DNA of 41,992 nt, taken from IMG/VR virus record IMGVR_UViG_3300034082_001128, positions 1 through 41,992 of that record. One strand, written 5' to 3'. The position numbers were made by a program, and so were the translations under genes. Below the pieces are notes generated by a model. That model worked only from the letters and a program-made list of their open reading frames with translations, searched no databases and was not told the origin of the DNA. Origin of the DNA: a virus. Positions 1 through 41,992 of this stretch are shown here, piece by piece; position 1 is the first letter of the stretch; each line of letters opens with the position of its first letter.

Positions 1-16
1 TAGTGTGTCCCAAACC

Positions 17-562
17 TTACTCTCCACGATACAAATCTCGCATCATAGCAATAGCGTATTCAAACGCCACACGAGCTTCGTCTCCTAGATCGTCCGTAAG
101 TGTTATACGGATGGCCATTTTCATAGCATCACCATTTTCAAAGTCGTAGAATTTACCGCTGCTAATGTGTGCTACTTGTTTCTTAATGATTTGACCACCG
201 AATAGGTCGCCCATATGACGGCAGTATAAATGCGCCTTAACCAAATGTTTACGTTCTGGATCATTTCCTAGTTTATGTAAGTATGCCTGGTACTCAAGTG
301 TAGCAGGAGTTAGATAGCAATAACTGCCGTCGTCTAATTCTAGAAAGTCTGCCAGTATGCCTTTCAGACGAGGAAGGTCTGGCATTGTGATCAGGAATCC
401 CTGACGCTGACAATACCATTCAATTGGATCGTAGATTGCCAAAAGATTGTAGAGATAATTTCTATAGTCTTGCTTTTCGATCTTGCCACTAAGCAGCATC
501 TTGGCGAACTTTGTTGTTTCTGCTTCGTGATGTAAATCACTTGTAATATCTTTTAGGCTCAT
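17..562 (-). CDS. Heme oxygenase (HO-1 type)
   Basis: The 181-aa product matches the biliverdin-producing heme oxygenase fold. It has the proximal-histidine helix near the N-terminus (HHEAETTKF, H11/H12) and the distal glycine-rich helix GDLFGGQ at about residues 118-124, equivalent to GDxSGGQ of HO-1. The family opens heme to biliverdin, CO and free iron using ferredoxin-type electrons in the cytoplasm. The ATG overlaps the clpS stop by 4 bp (ATGA), so the two are translationally coupled. Cyanophages carry HO to feed bilin synthesis, but no bilin reductase is seen here, so iron release (for the phage RNR and desaturase) or heme turnover is the more likely role. That role is inference; the family call is firm. 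Confidence 0.9.
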   Translation of the reverse strand: MSLKDITSDLHHEAETTKFAKMLLSGKIEKQDYRNYLYNLLAIYDPIEWYCQRQGFLITMPDLPRLKGILADFLELDDGSYCYLTPATLEYQAYLHKLGNDPERKHLVKAHLYCRHMGDLFGGQIIKKQVAHISSGKFYDFENGDAMKMAIRITLTDDLGDEARVAFEYAIAMMRDLYRGE

Positions 563-858
563 TCTGGATCCACCAACACACGTAAAGGTGATCCATTTTG
601 TCTAGCCACTGCTGTGGCTTCCATGCCTTTTTGTTCAGCGATTTCAAAACTATACACGCCTGCTACTCCGCTGCCTGTTTCATGTATTTCTAAAGTAACT
701 TCTTTAGCTGAAGATTCAGTGTGTTTAAATATTCCAGTTAGCAGTTCTATAACCAATTCCATTGGAGTGGAATCGTCATTCAACAACACCACCTTCCATA
801 GGCTAGGGGGTTGGAGTGCTACAACTACTGATTCTTCTACTGCGGTATCTGTTGACAT
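559..858 (-). CDS. clpS: ClpS, N-degron adaptor of ClpAP
   Basis: 99 aa, normal ClpS length. The core starts at about residue 20 with WKVVLLNDDSTPMELVI. The NDD at 27-29 and the H at about 59 (EIHETG) correspond to the residues that grip the N-terminal amino group of N-degron substrates in characterised ClpS. ClpS delivers proteins with bulky hydrophobic N-termini to ClpAP and blocks other ClpA substrates. It is the first gene of a two-gene unit with heme oxygenase and follows a T4-like late box at 876-882 and a hairpin at 83-107 nt into the intergenic stretch (883-907). No clpA or clpP is in the window, so it presumably works on the host protease. Confidence 0.92.
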   Translation of the reverse strand: MSTDTAVEESVVVALQPPSLWKVVLLNDDSTPMELVIELLTGIFKHTESSAKEVTLEIHETGSGVAGVYSFEIAEQKGMEATAVARQNGSPLRVLVDPE

Positions 859-875
859 ATCGTTCCTATGATTTC

Positions 876-882
876 GTATTTA
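876..882 (-). promoter_or_regulatory. T4-like late promoter box (clpS)
   Basis: TAAATAC on the minus strand, 17 nt before the clpS ATG. It resembles T4 late TATAAATA and recurs before many genes here. Confidence 0.5.
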
Positions 883-907
883 ATAAGGGAGGTCACCCCT
901 CCCTTAT
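883..907 (-). terminator. Hairpin after hsp20
   Basis: A perfect 10-bp stem (ATAAGGGAGG / CCTCCCTTAT) with a 5-nt loop lies just after the Hsp20 stop and before the clpS late box. There is no clean U-run after it, so termination may be partial or the hairpin may protect an RNA end. Confidence 0.5.
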
Positions 908-913
908 ATTGTA

Positions 914-1357
914 CTATTTAATGTCTACAATGTCAATGATTTTCGGCTTTGCAGACTCAGGAACGTTTCTTACTAGTTTAATAGTAAGCATACCATTCTT
1001 GGTTTCTGCACCAACTACCTCGATGTGTTCTGCAAGAGGAAATTCTCTAGCAAAATCTCGAGTGGCCAAGCCTCTGTGTAAGTAAACAATCTCCGGATCT
1101 TCGTGGCGAATAGATTCTGCTCCTTCGCCTGTAACTGTGAGTACATTAGATTCCACAGATACAGTAATTTCCGATTTTTCAAATCCTGTCACAGCAATTT
1201 GAATCTCATACTGATTCTCACCAGTCTTAAGAATGTTGTGTGGAGGATAGTTGTTGGGTACGCTGTTGGCGTAACGGCGTTCCATTTGGTCAAACATAGT
1301 GTCGAACCCAATGAGTGCTCTGCTTAGAGCGTCTAACTTTGTTAATTGATTGTTCAT
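914..1357 (-). CDS. Hsp20 small heat-shock protein
   Basis: 147 aa from the ATG encoding MNNQLTKLD. This start is preferred to the one 9 codons upstream because AAGGAGAC sits directly before it. The alpha-crystallin domain runs from about residue 33 (NILKTGENQYEIQIAVTGF) to the diagnostic NGMLTIKL near residue 128, and the tail ends in IIDIVDIK, which may serve as an I-x-I clamp. Small Hsps hold unfolding proteins for DnaK. The gene follows dnaK by 56 bp and is probably co-transcribed with it. Hsp20 is common in T4-like marine phages, often tied to virion assembly. Confidence 0.9.
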   Translation of the reverse strand: MNNQLTKLDALSRALIGFDTMFDQMERRYANSVPNNYPPHNILKTGENQYEIQIAVTGFEKSEITVSVESNVLTVTGEGAESIRHEDPEIVYLHRGLATRDFAREFPLAEHIEVVGAETKNGMLTIKLVRNVPESAKPKIIDIVDIK

Positions 1358-1413
1358 AATAGTCTCCTTATAAAGTAAGAACAATTGAGGCCTCGAAAGT
1401 ACCTCAGTTATGA

Positions 1414-3312
1414 TTAGTCTGCCTTCTTCTCTGTGAAGCTGGCATCAACTACATCATCTGGTCCAGGTTGTGTAGGCTGCGGTTGTGCTGCCTGCTCTTT
1501 GGCCTGTTTTTTATCTAACAGTGTTTTCATTGCTGGAAAAACTTTGTTAAGCTCTTCTTTGATCTTTTCAGCATCATCACCTTTGGCTGCTGTTTCAACT
1601 GCGGCAACCACAGTTTCGATTTCTGTGATTTCCGCTTCTGTAAGCTCTGCACGGAATTCTTCAAGATCTTTTTTGACTTCGTGTACCTGCGCTTCTGCTG
1701 AATTTCTTGCATCAATCAGTTCACGTGCTTTCTTATCTGCTTCTGCATTCAACTCTGCGTCTTTGATCATAGCTTCGATTTCAGCTTCTGATAGTCCACT
1801 GTTAGATTTGATAGTGATCTTATTTTCTTTGCCTGTGGCCTTGTCTTTGGCACTGATATGCATGATACCGTTGGCATCAATGTCAAAGGTAACTTCAACT
1901 TGTGGTTGACCTCTACGTGCAGGAGCAATGCCATCTAGTTTAAATTCGCCCAACAACTTGTTGTATTGTACAATCTCACGTTCACCTTGGAACACTTTGA
2001 TATCCACAGCTGGCTGATTGTCTTCTGCTGTGGAGAATGTCTGCTGTCCTTTGGTTGGGATAGTTGTATTCTTTTGAATGATCTTCGACATCACACCGCC
2101 CATGGTCTCAATACCTAGGCTCAATGGTGTTACGTCTAGCAACAAAACGTCATTGCGATCACCACCTAGCACAGCACCTTGGATAGCAGCACCAACTGCC
2201 ACGGCTTCGTCTGGATTCACATCCTTGCGTGGCGCTTTGCCAAACAGCTTCTCAACTTCTTCTTGCACCTTAGGCATGCGTGTTTGACCACCAACAAGGA
2301 TAACTTCGTCGATGTCTGAGGCACTCACGCCTGCATCCTTGAGAGCAGTACGGCATGGCTCTAATGAACGCGAGATTAGTTCGGCAACTAATTGTTCTAG
2401 TTTGCTACGACTTAATTTTACCGCTAGATGTTTTGGACCACTTGCATCTGCTGTGATGTAAGGAAGATTGACGTCTGTCTGAGCTGAGCTTGACAATTCA
2501 ATCTTGGCTTTTTCAGCAGCGTCTTTCAACCGTTGTAGAGCCAACATGTCTTTGCTTAGATCAACACCTTGATCTTTCTTAAACTCGTCAACCAAGAAAT
2601 CCATGATGCGTTGGTCAAAGTCTTCACCACCGAGGAATGTATCTCCGTTGGTGCTTAGTACTTCGATCTGTTTGTCCCCGTCCACATTCGCGATTTCAAT
2701 GATCGATACGTCGAAAGTACCACCACCAAGGTCGTAAACAGCAATCTTCCTATCAGCTTTGTCATCTTTATCAACGCCATAAGCAAGAGCTGCCGCAGTA
2801 GGCTCGTTAATAATACGGAGTACTTCCAAGCCTGCGATTTTTCCAGCATCCTTAGTCGCTTGTCTTTGGCTGTCGTTAAAGTACGCAGGAACTGTGATAA
2901 CTGCTTGAGTAACTTCATGACCTAAATAGTCCTCTGCGGTCTGTTTCATCTTACGAAGAACTTCCGCTGAAATTTGTGGGGGTGCTAATTCTTTGCCCTG
3001 TGCTCGAACCCACGCATCACCATTAGAGTTTTCGTAGATCTCGTAGGGCATCAAGTCCAGATCTTTCTGAACTGCTTGTTCTTTAAATTTTCTACCAATC
3101 AATCTCTTGCTGGCGTAAATTGTGTTTTTAGGATTAGTTACTGCTTGACGTTTGGCTGAAGCGCCAACAACAATTTCATCTGTGGTGTAGGCTACGATTG
3201 AGGGCGTAGTTCTTGCACCTTCTGAATTTTCAATAACTTTGGATTTTCCATTCTCGATAACAGCCACGCATGAGTTGGTGGTGCCGAGGTCAATACCGAT
3301 GATCTTAGACAT
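1414..3312 (-). CDS. dnaK: DnaK, Hsp70 chaperone, full length
   Basis: 632 aa with all Hsp70 landmarks: [14 protein letters not shown] at the N-terminus, [12 protein letters not shown] near 195, [13 protein letters not shown] near 335, the interdomain linker [15 protein letters not shown] near 390, a beta-substrate domain and helical lid, and the C-terminal acidic DDVVDASF tail. It refolds or holds proteins in an ATP cycle with DnaJ and GrpE, neither of which is in the window. It is intact and looks functional. Strong SD (AAAGGAG) before the ATG, and an exact TATAAATA late box 78 nt upstream. A complete bacterial-type DnaK is uncommon in phages and is probably host-derived. Confidence 0.97.
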
Positions 3313-3390
3313 GATTATCTCCTTTTAAAGTAAGATCTATTTTGAGCACTATGCTCTATGAACTGCCCTTAACGGTACAATTCACAATTT

Positions 3391-3398
3391 TATTTATA
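3391..3398 (-). promoter_or_regulatory. Exact T4 late promoter TATAAATA (dnaK)
   Basis: TATAAATA on the minus strand, 78 nt before the dnaK ATG. This is the only copy that fully matches the T4 late consensus. No sigma32-type box was recognised. Confidence 0.55.
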
Positions 3399-3683
3399 TC
3401 AGATATTCTCTAAATTCTGAATATTTGACCACTTTTTTAGCTTTTCTATTTTAGCAGTTTGGGCTCGCTCAATGTTGGTGTATGACACAATATCCATGCT
3501 GTGCAGGATATCAATCATAGCCATCATATCACCTAGTTCTTCTTCTAAATGTTCACGGTTGGTTTTAGGCTTGCCGGGTTTGAAATTGTCTAGTCCAAAT
3601 CTGCTGATTTTGCTAACTGCCTGAATTACTTCTGCACATTCCTCTTGTAGAATGTCCATGACTTCTTTAGTTTGACTGTCCAT
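3399..3683 (-). CDS. MazG-like NTP pyrophosphohydrolase
   Basis: 94 aa, the size of a single all-alpha MazG domain. The metal-binding pattern is visible: QEECAEVIQAVSKI (residues 13-26) and EEELGDMMAMIDIL (about 47-60), i.e. EExxE plus ExxD. The family hydrolyses (d)NTPs to monophosphates; phage versions are thought to clean the nucleotide pool or lower ppGpp. It starts 3 bp after the exonuclease gene and shares its promoter. Exact substrate unknown. Confidence 0.8.
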   Translation of the reverse strand: MDSQTKEVMDILQEECAEVIQAVSKISRFGLDNFKPGKPKTNREHLEEELGDMMAMIDILHSMDIVSYTNIERAQTAKIEKLKKWSNIQNLENI

Positions 3684-3686
3684 ATA

Positions 3687-4268
3687 TTACCTTTGGTTAG
3701 CGAATGGTGCGATATAACTACCGTTGCTCATGGTGCTGGTGCGCAGAGCCTTGTAGACATTTTGTACGCCTACAGCTTGATTCCATGCATCTTCGAGAGC
3801 ATGATGTTTTAGCACAGGAGGACGGTTGGGATTGATGCCTACATCAAAAATTGTGCGGGTGTCGCGAACTTCCCAAAAACTCCAAGGAATAGCTTTGCCA
3901 ATTTTACGGAAATACCATTCTAGAATAGTAACGTCAAATCCTGCACCGTGACTCCATACTCGCTTGCCGCCCCAACAAAACTTATACAGTTGTGCCATTG
4001 CTTCTTCGATGGAGACTCTGTTTGCGGGATCAAATGCTTCGTCCTGAGCAGCTTGGCTTTGGTTGGCCCACCAATCTAGGGTAGCCTGCGAAACCGTAGC
4101 ACCAATCCGATCACAAGTATCAACATCAACACGGACATAAAATTTCTCACATTTCTTTTCGTTTACATCATCACCGAATGGATCAAATTTAACTGCTCCG
4201 ATGGTGAGGATTGTGGCGGAGGGGAGAACGTCTAGCGTTTCCAAGTCGATCATAATATCTGTGTTCAT
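3687..4268 (-). CDS. DEDD-family 3'-5' exonuclease (DexA/RNase-T-like)
   Basis: 193 aa. Exo I is DIMIDLETL (D8, E10), Exo II is GAGFDVTILEW, and Exo III is KHHALEDAWNQA, giving the DEDDh set. WWANQSQAAQ near residue 66 resembles the WWxxQ segment of T4 DexA and related phage exoribonucleases. Such enzymes trim single-stranded DNA or RNA ends. The start ATG lies only 6 nt past the -10 box of a sigma70 promoter, so the mRNA is predicted to be leaderless. It leads an operon with the MazG-like gene. Confidence 0.82.
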   Translation of the reverse strand: MNTDIMIDLETLDVLPSATILTIGAVKFDPFGDDVNEKKCEKFYVRVDVDTCDRIGATVSQATLDWWANQSQAAQDEAFDPANRVSIEEAMAQLYKFCWGGKRVWSHGAGFDVTILEWYFRKIGKAIPWSFWEVRDTRTIFDVGINPNRPPVLKHHALEDAWNQAVGVQNVYKALRTSTMSNGSYIAPFANQR

Positions 4269-4274
4269 ACAGTT

Positions 4275-4303
4275 ATTATACTACCTTTCTGACCAATGGT
4301 CAA
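4275..4303 (-). promoter_or_regulatory. Sigma70 promoter with dyad over -35 (leaderless)
   Basis: Minus strand TTGACC, 17-bp spacer, TATAAT. The -10 is 6 nt from the exonuclease ATG, so +1 should be the A of ATG. The -35 is part of a perfect dyad TGACCA-A-TGGTCA (4290-4302), a possible operator. Confidence 0.7.
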
Positions 4304-4306
4304 TGA

Positions 4307-4543
4307 TTAAAACAGTTTTGGGGGTAATTGAGCATCACGCAATTTCTTACGCCAACGTGCTTTGGCAGCACCTTTTTTGCGTTTGCGTTCAGTTGTGGGC
4401 TTTTCGTAGAATTCTTTGGCACGTAGAGTATCCAGTGTGCCAGCTTCTTCTATTTTCTTTTTGAATCGGCGCAGAGCCTGATTGATATTTTCGTTTTCTT
4501 TTAGAACAACGCCAGTACCTTTTGATTTACTAAATCTATTCAT
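4307..4543 (-). CDS. rpsU: Ribosomal protein bS21
   Basis: 78 aa, basic. The bS21 core is NENINQALRRFKKKIEEAG (about 17-35), followed by a basic stretch FYEKPTTERKRKKGAAKARWRKK. bS21 sits at the mRNA exit of the 30S subunit near the anti-SD and helps initiation. Phage-encoded bS21 is documented in many aquatic phages and may swap into host ribosomes to favour phage mRNAs. It overlaps the upstream gene by 4 bp (ATGA) in a three-gene operon. Confidence 0.9.
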   Translation of the reverse strand: MNRFSKSKGTGVVLKENENINQALRRFKKKIEEAGTLDTLRAKEFYEKPTTERKRKKGAAKARWRKKLRDAQLPPKLF

Positions 4544-4932
4544 GATGATTTTGAGACTTTTTCCAATAAAATTAAAATTTCTTCAACACTATATATAGCA
4601 CGATCGTTGGCCATATGTAAATCTTTTAGATTTCCAAAATAATAAGATCGTGGGTGAGCAGCCACCCAACCTATGATTAATTCGATAGCACCATTATTTT
4701 CAGGAGAAGCATTGAATATAATTAAATCGCCCTTGACAATCTTGTCCATTAACCAAGCAATAGAATCTCCCATTTTCCAAACATAGTTAATGATGGTGTG
4801 AGGTAGCGTGGTCTGCATTAATGCATTGGAAACAATAGAACTGTGTTCTTCTGTAAGTTCTACGTGAACAATTCGAATACCCTGTAACAAAGTATCGTCT
4901 GGCGGAGTAATAACTAGAATACGGTCACTCAT
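4540..4932 (-). CDS. Uncharacterised phage protein
   Basis: 130 aa from MSDRILVITPPDD. This start is chosen because its ATG overlaps the upstream stop (ATGA), while the longer reading adds 9 codons inside the neighbour. It is soluble, mixed alpha/beta, with a hydrophobic strand GDLIIFNASPENNGAIELIIGWVAAHP near the middle and a helical C-terminus (IYSVEEILILLEK). No family recognised. It is flanked by a membrane/coiled-coil protein and bS21 in one operon. Confidence 0.75.
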   Translation of the reverse strand: MSDRILVITPPDDTLLQGIRIVHVELTEEHSSIVSNALMQTTLPHTIINYVWKMGDSIAWLMDKIVKGDLIIFNASPENNGAIELIIGWVAAHPRSYYFGNLKDLHMANDRAIYSVEEILILLEKVSKSS

Positions 4933-6434
4933 TTCTTGGCATCTTGAATTCGTTGCCAAATAGTACGTTCGTTCTGTTCAGCATTCTGTTGATAGTTTTC
5001 TTTGATGCGTTTGATCTGATTTCCCTGTTCATCGTGTTCCATCCACGACACGTCAGAAACACCACGTTCTTCGGCCCACTCTTTGGCCTTGGCTGATTCT
5101 TCTGTGTCGGGATTTTCGTCAGCCCATTTCTTGGCTTCTACTGCTGCTTCATCTACAAAGTCTGCCTTAGGCTTGAGATAATCGTGCCACGGTAAATGAT
5201 CTATGATACCGTTTTCTAACAGTCGCCTTTGAATTTTTAGACTTGAATCGGGATTATCATGTTTCCAAGCTGACATTGCCTGCTTTTCTGTTTCAGGAAC
5301 AGACGCTAAAATTTCCGAGTCTTCTAGTTCACGTTCTTGTTCTACAGCTTTCTCAGCTTCGGCGATCATTGTGTTCCATTGCTCAAGCGGTATGCCTTCT
5401 ACCACTTCTGCTGGCTTTTCCTCTGTTGCTGTTATATCACCTCCTAGTGCAGTCAACGGTGTTTCGCCTGGAACTTCTTCTGTGTGTATGAGTGTTGTGG
5501 TCATCAGGCCGGTACCTGCTGGACTATATGCTGTTGATGGAAATGGCCAGAATGCTGAGGCTGCAGGCCCGGAATGATTCTGTATAGGTTCTTCTTCGGG
5601 TTCTGGCTCTTCAGGAGTTGGTTCTGTGGCAGCGATCTCTGGAGTTTCTTCTTCCTGCTTTCGAAACCATTGGAAACTGTATTGACTGGCCAGTAACAAA
5701 ATAACAGCCAGCGGATCAAATACCACCACAATAATAATGATTACCCAAGTGACTGCTTTTTCTAATATATTCGCATCTGGATTGTCACCATAGATAAAGT
5801 TAGCAATATACTTGATGGGTCCTACTTCTGCTTCAACCTTGCGTACCTCTGCGGCAATTGGCGCACGTTCTTCGCTAAGGGCGGTAATAGTTTTCTGTTC
5901 GGCCGCAATCTCAGATTGAAGGCGGACACGTTCTTTTTGTTGTGCTCTTCGGATTGCAACAGCTTTGTCGGCACCTTTTTCATCTTGGCTTCGACCCATA
6001 ACTTGGTCCACAGCCTCATCCATTTGTCTAAGCGCCTTCCTGTTCGCATCTATATTATCCTTGGCTGTTCGAATCTTTTCATCGTAGATTGCGATCCTGC
6101 TTTGCACATCTCCGCTTACAAGACTTTGATCACTGTGTGCTTTACTTAGGAATCCAAAGATCCCCATTGATGTGATCAGCATCAATATGGCAATAGCCGC
6201 TAACAAATAGGCTCTGATAAAATACGGTGCTCGAGTCCAATTTTGTTTGAGCCACACAGTGCCAGCTAGTTTGCTGATTTCCAAGGCCACACCCATCACA
6301 ATGATTGGGATAACTGCCGCAGAGAATATGGCCACTAGTCCGGCCACACTGTAATAGATGGCCACCGCAGATACTGTTAATCCGCTGATTAGAGTTGACC
6401 AGGCAATGAATTTGTCGCTTGTATGTATTCTCAT
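4929..6434 (-). CDS. Membrane protein with coiled coil
   Basis: 501 aa. Two or three membrane helices occupy about residues 10-55 and another about 73-95 (AYLLAAIAILMLITSMGIFGF). A long charged coiled coil spans about 100-200, followed by a further membrane helix near 228-250 (AVTWVIIIIVVVFDPLAVILLL). The rest is a Pro/Glu-rich, then acidic helical tail. Similar proteins occur in T4-like marine phages without a known role. The topology suggests a coiled coil on one side of the inner membrane between anchors. A late-type box lies only 6 nt from the ATG. Confidence 0.8.
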   Translation of the reverse strand: MRIHTSDKFIAWSTLISGLTVSAVAIYYSVAGLVAIFSAAVIPIIVMGVALEISKLAGTVWLKQNWTRAPYFIRAYLLAAIAILMLITSMGIFGFLSKAHSDQSLVSGDVQSRIAIYDEKIRTAKDNIDANRKALRQMDEAVDQVMGRSQDEKGADKAVAIRRAQQKERVRLQSEIAAEQKTITALSEERAPIAAEVRKVEAEVGPIKYIANFIYGDNPDANILEKAVTWVIIIIVVVFDPLAVILLLASQYSFQWFRKQEEETPEIAATEPTPEEPEPEEEPIQNHSGPAASAFWPFPSTAYSPAGTGLMTTTLIHTEEVPGETPLTALGGDITATEEKPAEVVEGIPLEQWNTMIAEAEKAVEQERELEDSEILASVPETEKQAMSAWKHDNPDSSLKIQRRLLENGIIDHLPWHDYLKPKADFVDEAAVEAKKWADENPDTEESAKAKEWAEERGVSDVSWMEHDEQGNQIKRIKENYQQNAEQNERTIWQRIQDAKK

Positions 6435-6440
6435 GAACTA

Positions 6441-6447
6441 ATATTTA
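6441..6447 (-). promoter_or_regulatory. Late box almost touching the ATG
   Basis: TAAATAT, 6 nt from the ATG at 6434. With T4 spacing the transcript would have about 2 nt of leader. Confidence 0.4.
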
Positions 6448-6873
6448 GCTGTACCAGTGCCACTTATTATCTACTTCGTTAAAGCAGGCAGTGGTTTGTA
6501 GATTTTTCTGCATGTTATGAGCAATAACACTCACGTGCAGGCGTTTGCATAATGTACCATTTCTAGGAAATTGCCAGGCCACTCTCACTGTACCGCTGGC
6601 ATTGTTCTTGTACCATCTAGAGAATTGTCCAGGCTGCACTTCTTCGAGCGCCAGGATCAGTGAACTGTAATAGGCATCTTTCTGATCAGCATCAAGGCCT
6701 TTGAACCAACCAAAGCTGACATTAAGAATCTGTTCCAGCCAAGGCCCATTGGTCTCGGTATAGAATTTAGGGTTTTCTATGTTGATGGTCTGTGCGTTAG
6801 TGGACGTATTCATAACCAACAACAGCACCGTTGTGGTCAAGAATCTGACAGCTTTTGATTTGTACGTTAACAA
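6445..6873 (-). CDS. Secreted protein, 17-kDa surface-antigen-like
   Basis: A TTG start at 6873 is proposed. GGAG lies 6 nt upstream, and it yields a proper signal peptide: basic KSKAVRF, then LTTTVLLLVMNTSTNA, cleavage before QT. The ATG 13 codons upstream has no SD. The mature part ends with GTVRVAWQF..., CKRLHVSV..., TTACFNEVDNKWHWYS, resembling the C-terminal domain of 17-kDa surface antigens (Cys...TACxxxDGxW). Two Cys could form a disulfide. The 5' end overlaps the upstream lipoprotein gene. Family assignment is tentative; export is well supported. Confidence 0.6.
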   Translation of the reverse strand: MLTYKSKAVRFLTTTVLLLVMNTSTNAQTINIENPKFYTETNGPWLEQILNVSFGWFKGLDADQKDAYYSSLILALEEVQPGQFSRWYKNNASGTVRVAWQFPRNGTLCKRLHVSVIAHNMQKNLQTTACFNEVDNKWHWYS

Positions 6874-7144
6874 GTTTATCTCCAGATTGAACAGTTCTAT
6901 TTGCGATACCACATTGGCCAGCCATGCCCATTCTCACAGCAGTAAGCCGTTTGAATTGATCATCTGTGCATTCGACCACAGTCTTGCTTTCTACCTTCTC
7001 ACCATTCTGAGTCTGGATGGTTTGGCTGGTGTGACAGTACTGTGGTTTCTGTGCCTGCACCCTGGGAGCTGAGCCACATCCTGTCAGCGCCGTAACACAG
7101 GCCAACAAGAATGTGGGTACCACTGCAACAGCAAGGGCTCGCAT
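6797..7144 (-). CDS. Lipoprotein, unknown
   Basis: 115 aa with a lipoprotein signal peptide: MRALAVAVVPTFLLACVTALTGC, lipobox LTGC. The mature part has several Cys (YCHTS, VECTDD, QCGIA, KSCQ) and would be a small disulfide-bonded periplasmic protein. The start overlaps the upstream stop by one base (TAATG). Together with its neighbours it forms a three-gene envelope operon driven from 7658-7686. Confidence 0.75.
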   Translation of the reverse strand: MRALAVAVVPTFLLACVTALTGCGSAPRVQAQKPQYCHTSQTIQTQNGEKVESKTVVECTDDQFKRLTAVRMGMAGQCGIANRTVQSGDKLVNVQIKSCQILDHNGAVVGYEYVH

Positions 7145-7623
7145 TATTGTGCCTTGGCTTGTTTAGCTTCAGCGATCAACTGCTCAAATACATCTTTCTT
7201 CATTTCAAGACGAGCATAAGTGTAGTGACGTCCGTTCATGGTGAAATGACCTTTCTCGGTTTTCACATGCTTACGGATGGCAGTATCTTGAACCTTGTAA
7301 GAAATCAAAGTACGAGTGGTTTTCTTGTCGTCTTTGATATCAATGACCGTTTCAGAATTAACTGTACCGTTGATGCGTTTTGCAAAGTTGTTCATTGCAA
7401 TAGCATCCATTTGTTCTTCAGCTGCCTGAGCGTATGCTGATTCTCCTGCACCGCAGGAATAGACCATGTCTTCTTTCCACCAGAACCAACCCTTGACACC
7501 TTCTTGGGCACAGCTCTGATACCAATCCGGTTGTGCATAAGTTTTACGATCCGGAATATCTTTCATTGACGAACAGCCTGTAACTGCTACTGCCAATAAG
7601 CCTACCAAAATTGCCTTTTTCAT
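7144..7623 (-). CDS. Lipoprotein, LPP20-like
   Basis: 159 aa from MKKAILVGLLAVAVTGCSS, which has SD-like AGAAAGG upstream; the 21-codon extension above it is in promoter DNA. Lipobox VTGC. The body (SAYAQAAEEQMDAIAMNNFAKRI... RTLISYKVQD... YTYARLEM) resembles LPP20-type outer-membrane lipoproteins, with the A-rich helix followed by strands. It is the first gene of the operon. Phage-borne surface lipoproteins can act in superinfection exclusion, but nothing proves that here. Confidence 0.7.
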   Translation of the reverse strand: MKKAILVGLLAVAVTGCSSMKDIPDRKTYAQPDWYQSCAQEGVKGWFWWKEDMVYSCGAGESAYAQAAEEQMDAIAMNNFAKRINGTVNSETVIDIKDDKKTTRTLISYKVQDTAIRKHVKTEKGHFTMNGRHYTYARLEMKKDVFEQLIAEAKQAKAQ

Positions 7624-7657
7624 CGTATACCTTTCTGTGTGTGTTAACGATAACAAT

Positions 7658-7686
7658 AGTATAGCACCATAGTTGACCAAAGTCAA
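7658..7686 (-). promoter_or_regulatory. Sigma70 promoter with operator-like dyad
   Basis: Minus strand TTGACT, 17-bp spacer, TATACT. The -35 lies in the perfect dyad AGTTGAC-CAAA-GTCAACT (7671-7688). It drives the lipoprotein operon. Confidence 0.65.
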
Positions 7687-7703
7687 CTAGATGCCTTACC
7701 AAA

Positions 7704-8003
7704 TTATTTGAAGAAGATCAGAGCCATCAGCACAGCCTGGATAATAAATCCAAATCCGATTGTGACAATGTTCAACATGTCTTTTTGGATTGTGGCTTTG
7801 ACAAACAACAAGGTTAATCCTGTCCAAACCAACAGTACTAGATCTACTCCAGGTAGTCTGTCTGTGAGTCCTGCCATCACTGCCAACATGCTAGGCACAG
7901 TAGCAGAGTGTAGAACAATGGCTGCGAGCCAACCAAATGTTTCTGCTGAGATCACAGAGATTTTGGTTTGAACAAAGGCTTTGACTTGATTGATGTCGAT
8001 CAT
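7704..8003 (-). CDS. Small membrane protein, candidate holin
   Basis: 99 aa with three predicted membrane segments: about 21-45 (TFGWLAAIVLHSATVPSMLAVMAGL), about 52-70 and about 78-97 (IVTIGFGFIIQAVLMALIFF). Its start overlaps the stop-proximal end of the SleB hydrolase gene by 4 bp. Size, topology and pairing with a wall hydrolase fit a class I holin or pinholin, but similar proteins in marine phages are unannotated, so the role is inferred from context. Confidence 0.6.
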   Translation of the reverse strand: MIDINQVKAFVQTKISVISAETFGWLAAIVLHSATVPSMLAVMAGLTDRLPGVDLVLLVWTGLTLLFVKATIQKDMLNIVTIGFGFIIQAVLMALIFFK

Positions 8004-8554
8004 ATTTTGGTTCCTTTCTGTTTGTAAAAAATGTGTTGTCCGATTTGACCTATTTTATCTAGCTGCCATCTCGGGTTAACGTAGGTGGCATGATAAAACA
8101 AAGCATCTTTGAGAATAGATAATCTAAATCCTTCCAAAAGAACTTTTTTGGCGACTTCATAGCTTTCATTGTATGCTTCCTTGTTGATTGGTCTGTTTCT
8201 ATGTACGGAATCACATGCCCATGAGAATTGACATACAACTTTTTCCATAAAAACATTTTTTTGGTATACCACTCCGCAGACATCGTTGCCGAATTTACCA
8301 GCGGCTACCCGATTCATAGTTACCTGCGCTACTGCTACTTTACCTTCGAAGGGCTCATACCCTGCTTCACGGTAAATGTTGATGGCCAAACAATCCAACT
8401 GTTTTTCACGTGTTTGTATTGAAACCACATCATTGCTGTAGGCACCGTTCTGCTGTCTCAGTTGTTGAAACTTAGCAGTGGTCATGGTCGTAACTAGACA
8501 CGCCACCGCAATCAATCCTATGATATAGGATACTATCTTAATTGACTTTTCCAT
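8000..8554 (-). CDS. SleB-type cell-wall hydrolase (endolysin)
   Basis: 184 aa from MEKSIKIVSY, picked because AAAGGAGG precedes it. An N-terminal membrane/signal-anchor segment (IVSYIIGLIAVACLVTTM) is followed by a Hydrolase_2 domain: LDCLAINIYREAGYEPFEGKVAVAQVTMNRV, FGNDVCGVVYQ, CQFSWACD, HATYVNP. The E in YREAGYE is the likely catalytic residue. SleB-family enzymes are lytic transglycosylases. A signal anchor suggests export and release as in SAR endolysins, consistent with the pinholin-like partner downstream. Confidence 0.82.
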   Translation of the reverse strand: MEKSIKIVSYIIGLIAVACLVTTMTTAKFQQLRQQNGAYSNDVVSIQTREKQLDCLAINIYREAGYEPFEGKVAVAQVTMNRVAAGKFGNDVCGVVYQKNVFMEKVVCQFSWACDSVHRNRPINKEAYNESYEVAKKVLLEGFRLSILKDALFYHATYVNPRWQLDKIGQIGQHIFYKQKGTKI

Positions 8555-8576
8555 AAGTCCTCCTTTAACTTGGTGC

Positions 8577-8594
8577 GATCTAAAACTATAGATC
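8577..8594. promoter_or_regulatory. Inverted repeat in SleB leader
   Basis: GATCTA-6 nt-TAGATC, 22 nt upstream of the SleB ATG. It could be an operator or a small hairpin before the RBS. Confidence 0.3.
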
Positions 8595-8596
8595 AC

Positions 8597-8850
8597 ATTA
8601 CATAAAGGGAGTTAACTTCACGAGGCTCTGAAAGAACCCTACTTTCGTGTAGTTGTCTCCATTGGACGCACTGTCTCATAATCAGTGTGCCTTTGGCGAC
8701 CCTTGGCTTCCCGAAAATACGGGTTTCTCATTGGCCAAGACCCGCGGAACCGTTTCTGCTTTTGACATAATTTGGTTCTACTATCTTAGTTTCTTTGCGA
8801 AACGTTTAATATATAGTCGATATTTTGGATTCATAGACTAAAACCGGCGA
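8597..8850 (-). other. 254-bp intergenic stretch with serial hairpins, candidate structured RNA
   Basis: No convincing gene is seen. Read on the minus strand it holds nested complementary segments: CTTGGC...GCCAAG enclosing CCCG-6 nt-CGGG (about 8702-8744), CACTG-9 nt-CAGTG (8670-8688), CTAC-6 nt-GTAG, and GGTTCT-3 nt-AGAGCC (about 8623-8637). It is richer in GC than the flanks. It could be the leader of the lysis operon or a free ncRNA. A 28-codon reading frame (8682-8768) lacks an RBS. I could not match it to a known riboswitch or ribozyme. Confidence 0.35.
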
Positions 8851-9246
8851 TTATCGACGCATTTTGGATATATCAACGGCTTGTTCGTCGCTGAATACCG
8901 GAACAGCATTGCTCTTGTGCATGGTAGCGATACCCTTGACCATCGTTCCTGTATACACCGGACTAGGTTTCAAAACAGCATTACCGCCAGTATCTACACT
9001 TTTGATATGAGCTGTGGTATTACGGCCTTCCGGAATCTTAAGACTGTAAGAACTGCTCAAACTAGGAGCAGACAATGCTCGAGTTCGTTTCTTATCTTCG
9101 ATCTCTACAGCCCACTTCTTCTGTAATTCTTTCCACGATTCATCTAGTTCGCGGGCCTTGCGAGCGTGGTCTGCAGAAGCGAATTTCTTTTTACCTTTTT
9201 TCTTGCCAGTGGTTGAAAGCCACGGACCTTCTAAATGCATACTCAA
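8851..9246 (-). CDS. Conserved phage protein, unknown
   Basis: 131 aa, very basic at the N-terminus (STTGKKKGKKKFASADHARKARELDESWKELQKKW), then a low-complexity Ser-rich linker and a C-terminal tail GIATMHKSNAVPVFSDEQAVDISKMRR. Proteins of this shape recur in T4-like marine phages without a function. The basic helix may bind nucleic acid. Own sigma70 promoter at 9278-9306. An alternative start two codons in (MHLEGPW) is possible. Confidence 0.75.
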   Translation of the reverse strand: MSMHLEGPWLSTTGKKKGKKKFASADHARKARELDESWKELQKKWAVEIEDKKRTRALSAPSLSSSYSLKIPEGRNTTAHIKSVDTGGNAVLKPSPVYTGTMVKGIATMHKSNAVPVFSDEQAVDISKMRR

Positions 9247-9277
9247 AATAGAACTCCTAAAAATTTACTGTACACAT

Positions 9278-9306
9278 AGTATAACGTCTTTGTCAGTGTT
9301 TGTCAA
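9278..9306 (-). promoter_or_regulatory. Sigma70 promoter
   Basis: Minus strand TTGACA, 17-bp spacer, TATACT, 31 nt before the ATG at 9246. It overlaps the 3' end of the epimerase gene. Confidence 0.65.
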
Positions 9307-10261
9307 CACCAAAATAGGGATCGTTTTTGAGCCAATCGTAGTAATTTTGGAAACCTTGCTCCACATCAACTTTTGGATCGAAACCAAAATCTCTACGAGC
9401 GGCATCTATGTTTAGTGCGCCTCTGCTAGGAAAGTCTAAATCACGATTACCTACAATGATTTCACCCTTACCTGCAACTTTTACAGCTAAGTTGGCAGCA
9501 TCTAACAGACTATGGCTGTGACTCTTGGTAATGTTGTAAGTCTTGTTGTCTGTGTTATCCGAAAGGGCGGCAGCAACGATTCCATCTGCGGCATCATCTA
9601 CATAGGTAAAGTCTAAGGTTTCTTGGGCTCCGTTGACTTGAAGTGGTTGTCCTCGCATTGCACGGAGGATGAATTTTGAGATGACTCGGTCTTCCACATC
9701 AAGTGGCCCATAAACAGCACTGGGACGGATAATAGTATGAACAAGATTAGTACGGCGAGTATAGTCTTTGACCAGCCATTCTCCCGCGAGTTTGAGGATT
9801 CCATATTGTCCTTGTGGTTTACATTCATAATCTTCCTTTACATCGTCTTTGAAATCACCATACACCATAGACGAACTAATGTAGATGAACTTTCGAACTC
9901 CGTGTTTGGTGCTGTGATCTAAAAGATTCAGTAGACCTTCAGACATGGTTCGACTTCCGCGACCTGGGTGAGCATTAACTACCTTCTGTCGAGGAAAGCT
10001 AGCCATATGTATGACTATTTCAGGTTTGTCAACACTAAAGCACGATTCTATGGTCCATTTGTTCACTATGTCAAGGCAATAATACTTTGACAAATCCAAT
10101 CCTTGTGAACGTTGTGCTATAAGATGAGTAATTTCTTCCTGAGGAATAATATCATAGTTGGTTTTTGTATCAATGATACTTACTGTGTGACCTTGTGCCT
10201 GTAGTCTTTTGACTACGTTATGGCCGATAAGTCCTAGGCCACCTGTTACTAGAATATTCAT
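9293..10261 (-). CDS. NAD-dependent sugar epimerase/dehydratase
   Basis: 322 aa, extended SDR. The Rossmann motif is TGGLGLIG (6-13), with catalytic Ser/Thr in ISSSMVYGD and YxxxK as YGILK near residue 153. The C-terminal part binds the nucleotide sugar. Such enzymes epimerise UDP/GDP/dTDP sugars. The start overlaps the SGNH gene end by 4 bp. With the nearby glycosyltransferase it suggests modification of a surface glycan or of phage DNA/glycoprotein; substrate not readable. Confidence 0.85.
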   Translation of the reverse strand: MNILVTGGLGLIGHNVVKRLQAQGHTVSIIDTKTNYDIIPQEEITHLIAQRSQGLDLSKYYCLDIVNKWTIESCFSVDKPEIVIHMASFPRQKVVNAHPGRGSRTMSEGLLNLLDHSTKHGVRKFIYISSSMVYGDFKDDVKEDYECKPQGQYGILKLAGEWLVKDYTRRTNLVHTIIRPSAVYGPLDVEDRVISKFILRAMRGQPLQVNGAQETLDFTYVDDAADGIVAAALSDNTDNKTYNITKSHSHSLLDAANLAVKVAGKGEIIVGNRDLDFPSRGALNIDAARRDFGFDPKVDVEQGFQNYYDWLKNDPYFGVDKH

Positions 10262-10656
10262 TTTGTTTGCTCGGCAATCATTTTGTATCCTTTACCGGTT
10301 GGGTGTACACCGTCTTTAGATAAATCTGCAATCTTTACCACCCTATCGTGATGTTCATTGGCAATCTTAAATACAATGTCAGCAATATCTTTCTTATTTG
10401 CTGGTAGTATCCAATATACTCTATCAGCTTTGGTCAGCTGTCGAATAGTACGCAATTCACTTTCTGTCTTAACATACTTATGGTCATTACTACCCAAGCT
10501 GATAATAACTGTTTTAGCAACGTAAGGACTTTTACCCACATTAGTATTCAACCATTGATAACTATTGATGCCGCCTTTGGAATATGAAACACATTCCTGT
10601 CGCACTCGGGCTGTGCCTACTGCAATACTGTCGCCCATAATTAAACACTCTAACAT
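10258..10656 (-). CDS. SGNH/GDSL-like hydrolase
   Basis: 132 aa from MLECLIMGDSIAVG, chosen because GGAGGAATT precedes it. Block I GDSIAVG carries the nucleophile Ser, SLGSNDHKY is block III, and DGVHPTGKGY carries the Asp-His pair (block V). The family includes esterases and O-acetyl-sugar deacetylases. Compact for the family but all catalytic blocks are present. It is in an operon with the epimerase, pointing to glycan (de)acetylation. Confidence 0.75.
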   Translation of the reverse strand: MLECLIMGDSIAVGTARVRQECVSYSKGGINSYQWLNTNVGKSPYVAKTVIISLGSNDHKYVKTESELRTIRQLTKADRVYWILPANKKDIADIVFKIANEHHDRVVKIADLSKDGVHPTGKGYKMIAEQTK

Positions 10657-10687
10657 AATTCCTCCGAAAATTTCTATCATAAAATAT

Positions 10688-10716
10688 ACTATAACACCTT
10701 TTAAAATTTTAGTCAA
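10688..10716 (-). promoter_or_regulatory. Sigma70 promoter for SGNH-epimerase operon
   Basis: Minus strand TTGACT, 17-bp spacer, TATAGT, starting directly after the pqqA terminator. Confidence 0.55.
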
Positions 10717-10739
10717 GAGAAAGCCCACCGAAGTGGGCT
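10715..10739 (-). terminator. Rho-independent terminator after pqqA
   Basis: Minus strand AGCCCAC-TTCG-GTGGGCT followed by TTCTCTT. A 7-bp GC-rich stem with a stable TTCG loop. It isolates pqqA as a single-gene transcript. Confidence 0.8.
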
Positions 10740-10748
10740 AGGTCTTTA

Positions 10749-10820
10749 TTATCGATTCATCACGTACATAGTGATTTCAAAACCAAAGCGCATATCTGTT
10801 GCTGATGGTGTAGTCCACAT
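10749..10820 (-). CDS. pqqA: PqqA, precursor peptide of pyrroloquinoline quinone
   Basis: A 23-codon gene, easily missed. It begins MWTTPSATDMRF and ends GFEITMYVMNR. PqqA of Klebsiella and Pseudomonas type is 23-24 aa, begins MW, and has the pair Glu15 and Tyr19 that PqqE cross-links to form PQQ. Here E15 and Y19 stand at exactly those places, in the same G-x-E-x-T-x-Y frame, and the ending NR is the same. AAGGAG lies 7 nt before the ATG. A terminator follows, and a TATAAT box lies about 50 nt upstream. No pqqB-F is in the window, so host enzymes would have to process it. The short form resembles beta/gammaproteobacterial rather than alphaproteobacterial PqqA. Confidence 0.9.
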   Translation of the reverse strand: MWTTPSATDMRFGFEITMYVMNR

Positions 10821-10833
10821 AGTAGTTCTCCTT

Positions 10834-10876
10834 GTTAAAAATTTAACATACTGCATTAGTATGTATCGTTATTATA
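10834..10876 (-). promoter_or_regulatory. pqqA promoter and leader with two inverted repeats
   Basis: The minus strand has TATAAT (10871-10876) without a recognisable -35. Between it and the RBS lie CATACT-5 nt-AGTATG (10847-10863) and GTTAAA-2 nt-TTTAAC (10834-10847), which share a base. The weak -35 and adjacent dyads suggest regulated expression. Confidence 0.45.
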
Positions 10877-10963
10877 TGACAAAACCACCACAGATCATAT
10901 AGTGAAATTCATTAAAACACCATAGCGATTTTATTGATACTGGTTACGGATTCCAGCGATACC

Positions 10964-11977
10964 TTATCTTGTACCCGATTTTTCTATTAGATTATCTCTA
11001 AATATTTCCCAGGCCTTTTCCCAAGTCCAACGACCACTGCCTTCCCAAACTCGTTGTCTATCTAACATCATTGCATCGTTGACTGCCTGTTTTAAATCCT
11101 CGTTCATACAACCAGTAATGCCTTCGTCTATGACATCTAATGGACCTTGACAAGGATATGCGGCCACCGGAGTACCACAGGCCATTGCTTCAATCATTAC
11201 AAGTCCGAATGTTTCCCAACGACTTGGGAACACAAACACTTCTGCATTGGCATAATATTGAGCTAGGTCTACTCCAGTCTTGTATCCGGTAAAATGTACG
11301 TCTGGATAATGTTTCTTGTAGGTTTCCAACATAGGTCCGTCACCTACCATTACCTTGAGATATCCTGGATAGTCTAATTCGAAGAATGCTTCTAGGTTCT
11401 TTTCCTTGCTGACTCGACTTACACAGACTATATACCTGCTAACAGTTTCTACTTTATGCGTAGTATTAAAAATGTCACGATCAACACCACGAGTCCAAGA
11501 AATAATATCTCCATCAAATCCATGATCCTGTAACTCCTTGACCATTGTGTCAGTGGTGGTCAATACCTTACCACTGTGTTTATGAAACCACCGCACTAAA
11601 GGCCAAGTAAGGGCTTCAGGTATGCCAAACAGCTTTCTAATTCCTTCTGGAAACTTAGTATGATAAGCAGTGTTGTAGCAATAATTGTGTTGGTCAAGAT
11701 ATTGTCTAGCACACAGACCCAAAGGACCTTCGGTGGCGATATGGATATGATCCGGATTGATCTCCTCAAGTATCTTGCCCACTGTGCGTTTCCTGGTAAG
11801 GGTAATCTTGACTTCGTTGTAGCCAGGGCAATCAACATGGCGGAACCTCCCGGGATCAAGATATACAACACGATAGTTGTCCCGAATCGCACACGCCTCA
11901 ATATTTTTGTAGGTCGTAACCACACCATTGATCTGCTCCGGTAAGTTATCAGTTATTATAAGAATCGTCTTTGTCAT
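10964..11977 (-). CDS. Glycosyltransferase family 4 (GT-B)
   Basis: 337 aa from MTKTILIITDNLP; the 13-codon upstream extension lies inside the neighbour. The N-terminal acceptor domain has NGVVTTYKNIE. The C-terminal donor domain has CVSRVSKEKN, VGDGPMLETYKK and the EX7E motif in SRWETFGLVMIEAMACGTPVAAY (about 265-285). It resembles GDP-mannose-dependent alpha-mannosyltransferases that act on membrane lipids. It overlaps the metallophosphoesterase gene by 29 bp, and such GT/phosphoesterase pairs occur in bacterial glycolipid synthesis. Confidence 0.88.
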   Translation of the reverse strand: MTKTILIITDNLPEQINGVVTTYKNIEACAIRDNYRVVYLDPGRFRHVDCPGYNEVKITLTRKRTVGKILEEINPDHIHIATEGPLGLCARQYLDQHNYCYNTAYHTKFPEGIRKLFGIPEALTWPLVRWFHKHSGKVLTTTDTMVKELQDHGFDGDIISWTRGVDRDIFNTTHKVETVSRYIVCVSRVSKEKNLEAFFELDYPGYLKVMVGDGPMLETYKKHYPDVHFTGYKTGVDLAQYYANAEVFVFPSRWETFGLVMIEAMACGTPVAAYPCQGPLDVIDEGITGCMNEDLKQAVNDAMMLDRQRVWEGSGRWTWEKAWEIFRDNLIEKSGTR

Positions 11978-12722
11978 TCTGTTTAGTCCATGTAATAATT
12001 TCCCACGTACCATCATGATGTTCTACCAATGCAGTACAGCTTTCAACCCAATCACCGTCATTCATATACGCAACACCGTCTATCTCTTTGATCTCTGCAT
12101 GGTGTATGTGTCCACAAATGACACCATCGAAGCCACGCTTCTTACAATATGCCGCTAGATTCTTTTCAAACTGAAATATAAAGTCTACTGCTTTTTTGAC
12201 TTTATGCTTAAGAAACTTGCTAAGGCTAAAGTACCCAAAACCCATACGGCGACGAATCCAATTAAATTTATTGTTGAGGCTAAGAACAATGTCATATGCT
12301 TTATCTCCTAGGAATGCTATCCACGGTGCAAGTCTAGTAATGCCATCAAACAAGTCACCGTGTGTAACAAGATAGTGTTTACCGTCTGCACCTATGTGTT
12401 CTACTTGATTATGAATTTCTATTAGACCAAATGAGAAACCATATGGAATCATAGGTCTTAGAAATTCATCGTGATTGCCAGCTATGAATACCACACGGGT
12501 TCCACGTTTGGCGTGTCCTAGTACTCTGCGTACCACATTGGTATGGCTTTGTTTCCAGCGCCATTTGTTTTGTTGGATTTTCCAGGCATCGATGATATCT
12601 CCTACAAGATACAGCGTGTCGCATGAATTGTGTTTGAGGAAGTTATTGAGCTTGTCTGCTTGACAGTCTCGTGTGCCTAAGTGTACGTCAGAAATAAAAA
12701 TGCTACGATAAATTTTCTGCAT
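11949..12722 (-). CDS. Metallophosphoesterase, LpxH-like
   Basis: 257 aa calcineurin-like phosphoesterase with all metal motifs: SDVHLGT (D11, H13), GDIIDAW, GNHDEF, THGD, CGHIHHA. The fold and length resemble UDP-2,3-diacylglucosamine pyrophosphatase relatives, several of which act on lipid-linked or nucleotide-linked phosphates. It is first in an operon with the glycosyltransferase. The ATG is placed almost at the expected start point of a late promoter (12727-12733), so its mRNA may be leaderless. Confidence 0.85.
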   Translation of the reverse strand: MQKIYRSIFISDVHLGTRDCQADKLNNFLKHNSCDTLYLVGDIIDAWKIQQNKWRWKQSHTNVVRRVLGHAKRGTRVVFIAGNHDEFLRPMIPYGFSFGLIEIHNQVEHIGADGKHYLVTHGDLFDGITRLAPWIAFLGDKAYDIVLSLNNKFNWIRRRMGFGYFSLSKFLKHKVKKAVDFIFQFEKNLAAYCKKRGFDGVICGHIHHAEIKEIDGVAYMNDGDWVESCTALVEHHDGTWEIITWTKQNDKDDSYNN

Positions 12723-12726
12723 AGCA

Positions 12727-12733
12727 GTATTTA
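12727..12733 (-). promoter_or_regulatory. Late box, leaderless geometry
   Basis: TAAATAC with 4 nt to the ATG at 12722. With T4 late spacing, +1 is the A of ATG. Confidence 0.45.
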
Positions 12734-12774
12734 TCGTAGCACGGTGTTACAAAGATTGCAGTTGTATTACAAAC

Positions 12775-12933
12775 TTAGATCCTTACCAGTACCCACTTAG
12801 CTGTAAATGGTTTACCTTCGGCCTTGTGTTTCAGTATCTTAGAGAACTCTTTTTTCTTGAGTTCAGAAATTGTTTCTGTATCATGGTCGACGCAAGCCCT
12901 GTACAGTTTAGCTAGAAGCTTTTGCTGTTTCAT
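12775..12933 (-). CDS. Small basic protein, unknown
   Basis: 52 aa, beginning [18 protein letters not shown] and ending [12 protein letters not shown]. Very lysine-rich helix in the middle. It has a strong SD (AGGAGG, 8 nt spacing) and a late-type box 19 nt above the ATG, so it is a real gene despite its size. Function unknown; a small basic helical protein could bind nucleic acid. Confidence 0.7.
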
Positions 12934-12952
12934 GGTTGTGTCCTCCTGTACT

Positions 12953-12959
12953 TTATTTA
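12953..12959 (-). promoter_or_regulatory. Late-type box
   Basis: TAAATAA within AATAAATAAAG, 19 nt before the 52-aa gene and directly after the AhpD stop. Confidence 0.35.
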
Positions 12960-13466
12960 TTAACTGTTTAACACTTTGGCCACAGAATTCATAACGCTGG
13001 CAATACGTCCAATGTCACGAAGCTGTTCAACTGTATAACCTTCTGTCTTGAGTGTTTCGTAATGTGCCTTAACACAGAAGTGACACTTGCCAACAATACT
13101 AGCCGCCAAACTAAATGCTTCAAAGTTTGCTTTGGTAGTTCCGCCATGACTCGCAATAGCATTCATACGTAGGCCTGCTGGTAAACCTTTTAGTGCAGGA
13201 TCATCTGCCATCTCAACATATGGGTACCATACGTTGTTTTGTGCCATAATGCTTGCGGCTGTCATTGCTGAGTCTGCGTGAACAGGTGCGTCTGCTAACA
13301 TGACAGCAAGTACCTTTCCGTTACCAGTTGCGGCCAATGCGGCCACAGCACAACCCATAGCCACATCCGCATCTAATGTACTACGAACTAGTACTGCGTC
13401 CAAGTTTAGTTTTGTATCTTTTGCGTAGTCTGGCAACGCTTCTTTGATTGATTCAATAAAACTCAT
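12960..13466 (-). CDS. ahpD: AhpD-like alkylhydroperoxidase
   Basis: 168 aa from [17 protein letters not shown]. This start overlaps the upstream stop (ATGA) and follows GGGGA. The AhpD signature is [12 protein letters not shown] near residues 128-139: a CxxC redox pair and the downstream His of the proton relay. AhpD reduces AhpC in some bacteria (in Mycobacterium via lipoamide). It is the last of three genes with AhpC and a DUF2061 protein. Confidence 0.9.
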
Positions 13467-13663
13467 TTTCGTCCCCATTTAATATTTGCCCAGAGCCTAT
13501 CATACAAGTAGTATGATGTCATCCAAACGCAATTTATAATAATAGTAGGAACAAGGGCCTGTGTTAGACTTTGTCCTGTTACTAACAACATCACATAAGT
13601 TGAGCATATGACCCAAATCCTATAGATGACAGTCTTAACTAAGGTCCTTGTCCTAGTTTCCAT
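13463..13663 (-). CDS. DUF2061 membrane protein
   Basis: 66 aa. RTLVKTVIYRIW at the start is the family hallmark, followed by two membrane helices (ICSTYVMLLVTGQSL and ALVPTIIINCVWMTSYYLYDRLW). Function of DUF2061 is unknown. It overlaps AhpC by one base (TAATG) and AhpD by 4 bp, so the three proteins are made in step. Confidence 0.8.
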   Translation of the reverse strand: METRTRTLVKTVIYRIWVICSTYVMLLVTGQSLTQALVPTIIINCVWMTSYYLYDRLWANIKWGRK

Positions 13664-14220
13664 TAAAGTGTTTCACCGCCTACTGTACGGTTACAAGCAC
13701 AAAGTTCGCCAGTTTGTAGCGCATCAAGAACACGAAGTGTTTCTTCTGGGCTACGACCCACGTTCAAATTGTTGACAGTAACGTGTTGGATAACGTTGTC
13801 CGGGTCAACGATGAATGTGGCACGAAGTGCGGCGCCTGCTGGAGCATAGAATACACCAAGCTGATTGATTAGACTTAGATCTTCCATGGTCTCGTCATTC
13901 CAACGTTGTGTATCAGCAAACTGATTGTGTGTAATCTTCTTCAAGTCTGCGTGAGCATTTTGCCAGCTGACTTTACAGAACTCATTGTCTGTGCTACCTG
14001 TGAGCAATACTGCATCACGGTCAGCAAAGTCGCCTGCTAGTTTGTCGTAGGCCACGATCTCTGTAGGACAAACGAATGTAAAGTCCTTTGGGTAGTAAAC
14101 GATTACTTTCCACTTGCCTGGAAAACTTTCATCTGTAATTGTGAAGAATGCATCTTCTGGCTGTCCTGGCTTGACACCTGTTACTGCGAATTTTTCTAAT
14201 TTATCACCAACTGTTTTCAT
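13663..14220 (-). CDS. ahpC: Peroxiredoxin AhpC
   Basis: 185 aa 2-Cys peroxiredoxin of the AhpC/Prx1 class. Peroxidatic Cys in DFTFVCPTEI (about residue 51), resolving Cys in GELCACN near 173. It reduces H2O2 and organic peroxides. The sequence looks complete and active. Its reductant here is likely the AhpD two genes down rather than AhpF. Both a late box and a sigma70-like promoter lie about 65 nt upstream. Confidence 0.95.
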   Translation of the reverse strand: MKTVGDKLEKFAVTGVKPGQPEDAFFTITDESFPGKWKVIVYYPKDFTFVCPTEIVAYDKLAGDFADRDAVLLTGSTDNEFCKVSWQNAHADLKKITHNQFADTQRWNDETMEDLSLINQLGVFYAPAGAALRATFIVDPDNVIQHVTVNNLNVGRSPEETLRVLDALQTGELCACNRTVGGETL

Positions 14221-14275
14221 AACTTCTCCTTGTGTGTGTTGAAAACTATCTCTTCAGTGTTTGTACTGATGTTTT

Positions 14276-14304
14276 ATTGTAATAGTATTTAACTTGTAAA
14301 TCAA
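14276..14304 (-). promoter_or_regulatory. Sigma70-like promoter overlapping a late box (ahpC)
   Basis: Minus strand TTGATT, 17-bp spacer, TACAAT. Its spacer contains the late box TAAATAC at 14285-14291, so early and late reading may be combined. Confidence 0.45.
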
Positions 14305-14364
14305 CCTTTTTAATAGATTTCTACAATAATTATTTCTATTAGGCTTATTGATTTTTTAAATAAC

Positions 14365-14386
14365 AAAAGGACCCGTAGGTCCTTTT
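14365..14386. terminator. Bidirectional terminator after porin
   Basis: AAAAGGACC-4 nt-GGTCCTTTT. A 9-bp stem with A- and U-rich sides, 18 nt past the porin stop. Confidence 0.8.
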
Positions 14387-14403
14387 GACATTCTAATTTT
14401 GGA

Positions 14404-15123
14404 TTAGAATGATTTGCTTACAGAAAATACTGCCGCATCCTTGTACAGTCTTTGACCATTAATGGTGTTAGCTGTTTGGAATGAAGAACTAGTGCCACTG
14501 TTGGTGTAATACTTAGCGGCCAAGTCCCAACCTTGTAGATTGTAACCTAGACCGACATTGTAGTCAGTGTAGTTCAAACTTGAGCTGTTATTAACTTCTG
14601 TGCGGCCAACGTGTGCCAACAAGGAAATTTTAGACTTGCCAAGTGGCTGAACGATGTCAGCTTGGTAGTACTGACTGTTCTTGCTGTTAGCTGTGCCAAA
14701 GTAGTTGCTTAGTGATTGGCTGTACTTGACTGTTACTGGACCATAACTTAGACCAGCAAACAATTCGTTTGTGTCAAAGTTTGTTGATGTGTTGTTTGTG
14801 GCACGTGGATAAAAATAATTGTAAGAACCAACATCAAGTGTTAGACCCTTAATAATTTCTGTCTTGAAACCTGCGTACAAATCACTTTCAACGCCCGATC
14901 CATTTGTGTACATGTCACTGGAAACTGAACTGTTCCAGTTACCAACATAGAAACCGCTTGAGTGAGCGTAGTCGATGCCACCTTGTACTGCTGGTGCGTT
15001 TTGGCTTTGACTAACACCGCGGAAACGATAGTCACTTGTTAGTCCCAAATTGCCAGAAACCTGGGCTTGTGCGGCTGTCGCTGTGAGTAGCGCCAGGGCC
15101 ACGATTGCTAAAATTTTCTTCAT
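14404..15123 (-). CDS. TorF-family putative porin (outer-membrane beta-barrel)
   Basis: 239 aa. Signal peptide MKKILAIVALALLTATAAQA, cleavage before QVSGNLGLTSDYRFRGVSQS, the characteristic opening of the Gcw_chp/TorF barrel family. Alternating strands follow, with a C-terminal Phe (VFSVSKSF) as needed for BAM recognition. It has its own host-type promoter (15166-15195), good SD (AAAAGGA) and a terminator, so it is a free-standing, probably early, highly expressed gene. It could change outer-membrane permeability or mask the phage receptor. Recent host origin is plausible. Confidence 0.88.
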   Translation of the reverse strand: MKKILAIVALALLTATAAQAQVSGNLGLTSDYRFRGVSQSQNAPAVQGGIDYAHSSGFYVGNWNSSVSSDMYTNGSGVESDLYAGFKTEIIKGLTLDVGSYNYFYPRATNNTSTNFDTNELFAGLSYGPVTVKYSQSLSNYFGTANSKNSQYYQADIVQPLGKSKISLLAHVGRTEVNNSSSLNYTDYNVGLGYNLQGWDLAAKYYTNSGTSSSFQTANTINGQRLYKDAAVFSVSKSF

Positions 15124-15165
15124 TTATAATATCCTTTTGAATGAATGACTTATATGTCATTGCTT

Positions 15166-15195
15166 ATTATATAGTATTTCTACTAATCAGGTCAA
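15166..15195 (-). promoter_or_regulatory. Sigma70 promoter of the porin
   Basis: Minus strand TTGACC, 18-bp spacer, TATAAT, 42 nt before the ATG. The -35 abuts the tmRNA terminator's U-tract. Confidence 0.65.
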
Positions 15196-15224
15196 TAAAA
15201 AAGCGGCTACGAATAGCCGCTTTT
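15193..15224 (-). terminator. Terminator of tmRNA
   Basis: Minus strand AAAAGCGGCTA-4 nt-TAGCCGCTTTT followed by TT. An 11-bp stem and U-run. Confidence 0.85.
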
Positions 15225-15580
15225 GGTGGTTTAGGTTACAAGGTATAACTACCTCGGACCGCTGTTTTTTAGGCAGCTAGGGCAAATCTGCTTTCATTAG
15301 CAGCACCGCGAACGGTGTTACCAGTGAAGCTCATTGCGCTGAAGTCAAATGTATCTGCGTTTGCATTTACGAGTTTTGCTTGATTAACGGTCATCGCCTA
15401 CCGTGTTGCCGTCTCTATTATCTCACCCTGTCGAAACCATGGCAGGCCCATTATAAAGTACACTCAGCTTTCGCCTTGCTTCCAGAATACTCGGATCGGA
15501 GTATACTTTATGGTGGACCTGGCGGGAGTCGAACCCGCGTCCAGAATGCCTTCACTTTGAAGGGATTACAACAATTCCTT
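15225..15580 (-). ncRNA. ssrA: Circularly permuted (two-piece) tmRNA
   Basis: In transcription order the T-arm and 3' acceptor come first: GGACGCGGGTTCGACTCCCG, then the CAGGTCC acceptor strand with CCA ending at 15511. A 61-nt spacer (15450-15510) follows, then the 5' end GGGCCTG at 15449, TGGTTTCGACAGGG, and the tag frame. GGGCCTG pairs fully with CAGGTCC including the G3-U70-type wobble used by alanyl-tRNA synthetase. The spacer arms TAAAGTA and TACTTTA extend the stem, as expected in a precursor trimmed into acceptor and coding pieces. This order is known from alphaproteobacteria, some cyanobacteria and some betaproteobacteria. The 5' edge (about 15580) and coding-piece 3' edge (about 15235) are approximate. 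Confidence 0.92.
15269..15364 (-). other. tmRNA tag reading frame, possibly 31 codons
   Basis: The stop TAA is at 15269-15271 and the frame ends ...ESRFALAA, a normal ClpXP-type degron. The best resume site is TAAAT followed by GCA at 15362-15364, matching the UAnnn-GCA context of other tmRNAs. That gives a 31-residue tag starting ANADTFDFSA. A shorter tag starting AANES is conceivable but has no such context. The frame also holds the stem CACCG-TTCG-CGGTG. Confidence 0.6.
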
Positions 15581-15652
15581 ACATGAAAACTTCAATCAAA
15601 ACAAATATAACAATTAAAATTGCTACAATGATCTGATACGCTTTCATATTAT

Positions 15653-15856
15653 TTACGCAGGCTGGATATTACTAGCCTGCTGTCCTTTCTGACCCTGAGT
15701 TACTTCAAACCTTACACTTTGTCCTTCTTGTAGGCTCTTGAAGCCACTCGAACTAATCTGTGAAAAGTGAGCAAATAAGTCTGCGCCACCATCGTCCGGC
15801 GTAATGAATCCAAAACCTTTGGCGTCGTTAAACCATTTTACTTTTCCTGTTACCAT
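15653..15856 (-). CDS. Cold-shock protein (CspA family)
   Basis: 67 aa OB-fold. RNP1 KGFGFITP and RNP2 DLFAHFSQI, with the opening [13 protein letters not shown]. Binds single-stranded RNA/DNA as an RNA chaperone. AAGGA precedes the ATG. It sits immediately upstream of the tmRNA and could be co-transcribed with it, since no separate tmRNA promoter is evident. Confidence 0.95.
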
Positions 15857-15900
15857 TTTACTTTTTTCCTTGTGTTAAAAATGTTTATCTGTGTGTGTGA

Positions 15901-16320
15901 TTAGAATTGATTGTTAAACCAACCAATCTTTTTACCTTCTGCAATGCGTTTTTCATATTCTTGGACACTACCTGGCCATCTCCAGGCCCAAATTGCTACC
16001 AAGCACATAAAGGCTGCTGTGTATAGTATACCACGATGGGGTACATTTGTCAACCACATGATAGCCAAACTACTGCTCATCATGGCCAACATGAAATATT
16101 TCATTTTGTTTGGGAATACCCTACGTTCACCCCAATTGGTAAGAAATGGGCCAAACAGTTTGTGATTATATAACCAGGCATGCATCTTTGGCGATCCCTT
16201 GGCAAAGCAGTATGCGGCAAATACAACAAATATGCTGTAGGGGATGCCGGGAGTGATTACTCCAACATAGGCCATGCCAAGGCTTAGAAATCCTAGTATT
16301 TTCCAAAATAGTTTTTTCAT
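15901..16320 (-). CDS. DUF454 inner-membrane protein (YbaN-like)
   Basis: 139 aa. Membrane helices near residues 5-40 and 73-112. The family block is GxITPGIPYSIFVVFAAYCFAKGSPKMHAWLYNHKLFGPFLTNW. YbaN/DUF454 proteins are widespread in Proteobacteria with no settled function. The start is one base after the stop of the M15 peptidase gene, so it is probably read from the structural operon above. Confidence 0.85.
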   Translation of the reverse strand: MKKLFWKILGFLSLGMAYVGVITPGIPYSIFVVFAAYCFAKGSPKMHAWLYNHKLFGPFLTNWGERRVFPNKMKYFMLAMMSSSLAIMWLTNVPHRGILYTAAFMCLVAIWAWRWPGSVQEYEKRIAEGKKIGWFNNQF

Positions 16321-16321
16321 G

Positions 16322-17302
16322 TTATGATGCCACCACGCGGTTAGGTACTGAGGCCACGATGATGTCTTCGTGGAGGTTTACTGTAAATTTGCCGCCGGCA
16401 GCACCATTCAGCGTAGCCAGTTTATTGATAGGTTTTCCGATTCTCACTGATTGTCCTCCGTACGGTAATCCAGGTATGGCGTAACTGATATGTATCCAAA
16501 CAGTATCCCTTACTAGATATTCCAGCAATAATTGATCATAGGGTATGTTCTTTTCGATCCAAACAGCTATCTCATAGTATTTGTGAGCTGGCACACCCCT
16601 AAACTGAAGGTCGGCTGCCTGACCTGTGCCATGTTGTGCCTGGCCTTTTCCTTGACGATATGAATTGGTGATCAACATATTAGGATATTTTGCTTTGATA
16701 GGCTCAAGAATATTTAATGCTAATCCTGCCAGATTGTTTACAATATTTTGAACAGGCAATCCTCTTACATTATCTGCCAGCTGAGGAATAGTTCGAGGAA
16801 ATGTGACGTTTTTTATCGCTTGGCCAAGTGTAAATCCGTTAGGAGTTAATTTTGTGGCATAGGTAAGATCGCCTGTTACTGCTGATACAGGCCTGCCTGG
16901 AACTGGAGGAGATGGAGGTGTTCCTGGTCCCTTAGGTGTAGGAGTAGTAGTCAATGTCTTATATTGTGCCGCAGTAATTCTGCCTTCTGCTAGAAATCTG
17001 TCTGCTTCTACTTTACCAGCAGTGTTGTCATCATCACCTTCCACATTCTGCACAGCTGAAGTCACAGTAACAAAAGGCACTGCCGGCGGTGCAGATGCTC
17101 CACCTGTGCTGGCAGCGTCGTATAGTGCAATTAAAACACCGTTGGCATAGACATTAACAGCATCATAGACTGGTTCAACTCGTCCATTGGTACCAAACCT
17201 TAATCCTACTATGGAATTAAAGTTATGTTTGTGTGGTACTAGATAGTGTCCGCCCGCGGTTGACGAATCTGCTACTACCGGATTAATTGTTGGGGTTGCC
17301 AC
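16322..17302 (-). CDS. Virion-type protein with M15 peptidase domain
   Basis: 326 aa. The N-terminal ~130 residues are a strand-rich phage domain, then a Pro/Thr-rich linker (TTTPTPKGPGTPPSPPVPG). The C-terminal half is an M15-like zinc peptidase: NSYRQGKGQAQHGTGQAADLQF carries the His and Asp ligands and VWIHISY the second His. M15 enzymes cut D-Ala-containing peptide bonds in peptidoglycan. The architecture suggests a tail-associated wall-penetrating enzyme rather than the endolysin. It follows the 221-aa repeat protein by 2 bp. Confidence 0.78.
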   Translation of the reverse strand: MATPTINPVVADSSTAGGHYLVPHKHNFNSIVGLRFGTNGRVEPVYDAVNVYANGVLIALYDAASTGGASAPPAVPFVTVTSAVQNVEGDDDNTAGKVEADRFLAEGRITAAQYKTLTTTPTPKGPGTPPSPPVPGRPVSAVTGDLTYATKLTPNGFTLGQAIKNVTFPRTIPQLADNVRGLPVQNIVNNLAGLALNILEPIKAKYPNMLITNSYRQGKGQAQHGTGQAADLQFRGVPAHKYYEIAVWIEKNIPYDQLLLEYLVRDTVWIHISYAIPGLPYGGQSVRIGKPINKLATLNGAAGGKFTVNLHEDIIVASVPNRVVAS

Positions 17303-17304
17303 CT

Positions 17305-17970
17305 TTAGAAATCCTTAGGTAAATCTTTTATTTTATTAAAATAATCTATAAATTCTGGAAAAGAGACTTGCTCAGGTCCTGCATTTTCAAGGTATAATTT
17401 ATAGGTTGAAATTAACCCAATCCAATCTTGTGGTCCTTTCATATGTATGCCAGCACCCTTGGATCGATCATAAATTCCTGCAAGGGATACTGCAGAATTT
17501 TCAGATGCTCTTGCGGTGTCTTCAGATGCTTGAGCAATATCCGATAATATTGTTCCGATGGTGGTTGACCCAGGAGCTATGGCAACAGACATGTCAGTGA
17601 GCGATTGTGCAGAATTTTCAGATGCTCTTGCGGCATCTTCAGATGCTTGAGCAATATCCGATAATATTGCTCCGATGGTGGTTGACCCAGGAGTTATAGC
17701 AGCATACATCGATGATAGTATTGAATTTTGAATAGATGACTGAGTCGCTAGATCGGTTAATTTATCAGACACATTATCTATTTTATCAGCAATAAATGCC
17801 ATACTCAATGACACCTGTTCTAACGCTGTTACAATTCTAATTAAATGAGGACTATAGTCATAAGCAATTGCATTATTGGCAGTTGCTCCTGTACCTGCAG
17901 AAGAGGTGGTGAGCACTGCCGCTACAGGAGCAGTTGGTGTTGTAGGTAATAATGAACTGTCGTTGGCCAT
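17305..17970 (-). CDS. Fibrous repeat protein, probably virion
   Basis: 221 aa, low-complexity N-terminus, then helical. It contains a 39-residue tandem repeat (period: PGSTTIG.ILSDIAQASED.ARASENSA.SL), copies at about residues 92-130 and 131-169. Regular A/S/L spacing suggests a trimeric coiled coil as in tail fibres. A late box lies 17 nt upstream. It may be structurally linked to the M15 protein made from the same mRNA. Confidence 0.7.
   Translation of the reverse strand: MANDSSLLPTTPTAPVAAVLTTSSAGTGATANNAIAYDYSPHLIRIVTALEQVSLSMAFIADKIDNVSDKLTDLATQSSIQNSILSSMYAAITPGSTTIGAILSDIAQASEDAARASENSAQSLTDMSVAIAPGSTTIGTILSDIAQASEDTARASENSAVSLAGIYDRSKGAGIHMKGPQDWIGLISTYKLYLENAGPEQVSFPEFIDYFNKIKDLPKDF
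17492..17580 (-). repeat. 89-bp direct repeat, copy 2
   Basis: Nearly identical to 17609-17697, offset 117 bp (39 codons), with about three mismatches. Intragenic duplication in the fibre-like gene. Confidence 0.9.
17609..17697 (-). repeat. 89-bp direct repeat, copy 1
   Basis: Partner of 17492-17580. In-frame copies allow length change by recombination. Confidence 0.9.
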
Positions 17971-17987
17971 AGTACTTTCCTAAACTA

Positions 17988-17994
17988 GTATTTA
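17988..17994 (-). promoter_or_regulatory. Late promoter box
   Basis: TAAATACTAG, 17 nt before the repeat-protein ATG. Confidence 0.55.
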
Positions 17995-18282
17995 AGCCAG
18001 TGCAATGCCGGTGGTTGACTGGATAAATTGATCAGCAAATGACTTGTCTGTGGCTTCTGCTACTGTTACTGTTGTTTTTAACAGTTTGATTTCTTTGTCA
18101 GGATTCACAGTAAACAAATAGGGCATTAATCCTGGACCTTTTGGTCCCATGCCAATCACTTGTGGATTTTTTAGTTTGTAGTATGCAGCACCGTCTTCAA
18201 CTAATTTAGCAACAATTTCCTCGCCGCTGGTTAGTTTTAATGTAATAACTTCACCTTCTGATACGCCTTTGTCGATTAACAT
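17992..18282 (-). CDS. Sm-like phage protein
   Basis: 96 aa. The first ~50 residues (GEVITLKLTSGEEIVAKLVEDGAAYYKLKNPQVI) have the strand order of an Sm/LSm fold, followed by LMPYLFTVNPDKEIKLLKTTVTV and an alpha tail ending QSTTGIALA. Homologous small proteins recur in T4-like marine phages. Whether it binds RNA like Hfq is untested. Last gene of the RNR-glutaredoxin operon, 2 bp after grx. Confidence 0.65.
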   Translation of the reverse strand: MLIDKGVSEGEVITLKLTSGEEIVAKLVEDGAAYYKLKNPQVIGMGPKGPGLMPYLFTVNPDKEIKLLKTTVTVAEATDKSFADQFIQSTTGIALA

Positions 18283-18284
18283 GT

Positions 18285-18509
18285 TTATCCTTGTAAATGT
18301 TGTTTAAGTTCTGTAAATCCGCCAATCAAATTTCCATCTAAGAAAATCTGTGGCACAGTTCTTGCGTTGGGAACAGCTTCTAAAAGCTCTTCTTTGCTGT
18401 AACCATCTCCGATCTTACGTTCTTCGTATTTAATACCTCTTTGTGTTAGCAGGGCTTTGGCCTGATCACAATAGGGGCAATTATACTTGCTCCATACGAT
18501 AGCTGTCAT
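18285..18509 (-). CDS. Glutaredoxin
   Basis: 74 aa thioredoxin fold with CPYC at residues 11-14, TVPQIF (cis-Pro) and GGFTEL for glutathione binding. It supplies electrons to the class Ia RNR encoded two genes above, as T4 NrdC does. Confidence 0.93.
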   Translation of the reverse strand: MTAIVWSKYNCPYCDQAKALLTQRGIKYEERKIGDGYSKEELLEAVPNARTVPQIFLDGNLIGGFTELKQHLQG

Positions 18510-18522
18510 TATATTTCCTTTG

Positions 18523-18690
18523 TTAATTTGAATAAATCACAGCACCTTTTTTGTCCGTGACTCGAACCAACAACACACCTTTACGTTTGTACTGTAGAGC
18601 AGCACTGATAGCTGCCTGCTCGCTGTTATAAGTTCCTATAACGATCCAGCTTTCGTAAGGTGAGTTGCGTTTGTACTGTGCTTTAAACAT
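18523..18690 (-). CDS. Small conserved protein in RNR operon
   Basis: 55 aa, beginning MFKAQYKRNSPYESW and ending VTDKKGAVIYSN. The pattern is strand-helix-strand (QYK.., EQAAISAALQYKRKG, VLLVRVTD). It fills the gap between nrdB and glutaredoxin with 3-13 bp spacers, as similar small genes do in other T4-like marine phages. Function unknown; a link to RNR is inferred only from position. Confidence 0.7.
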   Translation of the reverse strand: MFKAQYKRNSPYESWIVIGTYNSEQAAISAALQYKRKGVLLVRVTDKKGAVIYSN

Positions 18691-18693
18691 ATA

Positions 18694-19794
18694 TTATATA
18701 GCAGGTAATGCATCGTAGTCAAGATTTTCGCTCATCACACCGATTACATAGTTAGTGCTTTCGCTTTCTTGTAGAGCTGTTTGTTTTTTGCTAGTATCAA
18801 CGTGTTTGTTAAACCAAGGAATTGGAGTTGATCTCGGAGCAGCTTGCTGATATTTTATTCCAATTTCTTTAAGTGCAGATACTGCTGTGTAGTCCACAAA
18901 GTCTTTTAAAATATTGGCATTCAATCCAATCACTGGCCCTTTGTTAAACAAGTAGTCAGCCCATTCTTTTTCTTCACGTATGACATCTAGATACAATGCG
19001 TATACTTCAGACTCACATTCTGCTTTGACTTCAACAAAGCGATGGTCTTCTTTGACCACTTGATTAATTAAGAACGCTGTCCAGCCTTTGTGTAACAGTT
19101 CGTCTTGTAGGATCAATTGGATGATGTTGCCATTGCCCATGAAGATCTTGTTCTCTACCATTGCAAGGCTTGTAGCAAAGCTAACCATAAAGCGGAATGC
19201 TTCCAAAGCATACGATGCATGTAGTGCCATCCAAATTGCTCGGATATATTCTTTTTCTGGAATTGTTTCGCCTAATTGTTTACGACAGTTGATAACGTGT
19301 AATGCTTCATAGTAGTTGCCAACACTTGATGCCATATCCACAATTTCTTTGGTATCATGTATGGTGTTGAACACATCTTTGGGCACGTTGTAGATGTTAC
19401 GGATAATATGGCTGTAACTCTTTGAATGAATGTTTGTTTCAAAGAATGTCCAATTGTACACCAGTGCTTCCAATTCAGGCAAGCTGATCACCGGCATAAA
19501 GATTTGACTTGGTCCACGTCCTTGCAAACTATCCAATGCTGTTTGGCGTAACAGGTTACTAGTAAAGATGTGCTTGACAGCATCACTGGCATCCTTGAAA
19601 TCGTTTGAGTCTTTAGTGAGACTGATCTCTTCTGGTTGCCAGAAGAAGCCACGTGCTGTTGCTTCAAAGTCTGCTATCTTTTTATACTTGACTTCTTCAA
19701 ATCGTTGAATAGTAACCGGGCCTGCTGGATCCAGAAACATCTTACGATTTAGATAGTCTGTCTTTGTGTTTAAATTGTATTGTGCTTTGCTCAT
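18694..19794 (-). CDS. nrdB: Ribonucleotide reductase class Ia, small subunit
   Basis: 366 aa from MSKAQYNLNTK. The ATG overlaps the nrdA stop (ATGA) and GCGAGG lies before it. Di-iron ligands are present: LDSLQGR, FFETNIHSKSY, ALEAFRFMV, QDELLHKGW. The radical Tyr is in HSKSYSH. Compared with E. coli NrdB (ETIHSRSY) there is one extra residue, Asn, between the ligand Glu and His. The C-terminus SENLDYDALPAI should dock on NrdA. It makes the tyrosyl radical for dNTP synthesis. Confidence 0.96.
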   Translation of the reverse strand: MSKAQYNLNTKTDYLNRKMFLDPAGPVTIQRFEEVKYKKIADFEATARGFFWQPEEISLTKDSNDFKDASDAVKHIFTSNLLRQTALDSLQGRGPSQIFMPVISLPELEALVYNWTFFETNIHSKSYSHIIRNIYNVPKDVFNTIHDTKEIVDMASSVGNYYEALHVINCRKQLGETIPEKEYIRAIWMALHASYALEAFRFMVSFATSLAMVENKIFMGNGNIIQLILQDELLHKGWTAFLINQVVKEDHRFVEVKAECESEVYALYLDVIREEKEWADYLFNKGPVIGLNANILKDFVDYTAVSALKEIGIKYQQAAPRSTPIPWFNKHVDTSKKQTALQESESTNYVIGVMSENLDYDALPAI

Positions 19795-22127
19795 AGTTTG
19801 CATGCCTCGCAGTCTTCGTCTTCTTCTATGATTTCACGCTCGTTGTGGAATCCGTTGTAATGAACTTCTGGTGTTCGTTGTTCTTGTCTACTACCGGCCT
19901 TGTTGATTAGGCTGTAGTAGAATGTTTTCAATCCCCATACATGTGCCTGCATCAAGTTCTTGGCAATCAATGTGGTGGGCACTTTGCGATCCGCAAAGTG
20001 TGCTGGGTTGTAGAATGTATTGGTTGAGATACTTTGATCAACATAAGCTGCCAAGACCGCTGCTGTTTTAATATAACCGTCACAGTCTTTCTGTTCCCAC
20101 ATCAGTTGATATTTGTGTTTCAATCTATTGTATTCCGGAACTACCTGTGTGAATGATCCTGCCTTGCTTTCTTTAGTAGAAATCAAACTCATAGGCATTT
20201 CAATACCATTGGTTGAATTGATAACTACAGAACTAGACTCCACGGGTGCAATGGCCATTAGAGTGGCATTCCGCACACCGTGTAATATCATTTCTTGTCG
20301 TAGTGGTTCCCAGTCAAGTTCTGGTGCAAAGTCAGTGAGCTCGTTTACTCCTCTGGCTCTTCTTTCCCAAGGGAACTCTCCCTTGCCGTATCTGGTGTGA
20401 TCGGAATCTTTGCAGCGTCCTCTTTCTTTCGCCATTTCGACCGTGGCCTCTGTAAGGTAAAAGGCTTGATGCTCCATCCAAACTTTAACTTCTGCCAGTG
20501 CGTCTTTGTCGCCATATTTTATTCCCCTTCTTGCATGCCAATAAGCAAGGTTAGTTACACCAATGCCTAAGGGTTGAATTTCGTCGTTGCTCAACTTGCT
20601 TTGAATACTCAAAAAATCTTGATAGTCCAAAATGTTGCACAAACTACGTTGTAGTATGCGACATGCACGGCGCATGTCTTCTGGGTTACGGAACGCACCC
20701 CAGTTGATGGATCCCAGTGTACATAACGCTATGCGTCCTGTCTCGTCGTCTAGTCTTTTGAATGAACGAGTTGGTAGTAAGATCTCACAGCACAGGTTAC
20801 TTTGATATATGGTATGATATTCTGGATCAAAAGGACCCTGCTCCATAACATTGTCAATAAACACCAAATAGATGCGACCTGTATCTGTACGCTCCTTGAG
20901 AATGCCTGACTTGAATACTTCTTCAGCACTCATTGTTTTCTTGCGCAAGTCTTTGCGTTTTTCGTATTTTACATATAGCTCTTCGAATCTCTGTGTGTTT
21001 TTATAAAATGCTTCATACAGGTCGGGAACTTCATTAGGATCAAAGAATGTTATGTTTTCTTTGTTTTTAAAGCGTCTCCAGAAGAATGCCGAGAGTACGA
21101 CACCATAGTCCATATGGCGGACTCTAGTTTCGTCTGTGCCTTGATTATTCTTAAGCACGATGAGATCATCAAACTGTAGATGCCATATGGGATAAAACAC
21201 AGTAGCTGACGCATTGCGGATACCACCCTGACTGCATGAACGTAAATCACCGAACCATTTTTTCAGGAACGGTATCATACCTGTGTGTTGAATCTCCCCA
21301 CCTCTGATGGGACTGCCCAACGAGCGCAGACGTCCTATCTCCAAGCCAATGCCAGCACGTTTGCTGGCATACTTGGCCATCATCTCACCACTAGCAAAAA
21401 TGGAGTCAAGGTCATCATCACTGCGAATGAGCACACAACTAGAAAACTGCTTAGTGGGAGTGCCAAGGCCAGCAAGAACAGGAGTAGCGAGAGTAAATAG
21501 ACCGTCTGAAGCTGCATTGTAATATTCCTTGATTAGTTTCATTCTAGCTGTGTTGGGTTCTTCTTTGTGAAACACAGTGGCCGCTGCTATCATATATCGG
21601 ATCTGAGGTGTTTCATAGATTTCTTTGGTGGCACGATTCTTTACTAGATATTTTTCAATCAATTGTTCGATGGCTGCATAAGAATATTCTTCATCTTTAG
21701 CATGGTCCAGCATTTCGTGCATACGGTTCCAGTCGTCTTCACTGTACCATTCTAACAATTCGTTGGTGTAGAGCCCCACTGATACATTCTTCTTTACAAT
21801 GTCATAGAGGTGGGGAGGTGTGTAACTGCCATACACATCCTTCCTCAACATGCTGAGTCTTTGTTTACCTGCTACGAATTGGTAATTGGTGTTGCCTACA
21901 TCTGGATTTGATTCAACATCAATTAGATCCACTATGGCTCTTAGGGTAAGGCCATCTATCTCTTCTGTGGTGATGTTGTCATAAAAATGAGGTTGTGCTT
22001 TGATCTCTATCATTGACTGACTAACATCAGCAATGCCTTGACAAACTTTCGCTACCTGCGCCTGCCATTTTTCTACTGCCAACGGCTCTTTATTGCCGTT
22101 TCTTTTAATAACTGTAATGCTTGTCAT
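19791..22127 (-). CDS. nrdA: Ribonucleotide reductase class Ia, large subunit
   Basis: 778 aa, full length. N-terminal ATP-cone (VIKRNGNKEPLAVEKWQAQVAKVC). Active-site cysteines: FSSCVLIRSDDD, NLCCEILLP (Cys and Glu of the radical site) and CTLGSINW. The radical-transfer pair is FYYSL. The C-terminal redox pair is CEACKL, which glutaredoxin recharges. It reduces NDPs to dNDPs for phage DNA synthesis. The ATP-cone implies normal dATP feedback. It leads the operon nrdA-nrdB-55 aa-grx-Sm-like. Confidence 0.97.
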   Translation of the reverse strand: MTSITVIKRNGNKEPLAVEKWQAQVAKVCQGIADVSQSMIEIKAQPHFYDNITTEEIDGLTLRAIVDLIDVESNPDVGNTNYQFVAGKQRLSMLRKDVYGSYTPPHLYDIVKKNVSVGLYTNELLEWYSEDDWNRMHEMLDHAKDEEYSYAAIEQLIEKYLVKNRATKEIYETPQIRYMIAAATVFHKEEPNTARMKLIKEYYNAASDGLFTLATPVLAGLGTPTKQFSSCVLIRSDDDLDSIFASGEMMAKYASKRAGIGLEIGRLRSLGSPIRGGEIQHTGMIPFLKKWFGDLRSCSQGGIRNASATVFYPIWHLQFDDLIVLKNNQGTDETRVRHMDYGVVLSAFFWRRFKNKENITFFDPNEVPDLYEAFYKNTQRFEELYVKYEKRKDLRKKTMSAEEVFKSGILKERTDTGRIYLVFIDNVMEQGPFDPEYHTIYQSNLCCEILLPTRSFKRLDDETGRIALCTLGSINWGAFRNPEDMRRACRILQRSLCNILDYQDFLSIQSKLSNDEIQPLGIGVTNLAYWHARRGIKYGDKDALAEVKVWMEHQAFYLTEATVEMAKERGRCKDSDHTRYGKGEFPWERRARGVNELTDFAPELDWEPLRQEMILHGVRNATLMAIAPVESSSVVINSTNGIEMPMSLISTKESKAGSFTQVVPEYNRLKHKYQLMWEQKDCDGYIKTAAVLAAYVDQSISTNTFYNPAHFADRKVPTTLIAKNLMQAHVWGLKTFYYSLINKAGSRQEQRTPEVHYNGFHNEREIIEEDEDCEACKL

Positions 22128-22155
22128 TTATCGTTCTCTGTTTTATCGTTGTGAG

Positions 22156-22162
22156 GTATTTA
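22156..22162 (-). promoter_or_regulatory. Late-type box before nrdA
   Basis: TAAATAC, 28 nt before the nrdA ATG. Odd for a gene expected to be early. Confidence 0.45.
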
Positions 22163-22600
22163 TTGCAATTTGCTAACTGCGTATATTGTCTTGGTATCGA
22201 GGTGTTTAAGTTGTTCTGCGCTTACTACTGTGCCATATTCAAGGTTAAGAACCTGTTCGTTTCCGACTACTAACATGTATTGGTGTTGTTTCTTTTGTGG
22301 ACACATAGACATATGTATCTCACAATTGGTATCAATAAACCGCTGTGTTAATTTAATAGTATACAGCATTCCTAGCACTAATGCAAGATCATCCAGCCTA
22401 AGATCCAGCATGAGATGCCATGGATCGGGCCATTCTGTGGGGAGTTGTGGATCTAAGTATGGACTTACAAAAGGTGCATGACACCAAAGTTCAGCAACAT
22501 CTTCCAATGGGGTTGGACTTGTTTCTAAACTTTCTCTAAACTGTCGCCAAGCTGCTAGTCTTTTGGTTCCATACTCATCAAACACCGTAGGCCACATCAT
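22160..22600 (-). CDS. Conserved phage protein, unknown
   Basis: 146 aa from MMWPTVFDEYGTKRL. Trp/Pro-rich (WCHAPFVSPYLDPQLPTEWPDPWHLMLD), then helical (LALVLGMLYTIKLTQRF) and a strand-rich end. It overlaps the tail-spike stop by 23 bp and is translated from the same mRNA, so a chaperone or small tail part is possible. A start one codon later cannot be excluded. Confidence 0.7.
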   Translation of the reverse strand: MMWPTVFDEYGTKRLAAWRQFRESLETSPTPLEDVAELWCHAPFVSPYLDPQLPTEWPDPWHLMLDLRLDDLALVLGMLYTIKLTQRFIDTNCEIHMSMCPQKKQHQYMLVVGNEQVLNLEYGTVVSAEQLKHLDTKTIYAVSKLQ

Positions 22601-24176
22601 ACGATATGGACCCGGCGATACCGGTGGCAAGAGGATTTTTATAGGTCAACATCACAGTATCTATTACTGGTGCTGTTGAATCGTCTAAGACAGTGTTGCT
22701 GCTCTTAGATACACTGAATTCAAAATTACTCATTGTGTTTCCTCCTGGTGATGTAAGTGTATTAGGTGAATACGTAAAACTATCTGAGATTGAGACATCG
22801 CTGCCGTGACTAGCAGGACTGAGATCGTCGCCGATGACTATAGTCGCTGTGCCATACCTAGTGTGCTCGCCCAGTTTAAGGCAGTAATTTATCACAGTAA
22901 ATTTGTTTTGTGCAGAAAATGCTGCTAGGGGAGCAAAACTGTCAGACAGTGATATCGGTGCATAATTTTTGTCAACAAAGGACACACCCGCAGCGTTATA
23001 GACTTCTGAGAAAGCAGCTGTGCCAGATATCACAGTGACCGCTTGTTGGCGATCGCTGGTGCAGTCAACTACCACATTGCCTATCTTTTCACCAAAGTAC
23101 ACCATGTAGTCGTTGGGATTGGAACTGACTAAACTGATACCGTTGCCTACAGATTTGAATTTTGATCTCTGTATCAATGTGCCGCGGCCAGCTGTTGATC
23201 TGAATGCTTGATTGGCAACTTCTTCAAATTCGCAGTCATTAATCTGCCAACGATTGCCTTGAGCAGTGACTCCATCGATGTAGATAGATGTGTCATTGAC
23301 AAAAAATTTGCAGTCTTGGAATCTCACTACAGTCTCAAACGTATTATCACTTTGTAAACACTTTGCTGATATACCTTGTTGTTCAAACACACATCCGTCA
23401 AATACAATATTATGTGCTCTGGTGCCAACATCATCGTTCTGCCAAAATACCGCAGCAGGTTCAGTAGCTAATGTTACTGAATCGTTTAAATTGTAGTTGC
23501 CGAGAAATCGTACATCTTGAAATCTGGACTCTGCTAATCCAGATAGAGTTAGTGTTCCAGTGGTGCGTTTAATAGTAAAATTACTCCATTGCAGATTCTG
23601 TGGTCGATTGGTACTATTAAAGTCTCCTAGTTCAAGTCCTTGGCTGGTTATCAATCGAATGTCGTTGGCGCCAATGTTTAACACAGCTCCTAACTGTGTT
23701 TCACCTTTGAGAATTACTCCACTAGGCACAGCCAAGTCACTGGTGAATAAATATTCACCATTGGGTATCAATAATTCTTTTTTATAATTTTCGTTGGCGT
23801 TTCTAAATAGTTCTGTGAACGCAGTTTCAAATGCTGCCACACAGTCAGTGCTTCCATCACCTACAGCACCGAAGTCTGCCACACTGACAGTTTCATCCTC
23901 TTTGCTTTGGAGGCTTCTCGGTACGCTGAGAGTAATAGCTGTGTCATCGCTGGCGAACTGATAGCTAGATGCTAGTTCTAGTATGTTATCGTGTTCTGTG
24001 AGTACTTTAGTGTTGCCCACATACGGAGCACCTTCTAACACACTACCGTTGCCTATAAACAGTTCTTGAGAATCTACTGCCCATGCAAATTCAGCAGAGC
24101 TTAGTTGCGGAATGCCACTGTTTGAATTTTTTTGTCCTCTACGGACTTGGATTTTCGATATTTGGACAACGGCCAC
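22578..24176 (-). CDS. Tail spike with beta-helix (pectate-lyase-like)
   Basis: 532 aa. Residues 1-60 (ISKIQVRRGQKNSNSGIPQLSSAEFAWAVDSQELFIGNG) form the phage fibre attachment module seen in tropism-determinant proteins. From about 98, VADFGAVGDGSTDCVAAFETAF opens a right-handed beta-helix (Pectate_lyase_3) with regular rungs to about 400. The C-terminal part is a strand-rich receptor-binding domain. Such spikes bind or cut surface polysaccharide. Late box 29 nt upstream. Confidence 0.85.
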   Translation of the reverse strand: MAVVQISKIQVRRGQKNSNSGIPQLSSAEFAWAVDSQELFIGNGSVLEGAPYVGNTKVLTEHDNILELASSYQFASDDTAITLSVPRSLQSKEDETVSVADFGAVGDGSTDCVAAFETAFTELFRNANENYKKELLIPNGEYLFTSDLAVPSGVILKGETQLGAVLNIGANDIRLITSQGLELGDFNSTNRPQNLQWSNFTIKRTTGTLTLSGLAESRFQDVRFLGNYNLNDSVTLATEPAAVFWQNDDVGTRAHNIVFDGCVFEQQGISAKCLQSDNTFETVVRFQDCKFFVNDTSIYIDGVTAQGNRWQINDCEFEEVANQAFRSTAGRGTLIQRSKFKSVGNGISLVSSNPNDYMVYFGEKIGNVVVDCTSDRQQAVTVISGTAAFSEVYNAAGVSFVDKNYAPISLSDSFAPLAAFSAQNKFTVINYCLKLGEHTRYGTATIVIGDDLSPASHGSDVSISDSFTYSPNTLTSPGGNTMSNFEFSVSKSSNTVLDDSTAPVIDTVMLTYKNPLATGIAGSISYDVAYGV

Positions 24177-24204
24177 GGTATTCTCCTAGAAACTTCTGTT
24201 TCTA

Positions 24205-24211
24205 GTATTTA
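24205..24211 (-). promoter_or_regulatory. Late promoter box
   Basis: TAAATACTAG upstream of the tail spike. Confidence 0.55.
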
Positions 24212-24213
24212 GC

Positions 24214-24912
24214 TTATCGTAGGGCGTAATACTCTTCTACTTTGTTCAACCAAGCATCTTGCCACTTGTTAAAGTCTTTGGGTTCCAGAGTAAACTGTTG
24301 ATATTCAAAAGCACGTGAACACATAAAGATAACACCCTTGCGAATGTCTGTGCCGTAGACTTCATTATGTGCTAATATATAGGCCATCAGTTGTAGATAG
24401 TAATCTTCTACCCATTCTGCTTTCTTGGGCTTGTTGGTCTGCTTGTGATCCATTACCGCGGGTTCACCATCATGCACACCTACAAGATCAGTGGTACCCG
24501 AGAACAGTCCCGGAAAGTATAGACTCTGCTCCATGGCCCATACTTCGCTGACTTTGCTGAGACCGTTCTCAATGATAACATCAGCCATTTTATTGGCCTG
24601 AACATGCACAGGTGCGTTGCCGGGCTGTCGTTGTTCACCAACCACAAATCGTTCTAGGTTGGCATGCATGGCTGTGCCTACTCCAGCAGCTTCTGTGGTG
24701 ATCTGTTGTGCTTTAGCATGTCCGATCCGATCTCGCCATTCGTTTAAGTGTGTCATATCCTTGGTAGCTGAAAGGATAGTAGTAACACTCGGCAGGCTTT
24801 CACCGTCGGGTGTTAGATACACACGTTTGCGTGTAACAGGATCGTTGATCTGTTTGCAGTTTTTGTATTGGATCCGTTCGATGAACGGTGGAGGAGTAAA
24901 AGTTGTAGTCAT
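24214..24912 (-). CDS. PD-(D/E)XK nuclease (RecB-like)
   Basis: 232 aa. PSVTTILSATKD near residue 41 is typical of the family, ATPase-free. The catalytic core is LVGVHDGEPAVMDHKQTNKPK (D...DxK) near 142-160, followed by YYLQLMAYILA (Q of motif III). It resembles single-domain RecB-type exonucleases of phages that process DNA ends. It has a strong sigma70 promoter that starts about at its ATG, so it is predicted to be early and leaderless. Confidence 0.82.
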   Translation of the reverse strand: MTTTFTPPPFIERIQYKNCKQINDPVTRKRVYLTPDGESLPSVTTILSATKDMTHLNEWRDRIGHAKAQQITTEAAGVGTAMHANLERFVVGEQRQPGNAPVHVQANKMADVIIENGLSKVSEVWAMEQSLYFPGLFSGTTDLVGVHDGEPAVMDHKQTNKPKKAEWVEDYYLQLMAYILAHNEVYGTDIRKGVIFMCSRAFEYQQFTLEPKDFNKWQDAWLNKVEEYYALR

Positions 24913-24948
24913 CCTGTATATATTACAGGATTTAAATCAAGTTGTCAA
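24913..24948 (-). promoter_or_regulatory. Sigma70 promoter with dyad over -10 (leaderless)
   Basis: Minus strand TTGACA (24943-24948), 17-bp spacer, TAATAT (24920-24925), 7 nt from the ATG. The dyad TCCTGTA-5 nt-TACAGGA (24912-24930) covers the -10 and start. Confidence 0.65.
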
Positions 24949-25313
24949 GCCTGAGCAGCTAATTGTTGGGGAGCAGCAGATGCTGCTATTTGATCCACTT
25001 GGTCTTGACTAGTTTGACCCTGTTTGACTGGCGTTTGAGTATCTTTGTCAGTGCCTGGTACATTTAGTTCAATGCCGTCGGCGTTAAAATTCTTTACTAG
25101 ACTTTGTATGATTGGGCTAGAGTCATAGATGCTTTTAAAAGTTTCATAGTCAGCACCCATTTCGAATCCGCTGCGATCTGCAATCTGCTGTAGGCTCTTC
25201 CAATTCAACTTGGCAGCTTGTTTTTTAGAAGCTGACCTTCCTACAAAGTTTTTGAGTATGATCACAAACTTGTCGAGATCAACATCAGTATCTGCGAATT
25301 CAAAAAATCTCAT
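24945..25313 (-). CDS. Phage protein, probable virion component
   Basis: 122 aa, start MRFFEFADTDVDLDKF. Helical middle (ASKKQAAKLNWKSLQQIADRSGF), disordered Gln/Ala-rich tail. It overlaps the preceding gene by 4 bp. The MRFFE opening resembles MRFWE of the gene ending at 29310, but no LxE site follows closely. Function unknown. Confidence 0.7.
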   Translation of the reverse strand: MRFFEFADTDVDLDKFVIILKNFVGRSASKKQAAKLNWKSLQQIADRSGFEMGADYETFKSIYDSSPIIQSLVKNFNADGIELNVPGTDKDTQTPVKQGQTSQDQVDQIAASAAPQQLAAQA

Positions 25314-25705
25314 TTTATCTGTGCCAGTTGTTGTTGTAGTTGTTGCAGTTCTTGTTGCTTGGCTTTGATTTGATCCTGCACTTCTTTTTTAGCAGCAACT
25401 ACTTGTTGAGCCTGCGCTGCCGGATCTACTTCACCGCCTAGGCCACCTGCCTGAGCTGCTTGTCCAACTGCCTTGACTCCCTGTCCCACTGCCTTGGCAC
25501 CTTGTGATGCTACATTGCTCACAGTTTTAGCACCTTGTGACACCGCGTTGCCAACACCTTTAGCAAGAGCAGTACCACCTCTCATTGCAGCGCCACCCAA
25601 CGCAGCAGCGCCTCGTGCTACACCGCCGGCAACTGCGCCCAACACCGGTAGAATTTCATCTAACTGCTGCTGTTCTTTGGCAGAGGTAATTTCACCGAGT
25701 CGCAT
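25310..25705 (-). CDS. Gly/Ala-rich amphipathic protein
   Basis: 131 aa. Leader MRLGEITSAKEQQQLDE with a possible LxE cleavage, then about 75 residues of Gly/Ala/Val repeats (VGNAVSQGAKTVSNVASQGAKAVGQGVKAVGQ, 11-residue periodicity), then a Gln-rich coiled coil. The 11-mer amphipathic repeats look able to bind membranes or protein grooves. It may be an internal head protein injected with DNA; this is inference. Confidence 0.7.
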   Translation of the reverse strand: MRLGEITSAKEQQQLDEILPVLGAVAGGVARGAAALGGAAMRGGTALAKGVGNAVSQGAKTVSNVASQGAKAVGQGVKAVGQAAQAGGLGGEVDPAAQAQQVVAAKKEVQDQIKAKQQELQQLQQQLAQIK

Positions 25706-27336
25706 TAGCCTGCCAACACTTTTAGTAGGCTGCTGCTGCGGTTGATGCTTTCACGTTGCTCACGTCCTGCATCACCTAGTCCACCTGCTGCTGGTTCTGC
25801 TGCGGCAAATTCATCTTCGCCGCCCATGTCGCCTATGTCGCCGTCCATGTTCATTGCGTCTGGCTCTGCTGGTCCCATTTCATCACCCATCTCAGCTGGA
25901 TCACTACCTAGCATTTCTGCACCTTGCTCTTCGCCAGTTAGTTGGCGAACACCAGTGGCCATTGTTTCGCGTGTGGATTTTAAATTTTCCAGTGCTTGTT
26001 GGATCGCAGGCGCCACTGAGCTAATAAATGCTTTGGCTTGCTCTTGTCCCATTTCATCACGGATTGAATCACCCAACTGTAGCAGTGTGTCGTTCTCCAT
26101 GCTTGATAATTCTTCAATCCAACGGCTGACTCTGTCAACCATGGTCTTTGCTGTAACGATAGCGGAAGCCTGTTGTACTTCGCCTTCTTGTAATCTTGTC
26201 ATAATATCTCCTGTTGTGACGGATTCTGTGTTAACTGATTCTTTCATATTGGCTTCAATCCATTGCATGACATCCCATAGGTCATTGACCAATTGATTTG
26301 GTCTAACTGGGTCGCCTTGTCCGCGTTCTGCCATTTTAGATTGTTTTCTAATATCGGCTAAAAGATTAATCGCATCTTTAGCATTATTAATATATGCTTC
26401 GTTGGTATTCATATCTTCCTTTTGATTAATGCTTTCTGTGGCAGGTGCACCGGTTACGTGTACTTCCCATTTCTTGCCGGTGGACTCGCTCTTTTTAGCT
26501 GCCCAGTCCTTGAGTTGGTAATAATGTTTTCTTTCGGCTGAGTCGTCAGCATACTGGCCGCGACCCTTGAATACTTTCCACTGCTTGCCGTTGATACTAA
26601 CAGCAAAGTTGTTTGGTGGTTCTGTGTTGCCTTCGTCATTTTCTCTTTCTCTGCGACCCATGCCACTAACGCTGTTATCTTGGTCTCGTTGATATGCATC
26701 ACGACCACCTTCGTTGTTAACACTTTCGTAGTCTTCGTCCGATCCAAAGCCTGCTGATGCTAGTGCATAGTTGTCGTCTGTTTCACCACCCTCGTCGTCA
26801 TCTGATCCGCCAACTAGATCCTTGAACTGATCTTCAAGACTTTCAATGTAGTTGTCCATATCGCGAAGCTCACCGCCATCCTGATCAGCATAGGCATACC
26901 ATACTACTTCAACAGCGGATTCAACATCGCCTTGGCTTAGAGCAGCTAGGATTTTGTCATAATCTGGATCACCGTAGCCACCGATTTCGTTCATGTCTTC
27001 GTCGAAACGTTTAAGGATATCCATTAATTCTTGTCTGTCGATATCTGCACCTTCTTGGACACTAGTATCTACTATATGTTCTTCACGATCCATTAGTTCT
27101 GCAACAATAGCATCGTGCATGAACTGTGCCTGCGTTAGGGTTTCGTTTTCGATAGTTTCATTGAATCCGCTTTCTTGTCGGGCTGTGTGTATTTGGGTGC
27201 GTAGTTTGTTACGTGCATCCTCTAACTTAGGAGTATCAAAACTCTCTAGGTCTAATTTAGTTCCAAATGTCTTGGCCAAAGATTCGTTGAGTCTTTTTGA
27301 AGATCTATTGTTTTTAAAAAGGTCGGTTGTTCTCAT
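25705..27336 (-). CDS. Large acidic virion/scaffold-like protein
   Basis: 543 aa, acidic, mostly helical. Leader MRTTDLFKNNRSSKRLNE with an LNE site, then coiled segments, a central domain WKVFKGRGQYADDSAERKHYYQLKDWAAKKSESTGKKWEVHVTG, and a Met/Asp/Gly-rich C-terminal tail. It begins an operon with the two small genes below. Its size, acidity and leader suit a prohead core or internal protein, but I recognise no named family. Confidence 0.7.
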   Translation of the reverse strand: MRTTDLFKNNRSSKRLNESLAKTFGTKLDLESFDTPKLEDARNKLRTQIHTARQESGFNETIENETLTQAQFMHDAIVAELMDREEHIVDTSVQEGADIDRQELMDILKRFDEDMNEIGGYGDPDYDKILAALSQGDVESAVEVVWYAYADQDGGELRDMDNYIESLEDQFKDLVGGSDDDEGGETDDNYALASAGFGSDEDYESVNNEGGRDAYQRDQDNSVSGMGRRERENDEGNTEPPNNFAVSINGKQWKVFKGRGQYADDSAERKHYYQLKDWAAKKSESTGKKWEVHVTGAPATESINQKEDMNTNEAYINNAKDAINLLADIRKQSKMAERGQGDPVRPNQLVNDLWDVMQWIEANMKESVNTESVTTGDIMTRLQEGEVQQASAIVTAKTMVDRVSRWIEELSSMENDTLLQLGDSIRDEMGQEQAKAFISSVAPAIQQALENLKSTRETMATGVRQLTGEEQGAEMLGSDPAEMGDEMGPAEPDAMNMDGDIGDMGGEDEFAAAEPAAGGLGDAGREQRESINRSSSLLKVLAG

Positions 27337-27359
27337 TTTATGGGATCCAGATTGATGTA

Positions 27360-27366
27360 GTATTTA
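27360..27366 (-). promoter_or_regulatory. Late promoter box
   Basis: TAAATACTA, 23 nt before the 543-aa gene. Confidence 0.55.
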
Positions 27367-27372
27367 TTCAAT

Positions 27373-27792
27373 TCACAACAAACGTTCTGCTTGATTTTTA
27401 GCAGTAACAGTGCGATCTCGGCTTTCGCTGTACCTAGCCCACAGCACGTCTGCACGATCGTAGTCCTGTGTATGTATGGCTTTTTGATGCTGTGCCCTCA
27501 GCATCTGGCTGTCAACAAACCAACGTCCGTATTCTTGATCAGCTCTGTACAATACATCCACTGATACATGACTGTGTCTTAGGGCCAGGATATTAGCCAT
27601 TTTGATAGCCACAGAGTTTAAGTGTATTTCTGCATAGATCAACTGTGTGTTCCTGTAAAGGAATTTGAGATTATCTTGATTGGTTATGAGTACGTCGCCC
27701 ACTAGTATACCGTCCGGAGTTTTTACTGGGATGATATTTTTAGATAATTCTCGGCGAACTATCTGTTCTAGTCTACGGCTGATTTGTGTCAT
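27373..27792 (-). CDS. Conserved phage protein, unknown
   Basis: 139 aa. An N-terminal basic helix (ISRRLEQIVRRELSKNI), a strand pair (DGILVGDVLITNQDN), then helices to the end (MANILALRHSHVSV..., YDRADVLWARYSESRDRTVTAKN). Soluble. A hairpin sits 4 nt upstream of its ATG where an SD should be. Confidence 0.7.
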   Translation of the reverse strand: MTQISRRLEQIVRRELSKNIIPVKTPDGILVGDVLITNQDNLKFLYRNTQLIYAEIHLNSVAIKMANILALRHSHVSVDVLYRADQEYGRWFVDSQMLRAQHQKAIHTQDYDRADVLWARYSESRDRTVTAKNQAERLL

Positions 27793-27796
27793 GAAG

Positions 27797-27815
27797 AAAG
27801 GACCATCGGTCCTTT
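27797..27815 (-). terminator. Hairpin over the RBS region
   Basis: AAAGGACC-3 nt-GGTCCTTT, followed on the minus strand by CTTC then ATG. It can end the transcript of the gene above or hide the start of the gene below. The SD-like AAAGGA is inside the stem. Confidence 0.55.
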
Positions 27816-27820
27816 ATTTA
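27814..27820 (-). promoter_or_regulatory. Late-type box
   Basis: TAAATAA, overlapping the hairpin edge, 21 nt before the ATG at 27792. Confidence 0.35.
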
Positions 27821-27832
27821 ACTGCGTATATT

Positions 27833-28150
27833 TTAGTGGAATATTTTTATTAACGTTTCGAAATGCCCTGATACAAATCCTAGAACTGCTATACCGCCTA
27901 GAACAAGATACATCCACTTCTGTTTAAATTGTTGCAGTTCGGAGATTTTAGCGTCTAGTTCTGTGTGGGTACTTTTGATAGATTTAGCCAGCTCTGCATG
28001 CTGTGTGCATGAAGCATCGTACATTTGATCTAGTCTAGAATTTATACCGCTGCCCAGCTGATTAACATCGACTTTGATTTCGTCGATCTTTTCATCCAGA
28101 TTAGCAACTTTTGTTTCGACTATGCCAAGTCGCTCTACGGTTGTGGCCAT
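27833..28150 (-). CDS. Coiled-coil protein with C-terminal membrane helix
   Basis: 105 aa. Heptad-rich coiled coil from residue 5 to 75 (VETKVANLDEKIDEIKVDVNQL... ELDAKISELQQF), then one membrane helix WMYLVLGGIAVLGFVSGHF and a short end. This tail-anchored form is like some phage lysis or tail-fibre chaperone proteins. It has a good SD (GGAGAG) and an 88-nt leader from a late box. Confidence 0.7.
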   Translation of the reverse strand: MATTVERLGIVETKVANLDEKIDEIKVDVNQLGSGINSRLDQMYDASCTQHAELAKSIKSTHTELDAKISELQQFKQKWMYLVLGGIAVLGFVSGHFETLIKIFH

Positions 28151-28238
28151 TCAGGCTCTCCAATGTTATAAGTCAAGTGCTCGCTCCGAGCCATGTGCCT
28201 AATGTATGATTGAATGCCTAATGGGTGCCTTTGAACTA

Positions 28239-28245
28239 GTATTTA
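28239..28245 (-). promoter_or_regulatory. Late promoter box
   Basis: TAAATACTAG, 88 nt before the ATG at 28150. The leader between holds two copies of CATTAGGCA. Confidence 0.5.
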
Positions 28246-28272
28246 TGCTAACTGTGTAAAAACACTCTTTGC

Positions 28273-28665
28273 CTAAATCATTGTTACCCAAGTATTTATC
28301 ATGTCACCTTGAGTTTGGAAGGCTGCTGGATCTATGTCTTCACTGTTTTCTAAATCAACTATCACCGGCACATGATTGAGATCATGCACCAACAAATATA
28401 CAGGATCACCGTCCTGTAAAAATACCTCATCACGTTCACAATCAAATTCCCAGATCCAATGTGTGGCCTTGCCGGTGGCTGGTGCAGGTAGTCTTCCTGT
28501 GTGTTTTTTTGGATCACGCAGCCATTCCACGTTGGATCTCAATCCTATGGCCTGTAGTAGGCTGTTGAAGTTGGCCTGCTGTCCTAACAGAGTGCTGTCA
28601 GTGGTGTCCCGTGAAGGTTGACTTCGGGTTATATCTACAAGAGTAACAATTTGGTATCGTGCCAT
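28273..28665 (-). CDS. Conserved phage protein, unknown
   Basis: 130 aa. N-terminal strand MARYQIVTLVDITRSQPSR, then NFNSLLQAIGLRSNVEW, a WIWEFDCERDEVF segment and PVIVDLENSEDIDP. Proteins of this pattern occur in other large phages without a function. The late box is 7 nt from the ATG, so the leader would be about 3 nt. Confidence 0.7.
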   Translation of the reverse strand: MARYQIVTLVDITRSQPSRDTTDSTLLGQQANFNSLLQAIGLRSNVEWLRDPKKHTGRLPAPATGKATHWIWEFDCERDEVFLQDGDPVYLLVHDLNHVPVIVDLENSEDIDPAAFQTQGDMINTWVTMI

Positions 28666-28672
28666 AATGTAT

Positions 28673-28679
28673 GTATTTA
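28673..28679 (-). promoter_or_regulatory. Late box, near-leaderless
   Basis: TAAATAC, 7 nt from the ATG at 28665. Confidence 0.45.
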
Positions 28680-28700
28680 ACTCACAGAAATTCAGCCAAC

Positions 28701-28723
28701 AAAAAAGCGCCTTGCGGCGCTTT
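28701..28723 (-). terminator. Strong terminator
   Basis: Minus strand AAAGCGCC-4 nt-GGCGCTTT plus TTT, 37 nt after the 145-aa gene. Confidence 0.85.
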
Positions 28724-28759
28724 AGTGCTTCCCATCCCTGAGAATAAACTTAATTTAAA

Positions 28760-29197
28760 TTAAGCGAATGTGATACCTGTTGGTACAACTGTGGTTACAG
28801 TGTGTGTACCACCAACTGCTGCTGTAAGTTCAGCTTCTAGTTTACCATAAGATGCATCAGATGCTGATGGGCTTGCTGCTGAACCATCGTTTAGTGTGTC
28901 GTCTGCGTAACCAACGATCAAACCAGTTGCTGATGGTGTGCCAATTACATAAATCTCACCATAGTTCTGAGCACAACGAACTGCTTTGGCTAGGTTGCTG
29001 TTAGTGGTTGCTTTGTTAGTAGTAAAGTCACCTGATGTTAAGTCACCGCCGTTAACGATCTTAACAAAACGTAGTTTACGTGTGCTGAACTGTGATGCTG
29101 GATCAACAAATTTGTATGCGTTTGCACCCACACGAGCTGCTGTGATTTCTGCACCAGCGTTGTCATAAATTTGTGCTACTGTTGAAATGTCTGCCAT
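28760..29197 (-). CDS. Probable abundant virion protein
   Basis: 145 aa, no Trp, small and strand-rich (FVKIVNGGDLTSGDFTTNKATT, IYVIGTPSATGLIVGYADD, THTVTTVVPTGITFA). It is a single-gene unit with TATAAATAC late promoter, strong SD (AAGGAG) and strong terminator, all signs of very high late expression. A capsid decoration or tail protein is likely. I recognise no family, so the role is inferred. Confidence 0.75.
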   Translation of the reverse strand: MADISTVAQIYDNAGAEITAARVGANAYKFVDPASQFSTRKLRFVKIVNGGDLTSGDFTTNKATTNSNLAKAVRCAQNYGEIYVIGTPSATGLIVGYADDTLNDGSAASPSASDASYGKLEAELTAAVGGTHTVTTVVPTGITFA

Positions 29198-29269
29198 GAT
29201 AAATTCTCCTTGATCAATGACCTCGCTCAGAGGCCGGCAATATTAGGAACCACCTTGATTCCTATGCAA

Positions 29270-29278
29270 GTATTTATA
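29270..29278 (-). promoter_or_regulatory. Late promoter TATAAATAC
   Basis: TATAAATAC, a full T4 match, 72 nt before the ATG at 29197. Confidence 0.6.
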
Positions 29279-29309
29279 TTGGATTGAGAAAATCAGGTGT
29301 TTTGATGTA

Positions 29310-30407
29310 TTAATCAGCTCTAAATGGGGTCCAACGATCACGTGGTACTAGCTTAGATCCGCCGGCTACATAACCTTCTCCGCCTGGCTTGCCGCCAGTG
29401 CTTTGTTCTATTTCACCACCTGCACCATCGAGCTCACGGATCACTTCATCTTTGGCCGACATGATCTCACGTACTAGTTCAAACAGCAGATCCATAACTC
29501 CGGGATAGCGTTCGCTGTGGGCCTGTACTTTGGCTGCTTTGGCTGGTGCTTTAGCAAGAAACTGCATGAACGCATCAGTATTGATGTTGTCTAGCTGTTT
29601 GGTCTTGCTCTGAGTATTCACAAAGGTGTATATTTCAGTTTGTAGATAGCCCATGCCTGCGACAGGAGCTAATAGGCCGTTGATCTTTGTCTGGTTCTTG
29701 GCCAGGGCTTCTATCTTAGCTAGATTATCTGCACCCACAGCTGGTCTATGACTGACGCTGGTTAGTCCGAATACTTCAAGTGCAGGAGTGTTATTAAACA
29801 GTTCCGGATTATCAAAATCTTCTCCACTCTTGTCCCCAAAATAACTGAATACCTTGTGCGCTGCCACGGCTACCTTGGCCTTGGCCAGTGCTCGACCCGT
29901 GTCGCTGTTGACCATAACTGAGTAAGTGGTTTGATTAGGAGTGAATGAAATGCGGCCATCTGCACCTGTGTATGACTTGCCTGGGTGGAACAGGATATCG
30001 CCGTAGACATAACCACGGAAATCTTTGGGCGTAGCAGCTTCAAATATAGGCCACAGTGCTGCCATATCCCCAGCAAACTTGGGCCGCCAGTCTTCGCCTT
30101 TGCCGCGGCTCATGATGAATGATTTCAGTTCGTCTGGGCTAGAGCTTTTGCCTTCTTCACGACCCCAGTTGTTCTTGCCCACCATGCGGAATGTGCCGTC
30201 GTCATCACGTCCCCAATACACTGTGGGATTGCCGTCCCACTTGATGGTGATACTGGTTTCAGGTTTGGCTAGGTCTTTTAGGATCTTGATAGCTTTGTTA
30301 GCGCCGTTGGCTTCTGTGAATACTAGATCTTCTAGGTGATTAAATTCTCTGCCAACTTTCTTGGCAGGAGGTGCATCATCTTCTAATAACAGTTCCCAGA
30401 ATCTCAT
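29310..30407 (-). CDS. Ligase-like nucleotidyltransferase with capsid-type leader
   Basis: 365 aa from MRFWELLLEDD; the ATG overlaps the upstream stop (ATGA). SITIKWDGNPTVYWGR near residue 57 carries KxDG, motif I of covalent nucleotidyltransferases (DNA/RNA ligases, capping enzymes). FRGYVYGDILF could be motif III. Similar proteins in marine T4-like phages are annotated only as hypothetical. The MRFWELLLE leader ends with LLE, like a prohead-protease site, so it may be packaged and injected. Activity is unproven. Confidence 0.7.
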   Translation of the reverse strand: MRFWELLLEDDAPPAKKVGREFNHLEDLVFTEANGANKAIKILKDLAKPETSITIKWDGNPTVYWGRDDDGTFRMVGKNNWGREEGKSSSPDELKSFIMSRGKGEDWRPKFAGDMAALWPIFEAATPKDFRGYVYGDILFHPGKSYTGADGRISFTPNQTTYSVMVNSDTGRALAKAKVAVAAHKVFSYFGDKSGEDFDNPELFNNTPALEVFGLTSVSHRPAVGADNLAKIEALAKNQTKINGLLAPVAGMGYLQTEIYTFVNTQSKTKQLDNINTDAFMQFLAKAPAKAAKVQAHSERYPGVMDLLFELVREIMSAKDEVIRELDGAGGEIEQSTGGKPGGEGYVAGGSKLVPRDRWTPFRAD

Positions 30408-31219
30408 TTTACTATTTCTATAAGTTGTCGCATCCAACCTATAGTACCTGGTTGATAGCTTTCTATTTGATTGGCCTTAGGCAGCTCTATGCCCTGACGA
30501 CCCAGCGTTTCACGAGCACCTGCGACCAATTCTTCATAGTTAGGCAGTTTCTTGATGTAGTTAAGGATCGCATCTACTGAGCGAATGTCTTTGACCGTGG
30601 CTGTTTGACCCAATAGCTGTTTAGCAATGTTGTTCCAATCATTGCCGTCGGGCAGCAGTTCATCTGTAGTGGCGTTTAGCAGTCCATGCTTGGGACTGTA
30701 CTTCATTCCTCTAGCACGAGCAATTGAGCTCAATACAATATGACGGTGCTCTCCACGATACTCGCCTTGACCACCAATCATACTTCCCTGTTGGAACTTG
30801 GGATTGGCGGAAAACATAAAGTCAGCCTGTACAAATCCATTGGCTGAATCACCGTTGATAGGCACCTTCCAATGCACGTTGTCGCCGCTGAGTTTGATGT
30901 TCTCTTTGCCGAACTGTGATATCAATTTATCAGCAAAGGTTTTTTTGTCTACTTCGTTAGCATCCACACTGAGGTCTAGGTCGCCGGAACTGTTGCGTTC
31001 AAAGGTGCCATCTGGATCTTCTTTGCGTCCAGTGGTGCCTAACCATTTAACTGGCTTCTTATCGTCTAGATCTTTCTCTTTGGTAAAGTCTAGTCCTGTG
31101 ATCTTTTCGATGTAGTCCACTGTGCTTTCTACATCTGCAGTGGCAATGCGCTGTGTTAGGGGCTGCTTGTCTGCACCCTTGAACACATTGCCGCCTTCTA
31201 GTAGTTTACTCTGATTCAT
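30404..31219 (-). CDS. Nucleotidyltransferase (pol-beta fold)
   Basis: 271 aa. The leader is MNQSKLLEGGNVFKG. RNSSGDLDLSVDANE near residues 79-92 has the DxD of the pol-beta nucleotidyltransferases, and VQADFMFSANP supplies the third Asp. A helical C-terminal part (KQLLGQTATVKDIRSVDAILNYIKKL) could bind the acceptor. The family adds nucleotides to RNA, DNA or proteins. It is immediately followed by the ligase-like protein, which suggests a joint end-processing or modification job. Confidence 0.7.
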   Translation of the reverse strand: MNQSKLLEGGNVFKGADKQPLTQRIATADVESTVDYIEKITGLDFTKEKDLDDKKPVKWLGTTGRKEDPDGTFERNSSGDLDLSVDANEVDKKTFADKLISQFGKENIKLSGDNVHWKVPINGDSANGFVQADFMFSANPKFQQGSMIGGQGEYRGEHRHIVLSSIARARGMKYSPKHGLLNATTDELLPDGNDWNNIAKQLLGQTATVKDIRSVDAILNYIKKLPNYEELVAGARETLGRQGIELPKANQIESYQPGTIGWMRQLIEIVK

Positions 31220-31484
31220 TTAACGGTCTCTTGGTTCTTTTGGATTCGGCGATCTTGCGTATGCCTCGAGTGAATTTGGCAGGATCCTGCCCACGTATGG
31301 CATTTAACAGTCTTCGTTCTAGTTCATCTGCCTGTTCCGCAGTGTAGTGTTTTTTCAACGTTTCTAGCAGATTAATAGCTGAATTGATGATGTTGGTGGC
31401 ACGACTCTCAAACAGTTCATCCTTGTTTCGGATTTCTGCCAGTTCATTTAATTCCTGCAGGATCGATCTTGTTTTTAGTTTCAT
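31206..31484 (-). CDS. Small helical virion-type protein
   Basis: 92 aa, all-helical, charged. Leader MKLKTRSILQELNEL has LQE/LNE sites. Ends with a basic tail KRTKRPLNESE. First gene of the operon with the two nucleotidyltransferases, overlapping by 14 bp. It has both an early and a late promoter. Confidence 0.65.
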   Translation of the reverse strand: MKLKTRSILQELNELAEIRNKDELFESRATNIINSAINLLETLKKHYTAEQADELERRLLNAIRGQDPAKFTRGIRKIAESKRTKRPLNESE

Positions 31485-31501
31485 GTGCCTTTCCTAGTCT
31501 A

Positions 31502-31508
31502 GTATTTA
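31502..31508 (-). promoter_or_regulatory. Late promoter box
   Basis: TAAATACTAG, 17 nt before the ATG at 31484. Confidence 0.55.
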
Positions 31509-31528
31509 CCCTCTGCGCATCATTTGAT

Positions 31529-31557
31529 ATTATACACTGTTTGTTCTATTTAATCAA
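31529..31557 (-). promoter_or_regulatory. Sigma70 promoter
   Basis: Minus strand TTGATT, 17-bp spacer, TATAAT. Drives the nucleotidyltransferase operon and lies above its late box. Confidence 0.6.
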
Positions 31558-31576
31558 GTTGTAACACTACTAATGG

Positions 31577-31583
31577 TAAATAC
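31577..31583 (+). promoter_or_regulatory. Late promoter box, plus strand
   Basis: TAAATACT on the plus strand, 43 nt before the ATG at 31627. It shows that the motif follows gene orientation. Confidence 0.55.
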
Positions 31584-31626
31584 TGAGTAGGAATACTAAG
31601 TTCTACACAAACACACAGGGAATAAA

Positions 31627-31803
31627 ATGAAATATCTATCAGAAAAGATGCAGTCTATCCTAGAACGTTTAAGTGAAATGTTCCCAGGTAGCAGCTATCA
31701 ATCAAGTCTAGATGCGTATCTAGCAGACAAAGGCATTACCGATGCCGCACAGTTGGAAAACTATATCCAACAATACAACTCCCAAAAGGAAAAATATCTA
31801 TGA
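31627..31803 (+). CDS. Small helical protein, unknown
   Basis: 58 aa, beginning MKYLSEKMQSILERLSEMF and ending YIQQYNSQKEKYL. SD-like AGGGA 6 nt before the ATG. Amphipathic helices, YLADKGITDAAQLENYI looks like a small helical hairpin. It overlaps the next gene by ATGA. Both lie after a plus-strand late box. Confidence 0.65.
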   Translation: MKYLSEKMQSILERLSEMFPGSSYQSSLDAYLADKGITDAAQLENYIQQYNSQKEKYL

Positions 31804-31919
31804 AAAACTTCTTAAACTCAATCTGGTCAGCGTTTGATTCATTCGGCCGAGCTCGTGCTGCTAGTCATTTGGCTCGCATCGGTCAGTACGAAGCAGCCAA
31901 AGCCTTGATGATCAAGTAA
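31800..31919 (+). CDS. Tiny helical protein, unknown
   Basis: 39 aa, MKNFLNSIWSAFDSFGRARA then a basic amphipathic helix ending EAAKALMIK. Translationally coupled (ATGA) to the 58-aa gene. The helix SHLARIGQYEAAKALM resembles part of DUF1127-like small proteins, but I do not claim the family. Confidence 0.55.
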   Translation: MKNFLNSIWSAFDSFGRARAASHLARIGQYEAAKALMIK

Positions 31920-31946
31920 CTTGTTGCATCGCAAGATATATACACT

Positions 31947-32522
31947 ATGAACTTAGTTTATATACACGGTGCTAATGCCACCAGCGAAAGCTTCAACTAT
32001 ATTAGAAGTAAATTAGGTAATGGCATAGATATCGACTATGACAGTCGTGATGGATTTGAACACAATCTAGCAGCTATGCAGCAGAGTTTGGCTGGAGTCG
32101 ACGACTGTTTTTTCATAGCGCACAGTCTAGGTGGCATATATGCTCTGCATCTCAGCCATCATTTGCCCACACAGGTATTGGGTGCAGTTACACTAAGCAC
32201 ACCCTATGGCGGTGCTGAAGTAGCAGACTATGCTCAATACTTTTTACCATTCAGCAGGCTCATGCGCGATATTGGTCCCAGCAGTTGGGCCATGCGGGAA
32301 GCGGCTAAGATCAAAGTACAGCATCCTTGGTGCAACGTGGTCACTGTACAGGGTCGCAGTCCTTTCATAGTTGTGGCCAACGACGGAGTGGTCAGCATTC
32401 AAAGTCAGCGGCACCATGCAGATATGGAACTAGTAGATGTCGACTATAACCACTATGAAGTGGTGTTGGCAGAACCCGTGGTAGAGATCATCCGTGAACG
32501 GATAAACAGAATCAGAAAATAG
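31947..32522 (+). CDS. Alpha/beta hydrolase (lipase/esterase-like)
   Basis: 191 aa. Oxyanion segment MNLVYIHGANATSESF, nucleophile elbow AHSLGG (S near 62), Asp in VVANDGVVS and His in DYNHYEVV complete the triad. Short, without a large lid. Substrate unknown; phage-coded lipases may act on host membrane lipids, and a desaturase gene lies nearby. Only 27 bp after the small-gene pair, probably the same mRNA. Confidence 0.8.
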   Translation: MNLVYIHGANATSESFNYIRSKLGNGIDIDYDSRDGFEHNLAAMQQSLAGVDDCFFIAHSLGGIYALHLSHHLPTQVLGAVTLSTPYGGAEVADYAQYFLPFSRLMRDIGPSSWAMREAAKIKVQHPWCNVVTVQGRSPFIVVANDGVVSIQSQRHHADMELVDVDYNHYEVVLAEPVVEIIRERINRIRK

Positions 32523-32523
32523 C

Positions 32524-32551
32524 TTGTTTTTTTAAATTAAGGCTATATAAT
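32524..32551 (+). promoter_or_regulatory. Sigma70-like promoter
   Basis: TTGTTT, 16-bp spacer, TATAAT, 60 nt before the 90-aa gene. Confidence 0.45.
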
Positions 32552-32611
32552 AAACTAACAGCGAAATAGAAGTAGCTGCTAGACACAGACATTACACACA
32601 GGAGAATTAAA

Positions 32612-32884
32612 ATGTCAGACACTTTTACAGCACCAAAACTACCAGAAGTTAAATTCAACAAGAACGGCTACGAAATCCGTACAGACATCTTGGGCATGGC
32701 AAAAAGCCTAGTACAAGATGATTTCCAATCTAAATTTGCAGGTTGGGAAATGACAGCTACTCGTGATGAGAAGACTGGTCAAATCGTTACTAAAGTAGGT
32801 ATGCCAGAGTTTCCAGGTTTAGATAAAGTACTAGAAACCGCCGAAAAAATGTATTCATTTGTTAACAGCGGCGTGAAGAAATAA
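32612..32884 (+). CDS. Conserved small phage protein
   Basis: 90 aa: PKLPEVKFNKNGYEIRTDILGMAKSLVQDDFQSKFAGWEM, then VGMPEFPGLDKVLETAEKMYSFVNSG. Closely similar small proteins are found in many T4-like marine phages, with no assigned job. It has its own promoter, strong SD (AGGAGAA) and a terminator, suggesting high expression. Confidence 0.75.
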   Translation: MSDTFTAPKLPEVKFNKNGYEIRTDILGMAKSLVQDDFQSKFAGWEMTATRDEKTGQIVTKVGMPEFPGLDKVLETAEKMYSFVNSGVKK

Positions 32885-32916
32885 AAGTACGCTCATAGAG
32901 CATTACAATAGTGGTA

Positions 32917-32947
32917 AAAGAAAAGCACCTTCGGGTGCTTTTTCTTT
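32917..32947. terminator. Bidirectional terminator
   Basis: AAAAGCACC-TTCG-GGTGCTTTT with A/T tracts on both sides, between the 90-aa gene and the convergent desaturase, whose stop it overlaps. Confidence 0.85.
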
Positions 32948-33647
32948 ATCTAACTGTGGCTAACTTAAAGAACCGCAGTATTGAAATATACATCCAACCT
33001 AGATCAAACTCCCACCACTTCTGACTGAACTTGGCATTGGCACCATCGGCATGATGATTGTTGTGTAGTTCTTCCCCACCAATCCATATAGCCCAAGGGA
33101 TGATGTTACGGCTGGTGTCTTTGGTATCTGTGTTGCGATATCCCCACCAATGGCTGAGTCCGTTGACTACACCGGCCGCCCAGAACGGAATCCATATCAT
33201 TTGAATACCCCACACAATCAGTCCCCACGGTCCAAAGAGCAAGCAGTCTATGACCAGCATTAAAAGAATACCTGAGCGACTGTGTGCGGAGTAAAGGTTG
33301 CGTTCAATCCAATCATTAGGACAGTCCTTGCTCAAGGAGTCAACCATTGCAGTGTCTTTGCTGGCTGAATGATAAAGCAATGCTCCTCCGAATAACACAC
33401 GCCAAATACCGTAGATTTGTGGACTGTGTGGATCGCCTTCTTGGTCCGAACGTTGATGATGTTTGCGATGTATGGCCACCCATTGACGAGTAATCATGCC
33501 TGTGGTTAGCCAAAGCCAGGCTCGCATAACGTGGTTAATCGCAGGGTGAAATTGCACAGCTCTATGTGTTTGGCTTCTGTGCAAATACAGAGTGACACAG
33601 GCTATAGTGATTTGTACCATCACCAGGGTGTAGATTATTATATTCAT
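32946..33647 (-). CDS. Fatty-acid desaturase (acyl-CoA delta-9 type)
   Basis: 233 aa. Histidine boxes of membrane di-iron desaturases: HRSQTHR (23-29), HRKHHQ (59-64), HNNHH near 197. Four membrane segments. Shorter than host enzymes by lacking extensions but the core is complete. It introduces a double bond into acyl chains and needs Fe and O2. Desaturases are known in some marine phages and could tune membrane fluidity during infection. Confidence 0.9.
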   Translation of the reverse strand: MNIIIYTLVMVQITIACVTLYLHRSQTHRAVQFHPAINHVMRAWLWLTTGMITRQWVAIHRKHHQRSDQEGDPHSPQIYGIWRVLFGGALLYHSASKDTAMVDSLSKDCPNDWIERNLYSAHSRSGILLMLVIDCLLFGPWGLIVWGIQMIWIPFWAAGVVNGLSHWWGYRNTDTKDTSRNIIPWAIWIGGEELHNNHHADGANAKFSQKWWEFDLGWMYISILRFFKLATVR

Positions 33648-33662
33648 CTTTTACTTAGTCGG

Positions 33663-33691
33663 TTGACAAAAGCCCAAAATAATAGTATAAT
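33663..33691 (+). promoter_or_regulatory. Perfect-consensus sigma70 promoter, leaderless
   Basis: TTGACA, exactly 17 bp, TATAAT. The ATG is 6 nt after the -10, so transcription should begin at the start codon. Confidence 0.85.
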
Positions 33692-33697
33692 ACTGTT

Positions 33698-34282
33698 ATG
33701 AAAAAGAAAATCATACTCACAGACGCAGATGGCGTACTTTTGGATTGGGAATGGGCATTCTCAGTTTGGATGCAAGAACGTGGTTATACACTGACAGCAG
33801 ATAACAAGAAGAGCTATTATCTACATCATCACTACAATGAGCTAGAAGAAAAAGACGCCAAAAAGGTTGTCAAGACTTTTAATGAGTCAGCAGCTATTGG
33901 CTTTCTGCCTGCACTTCGTGATAGTGCTTACTATGTTAAACGACTGCACGAAGAACACGGCTATGAATTCCGTGTTATCACAAGCCTAAGTCTAGACAAG
34001 AACGCACAGAAACTGCGTGAAATGAATCTGCGTAAGTTGTTTGGTAATGCTATTGAAAGTGTTATCTGTTTAGATACAGGAGCAGACAAAGACTCTGCAT
34101 TGGCTCCGTACAAAGACAGCGGCCTGTGGTGGATTGAAGACAAGCCGCAGAACGCCGATGTTGGATACGCACTAGGATTAAAAAGTATTCTTGTTGAACA
34201 CGGTCATAACATGCATCATACCTGTGCCTATCCAGTGGTCAAAGATTGGAAAGAACTTTACAGTATTATCGTAGACCATTAA
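33698..34282 (+). CDS. HAD-family phosphatase
   Basis: 194 aa. Motif I DADGVLLDW, motif II ITSLS, and a C-terminal WWIEDKPQNADVG with acidic motif IV. The shape is that of 5'-nucleotidase (NT5C)-like HAD enzymes, which dephosphorylate nucleotides. It starts from a perfect host promoter with no room for an SD. It converges with the next gene, 3' ends overlapping by 17 bp. Confidence 0.78.
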   Translation: MKKKIILTDADGVLLDWEWAFSVWMQERGYTLTADNKKSYYLHHHYNELEEKDAKKVVKTFNESAAIGFLPALRDSAYYVKRLHEEHGYEFRVITSLSLDKNAQKLREMNLRKLFGNAIESVICLDTGADKDSALAPYKDSGLWWIEDKPQNADVGYALGLKSILVEHGHNMHHTCAYPVVKDWKELYSIIVDH

Positions 34283-34889
34283 CAAAGTCTAGTAATAGAT
34301 TGTAATGGATACCTCGATGCCAATGCGGCTCGAGGTATTGTTTATCATACCACCATTGTTCGCTTTCTAAATGACATCCTATTAGTCCGATGTTCTTGTG
34401 TATAATCGCCATAGGATCATTGTTGCTATAGGTAGCCACAACGTCCACATTATCACCAACGAATGCACAGCCGTCATAAAAATACATCCTTTCATTATTG
34501 CCCATCCATTGCACAGGCATAGCCTTGGGATGTGGCCTACGAGTGCAGGTATTCGGTCTTCGAATATATTGTTCTACACTGATATTGGGTAGAAGGTCGA
34601 AATAGTATTCTCCTGCCCAATATGCTCCCATACAGATACCCAGATACTTTCCGCCACGGTTAACAAAGGTCCTTACTGCATCACGATTCCACCGTAGCAG
34701 TCTATCGAATCTATCAGCATCACCGAAGCCACCAGGAAAACATACGCAGTCAACATCATCAAAGAATGAAGATTCAACTTCGTCTGTAGAAAATAATTTG
34801 AAACTGTGCTGGGGGGAAAGAGCTTTGATTATTCCGTTTGCGGAATCTACCGCACACACTGGCTGATGTATGAATAACGCAATCTTCAT
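34266..34889 (-). CDS. Class I glutamine-amidotransferase-like (BPL_N type)
   Basis: 207 aa flavodoxin-like fold. VCFPGGFGDADRF, nucleophile elbow GICMGAYWAG (Cys near 93) and GCHLESEQWW. This is the layout of the N-terminal domain seen in some biotin-protein-ligase-like proteins and ThiJ/PfpI relatives. No synthetase domain is attached, so it may act alone on an unknown amide. It follows a GC-rich structured leader. Confidence 0.7.
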   Translation of the reverse strand: MKIALFIHQPVCAVDSANGIIKALSPQHSFKLFSTDEVESSFFDDVDCVCFPGGFGDADRFDRLLRWNRDAVRTFVNRGGKYLGICMGAYWAGEYYFDLLPNISVEQYIRRPNTCTRRPHPKAMPVQWMGNNERMYFYDGCAFVGDNVDVVATYSNNDPMAIIHKNIGLIGCHLESEQWWYDKQYLEPHWHRGIHYNLLLDFVNGLR

Positions 34890-34894
34890 CTTAG

Positions 34895-34989
34895 AGAATA
34901 TAAATGCTCACTTAGAACGCCATTCCGGGGCACGACTCCCATAACGCTCTGCCCAGCAGCCGGGCAACCCTGAAGTAACGCTAACGTTC
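34895..34989 (-). other. GC-rich structured leader, candidate cis RNA
   Basis: On the minus strand the 95 nt between the tiny secreted-peptide gene and the amidotransferase-like gene contains a closing stem GAACG/CGTTC around AACG-4 nt-CGTT, GCCC-7 nt-GGGC and GGG...CCC stems. GC content is clearly above the neighbourhood. It could be a riboswitch-like leader or ncRNA; no known class recognised. Confidence 0.35.
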
Positions 34990-35112
34990 CTAAGGTAGGG
35001 TGTTTGGTTTTGGTGGACAACAATATCTTGGGTCACACCATTCATCTTCTGCGTACACTGACGTAAAAGAAAAAATCAACATCAATGATAAAAATACATT
35101 TTTCAAGATCAT
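34990..35112 (-). CDS. Tiny secreted Cys-rich peptide
   Basis: 40 codons. Signal peptide MILKNVFLSLMLIFSFTSVYA (K4, hydrophobic core, VYA cleavage), mature peptide of 19 aa containing WCDPRYCCPPKPN with three Cys. The ATG overlaps the stop of the 371-aa gene (ATGA), so it is translated with it. No lipobox. A secreted, proline-rich, Cys-rich peptide of this size is unusual; a periplasmic toxin-like, lysis or metal-binding role is possible but unproven. Confidence 0.65.
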   Translation of the reverse strand: MILKNVFLSLMLIFSFTSVYAEDEWCDPRYCCPPKPNTLP

Positions 35113-36224
35113 GCTTCTTCTTGTGCTTTCTCTATGGTATAATCTGCTTCTGTGCTATCTGGATATCGAGCTGTTAACTTGGCAATGATGTCTTGACGAT
35201 TGTCGCCTTGGATACGAGCAGTTTTGCCTGATGCTGTTTGTGTTACTATATAGACTCCAGGACCGTCATTGGCATCTGCTTCTGGTTCAGCTTCTGGCTC
35301 ACCACTGTTATAACTCATAGGGAACTTGTTCTTGAGATCGCTAACAGCTTTGGCAGCATCGTAGCCTCCGCTGACAATTTCAGTGGAGTTCTTTTTGAGT
35401 TCGTCGGCGTTGGCTTGGATAGCATCTGCAATACGTTTCATCAGGCCTGGAAATAATTCAGCAAACTTTTCATCTTTACGAACAGTTTGATTACCGTTGT
35501 TGATTTGATTTGTTGGAGCATGTAGCTGCCACTTGCCGTTTACATCATCTGCATTCTGTTTGTCAAACACAGAGATAATAGGACCGTCATCGGCATAGCG
35601 ATTGAACCATGTGGCGCCACTACTAGATCCTGTGCAGAAACTGGCATTGAAGCCGTGTGCATTGTTGAAGTTGTAGCAGGAACCGTAGTTGTAAGGAATA
35701 GTAACTAGATAACGCTCATCATCGATCAGTGTGGTTTCTTTCTTTTCACGTTTGTGTTTTTCAATGACCTCGGCGTCTTTGATTTTATTGAGCTCGTTGC
35801 GATAATCTCTGTTCTGGATGATAGCCTGTATCTGGCGTAAATTCTTGAACTTGTTGAAGTCTTGATGCGGCTCTTGAAGTTTGCCGCGGACGCTTAGAGC
35901 TTTCCAGGCACCTAGTGCATCTCCGCCTTCACCGTTGATGTCTTCGTAGTCAGCAACGCCGTTGATATACATGCGAGTCAACCACTCATCAAACTTGCCG
36001 TCTTGACTGATGTCACCGTAGTCTGTGCTTTGTAATGATATGTCTAGCAACTCACTCCACAACTTTAACACTTCGTCGTCTGTGGGTCTAGGTCCCAGTG
36101 CTGCTACCTTGGCCTTGGGCAGTGTGCCATCGTGACGCATGGCAATGCTGAGCATCTTGATGGTTTTGGGATCTTTTAGTTTGGCTGCTACGTTGGCTTC
36201 TAGTACGATTTGATTTAGTTTCAT
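35109..36224 (-). CDS. Conserved phage virion-type protein
   Basis: 371 aa. Leader MKLNQIVLEANVAAKL. The centre YGSCYNFNNAHGFNASFCTGSSSGATWFNRYADDGPIISVFDKQ resembles a domain found in many large T4-like phages (pattern Cys...T-x-C-T...Y...G...), function unknown. C-terminal acidic linker (PEAEPEADAND) and a small alpha/beta end. It is in an operon with thermonuclease and two others. Confidence 0.7.
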   Translation of the reverse strand: MKLNQIVLEANVAAKLKDPKTIKMLSIAMRHDGTLPKAKVAALGPRPTDDEVLKLWSELLDISLQSTDYGDISQDGKFDEWLTRMYINGVADYEDINGEGGDALGAWKALSVRGKLQEPHQDFNKFKNLRQIQAIIQNRDYRNELNKIKDAEVIEKHKREKKETTLIDDERYLVTIPYNYGSCYNFNNAHGFNASFCTGSSSGATWFNRYADDGPIISVFDKQNADDVNGKWQLHAPTNQINNGNQTVRKDEKFAELFPGLMKRIADAIQANADELKKNSTEIVSGGYDAAKAVSDLKNKFPMSYNSGEPEAEPEADANDGPGVYIVTQTASGKTARIQGDNRQDIIAKLTARYPDSTEADYTIEKAQEEA

Positions 36225-37099
36225 CCTGATATCAAGCTCCTCTTAAAGAAAGAGAGAACCGTTCCTAGTTTCTTTTGATCACCACCAGCGATGTCTTTTA
36301 ACAACTGTGCTGGTCCTTCGTTGAACTGTGCTGAAACGCCGGCAGATGAGCCGTATCGGCTACGATCAAGATTACCTGTGGTCTCTGGATAATAATGACT
36401 GGCTGTCATTAACACAGCTGAGTTGATAGCAGAACTAAGGAAGCCAGGAGTATCTGCAGTACCAGCTTCTAGTTGTTCTAGACCGTTTTGCAAGGTTTCA
36501 ATGTAATTTAGTTTACGTTTGGCTTTTTCAAACGCATCATTCTTGATCATGTTGGCAATATGGCCTTTGATGTCTGCTATGCTTGCTGTGATAGCACGAG
36601 ACCATAAGGGTTTGAATTTTGCCACCAAGGTTGACTGTGTGACTTCTGTACCACCGGCACCTCTTTGAGCATTAGCACGTTCCTTTCGTTTGTCTGGAAC
36701 TGAGGTAGTATTCTTACCTACATAATACTTTTGTAATTTGCCAATTTCGCCTTTGAGAAAGTCTATGATGTTACCACCACGACCATCAGACACTGAACGA
36801 GTTTCGCCACCTGTGCTGGCCACTGCTTCATAGTTACCACCTTTAGCTCGTATAGCACCTGTGCCTTTGGTTCCTTGAATGATCACCCATGCACCTTTGT
36901 AGCTGTCTTTGAGTTCACTCCAGGATATTTTATCAACTGGTTTGTATCCAATGTCGTGTGCCAGTTGCATGTCTTTGTGCAACTTTTGGATGACTTCTTT
37001 GCCGCCTGGTTGGCCAGCAATTAGGCTCATAGTAGTGCTGGCTTCATTTACGTAGCCTTCTAGCAGTTGAGCAAAAACTTGATAAGATTCTATTCGCAT
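36221..37099 (-). CDS. Virion-type protein, unknown
   Basis: 292 aa from MRIESYQVFAQLLEGYVNEA, which resembles the T4 capsid-targeting leader (MKTYQEFIAEA-like) with an LLE site. This start lies just after the thermonuclease stop, while the longer frame runs inside that gene. The body has a strand-rich segment (WVIIQGTKGTGAIRAKGGNYEA) and helical C-terminal half. Confidence 0.7.
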   Translation of the reverse strand: MRIESYQVFAQLLEGYVNEASTTMSLIAGQPGGKEVIQKLHKDMQLAHDIGYKPVDKISWSELKDSYKGAWVIIQGTKGTGAIRAKGGNYEAVASTGGETRSVSDGRGGNIIDFLKGEIGKLQKYYVGKNTTSVPDKRKERANAQRGAGGTEVTQSTLVAKFKPLWSRAITASIADIKGHIANMIKNDAFEKAKRKLNYIETLQNGLEQLEAGTADTPGFLSSAINSAVLMTASHYYPETTGNLDRSRYGSSAGVSAQFNEGPAQLLKDIAGGDQKKLGTVLSFFKRSLISG

Positions 37100-37100
37100 T

Positions 37101-37535
37101 TTAATTACACCAGCTTTGTTTAGCATCTCCATAATACTCGCGGGCAAAGCCATTGGCAATTAGTTGAGCACGTAAACTTTGTCCGTTTAGAATGATGTCG
37201 CCCAATACACGACCACCGAATTTATCCCAACCGTATAGAATGACTTGTCGCTGTTGGCTGGCGTTAATGAGACCTTTAGTGAAAACGGAAGCGGCTTCGC
37301 CTCGTTGCTTTTCTGAGTCGCATTGACCTCTAAATCCTTTTTCCGGAGTATCGACGCCGTAGACTCGTACCGCAAGTTCGGGCTTAAGGGGTTTAGGTAG
37401 AAAGGGTGCGGCGATAACAACTGTATCGCCATCCGTTACTCTGATAATTTGTGCGTCATAGGTCACTCCCTGTGGCGTCTTTTGTGCAAATGCCAACAAG
37501 GGCACTGTCAATAATAATAGTAGTAGTTTATTCAT
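37101..37535 (-). CDS. Secreted thermonuclease (SNase family)
   Basis: 144 aa. Signal peptide MNKLLLLLLTVPLLAFA, cleavage before QKTPQ. SNase fold with RVTDGDTVVI (Asp), VRVYGVDTPEK (Arg and Asp), CDSEKQRGEAA (Glu) and YGWDKFGGRVLGDI (Arg). Calcium-dependent nuclease likely active in the periplasm, e.g. degrading incoming or host DNA for nucleotides. It leads a late operon. Confidence 0.88.
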   Translation of the reverse strand: MNKLLLLLLTVPLLAFAQKTPQGVTYDAQIIRVTDGDTVVIAAPFLPKPLKPELAVRVYGVDTPEKGFRGQCDSEKQRGEAASVFTKGLINASQQRQVILYGWDKFGGRVLGDIILNGQSLRAQLIANGFAREYYGDAKQSWCN

Positions 37536-37552
37536 ATATGTTCCTAGTGATT

Positions 37553-37559
37553 GTATTTA
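37553..37559 (-). promoter_or_regulatory. Late promoter box
   Basis: TAAATAC, 17 nt before the thermonuclease ATG. Confidence 0.5.
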
Positions 37560-38192
37560 TTCGTATGTAACAGTGTCTGAATCTCCTAGACGCCATTTGG
37601 GATTGGTTTCAACCACCCACTTCTTGGTAGCTACTTTGAAGTCTGGATGCAGCATGTCTTTGGGATTTGAGGCAGCATCAAAGAATCTGCAGCGATTATT
37701 AGGCTGGGCAGCATACTGTCCGTTATCTAACTCAATAAAGTTAAAGCTCTTGTGATCTTCGGGCCATTCTGAATAGGTGGTGTCTATGATGTTCATGTCT
37801 GGAGCAGCATTGTCCACTGTGAACAAGTAGTTGCCTTTGTGTAGCTGCCGATTCTTGGCATAGAACTCACAGCTGAGATTGCGTAGAAATGCTTTTTGTA
37901 TCACAGCTATGTCATAACTGAAACAGTCCCATATTTGAAGTGTGTCCAAGGCTAGAAACTTGTCCGGTTCTAGATTGTCTGTACGGCTCACATAGGCATG
38001 CAAGGGCAGCTTGTCATATAAAGCACCATAGCGTGGCAAGTAGGCTTCTATGCGAAACGCTTGACTGCGTAGGCTTTTAATCGAAACCCATATGCAGGGT
38101 TCATACTCACCGTGTCCACTTTTAAAATCATAGAGGAATTCTCTACGCACAAAACAATGTACCGGAGGAAGGTTAGCTACTAGGAAACTCAT
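37557..38192 (-). CDS. Conserved phage protein, unknown
   Basis: 211 aa, aromatic-rich. Opens VANLPPVHCFVRREFLYDFKSGHGEYEPCIWVSIKSLRSQAFRI and has DTLQIWDCFSYDI and a C-terminal WVVETNPKWRLGDSD. No signal or membrane segment. It follows the fibre gene by 2 bp and may be a tail part or fibre chaperone. Confidence 0.7.
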   Translation of the reverse strand: MSFLVANLPPVHCFVRREFLYDFKSGHGEYEPCIWVSIKSLRSQAFRIEAYLPRYGALYDKLPLHAYVSRTDNLEPDKFLALDTLQIWDCFSYDIAVIQKAFLRNLSCEFYAKNRQLHKGNYLFTVDNAAPDMNIIDTTYSEWPEDHKSFNFIELDNGQYAAQPNNRCRFFDAASNPKDMLHPDFKVATKKWVVETNPKWRLGDSDTVTYE

Positions 38193-38194
38193 TC

Positions 38195-39694
38195 TTATTC
38201 ACTTGCTGTCACAGCAACATAACATCCTGCTGCCAGGGCTGAGATGCAGGTGTATTCAAGATGCATGGCGGTGTTGGTCAATGGAATGTCGCCAGCGCCC
38301 GATCCGTTCCAATTGTCCAATCCTGTTGAACTATTGGCAGCAGAACTGATACCATATGTGACATCACGACTAGTTGTCATTGCAATGATCAGCTTAACCT
38401 GTGCTCCTGCCGTGTAATTGCTCAGTGTGATAACTGCGGTGCCAGTTGGAGCAGTCCACAAGATGATACTGTCTGTGGCAAAGTTGATGGTACAGGTTGT
38501 GCCGCCACTAATTGTTCTAATGCCGCCATCGTTGATTACAACTCGCGGAGTGGTAATAGTTCCGTTGCTGGCAATGGCTAGGTTAGTCAATGTGCCAACT
38601 GAGGTTAGGCTACTTGCTGTTACTTCCGATGCTAACGTGTTTCCTGTTAATGTGCCAGCAGCCGCTGTGACTGTGATGTCAGCACTGCCATTAAAACTAA
38701 CCCCGTTAATATTACGAGCTGTTGTTAGTGTCGCTGCCGAGCCGGACACATTGCCTGTGACATTGCCTGTTAATGGGCCTGTAAATTTTGTGGCTGACAC
38801 GCCGTCTGCTACTGTAATGTTAGCAACATCAACACGAGCAGATGCGGCTGAACCTATTGGAGTCACTGTGAATGTTATCTTACTGCCTTGTGCTGTGGCG
38901 GTTTGATTTTCCAATGCCTGTATGCTAATCTGTGCCATAGCTACATTTCCCATACCTGCATCAGTCTGTGCTGTGGCATTGATACGTAGCACATAGTCGT
39001 TGGCTAATACTGCTGTTCTACCATCTGTAAAGTTTCCGTTCCATCTACGTGCCACTAGACTGACATAGTCGCCGTTACCGTCAATGTATACACGACAAGG
39101 GTCTTCAATCTGTCCAGTAATGTGTAGCATAGTACCATTAATACCTGGAGGCACTACGTCGCCTGTGCTTGATCCTATAATCTCCACAGCACCTAATTGC
39201 ACATCGCCTTGAGTAACGTGTATTATAACCTGCCCGTCTGCTTGGACCGTAAACGCTGGAGTACTTTCTAATGTTTCTGTAAGACTTCCGTTTGTGGAGT
39301 GAACCTTAAACTCCCCAATCACATGAACACTGCCGCTTCCGTTTGATGCCAACACCATATCTTCGTTAGCATTGATTGATGATAGAACAGCGTAGACTGT
39401 GCTGTCGGTATAGGTGCCTATAGTAGCGGCAAGGTCGCCAAACGAAAAGTCCAGCCCTTCCGAATCAATAATGATCTGGTTGTCATTGTTGAGAACAACG
39501 CCTGGCCCTAATTTGATACCTCCAATTTGGGTAGAGGAAGCAATGGGATAGCTTATTAGACTACCGCCGGGGGTGACACCGTCGCTGATACGTAGAGCTC
39601 CGTTAGCCTCATCATAGAACAAAGTACCTGCTGTGCCTACATAGGTACCAACAGCATACGACATCTGCCCTGTTCGAAACTTTCTAATAGCCAT
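38195..39694 (-). CDS. Tail fibre protein
   Basis: 499 aa. The N-terminal module FRTGQMSYAVGTYVGTAGTLFYDEANGALRISDGVTPGG is the typical fibre-attachment unit. The middle is strand-rich, with TKFTGPLTGNVTGNVSGSAATLTTARNINGVSFNGSADITV, a repeat seen in many phage fibres. The C-terminal third is a separate beta domain. Pairs with the beta-helix spike and LamG adhesin as host-range proteins. Confidence 0.85.
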   Translation of the reverse strand: MAIRKFRTGQMSYAVGTYVGTAGTLFYDEANGALRISDGVTPGGSLISYPIASSTQIGGIKLGPGVVLNNDNQIIIDSEGLDFSFGDLAATIGTYTDSTVYAVLSSINANEDMVLASNGSGSVHVIGEFKVHSTNGSLTETLESTPAFTVQADGQVIIHVTQGDVQLGAVEIIGSSTGDVVPPGINGTMLHITGQIEDPCRVYIDGNGDYVSLVARRWNGNFTDGRTAVLANDYVLRINATAQTDAGMGNVAMAQISIQALENQTATAQGSKITFTVTPIGSAASARVDVANITVADGVSATKFTGPLTGNVTGNVSGSAATLTTARNINGVSFNGSADITVTAAAGTLTGNTLASEVTASSLTSVGTLTNLAIASNGTITTPRVVINDGGIRTISGGTTCTINFATDSIILWTAPTGTAVITLSNYTAGAQVKLIIAMTTSRDVTYGISSAANSSTGLDNWNGSGAGDIPLTNTAMHLEYTCISALAAGCYVAVTASE

Positions 39695-39706
39695 TACCGC
39701 TCCTGG

Positions 39707-40012
39707 TTAATTTAGGTCGTCGATCTCGTCACCAGCAACAACAATACCAGCCATCTTACGCATGCGATCTAGTTCACCCGTTTCTTTCGTGTCTTGATCA
39801 TCATATGCACTTGGCACACCCGCCACTTTCTTTAGCAGCTCGTGTTTCTGTTGCAGTGCAGGAACCATCACTGGCTCGTCATCTAGGTCTGGCTCATCTA
39901 CCTCAACAGGAGTCATACGCTGTTGGGTCGAGTTTTGACTTAGGTCAGCACCTTGTCCTTGCTTTTGATCTAATAAGTCTGCGATGTCTCGCATGATGTC
40001 TGCTAATCTCAT
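39707..40012 (-). CDS. Small acidic protein, unknown
   Basis: 101 aa. MRLADIMRDIADLLDQKQG helix, acidic Pro-rich middle (VEVDEPDLDDEPVMVP) and a helix LQQKHELLKKVAG. No recognised family. It shares the MR(L/F) opening of the head-type genes but has no LxE site. It ends 12 bp before the fibre gene. Confidence 0.65.
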   Translation of the reverse strand: MRLADIMRDIADLLDQKQGQGADLSQNSTQQRMTPVEVDEPDLDDEPVMVPALQQKHELLKKVAGVPSAYDDQDTKETGELDRMRKMAGIVVAGDEIDDLN

Positions 40013-40030
40013 ATGTGTTCTCTCTTTTAA

Positions 40031-40096
40031 TTAACTCCAAGGCCGACCGTTGACCAAACCGCCCACATTGCCGATATTAATTGTTTGTATAGTCAT
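40031..40096 (-). CDS. 21-residue mini-gene, fibre-module fragment
   Basis: MTIQTINIGNVGG then LVNGRPWS. The part NVGGLVxGRPW is shared with NVGGLVVGRPW near residue 132 of the LamG adhesin directly upstream. It has its own late box 18 nt before the ATG, and a weak SD (GAGAG). It may be a relic of an adhesin exchange or a real tiny protein. Confidence 0.45.
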   Translation of the reverse strand: MTIQTINIGNVGGLVNGRPWS

Positions 40097-40113
40097 ATCA
40101 CGCTCTCTTTAGT

Positions 40114-40120
40114 ATATTTA
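40114..40120 (-). promoter_or_regulatory. Late-type box
   Basis: TAAATAT in GGTAAATATACTA, upstream of the mini-gene. Confidence 0.4.
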
Positions 40121-40127
40121 CCGTTTA

Positions 40128-41195
40128 TTAGATTCCAAATCTTGCTCGGTCTGCGTTGAAGAGCTGTGAAATTTGACCAGCCGATAAATCCGTGTCATAA
40201 AGTCGAGCTATTGCTATGTTGCCAGTAAAATATCTTGCTGCGGCATCATCAAAAGCAATCTTTATATCGTCTAGAACACTACTGGTATGACTGACGGTAT
40301 TAGTGGCAGTAGTAATTCCACTTGCTTGACACAGATATGCTGTTGCTGATGTGCTGGTAACAGAAACAGCAACCATACACCAGGTCAAATCTGGTACGGT
40401 TAATCCACTTTGCCAATTATAAGTGGAAACAGTATTGTTCCAAGTATATCCAAGTTGATTGGACAGGTGAAAATCCATTCCAGTAGTACTTGTTCCTCTG
40501 GAAAACAAAATACCATCATATTGGCCTTGATCTCCGTTTCTTCTTATCCATGCTACAAATGTTGCTGCCGTTACTGTAAGAGAACCTGTGCATTGAACAT
40601 AATCATTAGTACCATCAAACACAATAGATCCGCCATTTGTGGCACTATAAGTTGGTCCGTTGGTCAATGTGCCATCACGGCCATTCCCACTCAAATCAGT
40701 CCATGTGGTTCCTGAACCCGGATAACTAGAAGCGTTACCTGCATCTAGGTATAATACCGGATTGGCGGCGGGTACAGCCGTCCAAGGACGACCAACAACT
40801 AGGCCTCCTACATTGGCGTTGTCTACTACTGTGTTGCCGCTGTACAAGGTTGGTAGTTGTGTGGTATCTAGTGTTGCTCTAGTGTATCCGTCAACAGTTC
40901 TAGTTTTAGCAGCTATGGCTAATTTCTGTAACTGTCGTTCTTGCTTGCTGCCTGTTTGATTTGTGGTGCATAGGACTGTGCCGCCATCTACTAGACCCAG
41001 CTGTGTTAGTGTGGTAGAGCTGTCGCCAAATGTTAGACTGCTTTTGCTGAAGTCATTCATAGTGCTGACAGTATAATATTCTGTGGACAATACTTCGTCA
41101 GCGGCAATGGCAGTGATCAACTGATCTATGGTAACAGTTAGGTTAACAGTCACTGATCCCTTCTTTGATAATCCCCAATAGTTAATTGTTGCCAT
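40128..41195 (-). CDS. LamG/concanavalin-like adhesin
   Basis: 355 aa. An N-terminal phage domain (1-140) ends in NVGGLVVGRPW. A Laminin-G-3/lectin-like domain follows: PVLYLDAGNASSYPGSGTTWTDLSGNGRDGTLTNGPTYS, SIVFDGTNDYVQC, then to IARLYDTDLSAGQISQLFNADRARFGI at the end. This fold binds glycans or cell-surface proteins, so it is a likely receptor-binding or decoration adhesin. Late box 16 nt upstream. Confidence 0.85.
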   Translation of the reverse strand: MATINYWGLSKKGSVTVNLTVTIDQLITAIAADEVLSTEYYTVSTMNDFSKSSLTFGDSSTTLTQLGLVDGGTVLCTTNQTGSKQERQLQKLAIAAKTRTVDGYTRATLDTTQLPTLYSGNTVVDNANVGGLVVGRPWTAVPAANPVLYLDAGNASSYPGSGTTWTDLSGNGRDGTLTNGPTYSATNGGSIVFDGTNDYVQCTGSLTVTAATFVAWIRRNGDQGQYDGILFSRGTSTTGMDFHLSNQLGYTWNNTVSTYNWQSGLTVPDLTWCMVAVSVTSTSATAYLCQASGITTATNTVSHTSSVLDDIKIAFDDAAARYFTGNIAIARLYDTDLSAGQISQLFNADRARFGI

Positions 41196-41211
41196 TATTA
41201 CTCCCAGTCTA

Positions 41212-41218
41212 ATATTTA
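41212..41218 (-). promoter_or_regulatory. Late-type box
   Basis: TAAATATTAG on the minus strand, for the LamG adhesin. The divergent ALAS gene begins 15 bp away. Confidence 0.5.
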
Positions 41219-41233
41219 TGTAAATAGTTGACT

Positions 41234-41992
41234 ATGATCAATAAAGCTCCCTTTAATAATCTACTCAAAACACTCAAAGACACGGGCAAATACCGTGTGT
41301 TCAACGATATTATCCGTGAAAAGGGCAAGTTTCCTTCAGCCATGTGGTACGGGCCCTATAACATCAAGAGCATCACAAACTGGTGCTCCAACGATTACTT
41401 GGGCATGGGGCAGCACAAAGTTGTGTTAGATGCCATGCACACCGCTCTAGACCACACAGGTGCGGGGTCAGGCGGTACTAGAAACATAGCAGGTACCAGC
41501 CACTATCATGTGGCTCTAGAATACGAATTAGCCACCCTGCACAACAAGGCCCGAGCTCTGCTGTTCTCATCGGCCTATGTGGCCAACGAATGGACACTGA
41601 TCGCTCTAAGTAAAATCATACCCAACATACATTTTGTTTCGGATAGTGAGAACCACAACAGCCTAGTCATTGGCATGGTTCACAGCCGAGCACCTAAAAC
41701 AGTGTTCCGTCACAACGATCTCAATCACCTAGAAGATATATTAACCAGCATACAACTCACAGGCAATGTGCCCTGTATTGTATTTGAATCAGTTTATAGT
41801 ATGGATGGCGACGTAGGACATATCCGAGAAATCTGCGACCTAGCAGACAAGTATGGTGCTATGACCTACATCGATGAAGTACATGCGGTAGGACTCTATG
41901 GACCCCACGGTGGTGGGAAAGTTGAAGAGCTAGGGCTACAATCCCGTGTTGACATAGTTAACGGTACATTAGGGAAAGCCTATGGGGTCCAA
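41234..41992 (+). CDS. hemA: 5-aminolevulinate synthase, 5' part (runs off the window)
   Basis: 253 codons are visible, the C-terminal third is outside. PLP-dependent alpha-oxoamine synthase: [75 protein letters not shown], and NGTLGKAYG just before the PLP lysine region. [16 protein letters not shown] and the very close likeness to Rhodobacter ALAS separate it from BioF and Kbl. It condenses glycine and succinyl-CoA to 5-aminolevulinate. It is divergent from the LamG gene; no clear promoter or SD was seen. Confidence 0.93.

Follow-up and report, generated by a model that had tools for sequence, protein, structure and literature searches.

Stand-alone pqqA genes in phage genomes and their probable role in the PQQ supply of methylotrophic hosts

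Why would a phage carry a gene for PqqA, the peptide whose Glu and Tyr are cross-linked by PqqE with PqqD, and have no other gene of the pathway beside it? The question is raised by a 23-codon gene in a 41,992-base IMG/VR virus record, the whole of which is called the window. The window contig is probably a fragment of a virus genome, and ribonucleotide reductase, tail, head and exonuclease genes lie on the same contig as pqqA. These phage genes, together with the complete isolates with pqqA described below, show that this metabolic gene of host type belongs to true phage genomes.

The pqqA gene of the window and its surroundings

The gene and the elements around it are given below.

10749..10820, minus strand: pqqA open reading frame, 23 codons and a stop, encoding MWTTPSATDMRFGFEITMYVMNR (translation)
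10828..10833, minus strand: Shine-Dalgarno sequence AAGGAG, 7 nt before the ATG
10846..10864, minus strand: small inverted repeat ACATACT-AATGC-AGTATGT in the presumed 5′ leader of pqqA
10871..10876, minus strand: -10 element TATAAT, conserved in syntenic relatives
10898..10916, minus strand: operator-like box TTTAATGAATTTCACTATA, 21 nt before TATAAT, predicted with a matrix of bacterial pqqA genes
10722..10739, minus strand: intrinsic terminator AGCCCAC-TTCG-GTGGGCT with a 7-bp stem, a TTCG loop and a T-rich tail
10258..10728, minus strand: GDSL-like hydrolase, downstream neighbour of pqqA in the conserved order GT4-pqqA-GDSL
10964..12016, minus strand: family 4 glycosyltransferase (GT4), upstream neighbour of pqqA in the same conserved order

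The minus-strand frame at 10749-10820 is PqqA and its identity in a phage is firmly supported; the plus strand has no open frame in translation over these positions. The original prediction had read the 23 codons as PqqA from the letters and had proposed a search against Pfam PF08042, which was run and bore the reading out with a match far over the cut-off (41.3 bits, E = 1.4e-10; cut-off 21.1 bits). The score with TIGR02107, the NCBIfam equivalog, was 38.3 bits for a cut-off of 20 bits, and a six-frame search of the record matched this frame only (E = 6.2e-11). The predicted NR end is present in the translation and so is the Glu-x3-Tyr pair of PQQ-forming residues, as Glu15 and Tyr19. A PDB search with the peptide returned no match and PHROGs has no family for phage PqqA.

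The strong Shine-Dalgarno sequence, the promoter box and the terminator of the prediction were likewise found, as AAGGAG, TATAAT and a hairpin of -15.9 kcal/mol (z = -4.05). A sigma-70 consensus scan did not list TATAAT at 10871-10876, presumably because it has no matching -35 hexamer, and the region upstream of TATAAT where the -35 match is missing is occupied by the operator-like box. Among viral pqqA genes generally, a Shine-Dalgarno sequence precedes 131 of 137 (7% of random ATGs) and a strict terminator follows 52 of 136 (5.6% after long open reading frames). The inverted repeat persists in many syntenic relatives despite variation in the leader; as an unusually stable leader hairpin it was rejected, being not unusual against shuffles.

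Several other genes of the window were also recorded. A permuted tmRNA gene (15178-15613, minus strand) fits the permuted tmRNA model and also the betaproteobacterial one; Melnitz is one of the aquatic phages for which two-piece tmRNA has been reported. A full-length Hsp70/DnaK of 632 aa (1414-3312, minus strand) is 68-74% identical to betaproteobacterial DnaK and lies near a ClpS adaptor gene (559-858). At one contig end there is a heme oxygenase (17-562, minus strand), and at the other end (41228-41992, plus strand) a PLP-dependent enzyme resembling 5-aminolevulinate synthase, whose only Pfam assignment is Aminotran_1_2; PMC11480375 describes AlaS-HemO cassettes in phages. A fatty acid desaturase gene (PF00487) is located at 32946-33647 on the minus strand.

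Distribution, constraint and candidate hosts

IMG/VR was searched with two degenerate DNA patterns of the PqqA core. In the first, D, R, G, E, T and Y were fixed, and at least 119 loci were returned; among the matches listed all 119 are short PqqA frames, ending within about one residue of the same point. Because this pattern forces Glu and Tyr, a second one left positions 15 and 19 open. It also returned at least 119 loci, and among the matches listed Glu15 is found in 119/119, Tyr19 in 118/118 readable loci, with the codon position of the stop identical in 118/118. In a set of 136 distinct coding sequences pS was 0.655 and pN 0.161, the latter being lowered because the patterns fix some residues. 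For a pattern-independent test, relatives were fetched via the neighbouring glycosyltransferase and hydrolase genes, pqqA not being asked for. Each of the two neighbour queries gave pqqA in 12 of 80 loci, mostly in the same slot; all copies found in this way keep Glu15 and Tyr19, and the 14 distinct sequences among them give a dN/dS of about 0.13. Many relatives have these neighbour genes but no pqqA, which is therefore dispensable in some hosts. The PqqA family is thus widespread in phages, where strong constraint acts on its frame and on Glu15 and Tyr19. A missing PqqA match with an unconserved frame, or common substitutions of the two residues among relatives, had been named beforehand as signs against the prediction; neither was seen, the frame and both residues being conserved in related and unrelated phages. 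Some variants occur at other positions, namely Cys at residue 16 (FECTMY, loci L352 and L415) and Ser for Arg (DMSFGFE, locus L339), and these may inform PqqD/PqqE recognition or may be sequencing errors.

Cultured phages were covered by tblastn against 50,697 phage records. The gene was found in nine Methylophilales/-aceae phage records (P19250A, Venkman, MEP301, MEP401, MEP402 and four Melnitz records) and in one spring-water phage; prevalence here refers to the records returned by the search, which did not include HIM624-A, MEP431-434 and Venkman EXVC038S, phages listed in the taxonomy. No feature is annotated at its position in P19250A, Venkman, MEP301 and MEP401, and in Melnitz-1 and the spring phage the site is annotated as a hypothetical protein on the opposite strand. 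A search with the MEP301 terminase matched no other Methylophilales phage and Melnitz is a 141-kb Kyanoviridae phage, so several unrelated lineages carry pqqA. PQQ is absent from the papers describing MEP401/402 and Venkman, and the Melnitz paper names it only as a medium component. Two records of Acinetobacter phage MD-2021a also matched and were excluded, the stretch being bacterial chromosome with pqqBCDE; public record CAKLQF020000010 of that name (L493) is bacterial chromosome at least here, with ppk and pqqBCDE.

The phage copies stand alone. Within the stretch available per locus, pqqB, pqqC or pqqE was beside viral pqqA in 0 of 179 loci, against 73 of 119 for cellular pqqA (Fisher 4e-38, the loci not being all independent), and a PQQ alcohol dehydrogenase (TIGR03075) was in 0 of 52 pqqA-bearing phage records. 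As the window is probably an incomplete contig, pqqB-E may still lie elsewhere in its virus. The PqqB-E partners are absent near the viral copies, and PqqE is present in bacteria that are host-like rather than an identified host of the window phage.

Such bacteria include six small Burkholderiales genomes (1.3-1.4 Mb) with HxlA, a RuMP enzyme, and PqqE, each over its cut-off. We infer that they are Methylophilaceae of the Methylopumilus/OM43-like kind. Each has two to three pqqA copies far from pqqE, which read MWTTPAATEMRFGFEVTMYVMNK or close variants, and the P19250A phage peptide is identical to MWTTPAATEMRFGFEVTMYVMNK. PqqE was present in 10 of 10 small genomes with pqqA and in 0 of 5 tested without it. 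Methylophilaceae are described as having 3-12 pqqA copies with the other pqq genes typically single (PMC4109929), and separate expression of pqqA copies has been reported (PMC9851590). The exact core of the window peptide, DMRFGFE[VI]TMYVMN, was in none of 399 Burkholderiales genomes. The window DnaK reaches 74% identity, the nearest of 24 genomes compared being of Rhodoferax type, and the window tmRNA fits the betaproteobacterial model. The host of the window phage is likely a methylotrophic betaproteobacterium.

An upstream box common to phage and bacterial pqqA

Bacterial pqqA genes have a palindrome TCATGA-N3-TCATGA at about -105 to -160. Its strict form was located at six distinct sites, spread over three of the Methylophilaceae-like genomes, and five of these sites precede a pqqA by about 105 bp. 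A matrix was trained on 18 bacterial boxes only, and the control level was set at the score exceeded by 1% of 1,185 control upstream regions of open reading frames. For this matrix, trained only on bacterial pqqA promoters, 10898-10916 is the best site in the whole 42 kb window. The box before the -10 element is seen in phage pqqA upstream regions, of which 56 of 151 lie over the 99% control level, clustered near -93; these counts overstate independence because most viral upstream regions (96 of 151) form one related cluster, and by sequence cluster the box is found in 9 of 39. No box was found upstream of pqqA in MEP401 and locus L397 or in methanotroph-type copies. Phage boxes mostly lie 21 nt from TATAAT and bacterial ones 41-44 nt, a difference of about two helical turns. 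The possibility that the box is a general promoter of the window phage was rejected, as it occurs once in the window.

Many betaproteobacterial-type phage pqqA genes carry the same upstream box as bacterial pqqA, and through it a host regulator probably drives the phage promoter. No published pqqA operator was found in the open-access papers searched. We tentatively propose, with somewhat less than even confidence, that in methylophages pqqA is a complete host-type regulatory cassette in which the host operator has shifted closer to the -10 element, from about 43 to 21 nt upstream of it, letting the host regulator drive the supply of the consumed PQQ substrate. If true, this would reveal a previously undescribed element of pqqA control and a strategy general to methylophages. 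The shared box also provides a handle on a bacterial regulator of PQQ synthesis.

Role of phage pqqA and comparison with known systems

The gene is probably a functional pqqA that acts as an auxiliary metabolic gene in a phage whose host is a betaproteobacterium that makes PQQ, most likely a Methylophilaceae methylotroph of fresh water, and raising PQQ supply for methanol oxidation appears to be its best-supported role. One PqqA is consumed per PQQ, so PqqA is the sole pathway member which needs continuous synthesis. When the host is shut down by the phage, its PqqB-E and methanol dehydrogenase proteins would persist and PqqA would run out; the phage would therefore bring the consumed part only and rely on host PqqB-E and dehydrogenases. 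During infection the phage peptide would be synthesised and passed from host PqqD to host PqqE, which would cross-link Glu15 with Tyr19; host enzymes would then trim it and oxidise it to PQQ. Catalysis does not use up PQQ, which is a cofactor, so a benefit would require new dehydrogenase or PQQ turnover in a slow infection. The carriage of the substrate only, in a single cassette with its residues intact and with host-type control, seems to fit a phage that refills the consumed part.

It is also possible, though unlikely, that pqqA is a passenger or moron, a self-contained cassette of promoter, reading frame and terminator of about 250 bp that is often picked up by recombination and has no dedicated role in infection. 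The several unlinked pqqA cassettes of the hosts, the box common to phage and host and the patchy occurrence among relatives would all suit such a passenger, but the strong purifying selection (dN/dS of about 0.13), the retention of pqqA at one locus across phages whose neighbour protein falls to 69-90% identity and the nine Methylophilales/-aceae records from unrelated phage groups argue against it. The original prediction had offered as its alternative that the peptide competes for PqqE/PqqD; by binding them it would reduce or divert the host's PQQ synthesis. This is now quite improbable; PqqA, the protein bound by PqqD/PqqE, is indeed the sole pathway member carried, but a decoy need not retain the cross-linked side chains, which are invariant, and the P19250A copy is identical to a bacterial peptide.

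Even less probable is a precursor or signal with a role outside PQQ that uses the same PqqD/PqqE recognition. Other modified peptides do use similar recognition, yet the peptide scores over the curated equivalog cut-off for PQQ PqqA, all constrained positions are common to phage and bacterial PqqA, and in the small genomes PqqE is present wherever pqqA is (10/10 with, 0/5 without). A misbinned bacterial fragment, an artefact which does occur as in the MD-2021a record with its pqqBCDE and ppk, has a negligible probability given the tail, head, exonuclease and ribonucleotide reductase genes on the window contig, and for the family it is excluded by the isolates, as complete genomes of cultured phages carry pqqA.

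The favoured reading, a functional gene that raises PQQ supply, has a precedent. No established role of PqqA in phages was known to the original prediction, and this has to be corrected, since a Lake Baikal phage with PqqA and a methanol dehydrogenase was described by Coutinho et al. in 2020 and the same role was proposed (PMC7678222). That phage population, VP_266, and the present phages both have a phage PqqA, and the host is of Methylophilaceae type, probably so for the window phage; in VP_266 PqqA accompanies methanol dehydrogenase, whereas in the window and the 51 other records searched pqqA is without one. A reservoir study of 2026 lists viral pqqA, pqqD and pqqE (PMC13188868), and further reports of phage pqqA were not found in the open-access papers searched. 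New points are how broadly pqqA occurs in phages, that it stands alone there, that cultured phages have it, and that its operator is shared with bacteria. This 23-codon metabolic gene was missed by standard annotation; it is carried by the cultured Methylophilales phages whose records the search found, and by well over a hundred phage contigs from the environment. This suggests that PQQ supply, and not the dehydrogenase itself, is what these phages must protect in methanol-oxidising cells, and cultured phage-host pairs are now available for a direct test of this idea.

Phage PqqA is like bacterial PqqA (PF08042/TIGR02107) in sequence, length, the Glu-x3-Tyr pair and the C-terminal NR/NK, and stand-alone copies are common to phages and Methylophilaceae; unlike the bacterial family, the phage copy sits in a phage genome with no pqqBCDE near. 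Cyanophages carry the photosystem genes psbA/psbD and freshwater phages carry pmoC, which likewise replace one fast-consumed or limiting part of the host energy system. These genes encode enzyme subunits, whereas phage pqqA encodes a 23-residue ribosomal cofactor precursor.
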